The notes under the pieces were generated by a model. The model was not told the origin of the DNA and did not search any database. It saw nothing but the letters and a program-made list of their open reading frames with translations. A stretch of DNA of 64,000 nt from Antennarius striatus (taxonomy: Eukaryota > Chordata > Actinopteri > Lophiiformes > Antennariidae). Position 1 is the first letter of the stretch. Every line of letters begins with the position of its first letter. Location: NCBI RefSeq assembly GCF_040054535.1, contig NC_090780.1, forward strand, positions 16,959,501-17,023,500. The letters are read 5' to 3'. The position numbers were made by a program, and so were the translations under genes. Positions 1-64,000 of the stretch are shown here, one piece after another.

Positions 1-1533
<1,533 letters not shown>

Positions 1534-1948
1534 GCTCAGAGGCCATGGTGATCACGGACTCCGTAGTGGCATGGTACTCATCCTCTTCCATAAACTCATC
1601 CTGGGACGACGCGTCTCCCTGGAAGTCGTGATGGTCCAGGAGCTGCTGGAGAGGAGGCGCCTTGGGCAGCAGCTGATTGACCACCTCTCGACTGATGTTG
1701 GGTGCCTGCTTCAGACGCAGCTTGCTTAGGATCTGGGACTTGATTGTCTCCAGTCTGAGCACTTTACTTTGCTCCCTCCAAACACAGGCGGAACACTCGT
1801 GGGAACCGGCGTCTTCGTCCAGGAGGGAAAGCCCGGCATCCGTGGGCGTCTCGCTGGCAGAGGGCAGCAGCAGATTGGGCTCATCGCTCCCTGACTGTCC
1901 CAGGGAGATGAGCACCATCAAGCACAGTAAGAAGTTGTAGTGCGACAT
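1534..1948 (-). CDS. gdf11: Growth/differentiation factor 11 (GDF11/myostatin subfamily), first coding exon only
   Basis: This is the first coding exon of a TGF-beta family ligand of the GDF8/GDF11 group, a secreted regulator of axial patterning and tissue growth that signals through activin type receptors. The predicted protein starts with a hydrophobic signal peptide ([17 protein letters not shown]) followed by the N-terminal prodomain. Diagnostic residues are [30 protein letters not shown] and [22 protein letters not shown] and EEDEYHATT are closer to GDF11 than to myostatin as I recall those sequences. The exon ends at a GTGAGT donor after residue 138. The remaining prodomain, the RXXR cleavage site and the cysteine-knot ligand lie beyond the left edge. 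The start codon is the first ATG before the signal peptide. A myostatin paralogue is possible but less likely; the human neighbours of GDF11 (PMEL, CDK2) are also in this window. Confidence 0.9.
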
Positions 1949-2347
1949 GACTGTGCTTAGACACCAGGTGATGCAACTTTTTTTTCTTTTTGTTTCTTGT
2001 CTTTTTAATCGCTTCAGCCCGTTATATCCCTTTTCTTGGATGCGCCGTTCTTTGATTTATCCTACAAGAAGCAAGGAATCACTGACATGCATCTAATCCA
2101 ATACGATCACCCCGAAGTTGCTTGTTTTGCAGAAGGATATTTTGCAATAAATGATGAAAAAGTACGTTCCAGTATGTGCGGGTTGTTTGGATTAAAAGTT
2201 AACAAATGATCTGTCTGATGAATGCAGAGCCCGCTCGCACGTATTATGATGGTTGTTTTGGGGTCTTCGGTACAATTTAGTCCATGGAGGTGTTTGAATG
2301 TTCAGAAGTGTCACTGAAAAATGTGCAAGTGCGGTCAAAAAGGGGCT

Positions 2348-2394
2348 CTTTATATATCTCAGCTGCGCGGTGTCGTAATCCGTCTCCATTGGCT
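2348..2394 (-). promoter_or_regulatory. Probable gdf11 core promoter (TATA, E-box, CCAAT)
   Basis: On the minus strand ATATATAAAG (2357 to 2348) is preceded by the E-box CAGCTG (2360-2365) and, about 30 bases further upstream, by a CCAAT motif (GCCAATGG, about 2386-2393). Order and spacing fit a TATA promoter firing leftward, with transcription starting near 2320 and an unspliced leader of about 370 bases before the ATG at 1948. Known myostatin-group promoters carry TATA and E-boxes. The assignment is inference from position. Confidence 0.6.
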
Positions 2395-2399
2395 AAGAT

Positions 2400-5000
2400 T
2401 GCAACAAAAGGCTTTTAGGTCTGTCACCAAGTCAAGAGAGACAGAGCGAGGGGAGGGTGTGCGCGCTGTCATGAGTCTACATGTTTTTACAGTGCAGTGT
2501 CTCATAATAGAGATATAATTAAGTTATTAAGATGATTGCATAAACTATGGATCACTAAGTCTGTTGTTAAAATGCTTCATCATATATAAAATACGTCATG
2601 AATTCTTACAGAATCTTCCACATCAGCTCCCAAATCACACACATTACTAAATATCTGTGGTGCATTTAAAACAACCCCACTTATTCAGAATCCTCCCGTG
2701 GACTTTGCAGATGTTCAGATGCAGATCATCTGGAAGTTGCAGGAGTTTGTCAACGTCAAATTCTGTGATTAAGTGTTCTTAATTTAAAACCAAAGCCTCT
2801 CACATGGACACATTTGAAAAAGGGTTAAAAATACAAATGAAAACCAACAATTACATTAGTCTAACAGATTGATTGAAACCATGCAGTTGCAGCAGAAAAT
2901 ATGAATACGTTCTATGTTATGTACATCATGTTGAATATATCGGTTTATTATTATATATTAATCTGTTTAATAAACATTTTTGATGTTACATTTTATTTTG
3001 ACTCTCTATGACATAACGAACCTTAAGTTCTGTATGTGAAATGTAAAGTCTCCGCTTCTGATTTAATAATGTCCAAATACAAACATGGGTCACACTCGAC
3101 GCTTGGTAAAAGTTGTGAAAGCTCCAGGGGAAATTTCCTCATGTGGTGATGAGACGTAGATCTGAGCGGTTTTCTGACTAAACAGCGTCATCTGCTGGAA
3201 GAAATGGGAGCTGCGGTCTTCATTCATTCGTCTTCAAAACCCGCTTCATTCGCTGTCGCGGGTCGCGGGGTGCTGGAGCCTATCCCAGCCGACTGCGGGC
3301 GTGAGGCAGGGGACACTACGAGCGTTACGCCAGTGCACCTCGGCTGTAGTTTTTATTCACTTCCTTTTGCCGTGTCTTTGAATCTATATATGGTAAAATT
3401 GTAAGACAACTATATACATAAATAGCAGACTTACAAACTGTATTTATTACATATTGATATGAGTTTGCACCCAAATAAAGTTTAAGACATTAACATCTAA
3501 AGAAACTTTCTCAATCAGTGGTATGACACGCAAAGTTTCACTGAGGAACAGGCCTTGCTTTCTCAAATCACTTCTTAAATGCCAGGTTCATGTTTGAAAT
3601 GTAATATATGACGTTTCCACCTTTTAATAACTTAGTTATAATATGTATCTTGTTTTATCAACAAAATAAGATCATCCCTATTACTTAAAAACTATTTTTT
3701 CAAAATCATTCTTTAGTTGTACATTATTTTTAATCTAAATTAATCAAATAACTATTATCAGAGGTTGTTTAAACTTGTGTGTTGATACTTGAGTGTGTCT
3801 CTCTTAAAAGTTTGTGTATTAATGTACGGAAGCAAATTGTGAATCACTGACATTTAATTTTGGCAAACCAACCCAACAGATAAGATTAGAGCAGTAGTCT
3901 CTATGTAACTGAGAATAATCATCAAATAATCCTTTCAGATTAATGGCTGAGTAGAGATGACAGTGAAAGATGGATGTCTCTAGTGCATTGATACAAGAGA
4001 CCCACCAGCTATCGACTGCAGCATTGATTTGCATTACCAATGCGACAAAGGACAGTGATAAGCTGAACACAACAATTTCAGGAAGTTATAAGCCATTGTG
4101 AGCCACACCGAAAACTTTAAATCACTTTTAAATGCTTCAATTCTTTCTTGGTAGTCAATGATTGATCACATTTACATATTGCTAAAGCTGGAACCAGGAA
4201 ACAGACAGTTTAGCTAAGCATCGATGGCCAGGTTGACTCTTACTGTTTCCAGATGTTATTCTAAGAATCAGTGACTGCAAGCTTCTCCTTATTTACTGAC
4301 AGAGCTGGGGTTTGTATTACAGGTATAGCTTGGGCTTTCTCCCCCTCACTATTTGGTTAAGTACAGTCACAGCCCAGAACACATGAACAAAATACAGTAG
4401 ATGCTCAATGAATTACCTACAGTAGTTTACTTGTTTGTCAACTAGATATCTCACGGTTGGATTAAAGTTTGAGGATGATCTGTGTTTGGATAAGGATTCT
4501 TCCTCATTTTTCAATTTACATTGAAAAAAACTGTGATACTACTTTTTTTTTCTTTTTTTTTTCTTTTTTTTACAATTTACCAATATTATGACAAGTTATT
4601 GATGTCCCCCATTATGCACGCTGTGATTTGGACCAGGATCAGAGCTTGGAAAAGTACATATTCTGAGGAGGGCAATATGTATTTGGTCTCGATATAACGA
4701 CGAATCACAATTATATAATTAAGGAATCCCAGAGTAAATACTACAATGAGAAACAATTACTGTTTTTAGAAATTCAAGAGAGAGACATATAAATATTTGA
4801 ATAAAACAACTGCATGTTTTATGCAAATTTTGATGGTTTCAATTTGGTTCTCGTCGCTTTCCGTAGATTGGGGCCTGGGCGTCACCCATTGGTCCGCTAG
4901 TAATTCATTGCTGTAGCTGCGTAGGAAGCACAAGCGTCACTTCTCCGAAAAATATTGGTTTGTCCTTTAAAGAAACAAAAACTTATTATAGACCGTCAAA
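2400..5000. other. Intergenic region between divergent gdf11 and LRRFIP-like genes
   Basis: No convincing coding exon on either strand. It is AT-rich DNA with one interspersed repeat copy (about 3222-3345) and a T-rich tract near 4544-4572. The last ~150 bases before 5001 hold an inverted CCAAT (ATTGG at 4888-4892) in a more GC-rich context and probably form the promoter and leader of the plus-strand gene. Confidence 0.75.
3222..3345 (+). repeat. Teleost interspersed repeat, 'family A', partial copy
   Basis: The core reads GTCGCGGGTCGCGGG and GGAGCCTATCCCAGC, a segment I recognise as recurring across fish genomes. Related copies in this window lie at about 28575-28875, 33043-33290 and 44629-44740. 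I do not assign it to a named SINE or LINE family. Confidence 0.8.
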
Positions 5001-8000
5001 ATGCATTCAGGCCCTGTGGACACAAACGGCTCCCCAAGAAAACGGACGTTGTCGCGGGGAATCAGCGAGGATGAGTCTCTTCGCAGCATCATAAAAGAGG
5101 TACGCAAACAAATGTGCGTTATTGTTTAGCACTTCTTTACAGCAAAAACTAACGTCATATTTTACACCTTTTTGTTAAGCAAACAAAAAACAACAACGTC
5201 TAAATGCGTTATTATGGTGTTACAGACAATTGTGTTAACTGTTTACGACTGAAACCTCGTCAGCAGTCATACTGGTGTTTGTCGAGCCTCGGTTCACTTC
5301 CGTTCTGGGCTAGCTAGTGTGTGAGCTGTGGTGCTAGCCACGGGATGCTAACTGCGCTACTGTCTCCTCGGCAGGCGGAGAGTTCATCCAGGCGGCTGAC
5401 ACGAAGCGACAGCCGGGCAGGCACCCTGAAGCGGAGGAGTGACAGCCAGGTAGGTCCCAGATAGCATCAACAGGAACCGTGAGTGAACGTCTTGAAAGTG
5501 TGGCTGAAGTGTAAGGGTGACATTTAAGGGTAAGGTTAGTGGGAAGTAACGTAGTCAATAACATGGCGTGAATGAGTACAGTAGGGCTATGGTTATGTCG
5601 GGGATTTTGCTGTACGATATGAGGAAAAAAATATAATAACTATAAAATTAGAGATTTTAAGCAGATACAGTGAGTTTTACAGGTGACATGTCGGTTTTTT
5701 TCAAACAATATAGTAGAAAATAATTCCTTGGAAGAAGACCTGGTGGTCCCAGCAGTAATCCAGTGTACAACAGAAACATAGTTTGAGCCTGTTTTCAAGG
5801 TTCTCGTACACTTAATGCACGAGTGTCAAACTCAAGGCCCGTGGGCCAAATGTGGCCCGCAGCATCATTTTACGCTCCCGGGAGAGCATAAAAGGTCAGT
5901 GTCTAAAAATAAATAGGTCAAAAATGTGGTTTGACCAAAAACTAAATTTCCCACAATGCAGTAATCAAGCCCATTTTAACTCTGGCCTAACTTGTGTTTG
6001 ATGACACAATTTGTCTTCTTTCACTTGCATAGTTTGATCCTTGATTGATGGAGTTCTGTGGGTTTCATAACGTGACAAATTGAATGGATTTATGTTATAA
6101 AAAAGCAACAGGCAAACATATTTTTTCTGTGAAACTATAATGTTTGTAATAAATTCAGAGTTGTTTAACATTAAGGAGTAGTTACATTTGTGTTACATTA
6201 CATTGAGTTACATTTAGTTACATTTATTTGTTGCATGTCTTTGAGGACAGCTGCTGTGGTGTTAAATGAATTTGACACCCCTGACATAATATAATAACAA
6301 AACAGTAAAAGAAAGAATCAAATGAAATTTGGGACGCTGTAACAAATGATAATGTTACAGTGTTCTTGCAGGATTTGCAATAGAATAGAAGAGAATGCTT
6401 TTATAGTCATCATACACAAGTGTGCAACGAAATTTTAAATAGAAATAAAGTTCATTGTTATATGAAACCAGTTATCACCCTATCTGTTTGGCTCCTGGAT
6501 CCTGACCAAACAGACTTGTTTCATTGAAACCCTTTGTTATGGCTTAAAATACTGTATAATTTCAGGTTGAGATCAAATAATTCACACCACTTAATATCTC
6601 CCAAAAGAGATTAAAACAAAAACAAAAAAAAGAAATAGTGTGGAAGATGTTTTACTTTTCTCTTTCTTAATTTATCATGCCTGGGGTATATACATTTTTT
6701 TGAAGGGGCAGTGAGTCTATTGTATTTAAATCTAAATGTAAATGTATTTAAATAAGCAATTGCTCTACTAAGTTCTGTGAACCTTTAATTTTCTGTGCCT
6801 AATAATTTTTTTTTAATCAAACTTCATCACATGGGGTGTTTTCAGAACTTAAATATGTTTCCTGCATGATTTAGTCTTTTAGAGAATGTCGTTCGTTCTG
6901 ATAGCTGCACTTTTGTATCACACTGTGTGACTGATTAGATTTTGTTAGTCTAGAATAGGTAAACTACAGCAAGTGCGCCATGTGCAACCTGTTGGGCTTT
7001 GCAATCTGGCCTGCTAAACTTGTTTAAATTATATAACTTTATGAAATAAATGCAGTTGTAAAATAATTTTTACAATAACCCTTGCATATTTATGCTTTGC
7101 TGCCTGTTAAAAGCCAAAACCTTTTATGTAATGGTTTTTACATGTCATTTGTGTTAGTACAAATAAGCACTCAATCCATCTGCTCCTCAGCTGGCCCGTC
7201 TGACACATTTTAGAACTCTGTGTGGCCCACCAGTCAAAATGTTTGCCCACCCCTGATCTACAAGGTTAACTACATGAAATCAACACAAAGCAACGGTTAA
7301 CTGTGAAGAATATTGTGTAAGATTAGATAATGTGAACTCAAATTCAGCCACACAATAACATGAGGGCTTAATTCATTTTTAGAAAATGAATTAACCCTAA
7401 TGTTACAATATGCATTCGGGTCATGTGTTTTACAAATGTGATGTAAAAGTGTAAATTCATGTGAATAACTCATCTATGATTGACTGGTAAGCCCTTTTTA
7501 AATGATTGTCCTTGCAGCAGTCTGATCTGGACCTCTCCATGGGACACCCAGATATGGTGAGCATTTTTGAGTCTTCTGTGAGGTCTGATCAATCACTGAA
7601 ATGATGCAGGTTCCCTTTCATGTGACGGCATTGTCATGTTTCTAGAATAGATGAATCTCTCACTGAGGCCTCTGAGATCTTGCTTAACACGTGCCCACTC
7701 ACTGAGTGACACGTGTTACCCACATTGATTTGTACCTGTTTCTATGATGCAGCTTGAGCTGCAGAGCAGCTATGATGCCGTGGTGCAGGAGCTGCATGGA
7801 CTGGAGATCGAGCGAGAAACTCTGTTGTTCCAGGTGAATGTCCTGCAGGACACCTTGGAGAGCGTGGAGGAGCTGCTGGCTGAGACTCAAGGAGAAGCTA
7901 AACAGGCTAGTTCGGTATGTCAAAATATTTTGTAGTGTCTGTTGTGTTTTTATGGTTATTTTATGATACCCTAAAAAACCAGTGGTACCTTCATTATGCT

Positions 8001-10158
8001 GCTGTTTGTAGGAGCTGGAACAAGAGAGGGAAGCTAAAAGGAAATTGGAGAGCATGGTCAGCTCTCTGATGGAAGAGGTGGAGAGATTAAAAGAGGTAAT
8101 GTGACAGAAGAAAGAACATTATATAACACTAAGGAGGCACATGGTTTTTGAATGAGCATATAAAAAAAAGTGAAATTTTCTGCATGTTATGTAACCATAA
8201 GGTGATTTCTCATCACTGAATGTGAATTACAGATGGTGCCTGAATTTTAAAACGTAGTTTTAATCAAGAAGGAATTTTAAGACAAGCTGTTTCTCACTTC
8301 GTTTCTACACTGGTATCGTGACACTGAATTCCTGCTGTCTTGCCAGTAAAAAGTCACACACTATTAAATGTCATTGCAAATAAGTGGTGTACTGTGTAGT
8401 ATGAAATTATGTTAATCAAATTCAGCCATGTGCCTGTCATGGTTTCAACATGAGCAATGCAAAGTAAGTATTTCATGAGTTTGGTGATGGCGTATAGGTG
8501 TACACACCTACAAGGGAAATAAAATTGTGGGGATGATGAGGAGAACATTAATCATAGCCTAACAAAAAAACTCTGATAACACTGCAAGAGTCAAGTATGG
8601 CCCATCTTGGAGTATGGAGCTGCACCCTCAATTAAGGAAAGATGTGCATTCTATAGAAAGAGGCCAGAGGAGAGTAACCAAACTGCTGGATCCAAGTTAC
8701 GAGGAAAAACTGGATAAGCTGAAGCTCCTAAGCTTAACATATAAGAGAGCAAGAGGAGACATGATAAACACTTTGAAGTACAGTGCGCCCTCACTACTCG
8801 CGGTTAATGCGTTCCAGGAACCACATGCAAATAACGAATTCTGCGATATAGCGAAAAAGTTTTATTATTTATGGTAATTTAAACGTTTATTGACCCTCCC
8901 CATACTAAATATTAATATTAATATTAAACTACTTTCTATCTGTATTATCTTTTCCCACACTCTTATCGACTGTTTAAAGCACTTTTGTGTCTCACGGAAG
9001 TCCGATATTCACGGAACGTAGCGCACATCCGGATGCTGTCAGCCAATAGAATGCGCATATGGTATCACATGACTACCTACTAAAAGTCCGCGATGAGTTG
9101 AAGTCACACGTGTTGTTGCACGAATGCGCAAGGAATTACTGTACAGTAATTGTCTGGAGGATACAAGCTTAAAGTGGGAAGCATTTAGACAAGAACAAAG
9201 TGAGTGCACAAGAGGTCACAGTAAAAAAATCTTCAAGCCGAGATTTGAGAGTAAACCACGAGGACAGGAAGATGCAATGTGTGCAGTTACAATAAATGGC
9301 TTCAAAACTGCACTCGATAAGGGAGGGGCTACCAAAGACCTGTAAAACTGTGAAGGAGATGAATGAGCATAACTGCTGAGAGCTTTTTGTTTTATGAAAG
9401 TAAGCCTCCTCCAAAGAAGAAGATAAAGTATATTCAGCATTAAGTGTTCAGTGTTTTATTCACAACTGTACGATCAATTTCGTATATAATGTGTTTGCTT
9501 TCATATTGGAAGGTTTAGTCTTAAACATATTTCACAATTTCTAAAGTACGATAACACTGGTATAAGTTTGATCTCACATTACAGTTAATTCTCACATGGA
9601 CAATATGAATTTTCTTTTCAGGAGAGGAATGACAAACCATCTGAGCCTGTGAGCACGCAAGGAAGTGGATGTGATCAAGTGGATGCAATAACAACACAGG
9701 AACACCAAGTGAAATATGCTCCTGGCAGTGAAGAATCTCAAAGCAGTGAAAGCAGAGATGGTGTGTCAGAGGAAGTGACACAGAGTGGAGATGTTGCTGA
9801 AGAAGGGAACATTCTGCAGAACCTGCGGAGGGTAATCACTAAGCCCCTAAACCATATGCCTTCTCTCGCACTGGAAAACCCATTCTCCGAAGAAGGGGTC
9901 CTACGGAGGAGTTATGACACCGACTGCAGCAACGGACGGGACCCATCTCCAGACCGGAATGACTCAGATAGTATAAGTGCCTACGAGGATGCATATGCTG
10001 AGACTCCAGAGCAAGATGGGCTGTTTCCAGGTGAAGCAGGCACTTTGGAGCTGCCAGCAGATTCAGAAAATTTAGAAGAACGTTCAGCCAACAGCAGAGT
10101 GGTCAGTGAAGATGAGACCGGAGATCCCAAGAACCCTGAAAATTGTGTTGTGTCTTAA
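5001..10158 (+). CDS. Small LRRFIP-like coiled-coil protein (331 aa, 6 exons)
   Basis: Coding exons: 5001-5099, 5375-5449, 7518-7556, 7753-7914, 8012-8095, 9622-10158, summing to 332 codons with stop. The N-terminus has a basic patch then GISEDESLRSIIKEAE, resembling the start of LRRFIP2 (SAEDEALSNIAREAE as I recall it). Residues about 72-153 are a continuous heptad coiled coil (LELQSSYDAVVQELHGLE, then LLFQVNVLQDTLESVEELL), like the LRRFIP coiled coil (YQVDTLKD...). The long last exon encodes an acidic, Ser-rich, probably disordered tail ending NCVVS. LRRFIP proteins bind Flightless-I and modulate Toll and Wnt signalling; whether this protein does so is inference. It is much shorter than typical LRRFIPs. 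Introns 2 and 5 hold several transposon copies. That it is a gene is firm; the family name is moderately supported. Confidence 0.72.
5818..6283. mobile_element. Nonautonomous hAT-type DNA transposon (MITE)
   Basis: The ends are inverted: the left begins CACGAGTGTCAAACTC and the right ends GAATTTGACACCCCTG, with the 'GGCCCG...GGCCAAATGTGGCCCGC' motif just inside the left end, as in common hAT-derived elements of vertebrates. Flanking octamers ACTTAATG and ACATAATA match at 6 of 8 positions, consistent with an aged 8 bp target duplication. It has no coding capacity and lies in intron 2 of the LRRFIP-like gene. Confidence 0.85.
6372..6450 (+). repeat. Short retroposon-like fragment
   Basis: The text AATAGAATAGAAGAGAATGCTTTTATAGTCATCATACACAAG... 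resembles a very common fish LINE-derived 3' segment (AATGCCTTTATTGTCATTATACAC as I recall it). Only a fragment is present; the family is not assigned. Confidence 0.5.
6951..7255 (+). mobile_element. Nonautonomous hAT-type element, copy 1 of 2
   Basis: Left end near AGAATAGGTAAACTAC and right end GTTTGCCCACCCCTG are degenerate inverted repeats of the hAT type. Internal blocks such as GCTAAACTTGTTTAAA, AAAACCTTTTAT and GGTTTTTACATGT recur in the same order and orientation at 25219-25504, so the two are copies of one family. No flanking duplication is visible. Intronic in the LRRFIP-like gene. Confidence 0.82.
8585..9270 (+). mobile_element. LINE reverse-transcriptase C-terminal fragment, split by a DNA transposon
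   Basis: The plus-strand frame from about 8614 reads QRRVTKLLDPSYEEKLDKL and then LLSLTYKRARGDMINTLK, the well-known C-terminal signature of non-LTR retrotransposon polyproteins (QRRATK...SYEERL...RRRRGDMI). After the inserted element at 8781-9141 the same reading resumes with TRGHSKKIFKPRFESK, matching the following TRGHSLKLFK-type block. It is a dead 3' LINE fragment (CR1/Jockey-like clade not resolved) in intron 5 of the LRRFIP-like gene. Confidence 0.8.
8781..9141. mobile_element. Pogo/Tigger-like nonautonomous DNA transposon nested in the LINE
   Basis: The left end CAGTGCGCCCTCACTACTCG and the right end GCGCAAGGAATTACTG are imperfect inverted repeats, each flanked by a TA dinucleotide, as expected for Tc1/mariner-pogo insertion. 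Just inside the left end, GCGGTTAATGCGTTCCAG and TTCTGCGATATAGCG are typical of the widespread 'CCCTCGTTTATCGCGG' group. No transposase frame remains. It is younger than the LINE it interrupts. Confidence 0.78.
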
Positions 10159-12810
10159 TGGTTTTGTTTTTTTTCTTTGCTACTGGAGAAAGGGATGAAA
10201 GGTCACCATTAATCATGGTGTAAATCACAAACTTCCTGATTGGGAAGTCTTATATTCATGTTCTTAGAAAACTTCCAATAACGCTCAGAGTTGTAATTAG
10301 AGGTTCTGGAAGTTATCAGTTCGTTACCATGAATGCCAAACTATTTAGTTAATGTAATTTTTCAAGAAAAATGCCAAAAATAGCTTGTTTCAGTGTGTTA
10401 TAACTGAGTACTTGCTGCTCTAACACTTGGAAGATGTTACTTTGTTATTTGAGAAATTGAAATTTTGATAGTAATTTAAAATGTTATGAAATTAATGATT
10501 TGGAGCATCCTACTAGTAATAAACTAGCTGAGGGGAAAATTTCAGTTTTAAATTCACAGCAAACAAACTCAGGATCTGGATAAGTTGAATCGCTGGAATT
10601 AAAATCATGACTACTTAATATTAATGACCAATAATTTCTTTTTATTGTCTTGCTAAATGTGTGGATAGACATAGAAATGTACTTGAGGCTACTTGGACTG
10701 TTTGCCTTTTTGATAATCTTTCCAGAAGGGTGGTTTGTATGCATGATTTACCAGAAGAGAAAACTCCCTGAGCTCTTAAGTATCTGGCCTGTTGCTGTTT
10801 TGGCTTCTATTATAAGTACACATCAGAAAGTCAGACTTTACAGAGGCAGTCTGATAATTTGAGACACTCGACAGCTCTTAGCTGCATTAGATTTATTTGG
10901 TCTGACTTTCCTCGGCCTTGTTGGACATGAGTCTGGATGATGAGGTCAGACGCTGGTAATAGCAGGCAGCTGTTTGCAGGTTTATAAGAGCCAGATGTTC
11001 CACGAAAGGGAAAATACCATCTACTTTACTGCCTTGGCAACTTTTACAAGAACTGTTAATCTTGAATTTATATATGGCTCTCTGTCCTTTTGGGAGGAAA
11101 TTAATTCTGCTGCATTTGCACTTTTAAGCGTTTCTTGTATTGTGGCCTAAATTTGTCAGATGTCATTAGAAACAACATTCCTGTGCGACCAAACACGCCA
11201 GCGATAAGTAATCCACTGTCCTCCGGCAGCCTTTTTCCTGAAACTCACTGAAATGAGTTCTCTTCAGTGTCTGATTGCTGTATGCACGTGATATTTAATG
11301 CATTTATAACTTTATTTTTTACAATGCTACATTTTTTTTATGCTTGGGGTAAGAAGTCGACCCTTTCACTTCATTTGATAAAACTAGTTTGCATGAACAC
11401 ATACAAATGTGTATCGATTACCAATTATCATTTATTAGTACTTTCTGCACAGAATGCATTGCACATTTTAAATACGTAATCCTTTGAAGTTATTTATTGC
11501 ATAATGGGTGTTTATGGATTTTTCCATTTCTGTCTCATTTGGAAATTTTGTCACTTAATTCATGTTTTTAAGTTGGAGTTTAGCAGCATTAACAAATTGG
11601 CACTTTTTATCAATAATACTGTCAATTATAAATTGATTCTGTAAAAAGAAAACAAAAAAATGAACAATATGAACACATTTGTGTACCTTCATAAATACCT
11701 TTGCAATAAGTGCACCTAGCTGCTATTCACTTTGTAAAATTGAGGTAACATTAATCTTGTTATTGATTTTGAAATGCTGGTTCACATTCTAATATGTGAT
11801 GATCTGTATGCTGATGTACAACTGCTCAGATCACCGCTGGTTTCCACACAATGAGCTGATGAAATGTCTCACTGCTGTACTGTAGTCGTTTCCTTTGCTC
11901 AAACTGTGGACAGTTTTTTTTCAGGTCTTTTATTCATTACAATCACTGGTTGTGATCAGTTCACTTGAAATTACAATTCATTTCTCGTCAAAAAGCTTGT
12001 TTGTTGAATTTAATCAGTGAAGCTATTTTGACTTGAAATGTCTAATCACACAACGACAATTATGTTTTACAATTTATCAGTTAATCAAACTGAACTTTTG
12101 TTTTTGTTTTACATGTTACGAAAATATGTTCTTGCTGTAATTTTGTGCATTTTTTGGGTTGTTATTCTTTTTCTGTCCTGAGCTTTGTTCAGATGTAATA
12201 GTAAAGGATGTGAATTCATCCCTGTTATTGCAAATATTTCACAAACATATCAAAATAAAAGGAATGAATAATGCTTGATATTGATTGTTCCCTTTTAATC
12301 CTCAACAATTTACATAATGTAAAGAAAATGAGTTATTGAACTTGATCTAGTCTTGGTCCTCTGGTTTGTCTTGACATGCTGTTACACTATTTGTCCAACA
12401 GATGGCGAAGTACACCTCTACTGTTGAGTGTTTTAAGGAACACTTGTCACAAAGCTGCATTTTTTAATTGGTTTATATTTACTTTTATTATTGTTTTCAT
12501 TAGGATGAGTATTTAAGATGAGTCATCATAATAGAGTAGTAAAGCACATGCCTTGAAACCACAGCAGGATCAGGTGTTTATTATTTTTCGTTTAACATCA
12601 CAAGAGTTCGTACCAAAACGGTGACTCGTACAAAAATTGTCAAAGGTTAAAAGTTAATAAATATTTGTTAAATGAATTACAGTGTTTTGAAAGAAATCTA
12701 TGAATCACACTAAAACTAGGGGTACAAAAAACAACACAAAAAAAGCAGTAGTTCTAGGGGGAGACTCCTGTTTACAGAAGTAGAAGCTTATTTCAAGTAC
12801 AAAAACATTT
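10159..12810. other. Convergent 3' region of the LRRFIP-like gene and avil
   Basis: No further exons are seen. The AT-rich DNA after the stop at 10158 is probably a long 3' UTR of the plus-strand gene, with AATAAA at 12254-12259 as a candidate poly(A) signal. The avil 3' UTR lies at the right, with AATAAA on the minus strand at 12577-12582. The genes are tail to tail. Confidence 0.65.
12577..12582 (-). terminator. Candidate avil poly(A) signal
   Basis: TTTATT on plus reads AATAAA on minus, about 230 bases past the avil stop codon. It is placed well for the avil transcript, but position is the only support. Confidence 0.5.
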
Positions 12811-18712
<5,902 letters not shown>

Positions 18713-20179
18713 TTGCTCGGATGCTGTGAGATTCAATGGCAGACTTATTGCTTTAATTTTTGGGGGGAGAAAAAGATTTCATTATAAAAAAAAAAAGCAA
18801 AGCTGATTTTTTTGGTAATAGTTGTGGCAGATTAAATGATTCACCCGTTTTCACAGACCTATAATAATGCAACCAGTAGCCTGACTCAACATGATAAAAT
18901 CTCATAGTTTGAACATACCTGATACTCTTGTTTGAAAATTTCCCCGTTAGCATTGATGATGTCTAACAGATGATTTCCTACCTGATAGAAACAGGCCTTC
19001 AACTCTCTTCCCCTCTGTGCCCCTAAAATATTTGCTTATGTTTGCATGATTCAGGATCTTTCAGAGTTCTGCCCAATCAATGACAGACAGACCTGTAAGC
19101 AAATGTGTGGAAAAAAAACAGACGTAACTCACAGTCAAATGAAGACAAAACACACCTTACACCCAGTCACACACATTGGTTTGCCAGACACCAGCAACTT
19201 ATAATGACATTTACAACATAAATCAATCCTGATTCACTAAAATTTAGCATTGTTATATTTATTTGTTTGTTTATACTTAAAATAAACACATATGCTGAAG
19301 TGTTTATAATGTTGGATCATGAGCAAAGAAAGAAGTGCTTAAATTTCAAAGCATGTCCACATATGAACCACATTTTCACTGTCATTAACCTGATAAAAAA
19401 AAGTAGACCAGTAAATTAAAAACAATGGATGATTTTCCACCATTTTGCACAATTCAATCCAGATCTAAAATATATAGTTGGGGGGGCAGGGTGGTTATCT
19501 GTGACAGCAGTAGAGACGTGGCACTGCCACTCAATACAAAGGTGTGAAGTCATCAAAAAGACATCATCAGAAAGGGTTCATATCTGACAAAAAAACTATT
19601 TGTTGATGGTTCAGGAAAACCTGCCTGCAGAAGGTTGACTCCCAAAAAATGTGCGAGCTTACATACGTTTGATTCCAGTTAAATATAACCTCCTCAGAGC
19701 AGGAAACTGTAATTAACACAGTTTGGAGTGAACCATGAAAGGGCAGGAAAACAAACCCCACTGAAGTGTGTTGTAATGTCATCACTGACCTCTACAACAC
19801 AAGACTTGTATAATGAGAGGTGAGACACAACACTGTTAAAAGCACCTCCCAATAATTCACCACAAGCCAAAGCCGCTGATGTTTGATGTTCTTTAGACGT
19901 GAACCCATGATTACACCCGTGCCGGTGCACTGGGACAACTGGGAGACACAGCGCTCACCACAGCATGAACAAACGCACTCAAACCTCAGAAGGTCTTCAG
20001 TTCTTGATTTTGAATAAAACTTTATATAACCATAGATATCTTTTATATTGATTTCCTTCCTCTTTCAGGGGAGTGACTCACGAGCAGACCTTAAAATCAT
20101 CAGTTGATTCAAATTCATGTACTTTAAGTCATAAATCAGTCATGTTCTAGGTGGGCTAATGTGCGTGTTTGTGTGTGTT

Positions 20180-20266
<87 letters not shown>

Positions 20267-20832
20267 TAATAAATGTTCATATTCTCTCAGTCACCTTTCT
20301 CAATAAATCACACCTGTTTGGAACATACAACACTTAGCATGCTGTTAGCACAGTTAATATTTTATTCAGTATAACTTTTAGTTATAAGTCTGTGAGTTTT
20401 TAAACACACTTTATGTTGTGAGGTTGTTCAGAATCAGCTCTCTATGGTTTGTGCAGGAGGACAGAGCCTCACTGACTCCTCTCTCCTCCTCACATTACGT
20501 TTCCTCCTCCTACGTAACTTGTGGTTCTGCAGCACATTAAAGCCCTGGGCTCTGAATTTAAATTTCCCTACTCTACATAGTACATTGAGCACTAAATTTT
20601 CATTGTATATTTTTCTTGTCATTAGGTAACAGCTTTATTTTTTTTTTTTAAAAAGGACCTCTGTCTTTGTCAGCCCGTGTGCCTCCATCGGCAGCAGATG
20701 TTTCTGGCTCCTCCCAGACAGCTTAGTAAAACATTCCAGCCCACCTCTGGGAATCTGCTGGCTCCTCCACACTCTCTGACTGAACTAAAGTCAAAAATTT
20801 TACTAGAGCTAAACACCTTGAGCCGATACAAA
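18713..20832. other. Intergenic region between divergent avil and olfml3
   Basis: I see no coding exon. The region should contain both promoters and any 5' leader exons of avil. It includes a long (TG)n microsatellite at about 20164-20260. No clear TATA box for either gene was found. Confidence 0.7.
20164..20260. repeat. (TG)n microsatellite
   Basis: About 40 nearly pure TG dinucleotides, preceded by imperfect TGTG runs. Alternating purine-pyrimidine DNA of this length can adopt the Z form. It lies about 570 bases upstream of the olfml3 start codon. Confidence 0.97.
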
Positions 20833-22983
20833 ATGAGAGTACTTGTTGTCTTGGTTACTTTGGCCTGCTTTGCCAACACTCAGCACCAAGCACTGATTGA
20901 CTACTTGGAGCGGAGGCTGCTTGCTATTGAGGTAAGACTGACTTCACCTCAGTCCCTCTGAAAGGAAACTTCCAGGGACAGGGCAAAGGCAATTGAATGC
21001 AGATGTGAGTGACTCCTGAGGAAAATGCTTCAAAATGCAGCTCTTTGAAAATTATAGAGATTCTGGGATTGTGTAGAGATTGAAGGTTTCTTGGTGAAAA
21101 AACTAAGATAAAGAAGGACTGAAGTCTTTATAGTTACATTAGAGTTGTTAGAAATAAAATGACAGATGTGCATTTGTGATGATTAACTGAAATTCATAAA
21201 AGCTACATTGTGAAAAATTCAAAAATCATACAAAAGGTATTTTGGTGAGAAAATTTTCCCTGTTCGCATCTAAAACTGTTTAGTTGTAATGTCATCATCA
21301 AGTACAGGTAATTATTTCTCCCACAGAATACAGAACACATTTTAGATCATATTATGGTTATGGAGGCCTCGAGTTTCAAATATAACTGAATGAGCATTAT
21401 CTCAATATTATGGTTTTGTTTGAATGAAATTTGGACAAATTCTGTTCTAATTTTCATGTCAGTCATTCTAAAAGTACCTTAAATAAATCTGAATTCCTAT
21501 GTTTCTTTGTAAACCCCACACTGAGGTTAAAGGTCAAAGTCTGCCACAGAGTCAGCTGGTAGGATTCCTTGTTTTGCCAAAGGATATTTGAGTACAGTGG
21601 AGTCTTGCCTTGGGCCGAACCCAGTCATTTAAAGGATGAATGTCCTACATATTATACTCCCAGTCTATTTACTGAGCCTGAAAATGATATGACTTTTTTA
21701 CATCTCGATCAGCCTTTTTAATTTCTGTTAAAAAAGAAAAGAAATTTCTGTAATCACTGAAGTAGAAAAGGAAAAGAAAGATTGCGTAAAACTCACGCCT
21801 AACTATCTGACGCCATCTTTTTTTAAACACAGGACCGGATCTCTTTGTGGCATGAGCAGACGGCCCGCTACGCCTCAGAGCTGAGGGAGCTGAAGCAGCA
21901 GATGGTTTCCCAGCTGGAGACCTTAGATAAGGAGAAGGAGACGCTGAGAACGAGCCTGGACACCGTGGGGACGAGGGTGGACCGCGTTGAGCGGGAGCTG
22001 GACTACCTGGAAACTCAGAACGGAGTTCAGCCGTGTGTCGATGTGGACGACAAACTGATCGAGCAGCAGGTGACGCTGGTGGAGGAGAAGCAGAAGGCCA
22101 AGTATTTAAAGCTATCAGGTGAGGTTATGATACATTCATCATGACCTGGATGAACCTACACAGACACGCTGTTAGCTTGTTCTTCCTCTCCTCAGACTGC
22201 GGCGACATGATCTCTACCATAAAAGCCATGAAGATCCTGAAGCGAGTCGGGGGACCGAAGGGCATGTGGACCAAAGACCTGGCCGCTCGGGGTTCTGGGA
22301 AGGTCTACATTTTTAATGAAACAGATGAAGACACCGTCCACGTGTTTGCATCTGTGCAAGACTTCACCCGATCGCTGGGCATGGCTCTGTCCAAAAGCGT
22401 GAAGCTGCCGTCGGCCTGGCAAGGAACGGGACACATCGTCTACGACAGTCACGTCTACTATATCAACCAGGATAAAGAGATCACAGTGGTCAAGTACGAC
22501 ATGAAGAGCGGTTCCGTGAAGGACAGCGCAGTGTTCCCAGCTCAGGACCACGTCCCAGTCTTTACCCTATCCCCCAAGACCATGATAGACCTAGCCATGG
22601 ATGAGGAAGGCCTGTGGGTCATTTACGCCACGCAGCAGAACGATAGATACATCTCCTTGGCCAAAATGGCCACCAGCTCGCTGGATATCGAACAAACGTG
22701 GGACACAAACTGCCCCCGAGAAAATGCAGAGGCAGCTTTCGTGATCTGTGGGACTTTGTACGTGGCTTACAACACCCTACAGCCGGGTCGCTCAAGTGTC
22801 CAGTGTGTGTATGATGTCAATGGAATGGTAACCAATGAAGAGGCGCCGCTTATTTATTTCCCCAAGCGTTACGGATCACACTCCAGCCTGAAGTACAACC
22901 CTCACGAGCAGCTGCTGTACGCCTGGGACGATGGCTACCAGATCCTGTACAAGCTCGTCATGAAGAAGAAGCTGGACATTTGA
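20833..22983 (+). CDS. olfml3: Olfactomedin-like protein 3 (390 aa, 3 exons)
   Basis: Exons 20833-20931, 21833-22118 and 22196-22983 sum to 391 codons with stop (human OLFML3 is 406 aa). The protein has a signal peptide (MRVLVVLVTLACFANTQ), a coiled coil at about residues 25-95 (LREL, RVDRVERELDYLETQN), then a C-terminal olfactomedin domain starting at SDCGDMISTIKAMKILKR. Hallmarks are GGPKGMWTKD, CPRENAEAAFVICGTLYV and YAWDDGYQILYKL. An N-glycosylation site FNET sits early in the domain. OLFML3 is a secreted scaffold protein that supports BMP1/chordin interaction and dorsoventral patterning in vertebrates, and is made by vascular and glial cells. It is convergent with cdk2. Which teleost paralogue (a or b) it is cannot be told from one sequence. 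Confidence 0.95.
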
Positions 22984-25067
22984 GCTTAAAGACACACTAC
23001 AACCCCACCCACACCCCCACTAGAAGCACCCCTTACTCTCCTTTAGTACAAATATCATGGACTGTAGGTCACTGCTGACCATTCTAATGCATGCTGCAGG
23101 ATGGCAGATATCTAAAGTGCCTGTAAGGAACCCACTGGTTCAAACTCTTGAAACCCCTTTTTGGATTGTTTATTATTAAGTGTTATTAATAGTTTTTATT
23201 ATTTGTGATGTACCAGAATGTCAATTTCGGAATGATTTCAAGTCACAGTAATTACGCGAGAGAAATACAGATGGCAGGAGAAATACTTCAAAAACCGCTT
23301 CATGCAACACGCAATAAAATCAGCAGCGATGTTCAGTTTTATTTGTTCCAACTCTGATCTAAGAAGGAGCAAAGTGCTGGACTGCAGAATTATATGTTAA
23401 ACTTTTAGACTTACTGTATTTCTGTATCTGTGATTATTTTTATCGGATGCCATTTCAGTGCCAAAATTTTCTCATCAGGATGCCCTGCACCCCCGTTGTC
23501 ATGGACGCACATGAAGTGTCCACACTCACAACAGCTGTTCATGTTTTTATTGTGGTGGATGGAAACATTTAATTAACACATTGCATGAAAGCACTTTAAT
23601 TCAGTTGCATTCCCCCACCGTTGAGTTGGAGCCCTGTCACTTTCTGACAGGTAACAGTTACGTGTTTACCCTTTTAGTAGAAGTACAACAAATGCCTGTA
23701 CAGCAGGCAGCAAATAAACCTGGTAGATTAGGACACAGGCGAGCGACAGCTAGCTGGCTAATGCTGTTAGATTTCTGGTGTTCTTTTGTAGAACAGATTG
23801 TGTTTTGTGAGGTTTAATTTTATGAATAATGCCTCTCACTAAAGCAAATGTTTAATTTATCTACATGTAATTCATTATTTTTTCCTACAGTTACCTCTTC
23901 CTGTTTCTGCCTCTAATTTTTAATAATTCTTAAAATAAAATACACCTGAAAACAGATGGAATCTTTGATTAAATCCACATTGTTTATGAAACATTTTATA
24001 ATCCAAGGTCCAACATATTCCAGAAAGCCAGCCATCATCTTTTTGATGTCATTCTACACTCAAATCAGACATTGAAGTTCTTCTGGCTTCTGTTGGCGTA
24101 GCCAGAGATTACTGAGGTGTGATAGTATTGACTTAATGATGCCTGATTTATTATGAGGTATTTGAACCTCATAACATACCTGACATCAATTGTTTCACTG
24201 AAGGAAACCTTCCTTCAACCCTCAAAGGCAGCAGCTGAACAGCAAACCAAAAAATAGCAGGTTATTTAAACAAGTATATTTTTTTATTGTAAATAAACAA
24301 CATTCATAAAAAGTTTAGTTTGAATAAAATCAGAAGAAAGATGCATCTGCACATTAAATTCTGTAAAACCTGAATTATAACATGGAACGTTTGTATAGCC
24401 GTATGTACAACTATTCAGTTTGGAGAGCAATCCTGTCCATCCCATTAACCAGAAAATGTTTCTATCAACCAAAAAGTGCGACTTTAAAATTACTCGAGAC
24501 ACATTACACCCAAATTTTGAATTTACCTACAACACAGTCAATCTGAAAGAACACAATTATAAGATAAAAATATTCTTAGCGCCACTGTTTCAAACTGGCT
24601 GACTCCTTTTTTGTGGCCTCTACATCTCTTCAGCTCAGTCTTCCAAAGCCTGACATCTGTTATTTGCACTATCCCCAAAACCTATTCCTACTGGACTCCA
24701 ACAACTACACTATTCACTTCAGACATCCTAAAACCAAAATAGCATTAAAAGTGGGAACTTTTTCCTTCTCTCGCTCACCAATGGCAATAACATTTACATC
24801 AAAATGGCATTTGCAAATAAATATGCCAAATAATTATACTGAAAATTACAGTAAAATGTTTATAACTATTGTGACATCATGGCTGAAAAACATTTAAAGT
24901 CAGTCAGAAATCTGTCTTTTATGTATTAACAAATATGAATAATAGAATTCTGTGTATCCTGTAGTGTCGCCTATTTCTGCCCGTTCCGGTCCTGGACAGG
25001 AAACGACACGAGGCGTCCTTATTGCTCAACACTGTTGGGATGAATGAAGCTCGATGTTTGGTCCGAC
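22984..25067. other. Convergent 3' UTR region of olfml3 and cdk2
   Basis: No coding exon. Candidate olfml3 poly(A) signals are AATAAA at 23313-23318 and near 23934. For cdk2, AATAAA on minus corresponds to TTTATT at 24283-24288, giving a 3' UTR of about 780 bases. The sequence is otherwise AT-rich and without obvious repeats. Confidence 0.65.
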
Positions 25068-30123
<5,056 letters not shown>

Positions 30124-30433
30124 CTCTTGATAAACCAGTAGCGAGGTTGTTGGTCGTTTAGCTGGTTAGCAAGACTACCTCCTTTGTGTGTGGGCTAACT
30201 GCTCGGTGGCTATAGGAACAAACGTTAACGAGTGGTTTGACCGACATATAATTAATGCTGCGTTAGCCTGGTCTAACAACGCAACCGGCTGTTGGCAGGA
30301 GTCCCCCCGAGGATAACGTTAAACTTTCCAAAGTCAGCTCGAACTGGCAAACGTTGGTCGGGATAACTGCATGATACGTAGATTAGCGTGGCGGATGCTC
30401 CACTGTGGCACACAGTGAAACGATATAGAAGCA

Positions 30434-30443
30434 TTTCCCGCGC
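30434..30443. promoter_or_regulatory. E2F-like site upstream of cdk2
   Basis: TTTCCCGCGC fits the E2F consensus TTTSSCGC. It lies about 310 bases upstream of the cdk2 start codon. Function is inferred from the motif and the gene's cell-cycle role. Confidence 0.45.
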
Positions 30444-31106
30444 TATCAAGGGAGCGTTTGTTTCAGACACAGGGTACACCGACAAATGGAGGCGAGCGGT
30501 ATCTTCCCCGGGATGGGTTGGCGCTTCAAAAGCCCTTTCCTTGGAAAACGTTGTGGGAGTAAAATCCCGATTTATAAACACGGTAATTACACTCTGGTTT
30601 AAACCGTAGATTTCACTGTCTACAGTTCTAAAGCCCTAAGAAATGGAGCCATGTTGTACCGGGATGACACATAGAACAGAACGAACGAACCTCTCGTGTT
30701 CCGTCAAACGACAGCAACGACAGGACCGAAAAGACAGCAAGGAACATGATAGGGCAGCAAAATCCAGATAAACCAATCAGATGCAGAGTGGGCGGGCAAT
30801 ACATGCTCCATGTGTCCCCCTGTACTGTAATCAATATTAGGATATTGATATTGATAAGAGAGAAAAAGTGATATACGTATTCACATGTTTTCACGATTAT
30901 TACAAAGCACAGTGAACACAAAGTTCTTAAACGATATTACAAATCACAATGGCACATTATAAAAGAAATAAGTATTTCCATTTTCTGTTGTTTAATACAG
31001 CTACATTTCAGAAGAGAATATTGTCAAGCTCACTTTTCTGCACCATATTTGATGTATGTTTCAGATGCAACTTATGTTGCAGATTGAAAATAATTAAACA
31101 AATCAC

Positions 31107-31108
31107 CG

Positions 31109-31203
<95 letters not shown>
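31107..31203. repeat. (ACT)n and (AAT)n microsatellite
   Basis: About 17 ACT triplets run into about 14 AAT triplets. Threonine and asparagine runs in the translated frames are artefacts of this repeat. Confidence 0.97.
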
Positions 31204-31205
<2 letters not shown>

Positions 31206-31375
31206 GAAAGAAAGTTTCTTGAAGACGTTTCACCTCTAATCCAAGAGGCTTTTTCAGTTCAGTTTCCTCAGCTTCTTCACCAGCCACCACCAGAAATGAA
31301 GAAGCCTCTTGGATGTGAGGTGAAACTTCTTCAAAAACCTTTCTTAAAGTCCAGTGGATTGATATAAACAGCTTT
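31206..31375. repeat. Interspersed repeat fragment with internal inverted arms
   Basis: The block TCTTGAAGACGTTTCACCTC with CCAAGAGGCTTTTT is repeated in reverse complement as GAAGCCTCTTGGATGTGAGG then TGAAACTTCTTCAA, with about 50 bases between. Similar text (TCTTGGATGAGAGGTGAAAC) is common in fish genomes. Family not assigned. Confidence 0.65.
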
Positions 31376-31511
31376 GGATCAATAACAATAATGAATATGA
31401 ATTATAGAGTAGGAATGACAAGGTAGAACAAAGTTAAAAACAAACATAGACTGTTCATTGAGATTCTACGGCAGCGTAGAGCTGCCAGACCAAGAAAATA
31501 AAAACCGGGAC

Positions 31512-31620
31512 GTATCACGTTGTTTCGTGATACGTATCATGTTATTTCATGATAGTATCACGTTATTTCGTGATACGTATCACATTATTTCGTGATATGT
31601 ATCACGTTATTTCGTGATAC
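31512..31620. repeat. Five tandem palindromic hairpin units
   Basis: Units at 31512-31533, 31534-31554, 31555-31576, 31577-31598 and 31599-31620. The consensus stem is GTATCACG with loop TTATTT (or near it) and CGTGATAC. Each can fold alone, and neighbouring units can pair with each other. They are likely binding sites for the element's transposase, by analogy with subterminal repeats of other DNA transposons. Confidence 0.9.
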
Positions 31621-31669
31621 GACTTTTTCAAAGTGGTTTTATTTACTGTCTGCTGGCCATCAGTAAATC

Positions 31670-31942
31670 ATGGCTCCTTTACATGATGCCATTGAATTAT
31701 ATTTCATGCTTGGCTTGAGACATGGTGAGATTTTACAGTTATTGGGCTCCGTGGATGAAATTTATATAAGCATGCGTACCCTAAGACGACATTTGAAAAA
31801 GATGGGGCTATACCGGAGGAAAAACGAGTCGGACCCTCTTGAGGTAGCGTCTTTCCTCATTGATGAGCTGGAGGGACACGGCCGGCTGCATGGATACAAG
31901 CTCCATCATCTCAACATAACATCTTATCACGAAATAACGTGA
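31670..31942 (+). CDS. Truncated integrase-like transposase N-terminus (90 aa) inside the mini-element
   Basis: The frame starts MAPLHDAIELYFMLGL, continues with a helix-turn-helix-like stretch RTLRRHLKKMGLYRRKNE and ends LHGYKLHHLNITSYHEIT. The first ~77 residues resemble the N-terminal domain of fish proteins with an rve integrase core (IELYF.LG....I...L....I.ISIRTLRR...K.GLYRRK... and GSGQLHGYRWMH as I recall them). The catalytic DDE domain is absent: after LHGY the frame runs straight into the right terminal repeat. Expression is unknown; if made, it could bind the element ends without cutting. Confidence 0.6.
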   Translation: MAPLHDAIELYFMLGLRHGEILQLLGSVDEIYISMRTLRRHLKKMGLYRRKNESDPLEVASFLIDELEGHGRLHGYKLHHLNITSYHEIT

Positions 31943-32927
31943 TACGTCCTGGTTTTTATTTTCTTGGTCTGGCAGCTCTACGCTTCCGTAAGATTCAGTT
32001 GAGAACTGTAAAAACTCAAAAAAATAGAAGTGAAAAGCTTTTTCTCATCTTGTAAACTATTGAAAAACATACAGTACTTCATACATAGTTTGAAGTATCG
32101 AACTAATCACAATCACATCATATAGCCTCTCAGTTTCCTTTCTGATTGAAAAAAAAACACTGCTAGAGTTAATTTCATCAATCAGACCTGTTTTCCATTA
32201 TTATTATACAGTATTACACTGCACTTCAAAAATTAACTGCACCTGAGACTTTGAATGATGACAGTAAATGTATATTTGCAATTGAATACATTACCACTAA
32301 CATAACCCTAAACTTCACTTTTCAAAACATATTTAGGGTGGCAGTTTCATATGAATGAAATTATTTTCTGATTTGTGAATGTTAAATTTTTTTGTCTTAG
32401 AGAAATGTGGAATTATTTATTATTTCACATTAAACCACAAAAATACAATCAGATTCATGCATTCTGTGACATAGTCCCAAAGTTACTAAATCCAGGAGCA
32501 ATTCTGTAAAATTCCCAATGTTTTTCTTTTAATTTTCAATGTTTCAAAAATGACAAAGGACTGAGTTCCGTGATAATTCTGGAATTTAAAAAAATTAAGA
32601 CATACTAGATGGTACTAACACATTGAGAAGCTCATGATCAACTGTTAATTGTTGTTTGTTGCTCAGATGGGAAAGAATTTACCGTATTTCCCCCGGAACT
32701 GTTCTGTTAGCACATGAGGGGTCACACAAAGTACAGTTAATGGTCGCACAGGCTTGAGACAACTGCACAGGGAAAACCACCATTAGGCTCAGTTCATAAC
32801 CTATTCTCTGATGACTTCATTGTTATTTATGTTTTCCACATTGTTGATGGTTTTAATTGGTAAAATAAGTATTTTTTTTGTTTTTATCTTACTTATTTTT
32901 ACTTGTATTATTCATTTGTTCATCTTC

Positions 32928-33042
32928 TTCCGAGAGAAGAGGATGAGAGAGAAGGGGATGCAGAAGACAGGGTTAAATGTAGGCAACTGGTTCGCTGTGG
33001 CAACCCCTGAAGGGAAAAGCCGAAAGGAAAAGAAGATTTTCT
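32928..33042 (+). mobile_element. 3' tail of an RTE-type LINE
   Basis: The end reads GACAGGGTTAAATGTAGGC, then GGTTCGCTGTGGCAACCCC and GGGAAAAGCCGAAAGGAAAA, the same tail (in reverse) as in the RTE copy at 41693-41775. Only the 3' end is present; it abuts a family A repeat. Confidence 0.75.
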
Positions 33043-33290
33043 TCTGCTTTGTCCACCGTAGTGGGTCGCGGGGATCTTGAGCCTATCCTAGCTGGCTTGG
33101 GTGTGGGGGGGGGGGAAATCGGGGCGCAATGCCAGACAGAGACAGACAAACATGCACGCACCCACTCATACTTGCAAACACTTTGAAGCCGGCCACTTAA
33201 CCTGAAGTGCATGTTTTTGGAGGCAGGAGGAAGCCGGAGAACTCGGAGAGAACCCACGCAGACACGGAGAGAACATGCAAATTCTGCACA
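33043..33290 (+). repeat. Teleost interspersed repeat 'family A', copy
   Basis: Shows GGGTCGCGGGGATCTTGAGC, AACCTGAAGTGCATGTTTTT and GAGAACATGCAAATTCTGCA in the same order as the copy at 28575-28875. It ends at an (ATT)n tract. Confidence 0.8.
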
Positions 33291-33292
33291 TT

Positions 33293-33297
33293 ATTAC

Positions 33298-33336
<39 letters not shown>
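33293..33336. repeat. (ATT)n microsatellite
   Basis: About 14 ATT triplets directly following the family A copy, possibly derived from its tail. Confidence 0.95.
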
Positions 33337-33339
<3 letters not shown>

Positions 33340-34834
33340 TTTATTCATTCATCTTCCGAACCACCTTATCTATCGTAGCAGATCATTATTATTATTTTAT
33401 ATGTCATAAATAATATATAATATGATATAGATTATATTTTAGTATATTCAATATTATTACTTGTATTTGCTTCTTGTTTTACTTATAATTATTTATTATT
33501 TAGTTATTTAGTTATTTTTATTTTTATTTAAAATTTTAGTTGCTCAATGGATTTCAAAATTTCTCAGCTCTGTAAAACTAAATGGATTATTATTATTTTT
33601 TATCATTTCCTGATTATTTTTGAAATTCAGTTAAATTGAAGAAAAAATCTAACACCTCATCAACTTGATACATTTCTGTAAAATATATTTTTTTAAACAT
33701 ATGTTTGAACATGTCTTAAAACTTTGAGAAGGGGGCAACAAAAAACCCATAATTGTAGAATTTTTATACGCACCTACATGGACCACTCCATAAGTGAAGA
33801 GGTTAAACAAACAACTGGAAGGATTTCAATAATTTTATCTAGAGTCCATAATATCATCACCACTTAATGCCTATGACCTTCGACCCCGCAAAACTTCACT
33901 GCATTGAAAACTGACGTGATTCTACAAAGTGCATTGGCTCTGGGACACTTTGGACATTGTTCTATCCTGCAAGACTCTAAAATGATCTACAACAGCATCC
34001 TGAGCCCAGAATGATCTGAAACTGATGGTTTGGTTTTCACAAGTCCACATTTCATATTTGGAATTGAGATTGTAGTCACAGGAACTAAAAACAGGCTAAA
34101 TCCACTGCTATGAAAAGCAGACCAATGCTCTGTTAAGAACCTTGTTCTGCAACCGCTTTCATATTGCATCACTCTTTATGTTGTAATGAAGTATACACGG
34201 TGCATGTCAACATCATATTAGCTTTATTATGGATAACAGATTGGTGGACCACATCACAAATTTAAATGTTTTTCCATATTCCAAATCTATAGAACAGAGA
34301 AAACATGAATCATGAATTGAGAGATATTAGTGATAGAGATAATATCTGTCCTATTTGAAAGTATACAATGCTTGAAGTGAAGTAGAAAAACAGAAGTAAC
34401 AGTTGTTGAATTGAAGCAAAACATTTATATTTAATAATGTGACACATCCATTATCAGGTCATTCCATTAAATGAAATTCTGTCTTCATTTCAATGAAACT
34501 TTGGCCCATGACAGAGCATAAGGCTCATAAAATAAGCAGCTGGTATTTCTGAAAGCACGTATTCTAAGAGATGTTGCTGCCTGGGGTAGACAGCAGGATG
34601 CTGAGAGGAGGTCAAAGAAATAAAAGAATGCTATTGATCTGCCATCCTGACTCTGAGCTCGTGACTCTTAAGCCTGAATAGTTGTAAGGTCATATGTCAA
34701 AAGCATGCATGACTCGAGCTTTGCTCACAGCTCTTATCTACATCACACACCACTGTGATGTCAGTGTTTCTTTTTCTCTTGGTGTTTATCCAGTATTTAT
34801 TCGGTATATAATGCCTGAGCAGTGGATATGTACA

Positions 34835-34866
34835 ATTTCCTCCGGGATTAATAAAGTATCTATCTA

Positions 34867-34931
<65 letters not shown>

Positions 34932-34995
34932 CCGTCCGTCCGTCCGTCCGTCCGTCCGTCCGTCCGTCCGTCCGTCCGTCCATCTATCTATCCCT
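34835..34995. repeat. Retroposon tail plus (TCTG)n/(TCCG)n microsatellite
   Basis: TTCCTCCGGGATTAATAAAG is a common fish retroposon 3' end. It is followed by TATC units, about 15 TCTG units and about 15 TCCG units, then TATC again. A family B fragment begins just after it. Confidence 0.85.
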
Positions 34996-35004
34996 TCATT
35001 TGCA

Positions 35005-35195
35005 TGTGGAACTGGATAAGATAGAAAGACGAGGAAGAAGGCCAGTGTGAGTAAGACCATAGATCAAAGCTAGTGCTTCAATCAATAACAGTAGGACAGA
35101 GCACTAGCTTTGATCTTTGATCTATGCAAGTAGGTCAGGGTAAAATTTTGGGGTGTCGTGGGATGTTGCAGTCTGTGACTGCATTCATTCTAGTT
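35005..35195 (-). repeat. Unnamed 'family B' repeat, partial copy
   Basis: Shares CTGGATAAGATAGAAAGACG, GAGCACTAGCTTTGATCTTT and CAAGTAGGTCAGGGTAAAAT with the other copies. It ends about 330 bases before the pmel start codon and so may lie in its promoter region. Confidence 0.78.
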
Positions 35196-35521
35196 TGTAT
35201 TATACTTTTGCTTTGTCTTAAATATGTGATAAGTATATTGTTTAAAAAAGTCACCAAAGTTTACAGTCAAACACAATAGAGTCTGTCAAAACCAACTTTA
35301 GTTAACTAAATAACAGCCATATGTGTTCAACTTCAGAAGGGGTGGGGCCAGTTTGTCGACTCCCAGTGATGTCAGACGTGAGTAGAAATTTTATGGTAAT
35401 TCAAGTCTGAGGCTTTCTTTAAAAGAGAGAAATGAGATTCCACTCTGGGATTGTGCTGGGGTTCAGGACTTCTGGGTGAGGATTGGGGCTCAGACAGAGG
35501 AAACACAAAACCAAACACAGG

Positions 35522-36279
35522 ATGACGACTCTGAAACTGGCAATGCTGGTTTTGGCCCTTGTGTCTGCCACTGCAACACGTGAGTACATTGTTACAATGA
35601 TGTATGTATAATAATGTACTGTACGTTATGTACATTGTTGATGTCCATGACTGGTTTGAGTTGGGGATGTAGTCTTATGTTTGTTTTCTGTGAGGAATAT
35701 AACTTGAGCGATGGGTGAATTTCTAAATAGACAATAATTATACACATCTATTTCCTTATTTAATATTTATTGCAGAGTTGTTGTTTTTTAACAGCAGAAA
35801 GCAACTTGTTTAAAACAAATTTGTTCTCAGTGAAACTATATGCTCTCAATTTCATTTTAGGGTAAAAAAAAAAAAAGGAACATTAAAGGTACCATTTATT
35901 TGAACCCAACAGTGTAATTCTTCCCTTTGTTTGAAAAAAATTAAACAGTTTTAAGTTTTAAGTCATAGGAGTTCAGATTTTAGTAACAACAAAGTCAAGA
36001 ACTTCACACCAACACACTCAAACAGCAGCAGGGGTCAGTGCATATATTTATTCTCTGTGACTAATTTAAATCAAAACATTTCCAAACAACTACAAGCCTG
36101 TTCTGAGTGTTGAGTTAGTGAAAAAAAATTAAAAGAAAATTTACTTTGCCTAAAAAGTGGTTTCAAATTCATTTTATGCCAATAGGCACAGCGTGAAGAA
36201 AATACAGTAATTAACAATTAGCTGTGGTATTGGTGGTGTTGTAAGGGAATTTCATGCAATTTGGGGCATGCACACACAG

Positions 36280-36313
<34 letters not shown>

Positions 36314-39300
36314 ACGCACACGCACACGCACACGCACAGGCACAAAATAGCTGGGAGAAAACCAAGCGAGCCAGTTGTCTGGGTTCCAGGTTCCTCTCAC
36401 TAGGATTACTGATGCTGCAGCTCAGCTGAGAGTCACATGAAAAGGATTGGGGGGGATTTCAGGTCGTGTGACTCCCAGCGCCTAGAACACAGACACTCCT
36501 CACCCCTCCTCACCCCTCCTCACTACCACCAATGCTAACCTGCCGGCATTTACGTAAGCATCTCGAACATTATGTGCAAAATCTCCTCAAACATCATCCA
36601 GAAATTGCCGGTATATCTATTATAATTATAGAATATCACTCAACTTATATGTAACAAACAAACATGATCTACACGAATAAGCCTCTCTTCCTGAAGAGTC
36701 TTAATCTTCTGTACAGAGCCAAAAAGTAAATTTACCCGTTACCGGTCATGGAACTCACGTATGTACCCGGTGTGGAAGGATGGGGACCTGAGATTCAGGA
36801 ACTGTTGGTCTGGTGAGGCTCTCTCCTCTGTTTCTAAAAACATTAACAATATGGAACTCTCTCTGCCAGTCAATATAAAGGTGTTAAACTGTCTAATCTC
36901 CTTCGTAGGTGGTGAAGTAACATTTGATCTGAAAAATGACGGCCCAACTCTGACTGGAGCAAGAGCGACCTTCTCTATTAATCTCAACTTCCCTCCAAAC
37001 CAGACGGTGCGCTCTGATGGGCAGGTGGTCTGGGCTCGGAACTGCACGATTAATGGTGAGATGACATTCTCAGTGAAGCCGCACTAACTTTGGTTCTTTT
37101 AACTAGTACTTTTTATTGTCTGATCTACAGAATTATAGTTATGAATGTGTCAATTATAGATGGAATTTGTCATATTTTCCAGGTCAGCAGTATCAGGAGG
37201 GTCAGGCTGTGTATCCCGACCAGGACTCCATGCAGACTGGAGTTTTCCCTGATGGCACACCGTTCACCAGAACCCAGAATAGGAAAAGCCGTTACGTGTT
37301 TGTGTGGAAGACATGGGGTAAGGAATTTCATTTCATAATAACCTGTGCCTATGTTTAGCTTTTATCAGTTCTGCGGTGGTTTGATGGTGCTACAGCTAAG
37401 GTTACTGATTATGAGAACAGAAGAAGTCACAGTGACATAGACAGAAAATCATCAGTGAGTACAAATGACTCGCTGAACAGACATGAACACAAAGAACAGA
37501 CTTTCTCCCCTGGAGCCAGGGAAGATAAAGTTTCACACAGGCTGTGATGATGCCATGGTGATGTTGCTTTACTAGGAACATCCTCATTGCCAAGTGGCTT
37601 GACTCTGGAACCCCAATCATGTGCAATCACGTGTTTATTATCAGCTGTTAATGAGTTATCAACAAAAAATTTTGCATTACAGTGGATCCAGATGTATTTT
37701 TTTCTTTTTCCTCTTTGGTTTTGACTTTACAAAACCTTTTACTTTCACCACAGATACATGGAATCCTTTTAGTTTTTACCGCACTTTTCCAAATACACAC
37801 AATTTTGCGGCTTTTTTCTTCCACAGCAAGACAAAAACAGTACCATCTCATGCACTAGGTGATGAAAGTGACTCCTGGAGAATCAAGAATGCAAGAACGA
37901 TATAATTTTGTAGTGATTATTGGACCACTCTAAGGAATCACGATGTTCCTCCTCTGAAGGGCGTTACTGGCAGGTGGCGGGTGGACCGTCCTCCTCCCTC
38001 TCTATCAGCACAGATGAAGTCTCTCTGGGCTCCTACAGCATGGAGGTTGTCATCTATCACTGCCGTGGCAAGAATAAATTTATCCCTCTCGGCTATGCCT
38101 CCACAGTCTTCGCCATTACAGGTAAACTATGTCACGGAGTCTACCCAAACTTGTACAAAATGGTCGTGCAGCAGTTTAGATTTCAATTCCTCATATTAAC
38201 AGCTTTGCATCTTTTCTCCCTTCAGACCAGGTCCCCTTCACCTTATCACTTTCCCAAGTCAATGATATCAACCAGAATGACCAGAGCTTCATCCAGAACC
38301 GAGCCATCGCTTTTAATGTGAAGCTACATGATCCCAGCCAATACCTCAACAACGCTGACATCAGCTTCAGCTGGGACTTTGGTGACAGTACTGGTACTCT
38401 TATTTCCAGAGACCTCACTGTCACACACACATACCTCACCGTTGGGAACTACAAACCCCAGGTGGTCCTCATGGCAAGCATACCCAACGGATGTGGAAAC
38501 CCCACTGCTGGTGAGACTTTAGAGCTTTACATGGTCTTTTTCATCTTTCATGTCAGAAAACAGTTTTTGCTCAGATGCTTTCCACTGTTTTTTCCAGTCG
38601 TTCCTGCTTCCGCCGCTCCAGCTGTGGTCGTGATAGACTCCACCGCCACACCAGCCGGAGCAGACACCAACACAGAAGATGGAGAAACAATCATTGACAC
38701 GGACACTGAGGTAGTAGAGGTTGCTTCAGTAGCACCAGCAGGAGTCGATACAGCTGTTGTTCCAGAGGAACAAAATCCTATTGCTCCAGAGGGAGATACT
38801 GCTACGGACGGAGATGCAGATGCTGCAGCAGCAGGTGAGGGGGATGCTGCTACCGAGGAAGCAGATGCTGAAGCAGCAGCAGGTGAGGAGGACACTGTGA
38901 CTGAGGGTGCAGATGCTGCAGCAGCAGGTGAAGAAGACACTGCTACTGAGGATGCAGATGCTGCAGCAGCAGGTGAAGAAGACACTGCTACTGAGGTTGC
39001 AGATGCTGCAGCAGCAGGTGAGGAGGACACTGCCAGTGATGAAGCAGATGCTGAAGCAGCAGCAGCAGGTGAAGAGGAAGCGGCGGCCTCTGTTGCACCT
39101 CCAGCTGAAGAGGAGGCAGATGATGCCACCGTAGCTGATGGAGATGAAACTGCAGTGGAGACAGATCCAGCTGAAGAAAATGTCCCCGTGGTTGATGCTA
39201 CAGCCTCAGTTGCCCCGGTTGCGGAGGGAGATGAAGCTGCAGCTGAGGTTGCCGAAAACACCACTGATGCTCCTGGAGCAGCTGCAGAGGAAGAGGCTGA

Positions 39301-41220
39301 TGCTGATGCTGCAGGAGAAGTTGTCCAAGTTGTAACAGAGCCTCCTGTTGATAATGCTGTAGCACTGGCTATTACTGAGACCACAGCTGTAGATGAAGCA
39401 GCACCAGCTGATCCTGAGGCTGAAGCACAGGCAGCCGAAAATGAAGCAGCAGCTACTGCAGCTCCTGCAGGTGAGGATTTACTGCCAGCTGCAATAAGCT
39501 TATGTAAAAACAAAAGATGATTACTGTTATAAGGGCATGATGATAATATACACATATATATTACAATATGTTTTTAAATTGTCACCTACAACCAGCAGGT
39601 GATGAAGAAGCTATTCCAGCTGAAGGTGAAACAGAGGTGGAAACAGATCCAGCAGAGGTTCCTGTCATTGTGGTGAAAAGACAAGCCCCAGAGCTGACAG
39701 CTGACTGCATGGTCTACCGCTACGGCTCCCTCGCCACCTCAGTAGAAGTTATTCGTAAGTTAATGCAGCTTTTATTATCATAGCAGTTTAAACTGTTGGG
39801 GTTTTTTTGCTTCTTTTGTAAAGCTTGATGATTCAGTAGTGGGAAATCTCTCTGTGTCTCTTTCAATCCTTCAGAGGGCATTGAGAGTGTAGAGATTGTA
39901 GAAGTGTCCAACATCGTGTCAGTGGCGACTGAGTTGGATCAGAATGCTGTGGATGTGACTATTACCTGTCAGGGAAGGTGAGCAGTAACATTCAGGTAGC
40001 ATCTATTATTACATTAATGTTGTGGTGCTGTCATTAATATTCTGTGAGGTAGCATTGTAGCGTAGATTACAGATGACATAATTAATGCATAATTACCTGA
40101 TTGTTATGTATTTATTTTGTATGTAGGTGACAGAAACTATGATATTGCTCATTATGCATCATACTTCTAAAGGAAACATTATGACTAGAACATAGACTTA
40201 TGATGTTCTTCATGTAACCATGTCTGTTGTTCCATATTTCAGTTTGCCAAGCGAGGTCTGCACAGTAATTTCAGATGCTGACTGTATCACACCGATGGAA
40301 ACAGTCTGTAATGCAGCAACACCCTCGCCAGACTGTCAGATGATCCTTCGGCAGTTCTTTAATGACTCTGGAGTGTTTTGCCTTAATGTCTCTTTGACCA
40401 ATGATGTCAGTTTTGCTGTGACAAGCGCAAGAGTCAGTGTAACAGTAGGTGGGTGGAAGAAAATAAGCTAATATGATGAACTTAATCCATTCAATCTGCC
40501 CTCATTTGTAAAATGTTCTTAATTTCCAGCCTCCAGCGGCTCCCCAGCTGGAACTGCAGCCATAATCCTGGGTGTCATGTTTCTCAGCTGCGTTATTTGT
40601 TGTATTGGGCTGATGTACAAGTGAGTACCTCTTCTAATAATCTAATTTACCAAAATTATATTGAAAATTTTAAATGGTAATTTACACATTAATTATACTA
40701 ACTTGTTAATTGTGGCTTCAATGTATGAAATGTTCTCCTAACCTTTTTTCTTTTCAATAAAAATGTTTTTAGATTTTTAAATTGCTGGAAAATAAAGTCA
40801 GATAAAAATGAAACCTACTTATTAAACTATGTCAAACAAACAACAGCATCTTAGATAATGAATGTGATCTTTCACCAATTATGAAGTATTTCCTTAAAAA
40901 ATCTGCAACAAACTTTTAATAGTTTAATTTGTTGGTGACATTTTGGCCTTTATTTGATGCCATACAGTGTATCTGCTCATGCATTCCAATGAGGAACATC
41001 CCATTCGCAGTTTAACTTTGTCGCTTGCCTCGTCAGTTGTCTCACCTGTTGCATGTTTCCCAACAGGAGGCTTAAGCAGTACCGGCCACTGAGTGAAGAC
41101 ACTGATGACACCAATGGAGGCAGGTCAGCTGTAACCTCGGTGCCTTTGTTGTTGTGGAATCTGCTGAGCCGACAGTCACCAGGAGAGAGTCGACCATTGC
41201 TTCAGGGAAGGATTGTGTGA
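35522..41220 (+). CDS. pmel: Premelanosome protein (PMEL/silver, 821 aa, 12 exons)
   Basis: Exons 35522-35579, 36717-36812, 36909-37055, 37183-37317, 37960-38121, 38226-38510, 38598-39470, 39599-39754, 39875-39977, 40243-40448, 40530-40620, 41067-41220. PMEL forms the amyloid fibrils of melanosomes on which melanin is laid down. Seen domains: signal peptide [20 protein letters not shown]-terminal region and core amyloid segment ([30 protein letters not shown]); PKD domain ([17 protein letters not shown]); a long repeat domain in exon 7; proprotein cleavage site at VVKRQ; Cys-rich kringle-like domain with CLNVSLTND; one membrane helix ([19 protein letters not shown]); and a cytoplasmic dileucine sorting signal ESRPLLQ near the end. 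The repeat domain is acidic (Ala/Glu/Asp), unlike the Pro/Thr/Ser repeats of human PMEL. Divergent with cdk2, as in human. Confidence 0.96.
36275..36345. repeat. (CA)n/(CGCACA)n microsatellite in pmel intron 1
   Basis: CACA dinucleotides followed by about six CGCACA hexamers. Confidence 0.95.
38815..39090 (+). repeat. Coding minisatellite in pmel exon 7
   Basis: Six consecutive units of 15-17 codons of the form [15 protein letters not shown]. Units 3 and 4 are almost identical at the DNA level (45 bp period), showing recent tandem duplication. The reading frame is kept because every unit is a multiple of three. Confidence 0.92.
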
Positions 41221-41633
41221 ATTATCAGATCCTGCACTTAACATCTATAAAACCTGTTAAAATACTGGCTTCACATGTCATTACCTAATTAAAATAGTAC
41301 TGAAACTCCAAGACAATGTGTTAAACCATAAAAAATTAAGTATCAAAGAAAGTGAATCAGACTTTTGTTTGAGGTGTAGAAAGACTCGTTTGTCGTTTAA
41401 CAATAGTTTGATGAAAAGGTGACATACGTTACACATTTGTAGAAGAAATTTATAAACATTTTGGCCTGAAGTGTTACTCATTCATTGGTATAGTTTATAA
41501 AAGCCATAAATTATTTTATTTTGTCTCACACTAATTGGAAAATTAATCTTAAGAAATTCTTTTGCAGTTTCTTCACAATGTATTTTAAATAACTTGCATC
41601 AAAGAATCTTATTGTGTTTGCTACCCTAAAACA

Positions 41634-41639
41634 AATAAA
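41634..41639 (+). terminator. pmel poly(A) signal
   Basis: AATAAA about 415 bases after the stop codon. The RTE insertion begins some 55 bases beyond it. Confidence 0.7.
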
Positions 41640-41692
41640 ACTGAAACTCCATCATTGCTACCTGTTTTCTTTGTGTTAATTTTTTTTCCTTT

Positions 41693-42372
41693 TCATCTTC
41701 TTCTTTTCCTTTCGGCTTTTCCCTTCAGCGGTCGCCACAGCGAATCAATTACCTCCATCTAACCCTGTCTTCCTCTTCTCTCCTACCTGTGGAGCATACC
41801 CACTAACAACATTGACCATCACACCTTCGATTTCTAGCTTCAGACTCATCACTCTATCTGACACTCTTTTTTACCTCCAGGACATTCCTAACAAACTCCT
41901 CCTTCAAAATACTCCTACTCCATTTCTTTTCCTATCTACGCCATGATAGAACAACTTGATCCCTGCTCCTAAACCTCTAGCCTTGCTACCTTTCCACCTG
42001 GTCTCCTGGACACACAGTATGTCTACCTTCCTTCTCTGCATCATGTCAACCAACTCTCTACCTTTTCCTGTCATAGTTCCAGCATTCAACGTCCCTACTC
42101 TCAGTCCTATACTCTTGGCATTCCTCTTCTCTCTCTTCCTACGAACAAACTCTACTCCTCTCCTTTTTCGACCAACAGTAGTCCAATTTCCCCCGCCACC
42201 CTGCAGGTCAACAGCATCGATGGCGGTCATTGTTAACCCAGGCCTCGACCAATCCAGTATGGAACTCATAGGTTTAATTCGCATGTTTGATTTGGCAAAA
42301 GTTTTACGCCGGATGCCCTTCCTGATGTAACCCTCTATATTTATCCGGGCTTGGGAGTGGCACAATAAGACA
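41693..42372 (-). mobile_element. Internally deleted RTE-type LINE
   Basis: On minus, the 5' region (from about 42372) leads into an endonuclease-like frame: LRVGTLNAGTMTGKGRELVD, MMQRRKVDILCVQETRWKGS and GIKLFYHGVDRKRNGVGV are the start of the APE endonuclease domain of RTE elements in fish. After the SLKLEIEGV...MVNVVSGYAP-like part the text jumps directly to the 3' tail (TTCGCTGTGGCGACCGCTGA, GGGAAAAGCCGAAAGGAAAA). Thus most of the endonuclease and the whole reverse transcriptase are missing. It is inactive. Confidence 0.85.
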
Positions 42373-42524
42373 CTGGCTTGTGTCCTCTTGTGGCTACATT
42401 TTTTTCCTTCTTATGTATTTATTTATTTGTTTGGTTTTTTGTTTTTGTTTACATCATGATTGTAATGAGGTTGGAACGGCTTTAGTCACTCCAGATTCAA
42501 ACACAGTGTCAGGCAAAAGAGGAA

Positions 42525-42962
42525 ACAAGGCAGCCAGAGACTGCAACATCCCGCTATTTACCCTCACCTACTTCCAGTGACGTGACGTGCGGTCAAGGGA
42601 GGCAGGTGAGGCATGGCCTCATCTGCTATCATAAAAGAAAAACTTTTTTAGCCTGACCTATGAAAGTAGTTCAGGGTAGGTCACTAGATCAAAGCTAGTG
42701 TTTTGATCTGTGGTCTTACACCGGCCTCGTCCCTCGTCTTTCTAGCTAATCTGGTTCCTCAGTGTACAAAAGTTGAAACTCAACCTTGACTTAGTTTTTT
42801 CAAGATCAAGGTCATCATCCCATTTTCATCCCTGTTGCCGCCCGCGTAATGTGCCTTTTTGTGTCATCTTTCTATCTGCAACGGTTGTGAAGATATTTGG
42901 TGGACGAACACACAAACACTGACAATTACAAACATCACCGCTTTCAAGCTGGATGTAATAAT
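42525..42962 (+). repeat. Unnamed 'family B' repeat, near full copy
   Basis: Begins GGCAGCCAGAGACTGCAACA, includes GATCAAAGCTAGTGTTTTGA and GGTTCCTCAGTGTACAAAAG, and ends ACATCACCGCTTTCAAGCTG. It appears to carry an insertion at about 42577-42650. Confidence 0.78.
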
Positions 42963-43285
42963 AACCTTCCAGTAGCAGAGAGGAATAACTGGCATCAGTT
43001 AATGTTTTGTGGTTTTGTAGATGTAAAATGTGAAAGCAAAGAACATAGAATCCGCACGTCGGGTTAACCAACTCCACTTCAGACCAGCAGGTGGCGGTAA
43101 AGCGCAACGGATGTTGTCGTGAATCCTGCAGAAACAGCAGAAGAAAGTCGTCGATTCCGGAAGCTGTGAATAAACACCGAAGAAGAATCGCATCGACGTT
43201 GTGTCCTGTGTGACATAACGAACCGATGAGACGCTGGTAGTAATAGAACCAGAGGAACCGAGCCTGCCGGCCTAGCTCCTCCAGG

Positions 43286-45623
43286 ATGAGTGGCCTGCGG
43301 ACCATGACCAACCTGTCTGGAATGCTGATCGTTGTAATGGGCGGCTACGGGATGTGGACTCTGATGTCTCCCGACGAGGACAGGCGGAGAAAACTCATCA
43401 AGGTGATTTTTTGCTAATCATGTCAACAATTGATATATAAGGCTGAGTGTCCATTTAGAATCACACTTACTGACATATGAAAATCAACACTAGATATAGT
43501 TATAATGGTTTATTGACAGACTGCCCACAGAACCTACCAGTGTGCTGCTGAGAGTCTCGACAAGGAAACTTGTTATTTTGGTGTCCAGTGTTTGTTTCAG
43601 AATATAATAATTTAAATGTGATGTGTTTTAACCAACCGGTTTTATCAAGTGTTTTTCATCCCACGTCATCATGTCTTTGATAGGAGGATTATCAGATCAC
43701 CACATTCTGGTTTATTCTTATTTATTACCTCCCCGTGCAGCGCACCACTCTGTCCATCAGTTGTTAAATAGTTCAAAAGGGGTATAACTAGAAAAACTTT
43801 TTTTTAATGAAACTTTTGCCAAAACATTACACATAACGCACTTGTGTAGTTCACCATTTCATGTTTTTAACATCTTGTTTTTCTTATTTTGAGTTTTGTC
43901 TTGTGTAAAGTTAGGATTGTCTTCTAGACCAAAAGACCTTGCATTCATGTGATTAGCTGGGATTGGATGGCTGTCTGTGTGTTAGCGCTGTGCAAAAGTA
44001 GCATTTACTTTGTTTGAATTGTGTTTATTAGGGATGAGCGTGTACACCACTGTCTGTATCTGTTCAGTCATCTAAATTATCTGTATCTGTACACGGAATA
44101 GGCGGGACTTAAACCGGAAGTGGGTGTGAATTTACCTGAAATAAATCATCATGCATTTAAATCTGAAATTGATATGGATTGATCAGAAGTTGCTATATTG
44201 TTAATTTTAAAACTATTTACAGAACGGCCTCAAAATTGAGATTCAGCGGATATACCGGGCGGCACAGAATGTTTACCTTTCTTTTTTTTTTTTTTTATTG
44301 ATCACCAGTCTAAAGATGTTGATTTACCAGTTTAAAGTGACGTCTGGGTGGAATGATGCACAGACAAATGTGTGCGTCTGTGCCTCTTGACAGGTCTCGG
44401 TCAGGTGACAGGTTACCAGCCGTCACCCCTAAATTAAGCACCCACAACTGCGCCAGTGTTCTGGATTAAAGTCAAGGCAGATTATCTTGAGGTCACCCAA
44501 AAAGTTTTGAAAACCCAGCTCTCATTTCCAACCCCCTGTCTTTGTGAAGCAAGATTTTCTGCAGTGACCTTAAAGAAAACCAAACTGCGGAGTAGACCGG
44601 ATGTCCGGAACACACTTCAGGTGTCATTGAGCCTATCTCAGCTGATTATAAGCCAGCTGAGATAGGCTCCAGCTCCCCGTGACCTGCTACGGCGGAAATA
44701 GCGGCAGATAATGAATGAATGAATACACTGATTTGTAAGTCGCTGTATTTCAAAATAAACCTCATCAGTGCAGTCACTTGAATCGAGTTTTTAATATAAT
44801 TATTTCTTACAATTATTTTGTTTACAAAGATGTTTATCAATTTATGGAAAAAAGATTTTTTATTGTCTGTTGATGTCTGCATTTTACATAAAACCACTGC
44901 GGATGATTTATTATTAGACTACAATTGTCGTGGTATCATTAACGATTATCGAGGAAATGAAGGCCGGTCCGTGAAAATATTGTCTTAGGTGAAACCGGTC
45001 CGCAGCACAAAAAAAGTTGGGGACTGCTGGTTATGAAGACTTTACTTCAGCACAAGCACAAATATTGCCGAATCTTACTCGTATCGTGCTCATACTCGTC
45101 AAAAATGATTTATCCGTACCGGATACTTGTCTGAAACGAGTATCCGGCTCACCCCCAAAGTTGATATATTCTGACTTTTTAATTAAAGTACAAGCTGATG
45201 AATGTCAGACCTAGGTTCAGCTAAATTAAACTTTGACCTCTAACACTAACTTTTGACACTCTACCAGACAGACCGCGGACGCATACATTGTTGTAAATGT
45301 TGTAACACGTAGCAATTCATGAAGGCACAAAGGGTACAGTCACAACACATTAAAGTCTATCTTCCTCTTTTAATCAAAGACAAATCTTTGGTTTACTTTG
45401 TCTTTATGCAGTTTAATGTACTAATGTACTGCCTATATGTGCTTCTTATTCTACTGTCTGTTAGCATCTGCCTGAATCAAGCCCAATGATGATGGAAGAG
45501 TCAAGGAAGAGGAACGCTCTGATGATGCAAGTTATGAAGGAAGCATCTGAAACCCATTTGAATCTAGCAAGAGGGAACATCCGTCCACCTGGGAGACAGA
45601 TCGGCCCGGGCTCCGAAGACTAA
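43286..45623 (+). CDS. uqcc3: Ubiquinol-cytochrome c reductase complex assembly factor 3 (91 aa, 2 exons)
   Basis: Exons 43286-43402 and 45465-45623 give 92 codons with stop. The small protein has one N-terminal membrane helix (LSGMLIVVMGGYGMWTLM) followed by a basic/acidic amphipathic part: SPDEDRRRKLIKHLPE, then MEESRKRNALMMQVMKEASE and ARGNIRP. This matches the layout of human UQCC3 (about 93 aa; helix, then TPGERRKQEMLKEMP, then the Q-rich block ending QENVAW). UQCC3 sits in the mitochondrial inner membrane and stabilises newly made cytochrome b during complex III assembly; it binds cardiolipin. The single 2 kb intron holds hAT and other repeat remnants. A candidate poly(A) signal ATTAAA is at 45727-45732. 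Confidence 0.9.
44410..45029 (+). mobile_element. hAT transposase 3' remnant in uqcc3 intron
   Basis: The frame near 44456-44630 reads FWIKVKADYLEVTQKVLKTQ, then FPTPCLCEARFSAVTLKKTK and LRSRPDVRNTLQVSLS, the C-terminal dimerisation (hATC) region of ZBED5/Charlie-like hAT transposases. The element's right end is CCGGTCCGCAGCAC followed by AGTTGGGGACTGCTG, a typical hAT terminus. A family A repeat interrupts it at 44629-44740. Inactive. Confidence 0.8.
44629..44740 (-). repeat. Family A repeat with fold-back 5' end
   Basis: Starts with a perfect 16 bp inverted repeat: GAGCCTATCTCAGCTG (44629-44644), 9-base spacer, CAGCTGAGATAGGCTC (44654-44669). It continues AGCTCCCCGTGACCTGCTAC and ends in (AATG)n. 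Compared with the copy at 3222 it lies on the minus strand. Confidence 0.85.
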
Positions 45624-48600
45624 ATGCTGCTGAAACGTTGGCCCATTATAAAGATGGACATTATGTTGTACAGGGAGGTTCTCTTATGTCTTTGATGTGT
45701 GACAACATTGAATGTACAGTTCGTGAATTAAAAGTGTTCATTCTGCCGTGTTTTAAGTCAACTTGGTGATTATGGTTTAGCTTTCATGTATTCACACACA
45801 CATTTAAACATCTGGCGATCTCTATCTCACCTCAGGAGGTTGTGTGTTTTGTACATGGTTTGGGTTTGTAGTAACTTTTTGAGTCACTGTCCAACGGAAA
45901 ATAAGGTCTTGCAAACAGAATGATCTTTTGTTATTTTATAACATCTTTACTTGAAGCTTCAAAGTCACACAGAATGCTAGGCAGTCTGCAGGAGAGTACA
46001 AAGAGAGAGCACACAACTAAGCAGTGAACAGGTAAGGGTGGAGGTGTGAGGTCATGGGGAAGTTAAAATAGGTCAACACCGTTAAAAGTTATATAGTGTA
46101 TCCACCATAGTGTCATTACTGCATACCAGAAACCTGGGATGAAGACGGGACAGGCAGTGTCTGTTCTCGGGCGGTGACGAGGAAACGACAAGTGTTATAA
46201 CATCTTTCATTATCATAGTGAAGGATCAATCTTCACCAGTCTTCTCAAATAACGTATATCTGCAGTGGATCTTTAATGATTCTGAAATAAAATTAAGGTT
46301 TTAACGCTAGTTTGACTTAATTTGTCTAAGGAAGTTTAAAAGACAGCTCTGATTTGAGTAGAGTCAGCTGGACATGGCCCCTGATCGAAGAGGCGTCTTC
46401 AGACAGGAAGGGTTTCCTGTCTCCAGCAGGGGGCACTGTGACATTGACACAGCAGCTCAGTTTATTGATATCTGGCTTGTGAACCAGTGGATGGATGGTT
46501 CAAGTGCAGCATGGATCACAGCAGCTGCTGCTGGTACATGGATAGCAGTCAGTTAATTTCCTGACCTTAGCCTTGCTGTTCCCAGGGCGCATCCACATGG
46601 CTGCTCATCCCTCCAAGATTTTTCTCCACATCTACATTTTTAAGGGCCCTTTTGTGTGTCTGCCTGTGTGTCAGCCGGAACTATCAAGTCTTTGTATGCT
46701 CAGTGCTTCATTCCTGATTAATGTAAATATTTGTCCCTAAACAGGTATCTGTATGAAAAAACACTGAGTAATTTTTTTAGAGTGATTTTGCTGCTGTGCC
46801 CCATAGTTGTAAAACAACAACAATAGAACACGACTCAATGATGCCTTGATTAAAACAAATGAAAGATGGTTATAAATAAAAATTCATAAAATAATGCAGT
46901 CACTTATTAAAGGGTTTAACTTTTGGAAATGGTAGCCATGAAATAAAAATTAAATACAAAAAGAACAGAGAAATTGCCTTTTAAATGTAATGTATGTTTA
47001 ATCAGATCAGCTGGCAGAAAGATCACACTTTGGAAAAAATCAATTTAAACAAGTGTATGTTTTATAAATTAGGTGTTAAATCCAACAACAACAACACACA
47101 GACGTGCAGTTTGAAGAAGAACAAAACACAAGTATGGATGACTTGACAATGAACCGTCTCAGTGGGCGTTTACATGGAGTAAAGATGTGGTCGGAAAGTG
47201 GTGTGTTTATTAGTTGCACTGCAGCTGAGTGTGCTAAAAAAATCCATCACATTCTACCCTCTGCTCAATTAAAATGATCAATCATGGCGTCGTAGGTTAC
47301 ATGACTGCATTGAGCCAACAGCATGGCTGATGCTAACATGTACATCATATGACATGCTGCAGTGCAGGAGAAAAGGCTGACGTCACTGCAGCAAAATGTT
47401 AAATGGAAGAAGCCATGGCCCAGCCTACACAAAGACATGGAGACAGCCATGTGGGGTGCAGGGAGTCACGATTACATGGCTGTATCAGGATCAGAACCAC
47501 AGTGAAGATCAACCTGAAAAGACTATGGCAACACAGCTTGATGTCTCATATAAAAAGTCTGTAGTGTTTTAGTGCACAAATCCAAGCAGCAAAATATGAG
47601 ATAAATGTAGTCCATGCTGCACATCTTCATCAACTTTTTGGTTTAATTATATCAATTGGTTATGGTGTTCACCATAAATGCTCCTCTCTTTACATGTATG
47701 AATAGACAGACTGTAACTCCATCTATTAATCACCTTTGATTTATTATGTCTCACTTTCACGTGTGCCGAGTGTTGTTCAGTCATTTCTGTTCACCCCGGA
47801 GCTGCACTGCAGACAGAAAAAGACCCCACAGCTCTGTGGGAAGCTTTCTATGGACCCCCCCCCCCCTCCAGGTTCTTACCAGACCTGTGGCTTTTAATAC
47901 ATCACTTTGGTCAGTACTTATCCGGATCACAGGAAGCCTGAGTTACTGGCTGAACACTTTGTTATCTTCAGGATATGATTTGTCTTTTCCAGATAACAGG
48001 ACCACACTTGAGAGTCCTCGCTGGACATTAAACCTGGAGACAATGAGCAAGATGACACCACCCAAGGAACTCCAGGACTCTGATTAATTAGAGCAAGTCT
48101 TAGTTGCTCACAACTCCCCTAGCAACAGGATCTTGGAAAGGATGCAGTTTCCTTCATTTGTCCTTTACACTGGAGAAACCACATAAGAAAAGGATGTAGC
48201 AAAAAAAAAACCTCTGTGGAGCATAGTCAGCATCAGAAACTATTGTCACCTGTAGTTATTCTGTCACTACATATGGAATTTACACAATTCTGCAATTCTG
48301 GATACTCAAGGTCATTATTTTACATGTCAAACATTTCTCAAGGTTAAAACTGAAGACAATGTTTAAAAATGTGGTTTTAAATGTAAATGAAAACATAACC
48401 TCAGTACATCCATAACTACACCATAAACTTTATTAGACAGACTTAAAAATGGTGTGCCTTTAGTTTAGATGTTACCAAACTCTTAAGCTTTGCTCATTTT
48501 TTTCTCTCCAGCAAAGCTTTGTGGCATTGCATCTGCTGATTTCTGTTTAGGCAAAACTTTGACCTCATGTCTCATGAGAGACCGTACCCACTCTGTACAA

Positions 48601-50703
48601 AAGATGCAGAATATTAACTCCATGCTATGCCATGAGAAGGAGATATCTAAGTTCCTGCTGCGAACTGAAACCTGACACACAGATCGTGAGCTCAGTACGT
48701 GGTAATAAGAACAGATATTCTAGACCGATACTGTTGAAGAAGCATTATTGAATTCATGTTCCCTTTGGGAGTTCTCAGAGAACCAGGAGGATCAATGGCT
48801 AATGGCAACATCTGGCTGGTGGTTAGTATTCCTGACATTGTCCGGATCAGATCAATGAACACTTTCTTCCTTTATATTCACGTATGATTGCCTGGCATGC
48901 ATGTTGGTAATTCACATGCAGAAATGCATATAGTCTGTACTATGATAACAAAGCTCAGACATGAACAGGGTCCTGTGAAATGGGAGACAAAAATGTGATG
49001 CGCTATGAGCAAGGAGAGATTGAGACGGGGGGAGGGAGAGAGGCACTGACCATAAAGCAGGTTGATTAGATTACAGAGCTAAGACTAACAACGGCCATTT
49101 ATTACACAGAAAGCCAGACCTCAGCAGCAGCATCTATGCAGGTTTACACAGAAGCAAATCTAGCATGTGTGTTTGTGAATGGCACTGTAAAAGTGTTATT
49201 TACTACAGCATGCTCCAGATGCTCGCTTAGGAAGAGGATATGATTAAATCAGGATAATCAGGGAGAGCAGCTTAAAAAACAAGGCAGTTTATGTCTGTGT
49301 GTGGGAAGGTAAGATGATTATTCATCTAATATTTGTTTGTGTGTGACACTTGTTATTGAAGAGCCCAAATGAATCCCGATAAAGGTAAAAGCATCTCGGG
49401 ACACACAAAGAAGGACAAGTGCCACACCCATTTGCTACGAACCATACTCAGACTTGCGTCATTTCTAAAAGAGAATGCCTGTCTGCAGAGCTAAATTAAA
49501 ATGACTATTCAGACCTTTATCATGCAGTGTGCAGCAAAGGCTTTGTCTCACAGAAAAGAACCAACGTATAAATTATATCATTGCCCAATATTTCAAGTTG
49601 TGTGTATAAAAGAACAGTGATTATGCATCTTGCTATGTGCTGCCATATCAGTCTGTCCTCAGGAGTTGATTTTGTAAAGTAAAAGTTTAGAATTGCATAA
49701 AATTTATCTCCATAAAGTACTGTATTCAGTCCTCCAACATTTCCATTTCAATCAACCATCCAAATAAGATTTGCATCCCTTAAAATGAAAACTACTCAAA
49801 AAATAATTTTATCCATGACTGAAGCGATCAGTGATCTGATCTCTACAAAAAAAGCATCACATGCAAAGACCAGAATATGTATTTTATAGAACATGATGTT
49901 ATAAATTTGATATTAAATATACAGACTTTCTAAAACAGCATTAATATTCAGTGCTGACTGCTTCCATGCTGAATTATAATCAAAGCAGTAATGTCTTCCT
50001 AAATTGTTGGAAGGGAAAGTCATGGAGTCCTTGGATCAGTTTTGATAAATGCCAGTGTGTCCAAGAAACACAGACAACTATCTGACGACTCATGCTGTAA
50101 CATGGAAAACTAAATCTGATGCTTTTCAACAGGATGGAATAACTGCAGAGTCACGGCTCTGCCCCAAAAGCCCAGGATATCAATAAAGTATTCCATTACT
50201 GTAAAAGGAGAGGCAGACAGAGAGACAGAGAGGAGAAGGGAAGGGAAACGGACGAATCAAATCAATGCATTTCATACAATGTAATTTCAGTTTCTCACTG
50301 GGAACCATTTAACAGAACCCACATTTGATGGTAAAGGTAAGAACATAATATTTTCATGTAAGTGTAAAATCTTATACTAGAGAAAGCATGAAGAGAAATA
50401 ACAATCAAAACTGAGGGTCAATGTGGGCATAAATTTTAGTGGGGAGGGGTGGATGTGAGGAGACATTTTTAGATATCAAAGCCTTAATGTGGAAGTCAGC
50501 CTGGCCTTGTGCCATGTGCTCTGGTTAAAGTGGTGGAACTGTGGAGATGTAGACAGAGACAGAGCGCTCGGTAAAGTGCAGAGAGAGATGCTAGGGAGTG
50601 GCCAAAGCTCGTGTGCTATGAGTGCATGAGGGTTCATGTGGGTGGGGTGACAAGAAATGAGGGAGGAGGAGGCGTTCAGTTGATGGGATAGCCAGCTCGT
50701 GTG
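45624..50703. other. Gene-poor gap between uqcc3 and prph
   Basis: About 5 kb with no frame that looks like a conserved coding exon on either strand. There is a C tract at about 47856-47866 and otherwise unique-looking, AT-rich DNA. Distal regulatory DNA of prph may lie here; nothing in the sequence proves it. Confidence 0.65.
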
Positions 50704-50712
50704 CATATAAAC
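50703..50712 (+). promoter_or_regulatory. prph TATA box
   Basis: GCATATAAAC about 95 bases upstream of the prph ATG. Spacing would place the transcription start near 50735 and a leader of about 65 bases without intron. Confidence 0.65.
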
Positions 50713-50799
50713 CCCCAACACGCCTGAGTCTGATGTCCTGTTGCCTCCAGAGCATCTCCAAGCCTCCAGCGCTCCATCTCTCCTAAGAAACCACCAACC

Positions 50800-53700
50800 A
50801 TGAGCCACCCAATGTACACATCCACCTCCTACAGGCGCAACTTTGGAAGCCCCCACCCCATCTCCATGTCCTCTTACTCCCATGTGTCCTCCCGTATGCC
50901 TGCTTCTGGAGGACGCTACATGCGTTCTGTGTCACCTGGGGTTACAACTCGCTCCACCAGCTACCAACAGCAGCGATCCCGCTCCAGCGCCCAGGCCCCT
51001 CGCCTCAGCTATGATAAGGTCGACTTCACCATGGCTGAAGCCATCAACCAGGAGTTTCTCACCACCCGGAGCAACGAGAAAGCTGAGTTGCAAGAGCTCA
51101 ATGATCGCTTTGCCAGCTTCATCGAGAAGGTGCGCTACCTGGAGCAGCAGAACAGCGCTCTAACTCAGGAGCTCAGCCAGTACAAGGGCCAGCAGCAGCA
51201 TGGGCAGCCCACCCGCGCCACGGACATCTTCCAGGAGGAGCTTAGGGAGTTGCGGCGCCAAATGGATGGCATTGGAAAGGAGAGGGACCAGTACCTCCTG
51301 GAGAGGGATAACCTGGCTGACGACCTGGCCCTACTCAAGCAGAGGTAGGTTTGTGATCTTGTTCAGCCATGATGAACGATAATAACATTAGTGGCTATAG
51401 AAAATGTGCCAAAAATCTCAACAACTGTTTTCTCTGCTTCCTCTCCATTCCAAGACTTCATTTTGTGGGATTGTCTGTATTAGAGCATGAGCATGAGGGG
51501 TCCTGATGCCACCATCACATCATTCCTTGACCCTGTTGTAGCACATGGGTTACATTCAGCACAGAGAAAGGACAAAGTCCCTGGGCTCCACTTGAGTCTA
51601 GTAATGATGATGGTGTAGGGCGTGGCACATGTGGGCACCAGAGGAACGACAACGTGATGCAGCACCTGAACATGAGCTGTGTCTGGGTAGGACAAAAAAA
51701 ATGAATTTATGCCAAGATTAAATTAAAAAGGAAAGATCATAGTCATATTGTAAATATTTCCTTAAAGTACTGTATGTCAGTTTTCAAATTGAGAAACTTT
51801 TGTTTAATGAATACAAATATAAAAAAAATTGTAGATCCTCCATATTTATGTGTTAAAGATATTATATTCCACATGTTGCTCAATGCACACAGTACACCTG
51901 TAGGTTGTGCCAGAGATGCTTTTGTGAGGAGTCTTAACACTACTTATATGAAGTATGCAATAAATGTGGATTTCAAATTTTGTTCACCACCTTTTTCTTA
52001 GTAAAAGGTGAAGAAGTTGCGATGATTGATTTTGAAGTAATCCAAAATTATTATTCCAATGGATTATATATCAAAACCTCACTGACTACATTTAAAAAAA
52101 TAATTTGATCCTATCTCCTATAAAATATTTCCTGGAATAAACAAATCCCATAGCATACATATATAGTTATAGTGATGGTTATATTTATAGTTATAGTTAC
52201 AGTAATGCATATTATGCATGTTGCATCATGACATGAAAGGGAAAGGGGGACGATGGAGGATGTAGGGTGGGGCAGACTTAGGAGGACGGGGTGGGAGGGA
52301 GGAGAGAGAGGGAGGGGGCGGGGAGAGAGAGAGAGAGAGAGAGAGGAAATGAGTGTAAAGGAAAAGGGGCTGGATATCAGGTGTAGTGAGAATAGCGTCA
52401 GGGAAAATCAATGTGACTCATTGACTCCATTAGATGTGTTTTCAATGTCCCTCTGTGCCGATGGGATGGTGCCAGAGACCCCATTAGGACAGAAGGACCC
52501 CTGTAACACAACATGAATTAAAAATGAGGAAGCAGGACCCACGATGTGATGCTTTTCAATCTGCTTTATGTCCAGACTGTCTGACTGGACAGATGGAACC
52601 GCTTTCAAATCCCCATTCAGACATTGACTGCAGACAGCCCATCAATCAAAAGGAGCTGGGCAAGAATTAGCAATATTATGTATGGCACACTATAATACTG
52701 TGCTGACTCATCATAAGGACTCATAAATTCTTACTTTGCTAAAGCACTATCTAATATACTCTATTTTAATTTCATTCTGCAGGAGTACCGTTTTTACGGA
52801 AACAGACCAAAAATCTATTTGATAAAAGCAAATCCCACAGTCGATATTTTACATTGACTAGTGAATATTTTGCATTATCTGTATTCCAGTTTTCATTTCC
52901 TCATTTTATATTAGTCCGGTCAATACTGAAATGACCATGTTAAATCTTTAAAGAGATAGTAAGTGTGTGTGCATAACCCCTCTGTGTGTACAATGACCTT
53001 ATTGAACTACACAGAAACCACATTAGCTGAAAGGAGCAGCTGCTGATGCCACTAGGAAAACCTCCAAATGCTTTTACAGGACAGTGAACTAATAAATTGA
53101 TTTAAAGGGCTTTTTGCCAGCTGATGCCCTGGAGTGACCTCTCCTTTGCTTAAAAGGGGATTGCTTGTAGCCTTGAGCTAATTTGTGCATCACCTCAAAT
53201 CTTTGCCTCTGATCTACAGGTTGGAGGAAGAAGCCCAGAAGAGGGCAGATGCTGAGAATAACCTCCTTGCCTTCCGCAAGGTAACTCTTGCCTGACTGGA
53301 CCATGATTAGTTACATTGTCCTCAGGCTTAACAGGTCAAACCAGACACCTTGTTACGTCTTCACAATCATTTGATAGTAATATGACAGGAACAGAATCTG
53401 GAGTTGACACTTAGAATATTTTCTATATAGAAAATATTTTTGTCACATCATAACTAAATATAATTCTATAATATACTTAAGTGTGTTTTACAGCTTCAAG
53501 AATTCCAAATAACACAGCGATATGCAAAATTATCTCTGAATTCCTAGTGCATTTTAATCTCACAAGTAAGTTTGAACTCAACTACCTGAACTAAGCTCAC
53601 GATATAGTGATGTTTTACATATTATACGTATATTATATATTTATTACCATAATTATGTGAAACTATGTTTGCCTCTCAAACAAACCAGGATGTTGATGAT

Positions 53701-56481
53701 GCTACTTTGTCCCGTCTGGAGCTTGAGAGGAAGATTGAATCTCTGATGGATGAGATTGAATTCCTGAAGAAGCTCCATGATGAGGTAAGTCTAGCTGCCT
53801 CCCCGGCACTTTTCGGCTGTACATGGAAAAATCATTTGTCACAGGAGTCACTGATCACAGTCTATGGTCTACTATCTATAAATGCTAAAGACATACATGT
53901 ATATGTATCCCACGTGACTGAGACTGCAGTATCCATGATAGCAGATTAACATTTTAATCTGAAGGTAATTTAGACCATCCTAAAGTTTAGCTGACCAAAT
54001 GTGCAATCATGGCTGCGGAAAATAATTGTATTTTATTTTATTTCTTTTTCCCTGCAACTGAATAAAACTTAAATTCTATGTGAGAGGTTGGGTAACTTAG
54101 GCAGATTTCAAAATATGATGCAATGATCTGCAAAAATAGGTTGATCGTTAGAACAGGCAATAATATCCACAACATCAACAGAATTAAAAAAAAACCCCAC
54201 CTTTTGAATGCCTATCAAAGAGGCTGGATGAAATGTGATTTTAATGAGATGTGAAGGGGTCCAAAACCAAACCGTTGGGGTTTCCAATTTTATTTAATTT
54301 CATTCTAATTTTTATTCTAATTTTATTTCTAATTTTATTCTAAAATCAATTTCAGCATGCATTGAGGAATGGTTACATTTTTTTAGTTAAGTAATGGTCA
54401 TATCCAGAGTATTTGACAGAGGTTGTGTTTTCACTTGGTTAGAATGATGGGCCTGCCAGGACAGAACCCACACTAATATATTTTCTTGTAGATTCCTTGA
54501 ATAATCCCAGACAAGATGTTTTTCTAATTACCTTTATAAATTTCATTATAAAACATTTTGGAGGAATGGGGCAGGGTTCAGAAAAGCATGCTTGGTATTG
54601 GCAGAGGGATACACCCTACGGACTTGTAGCTGATCATTTGCTCATATCGTGATGTTATCAGGAAATCCAGGAAGTCCAAGTGAGTGTTCAAACCCAGCAT
54701 CTGAAGATGGAGGTGGACAGCACCACCAGGCCTGACCTGACTGGTGCTCTGAGGGACATCAGGGCCCAATATGAGACCATTGCTCTCAAGAACATGCAGG
54801 AATCTGAGGAATGGTACAAGTCAAAGGTGGGCAGACTGAAACACTGACTGTCACACATGAACATACAAAGATATATCTATTCGTTTGCTTTGCTTATTCT
54901 TCTGTTCCTTCAGTTTGTGGATCTGACTGAGTCTGCAAAGCGCAACACGGACTCGCTGAGGCAGGCCAAGCAGGAGGCAAACGAGTCCAGGAGGCAGATT
55001 CAGTCTCTCAACTGTGAAATCGATGCACTTAAGAACACGGTGAGGCCAGACTCCACCAGTGATTTGTCTATTAATTTATACCATTACACACTTTAGGTAA
55101 GTACTGCTGTCTTTGTCAGAATGAAGCTCTGCTGAGACAGATGCGTGACATGGAGGACCAGTTTGGGGTTGAGATTGGTAACTACCAGGACAATATAGGC
55201 AGGCTGGAGGATGAGATCCGCCACCTGAAGGAGGAGATGGCTCGCCATCTTCGGGAGTACCAGGACCTCCTCAATGTCAAAATGGCTCTGGACATTGAGA
55301 TCGCTACTTACCGAAAATTACTGGAGGGAGAGGAGAGCAGGTGAGGGAGACTTTGAGTAAAGCATCATTTTTTTTATTTTAATCACAAATTTGTTTATAA
55401 CGCCCAGATTTTATATTCTTTGTTTAGGATTGCTGTTCCCATTGTGAATCTCGGCATGAGTAATCATTTTGGTGACCGAGGTAAGTTCAAGTTCTTCATA
55501 AACACAGCATGCTTGTAGTTGGGGATCACTGTCATGTTTAAATTTTACTTAATATTTCACTTAAAATTGGAATGTAGTTCTCTTGAGTATTACAACAACC
55601 TTATGGAGTCCTGTTAATAATTTAAATAATTAAAAATTTTTGTAAAGTCTGCTTTTGTTTTTTAGTTTGCTATGACGGTTAAATACTTTCATATCCATGA
55701 CCTTCGACCATCAGCCTTATGGCAAAGAAACACATCTGAGACACGAATCATAGCTGCAGCAAATTCAGAAATACAGTATACAGAAAAACACAAGAAATAC
55801 ATGAAATAAAATAATCACGTTGCACCATATATTTTTTCACCATGTTTTAAGCCGAGATATTTCTTGTTACTTTCCAGCTACTTCGGAGGCAAATAAACTT
55901 ATGCTTTTGATGGTTTGAATTAAATTATTGTTAACTGTGGATTTCAATAATTTCTCAAGCCAACCAACAGAGTGAGCCTGGAAGTGCTCAAAATCTGAGT
56001 TATATTGTGAGGAAACAAATATTTTCATTACCAGGACTCTTCTAAATGACTCCTCTCACTACAGGCCCAACTCTACAAACTTTGTCACTGATCTGAGAAC
56101 TATGAAAATGCTACCATTTGTCTGGGTTTCAATATGTAGCCTCCATTTTTTGCATATAAATTTATATGTATATAAAAATCTCAGGAGGACTTTGATGTGA
56201 CTTTTCACAGACTTTGAACCAACTTCAGGTACCCACACCAAGAAGACTGTGGTGATAAAGACAGTTGAAACTAGAGATGGAGAGGTACAATGATTCATGC
56301 AAACAAAAGCATACAAAAATAAAATGCCATAATACAAAATAACTATTGTGATGTAATTTGTGCCAAGTGAAGTGAATTTAAACAAATCCCAATTTTTTTC
56401 TATCAGGTGGTGAAGGAATCCAGGAGGGAGAAGGGGAGGGACTCCGACCGCTCTGATGACAAGGATGACAAGGATGACTAG
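50800..56481 (+). CDS. prph: Peripherin/plasticin, type III neuronal intermediate filament (471 aa, 9 exons)
   Basis: Exons 50800-51344, 53220-53280, 53689-53784, 54662-54826, 54914-55039, 55120-55340, 55428-55480, 56211-56284, 56407-56481. Internal exon sizes 61, 96, 126 and 221 match the type III filament gene plan. The head is Ser/Arg/Tyr-rich ([13 protein letters not shown]). The rod starts at [20 protein letters not shown] (helix initiation motif) and ends with the helix termination motif [14 protein letters not shown]. The tail has the type III signature [20 protein letters not shown]. The rod follows human peripherin more closely than desmin or vimentin ([28 protein letters not shown]). 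It forms filaments in peripheral and retinal neurons; fish plasticin is induced during axon regrowth. The C-terminus is unusual: SDDKDDKDD. Exon 8 could begin at a second AG 18 bases later. Confidence 0.92.
52235..52350 (+). repeat. Polypurine tract in prph intron 1
   Basis: More than 100 bases of almost only G and A, with a (GA)n run at about 52323-52345. Such tracts can form triplex DNA. Confidence 0.85.
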
Positions 56482-58791
56482 ATAAACCTTAACTAGAAAA
56501 TGTGAAAAGCCAGAACCATCATGGAGAAAAAGACAAGAGGCAAAAGAAAAAAATAAACAACAAAACTTCCGATCCATATAGTTCTATCAAAACTATTTAG
56601 ACCAACATAATTTTCTGTGTTAAGTGTCTCTCAGTACAGGTACAAGCCAATGAATCAATTTAGTCTTTTTGGTGCTATATATCTCGTCCAGTTTTTGCTA
56701 AACACTTGTGTCTCCTGTTGGGCTAAGCATAGCCACTTTATTAACTTACCACTTGAGGCCTTGATTTACCGTGCAGTCCCACAAAATCCTATACAGTATA
56801 GACACAAGTTTGTAGCAGAGCATTAGATTACTGGCTGGTTTACTTGCAGATTTGTAGTAGTTTATGCTGAAGATAGGACATAACGTTCACACACTGCCCT
56901 TTGGCCAGGATAACAAAGATAGACATAGTATAAGTTAAGCTTTTTGATTAGTTTGCTAGCTTCTTAATGTGCAAGCCAATCAGCTGAGACATGGATCAAT
57001 AATAAACACGCAGCAAATGTTGACAATATGACAGTCTCCAAGTGAATAGACTCGTTGAACGTGCTTCGCAGTGTGTATCTGGCGTAGCTGATGAATGAAA
57101 TGTAAGTCCAAATAAATGTAAGTGGATTAAACCTATGTTGTCTGTCTATACATCTTAAAAATGTACATAAAATTGGCGGCGGGAGCTGTTTTCATTCCTC
57201 ATTCTCTATTTTTGTTGCTTTTTTCTCTGTGAGTTAACAGCTGCATTATAAAACTTAGTTGTGGGTATTACTCATAATGCATCATTAAATTCATCACACC
57301 TCCATCCTGTCAGCAGTATTGTCATTGATTATGATTGGTTACCTTTTTCTGATGGTGATTTAGAGAACAGAACAACAATGACCCTAACAGAAACATTATA
57401 CACAACAATGAGGCCAAATAAATACAGTACACAGAAGTCCTGACTTAGGCTGTTCAAAAGAGAATTTTTGTTTATTTCAGAGTGAATTACTGAAGTGAAG
57501 TTGGTGGTATAGTACTTTTAGGTACCATAAAGACTCTGTAAAGTTGCTGATATTTAATAAAAAAAAATTAATATATATATAATAATATAATATAATATAT
57601 ATATATAATAATGTAATATCATTTTTAAAAATGTATAATCATAACACTATAGTAATATCTCTGGTATAATGCGTGGTCAACATGAGCTGCGAGTAGAAAG
57701 AACTTCTGGAAACATATTTTGCCCTCAGTTTACCCTGTCAGGAGACGGTTCAGTTTTGTCGAATGTATAGGCCACTAAATTATGAAGAATTATACATTGT
57801 GAAGTCAGTAATTGTTTGAATCATACACTAAATATCTTCTAAGCCTACCTAATGTATTGAATTGATCGTTAGTATACTCAGTAAGTACTAACGTTGAGTA
57901 AATCCAGCCTTACAATACAAGATGAAGGGGAAAAAAATCTCATATGACAACATTCCACATCCGCTTTCGTAGTCGTGTCTTGATGTCTTGGCGCGAGAGT
58001 CCTGTCTGTTTTGCACACATCGAACTGGGAGCTGAAGCTACACCGACGGAACAACTTTGACTTAAATGTCGTTATTTAACCGCACCTGCAGGGTATCTTT
58101 GTGATCGATTGAGTGAGTTATTCTGTGTTGTGTTTCTGTCTGTAATTCAAGTCGCGGTGTGGCAGCAGTCATGACATAAAGCTAGCGAACATTCTAGGCT
58201 ACATAATATTAGCTACCGGAAAAATGTCCAAGAGCGCAAATGTCACTAAACATTAACAAACAAAAACAAAATGCTGCGACAGTCGATCAGCAGACATATG
58301 CTGGAGAATAACCATATGACAATTTATTTAGGCACGTCATATTGTGCTTTTCATTTCACAATAACTTCTTACACATCAATGGATGAATGAAATCCCTTTG
58401 AATGACTGAATTTTTGAATCTCAGAAACATGTTGGTTGCAGATTCTCGTCTCTACCGTGACGCAATACATATGACACCCTCAAATCATATTTTCATCATC
58501 ATAATATTAAACATTTTTAATAATCTGTTGTTTTTTTTAAAAAAAAGAATCTTAAATATACAACAGATAAGAAAGAATGAAGACCTTTTTAGACATTTGA
58601 TCTTGAAAGTTTTATGGCACCTCTAATTTAATGAATTATATTAGATTGACCTATTACCTAAAAATACTTATAATAATATGTGATCTGACTCTTGATGTAT
58701 TGATTTTTTTATCTTTCTGTGCCCTTCTGTATGTTTGGTTAGATTGATTTTAGTCTCTTATGCTGGCTGACGGTGTATAATCTCACCAAGG
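56482..58791. other. prph 3' UTR and timeless promoter/leader region
   Basis: Candidate prph poly(A) signals are AATAAA near 56551 and at 57111-57116. An AT dinucleotide-rich microsatellite lies at about 57560-57615. A GC-richer block at 57955-58200 is the likely timeless promoter and noncoding first exon; a splice acceptor around 58740 (pyrimidine tract then TTGGTTAG) would join it to the coding exon. Confidence 0.65.
57988..57995. promoter_or_regulatory. E2F-like site upstream of timeless
   Basis: TTGGCGCG, close to the E2F consensus, in the GC-rich block that probably holds the transcription start. Inferred from motif only. Confidence 0.4.
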
Positions 58792-61700
58792 ATGAATTGT
58801 GAACTTTTGGCAACGTGCAGCGCCCTGGGCTATCTGGAGGGAAACACTTACCACAAGGAAGCCGACTGCTTAGGTGAGTGATCTCTAAAAAGTGTACCGC
58901 TAGTGTTAAAGAAATTACCTAACCTGCATTGGTGAGGGAAGAATATATTTATCAAACCATGTATTAAGAACAGAGAAGCATTTGCACCTGACTGTTCTGT
59001 GTATGCGTTTCAGAGAGTGTCAAAGACTTGATCAGGTATTTACGCCATGAAGATGACACCCGTGATGTTCGCCAGCAGCTGGGTGCAGGACAGATTGTAC
59101 AGAATGACCTTCTGCCTATTATCATTCAGTATAGACAAGACAAGACCTTATTTGATGCCTGCATCAGGTATAAACACTAAAATGATTTCATTAGTTAATC
59201 ATACTGTTAATATGATCGTACAAATTCTTTATATAAGTGTACAAAAATTAGTTTTTTCAATCAAACATATCTATATACAATTTTTCTGACATTCTCAGTT
59301 TTCTGTGGATAGGAATCTGTTCTTCGTATTCTTCCTGTCTGTGATTTCTCAGGCTCATGGTGAACCTCACTCAGCCGGCCTTGCTTTGCTTTGGTAAAGT
59401 GCCTGATGATCCTGTGTTCAGACATCACTTTTTACAAGTGACGTCTCATTTACAAGCCTATAAAGAGGTAATGCGATCTCAGTATGGCTGCAATACCATT
59501 TTTACCATAGGGGTAATCTTTCTATCTGGTTGTATGACTGGTGACAGGATTACAAAAAAATCTCTACACATCATTTGGTGGACGATTTGAACTTAAGTTA
59601 GATTATATTTGGATATGGAGCTCAGTCCAAGATTTTGGGGGGAAAATTGACATTACGAGATGAGGCTTTTGTGAGTTATTCTTTAACTACATCGGTGCAA
59701 GGATCAGGACATGTGCCATGAAAGAAATTATGAAAAAAACAGTCTGATGCTGTATTTATTTGAGTGAAATCCATTAAAGGCAATCCTGCAACTTTCTTTA
59801 ACATTGCAAGATGATTTTTTTTTTGCATTCTTATCAAGTGTCCATAAAATGCTCAATGGATTTTCATGAAAGTTGATGAAGGAATTGTGCTAAATGTGCT
59901 AAAACAGGAAATGTTTGGAGGAGATTTGGATAAAGATGTGGATTTAATTGAAAAGAACATTTAGATTTACATTTTCTTATACAGTTTTTACATATATAGT
60001 TATATTAATATGATGAATACTTCTGGGTTATGTAAATTCTTCCATTACCTTCGTTAGATATATGCAATAAATGTATTTTTCAAGTTCTAAAATACACTGT
60101 ATTTCATAATGACTTTTGCTTTCAGGCATTTTCAAATGAGATGGTGTTTGGCATTTTAAGTGAGACGTTATACAACCTTCTACAACTGGTGAGTGGTTGG
60201 ACAACCAAACATCTGACCTCACCTCTTGTGTTACTTCGCTAAAATGACTGTGTTTATCCATGTGTTTGTTCTTGTCTGTTTTGTTCCACCTTTTGTCTGT
60301 CAGGACTGGGAGCAGAGACAAGAGGAGGATAACCTGCTCATAGAGAGGATCCTGCTACTGGTCAGGAATGTGCTACATGTACCTGCAGACCCCAGCGAAG
60401 AGAAGGTCTGACATTAAAGCAATGCTAGAAGCTAACTATTTTCTTTACCCTTTATGTTAATTGCACTGTATTTTGTAGAAAGTGGATGATGATGCAAGCA
60501 TCCATGACAGGCTGCTGTGGGCCATTCACATGAGTGGCTTTGACGACCTGGTCAAGTTCCTGGCGTCAGCTCAGAGTGAGAAACAGTGGAGTATGCACGT
60601 GTTGGAAATAATCTCCCTCATGTTCAGAGACCAGGTTCGACTATAGAGACCCGTCATGGTGCACATATATTTTAATATCTTCACCTGTTCTGGGGTTAAA
60701 GGTCTTTTTCCTTCCTGACAGACGCCAGAAGGCTTGGTGAGCACCGGTCAGGCTCGTTCAGCAGCGGAGAAACAGAGAGAGTCTGAGGAACTGGAGGCGC
60801 TGAGGCAGAGGGAGAACGCAGCCAAACGTTCTCGCACATTGCAAAGAGGAACCAGGTAATTTCATAGTGGTTTACAGTCCTCACTCAGGAAACGGCATCA
60901 GGCGCCACCAAGTTTGAGAACCTTTTAGATCTTATGAGGTGAGAGAAGATATTCCACTGTTTTTTGCTTGTTTAAGACAGTTTGAACAGTAACTGTTTGC
61001 CTGTTTTTTTCTTTTCAGACACTCTCGCTTTGGAGGCTCCTATGTTGTTCAAGGCCTCAAATCCATCGGAAACAATGATGTGATTTATCACAAAAATCTT
61101 CTTCATGTGAGTCATGAACTCCTGCAGCTCATCTGTGATGTGAAGCAATATTATGTTGCTTGCAAGATTTGCTTTGACTGTTTGATTTTTTTTTTTTAGT
61201 TCAAAGATTATAGTCATGACACAGGAAAATCAGTGAGACGTGTTCCTAAGAGGAACCGACAGGCTCAGGAGTGTAAGGAGAGCCGGCGTTCTGCCATAAA
61301 TGTTCGACTCTTCCTGCGCGAGTTTTGCGTGGATTTCTTGGAGAACTGCTACAATCACCTCATGTACCTTGTCAAGGTCAGCTGTTTAATCACTTATATT
61401 TAGCAGCCTAGAAGCTCTTATTGTGTGTCCCCAACTCCAAAGCTCTTAACACCTGTTTTTCTTTGTCACCTTTTCAGGAAAGTCTCATTCGAGAGCAAAC
61501 TCAGCAGCACGATGAAACCTACTACCTGTGGACCCTCAGTTTCTTCATGGCCTTCAACCGTGGTAATGGTTTCCGTGCCGACCTGGTTTCTGAGACCATG
61601 TCCATTCGTGCTTTCCATTTTATTGAGCGTAACATAACAAATTACTACGAGATGATTCTCACAGATCGTAAAGAGGCCACATCTTGGTCACGCAGGCAAG

Positions 61701-64000
61701 ACAACTAATTTGATCCAATCTGATGTTAAATATTATGTTTGCATTGGTCCCAGACTTTTTGATCTTGTTTCTTTTTTTTCCCTAGAATGCACCTGGCTCT
61801 GAAGGCATATCAGGAACTGCTGCTGACAGTGAACGAGATGGACCACTCACCAGATGAAAGCATCCGTCAGAGTTCAAACGTTATTAAAAGTAAGACTCTA
61901 GAAGCTCTTGTTCACAGAGCATCCTCCTCTTGCTTCTATCGTTGCATAATACCTCCAGCATATGAATGTACTGGTAAAACATGAAGAAATATTTCTGTGT
62001 GAATGTAGTTGCCCTCTTTTTTCACCTTTTCTTTCTAGGTAACATATTTTACCTGATGGAGTTCAGGGAGATTTTCCTGACCTTGCTGAGGAAGTATGAT
62101 GAAACCAAGCAGCCTCAGTCTTACCTCAAAGACCTCGTTGAGTCAACCCATCTCTTCCTTCGTATGTTGGAAAACTTCTCCAAGGGTCGCAAAAACTTAA
62201 TGGTTCAGGTTGGTTCTTGTTTCAAATATGTGTGTAAAGAATAACCAAGAAAAAAATTATGATTTTACAGCTTGCATTCAATTTATGTGCAAGAAAACTG
62301 TTTGAGTAGGTTTACAGAAATTTTTGTGTTGAGGTCTTTGGTGGTATATTTTCTATTTCTGGTCATTCTTACCAATAAACACTTTCTGGAGGTCTAAGAA
62401 TCCCAACAGACTGAAGGAGTAGCTGCTGCTAACAATTAAATAAAATGACTTAGTAAAGGAATATGAATATCTTTCTGTTGATTCTGCAGAAGAAAAAGGT
62501 GAAGCGGAAAAAGTCACAAGGTGGAAAAAAGCCCTCTACAGTAGAAAGTAGTCCGGAGGCCCTGGCAGAGACCTGGAAGATTGTGGAGGAAGAGCTGAAG
62601 GCTACAGGGTTTCAGGTTGGTGTAAGATTCAGCCAATCAAAGCTTCATCTCAAGAATGCTTTACAGATTTACTGACACTGAATACCTCTGTTTGGGTTCT
62701 CTTTGCAGCTTTCAGAGTCCTTAACTGCAAGCATTGTTCCGTTCGATGCCACATCTGAAACTCCACTTGAGGAGCAGCGGACTGAGGCCATGGTTCGGGT
62801 CCAGGATGCCCTGCTGGCTCGACTGGGACCAGAAGCACTGGGCCTGCTGCGCGCTGCTAGGTAAGCAAGAACCCAAGGACCATTAGGCCTTCACACTTCC
62901 ATCACGTGGTGAGTTATTTAAGCATCGTCTTCATATACGCAGGGAGGTGTGGCCAGAGGGAGATGTGTTTGGTTCAGTTGATGTGGAACCGGAAGAGGAA
63001 CTGGAGCTACTCAAGCAGATCCTGAACGCAAACCTGCCAAGTAAGGATTTAGAAGCTGATCTTAGGACATGAGCTGGACTTCTTGGTGCTGCTTTATTTT
63101 AGCCACTGATCCACAGCATCTGTGCTGGAACAATCCCCTCCTGATTTCAGGATCATCTCCTGAGGCTGTGGCGGACGATGAGGATGATGCAGCAGAGTTA
63201 GAGGAGGAAGAGCTGGAGTGTGTGCAGGTTTCTGAAAAAGAGTTCAACTTTCTTGACTTCATAAAAAGGTGAGTAATACTGTGAGGAATACTTATCGAAT
63301 CTGTATCCTCCCACTAGTACTTTGTAACCTTCCTAATGGGACCCCCGCTCCCCCACACACACAGATTTGCCAGCCCCAGTATTGTGCAGCCATACCTCAT
63401 TTTACTGAAATCGTACTCCAAAAACACTCCTCACACCAACCACTGCATCGCTCGGATGCTGCATCGTTTGGCTGTCACCCTCAAAATGGACGCACTGCTT
63501 TTCCAGCTGTCGGTCTTCAACCTTTTCAACAAGATCCTGAGCGACCCTGCAGCAGCGGCGTACAAGGTGGAGAAATCCTTTTGTGTTGTCAAGATGCTGC
63601 TGATCTAAGTTGGACTGTACATTCAGCCACAGAGCTAACCTTTGTTCTTTTATCCACAGGAACTGGTGACTTTTGCAAAATACGTGTTGAACCGTTTCTT
63701 CTCACTGGCGGCCCGAAATGACAAAGCGTACGTTGAATTGCTGTTCTGGAAAAATGTGGGGGCGGTATGTGAGATGACCGAAGGTTACAACAAAGACAGG
63801 TTGGTGATGTCTTAGCTTAGTATTTCTAGTGTCACAGCAGAGGTTTACATGGCAGTTTAAACTTTTGCATTTTTTTCCCCAAAAATATATCAGAGCTGGA
63901 ACGAAACCAACATGGACTGAAGAGGAGGAAGAGGAGTTGCGGAGGCTGTATGAGGAGCATCGTCACTCTGGAGGTGTGTCAGCTACACAATTCAGTTGCA
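58792..64000 (+). CDS. timeless: TIMELESS replication-fork protection protein, N-terminal two-thirds (partial)
   Basis: Coding exons: 58792-58873, 59014-59167, 59353-59467, 60126-60188, 60304-60405, 60479-60634, 60722-60855, 61019-61106, 61200-61376, 61478-61695, 61786-61889, 62039-62208, 62490-62615, 62709-62860, 62943-63040, 63151-63268, 63365-63566, 63660-63799 and 63894 to about 63973. The protein starts [20 protein letters not shown] and follows human TIMELESS nearly throughout: [11 protein letters not shown]-like block, [62 protein letters not shown], an acidic run, and [22 protein letters not shown] with TIPIN and CLASPIN stabilises replication forks and supports the ATR-CHK1 checkpoint; it is not the insect clock protein's closest functional match. 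The C-terminal part, including the PARP1-binding region, is beyond the right edge. One intron is of GC-AG type. Confidence 0.97.

Follow-up and report, generated by a model that had tools for sequence, protein, structure and literature searches.

The window, a 64,000-nucleotide stretch of contig NC_090780.1 from Antennarius striatus, contains a 524 bp element at 31467–31990, which reads TACGG... at its left end and ...CCGTA at its right end. Three likely host exons lie elsewhere on the + strand of the window and encode an olfactomedin-like domain (22141–22983), a PKD domain (38318–39520) and an intermediate filament head with the start of the rod (50800–51348). The main features of the element are collected in Table 1. 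The first-pass annotation had reported a perfect 6 bp target duplication, inverted ends of 66 bp with three differences and an intact 90-codon frame that has lost the catalytic core and runs into the right end, and all of these agree with the sequence.

Table 1. Features of the 524 bp element and of its target site, in window coordinates
Feature	Position	Strand	Remarks
Target duplication AGATTC, left copy	31461–31466		Exact match to 31991–31996
Left terminal inverted repeat, begins TACGG	31467–31532	+	95% complementary to 31925–31990
Five 20 bp palindromic units, TATCACGTTATTTCGTGATA and variants	31513–31619	+	Spacing 21–22 bp; upstream of the 90-codon frame
90-codon frame	31670–31942	+	82 transposase N-terminus codons (31670–31915), then 8 codons and stop
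Deletion junction, CAAC match	31912–31915	+	Joins parent positions about 535 and 5901
Right terminal inverted repeat, holds the single right-hand palindromic unit	31925–31990	−	
Target duplication AGATTC, right copy	31991–31996		Exact match to 31461–31466

The two inverted arms are 66 nt each and differ at three positions. Their sixth bases are mismatched, with a C on the left and an A on the right. The ends of a full-length member of the family (L040, C2:9505271–9511256) show the same mismatch, which is therefore probably characteristic of the family and not a result of decay or age. The core has been lost by an internal deletion after the 82 transposase codons, and the last eight codons and the stop of the frame were supplied by the parent's right-hand part. 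Of the DNA-binding N-terminus that had been proposed for the short protein, the 82 N-terminal codons are indeed kept, while the assignment itself is less firm: helix-turn-helix matches for the transposase N-terminus score below the Pfam cut-off, and the structure model of the short protein is of low confidence (mean pLDDT 47.5), which makes a fold comparison uninformative. The label 'DNA-binding-type' is thus best regarded as plausible.

The 20-base palindromic unit has 11 matches in the window over both strands, against 0.10 expected from shuffles. These fall at six places, all within the element, five of them between the left end and the frame and one in the right end. We infer from this position, from the spacing of about two helical turns and from the presence of units at both ends that the arrays are putative transposase-binding sites. 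The number of units per element varies widely: with a strict pattern, counts across L001–L079 range from 0 to 20 on the left and from 0 to 10 on the right, where units were counted in the last 260 bp only for elements longer than 700 bp.

The genome (548 Mb in 42 contigs) was searched for further copies. A 25-base end pattern allowing up to two mismatches gave 165 matches, 83 forward and 82 reverse, and the reversed pattern used as a control gave none in the same search. Both ends could be located for 56 distinct elements. Perfect 6 bp duplications flank 46 of these 56 (40 of 50 short and all six long elements); among the remaining short elements, three of 50 match at five of the six duplication bases and seven of 50 are without a duplication. 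The TACGG..CCGTA termini of the window copy recur in 45 of the 56. The short elements measure 459–1148 bp, with a median of 758.5 (n = 50). The nearest copies, L009 and L016, differ from the window copy at two of 286 shared sites, which supports recent movement of the short-element family, as had been proposed.

Two variants of the end sequence are found, and two unit variants tend to accompany them. The window copy and L040 combine CAGACC with TATCACGTTATT units, and L039 and L041–L043 combine CACACC with TATCTCGGAATT units, which suggests two lineages. Mosaics with one end of each variant also occur among the matches listed (for example C3:20518725/20519565).

Full-length copies with window-type ends and an integrase core were found at five loci (L039–L043). 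These elements are 5986–6187 bp long and are flanked by perfect 6 bp duplications. Adjoining the left end lies a transposase gene whose first exon gives the N-terminus of the short protein, followed by the integrase core. The Pfam domain rva_4, which is rve-like, matches with 89.9 bits in L039 and 84.1 bits in L040 (cut-off 26), and the earlier claim of an IS3EU parentage with an rve-type integrase is thereby upheld. The core is found at all five loci, with one stop in that of L043. A genome-wide search with rva_4 gave 32 matches, some of which belong to other families. The parent transposase also has a match to the IS481 family that is weak and below the cut-off. Its putative catalytic triad consists of Asp132, Asp191 and Glu231, the last of which was read by eye from the sequence. 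The first exon ends at a GTAAAC donor and the open frame resumes about 670 bp further on after a TAG acceptor, so the gene is probably spliced; no Pfam domain was found in the second exon.

On the opposite strand, L039 (3682–5685, −), L041 and L042 each contain a frame of 668 residues. HECT matches were scored against the Pfam cut-off (23.9) in two elements: the frame of L039 reaches 32.7 bits, and the HECT protein of L040 is interrupted yet still reaches 25.7 bits. A His-Thr-Cys motif is present near the C-terminus of the L039 protein. The frame of this protein is also interrupted in L043, L052 and L054. A literature search found no paper linking HECT with IS3EU; Repbase entries were outside its reach, so this gene may already be described there. 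It is the more unusual feature of the full-length elements and is worth a separate study.

L039–L043 represent the likely source type of the window element. In particular, L040 shares with it the end variant CAGACC, the main repeat unit and the right-hand sequence beside the join. With L039 as the parent reference, left-hand alignments of short elements stop at parent position 534–535 (type I) or 660–661 (type II), the sole exception being L050, which ends at 640. Where the right parts reach unique sequence they begin at 5902–5907. The short copies therefore appear to trace to two internal deletions. Several copies were assigned by junction or by the presence of a core: L037 (C1:23458125, the same locus as L044) and L051 are of type II by their junctions and the lack of a core match, L076 and L080 are of type I, and L068 is core-bearing by its core match.

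The window copy is the simplest form of type I. Its left part, ending in ...CTCAAC, is joined at CAAC to the right part ACAACATAACATCTTATC as found in L040, and this junction occurs in five copies (L001, L009, L011, L034 and L090). In most other type I copies (for example in L002) an ATTC-rich filler is flanked on either side by TCAACATAACAT or a closely similar sequence. The filler looks like a short retroposed tail that was inserted with a target duplication. The junction form of the window copy may accordingly be either ancestral or the product of a precise loss between the TCAACATAACAT repeats.

Taken together, the window element is very probably a young non-autonomous IS3EU element and an ordinary leftover of a deletion. 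An L040-type element of about 6 kb, with an rve-like transposase gene adjoining its left end and a HECT-domain gene on the opposite strand, would have been shortened by about 5.37 kb through a deletion from one CAAC match to another, presumably in a single event. What remained would be both ends, the palindromic arrays and 82 codons from the start of the transposase gene. This shortened element would then have been mobilised in trans through its ends by the transposase of full-length copies, giving rise to the 6 bp duplications. The 90-codon frame would be open because the copy is young and because the deletion happened to leave it open.

A variant of this explanation is that the left 450 bp are kept for cis-acting sequence such as binding sites or a promoter, with the frame as a passenger. 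We consider this possible but not likely. Both deletion classes keep about 535–660 bp on the left against about 185 bp on the right (parent coordinates), as it would predict, but two founding deletions are few, and the asymmetry may be due to chance. Moreover, in two short elements with paired ends (376 and 364 bp) the match is confined to codons 51–88 and 42–88, respectively (search coordinates), although these elements could be products of later deletions.

The alternative raised by the first-pass annotation is that the 90-residue protein acts as a competitor or repressor comparable to that of the KP element of Drosophila: it would bind the repeat units in the ends without cutting and lower the transposition of the family. 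The layout is the same as in KP and EP elements, where an N-terminal DNA-binding domain is kept after internal deletion (PMC11067887). Five palindromic units just upstream of the frame and the weak helix-turn-helix matches would also fit such a role, the latter with the reservation that they are below the cut-off. Used as a query against the genome, the short protein yielded 124 matches, of which 29 second pieces and seven distant-family rows were left out; the 88 entered correspond to 84 loci, nine core-bearing and 75 core-less. According to the search listing, 32 of the core-less loci are open over codons 1 to about 82, 17 carry a shared 4 bp deletion and 26 are broken or partial. The figure of 32 is generous, as it counts L004, which has a 1 bp deletion close to codon 8, L011 and L034, which are without the ATG, and L051, whose 5' part is damaged.

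Of the 84 loci, 76 were aligned, namely 49 of type I, 18 of type II and nine with a core. A reading frame that runs from the ATG to codon 82 free of stops and frameshifts is retained in 26 of the 67 core-less copies (23 of 49 type I and three of 18 type II), a fair share that a repressor could account for, and is lost in the other 41. Free of in-frame deletions as well are 17 of these 23 and two of these three. Among the five copies found with the window junction, the whole frame from ATG to stop is present only in L001 and L009; L011 and L034 have lost the ATG and L090 has a frameshifting deletion of 19 bp.

A 4 bp deletion at codon 59 shifts the frame after codon 58 in 19 of the 67 core-less copies and speaks against a kept protein, as do the further copies broken in other ways. 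Its carriers are 17 type I copies (L008, L059–L067, L069–L071, L074, L075, L086 and L087), two of type II (L072 and L073) and, in addition, the core-bearing L068. The occurrence of this deletion in three classes of copies suggests that copies have exchanged sequence by gene conversion or that the deletion arose more than once. Some TATCTCGGAATT units are present in 13 of the 15 listed type I copies that carry it.

Altogether, 22 distinct indel events are found in types I and II, five in frame and 17 frameshifting, and in-frame events are not in excess of the third that chance would give (P = 0.37). L051 and L080, the 5' parts of which align badly, were excluded from these counts and from the substitution tests quoted below. 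In-frame deletions of 15, 12 and 6 bp, in five, one and four copies, respectively, all hit codons 33–40 (L034 carries a 15 bp deletion and L053 a 6 bp deletion). They remove parts of the stretch where the recognition helix would be expected, which again argues against a repressor. Because the 15 and 6 bp deletions are common to several copies, it seems that copies without this stretch still multiplied or passed the deletion on.

Substitutions were compared with a null that keeps mutation types. No constraint is seen for type II singletons (51 N, 14 S and 4 stops, against 48.1, 17.7 and 3.3 expected) or for shared type I variants (14 N and 5 S, against 13.5 N plus stop and 5.5 S expected). All type I singletons together show a silent lean (36 N and 22 S, against 41.8 N plus stop and 16.2 S expected; P = 0.055), with no premature stops where 2.5 are expected. 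Without the 4 bp class the numbers are 29 N and 22 S, against 36.3 N plus stop and 14.7 S expected (P = 0.018), and a smaller first set of type I singletons had the same lean (P = 0.004). This lean, in part of the type I copies, is in favour of a repressor. When it was split post hoc, with several tests run, it was located in indel-bearing type I copies (10 N and 12 S; P = 0.003) and in type I variants that are also present in other groups (8 N and 12 S; P = 0.011). The 18 intact type I copies are near neutral and show no constraint in their singletons (19 N and 10 S, against 20.5 and 8.5 expected; P = 0.33), and strictly private type I variants show no lean (21 N and 10 S; P = 0.26). Selection on the short protein should give the opposite split, and exchange with other copies is thus the likelier source of the silent lean. 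The first exon of the transposase in the five young full-length copies is itself without significant constraint (15 N, 8 S and 1 stop; P = 0.20), and the power of these tests is therefore low at this copy age.

A short protein kept as a competitor or repressor is therefore improbable. Random breakage of the frame, which the first-pass annotation had named as a refuting result, is for the most part what the copies show, although they are too young for a strong test. Since many sister copies lack the N-terminal part, an ordinary deletion leftover remains the preferred reading. More far-reaching is the idea of a self-regulating fish IS3EU lineage, in which the transposase N-terminus would bind the units upstream of its own gene, the short copies would multiply decoy units and be partly KP-like repressors, and the full-length form would carry a HECT-type ubiquitin-ligase gene; we give it little credence. 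Inverted repeats that arose by chance, or a decayed element from a different superfamily, can be rejected with near certainty, as the genome holds 165 ends against none in the control, 46 of 56 elements with perfect 6 bp duplications and parents that share the ends of the window element and encode an rva_4 transposase.

The locus thus offers a clear example of non-autonomous IS3EU elements that occur together with full-length relatives in a single genome, and suggests that a family of short copies can descend from a single deletion at a microhomology. It also illustrates that, where a short element is young, the openness of a transposase-derived frame says little about function unless sister copies have retained the frame.

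IS3EU elements are described as having TA..TA termini and usually 6 bp duplications (PMC10045372), and for the TET-bearing fungal members ends of the form TAYGG..CCRTA and inverted repeats longer than 30 bp are given (PMC12730594). The window copy conforms to this IS3EU/GingerRoot pattern in its TACGG..CCGTA termini, its AGATTC duplication and its 66 bp inverted repeats, and its full-length parents do so in their rve-like transposase. It differs in being without a catalytic core. In the TET-bearing fungal elements an alpha-kinase gene is further described as running opposite to the transposase gene (PMC12730594); in place of the alpha-kinase or TET/JBP genes of that account, the parents found here carry a HECT gene.

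The transposase of KP and EP, which are P elements, is unrelated to that of the family of the window element. The likeness is one of architecture: like KP and EP, which are described as retaining the N-terminal DNA-binding domain after an internal deletion (PMC11067887), the window copy has been shortened internally and still encodes part of the transposase N-terminus. That paper reports repression for KP, and its authors infer it for EP, whereas the sequences of the window family give no clear sign of a kept protein.

A literature search on truncated transposases and repressors together with MITEs found no paper. MITEs are short, multi-copy elements that share their ends with an autonomous parent and are mobilised in trans. 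The window family differs from them in its fairly long copies (459–1148 bp), its coding remnant and its repeat arrays of variable length, and resembles them in being short and multi-copy and in sharing its ends with full-length parents.
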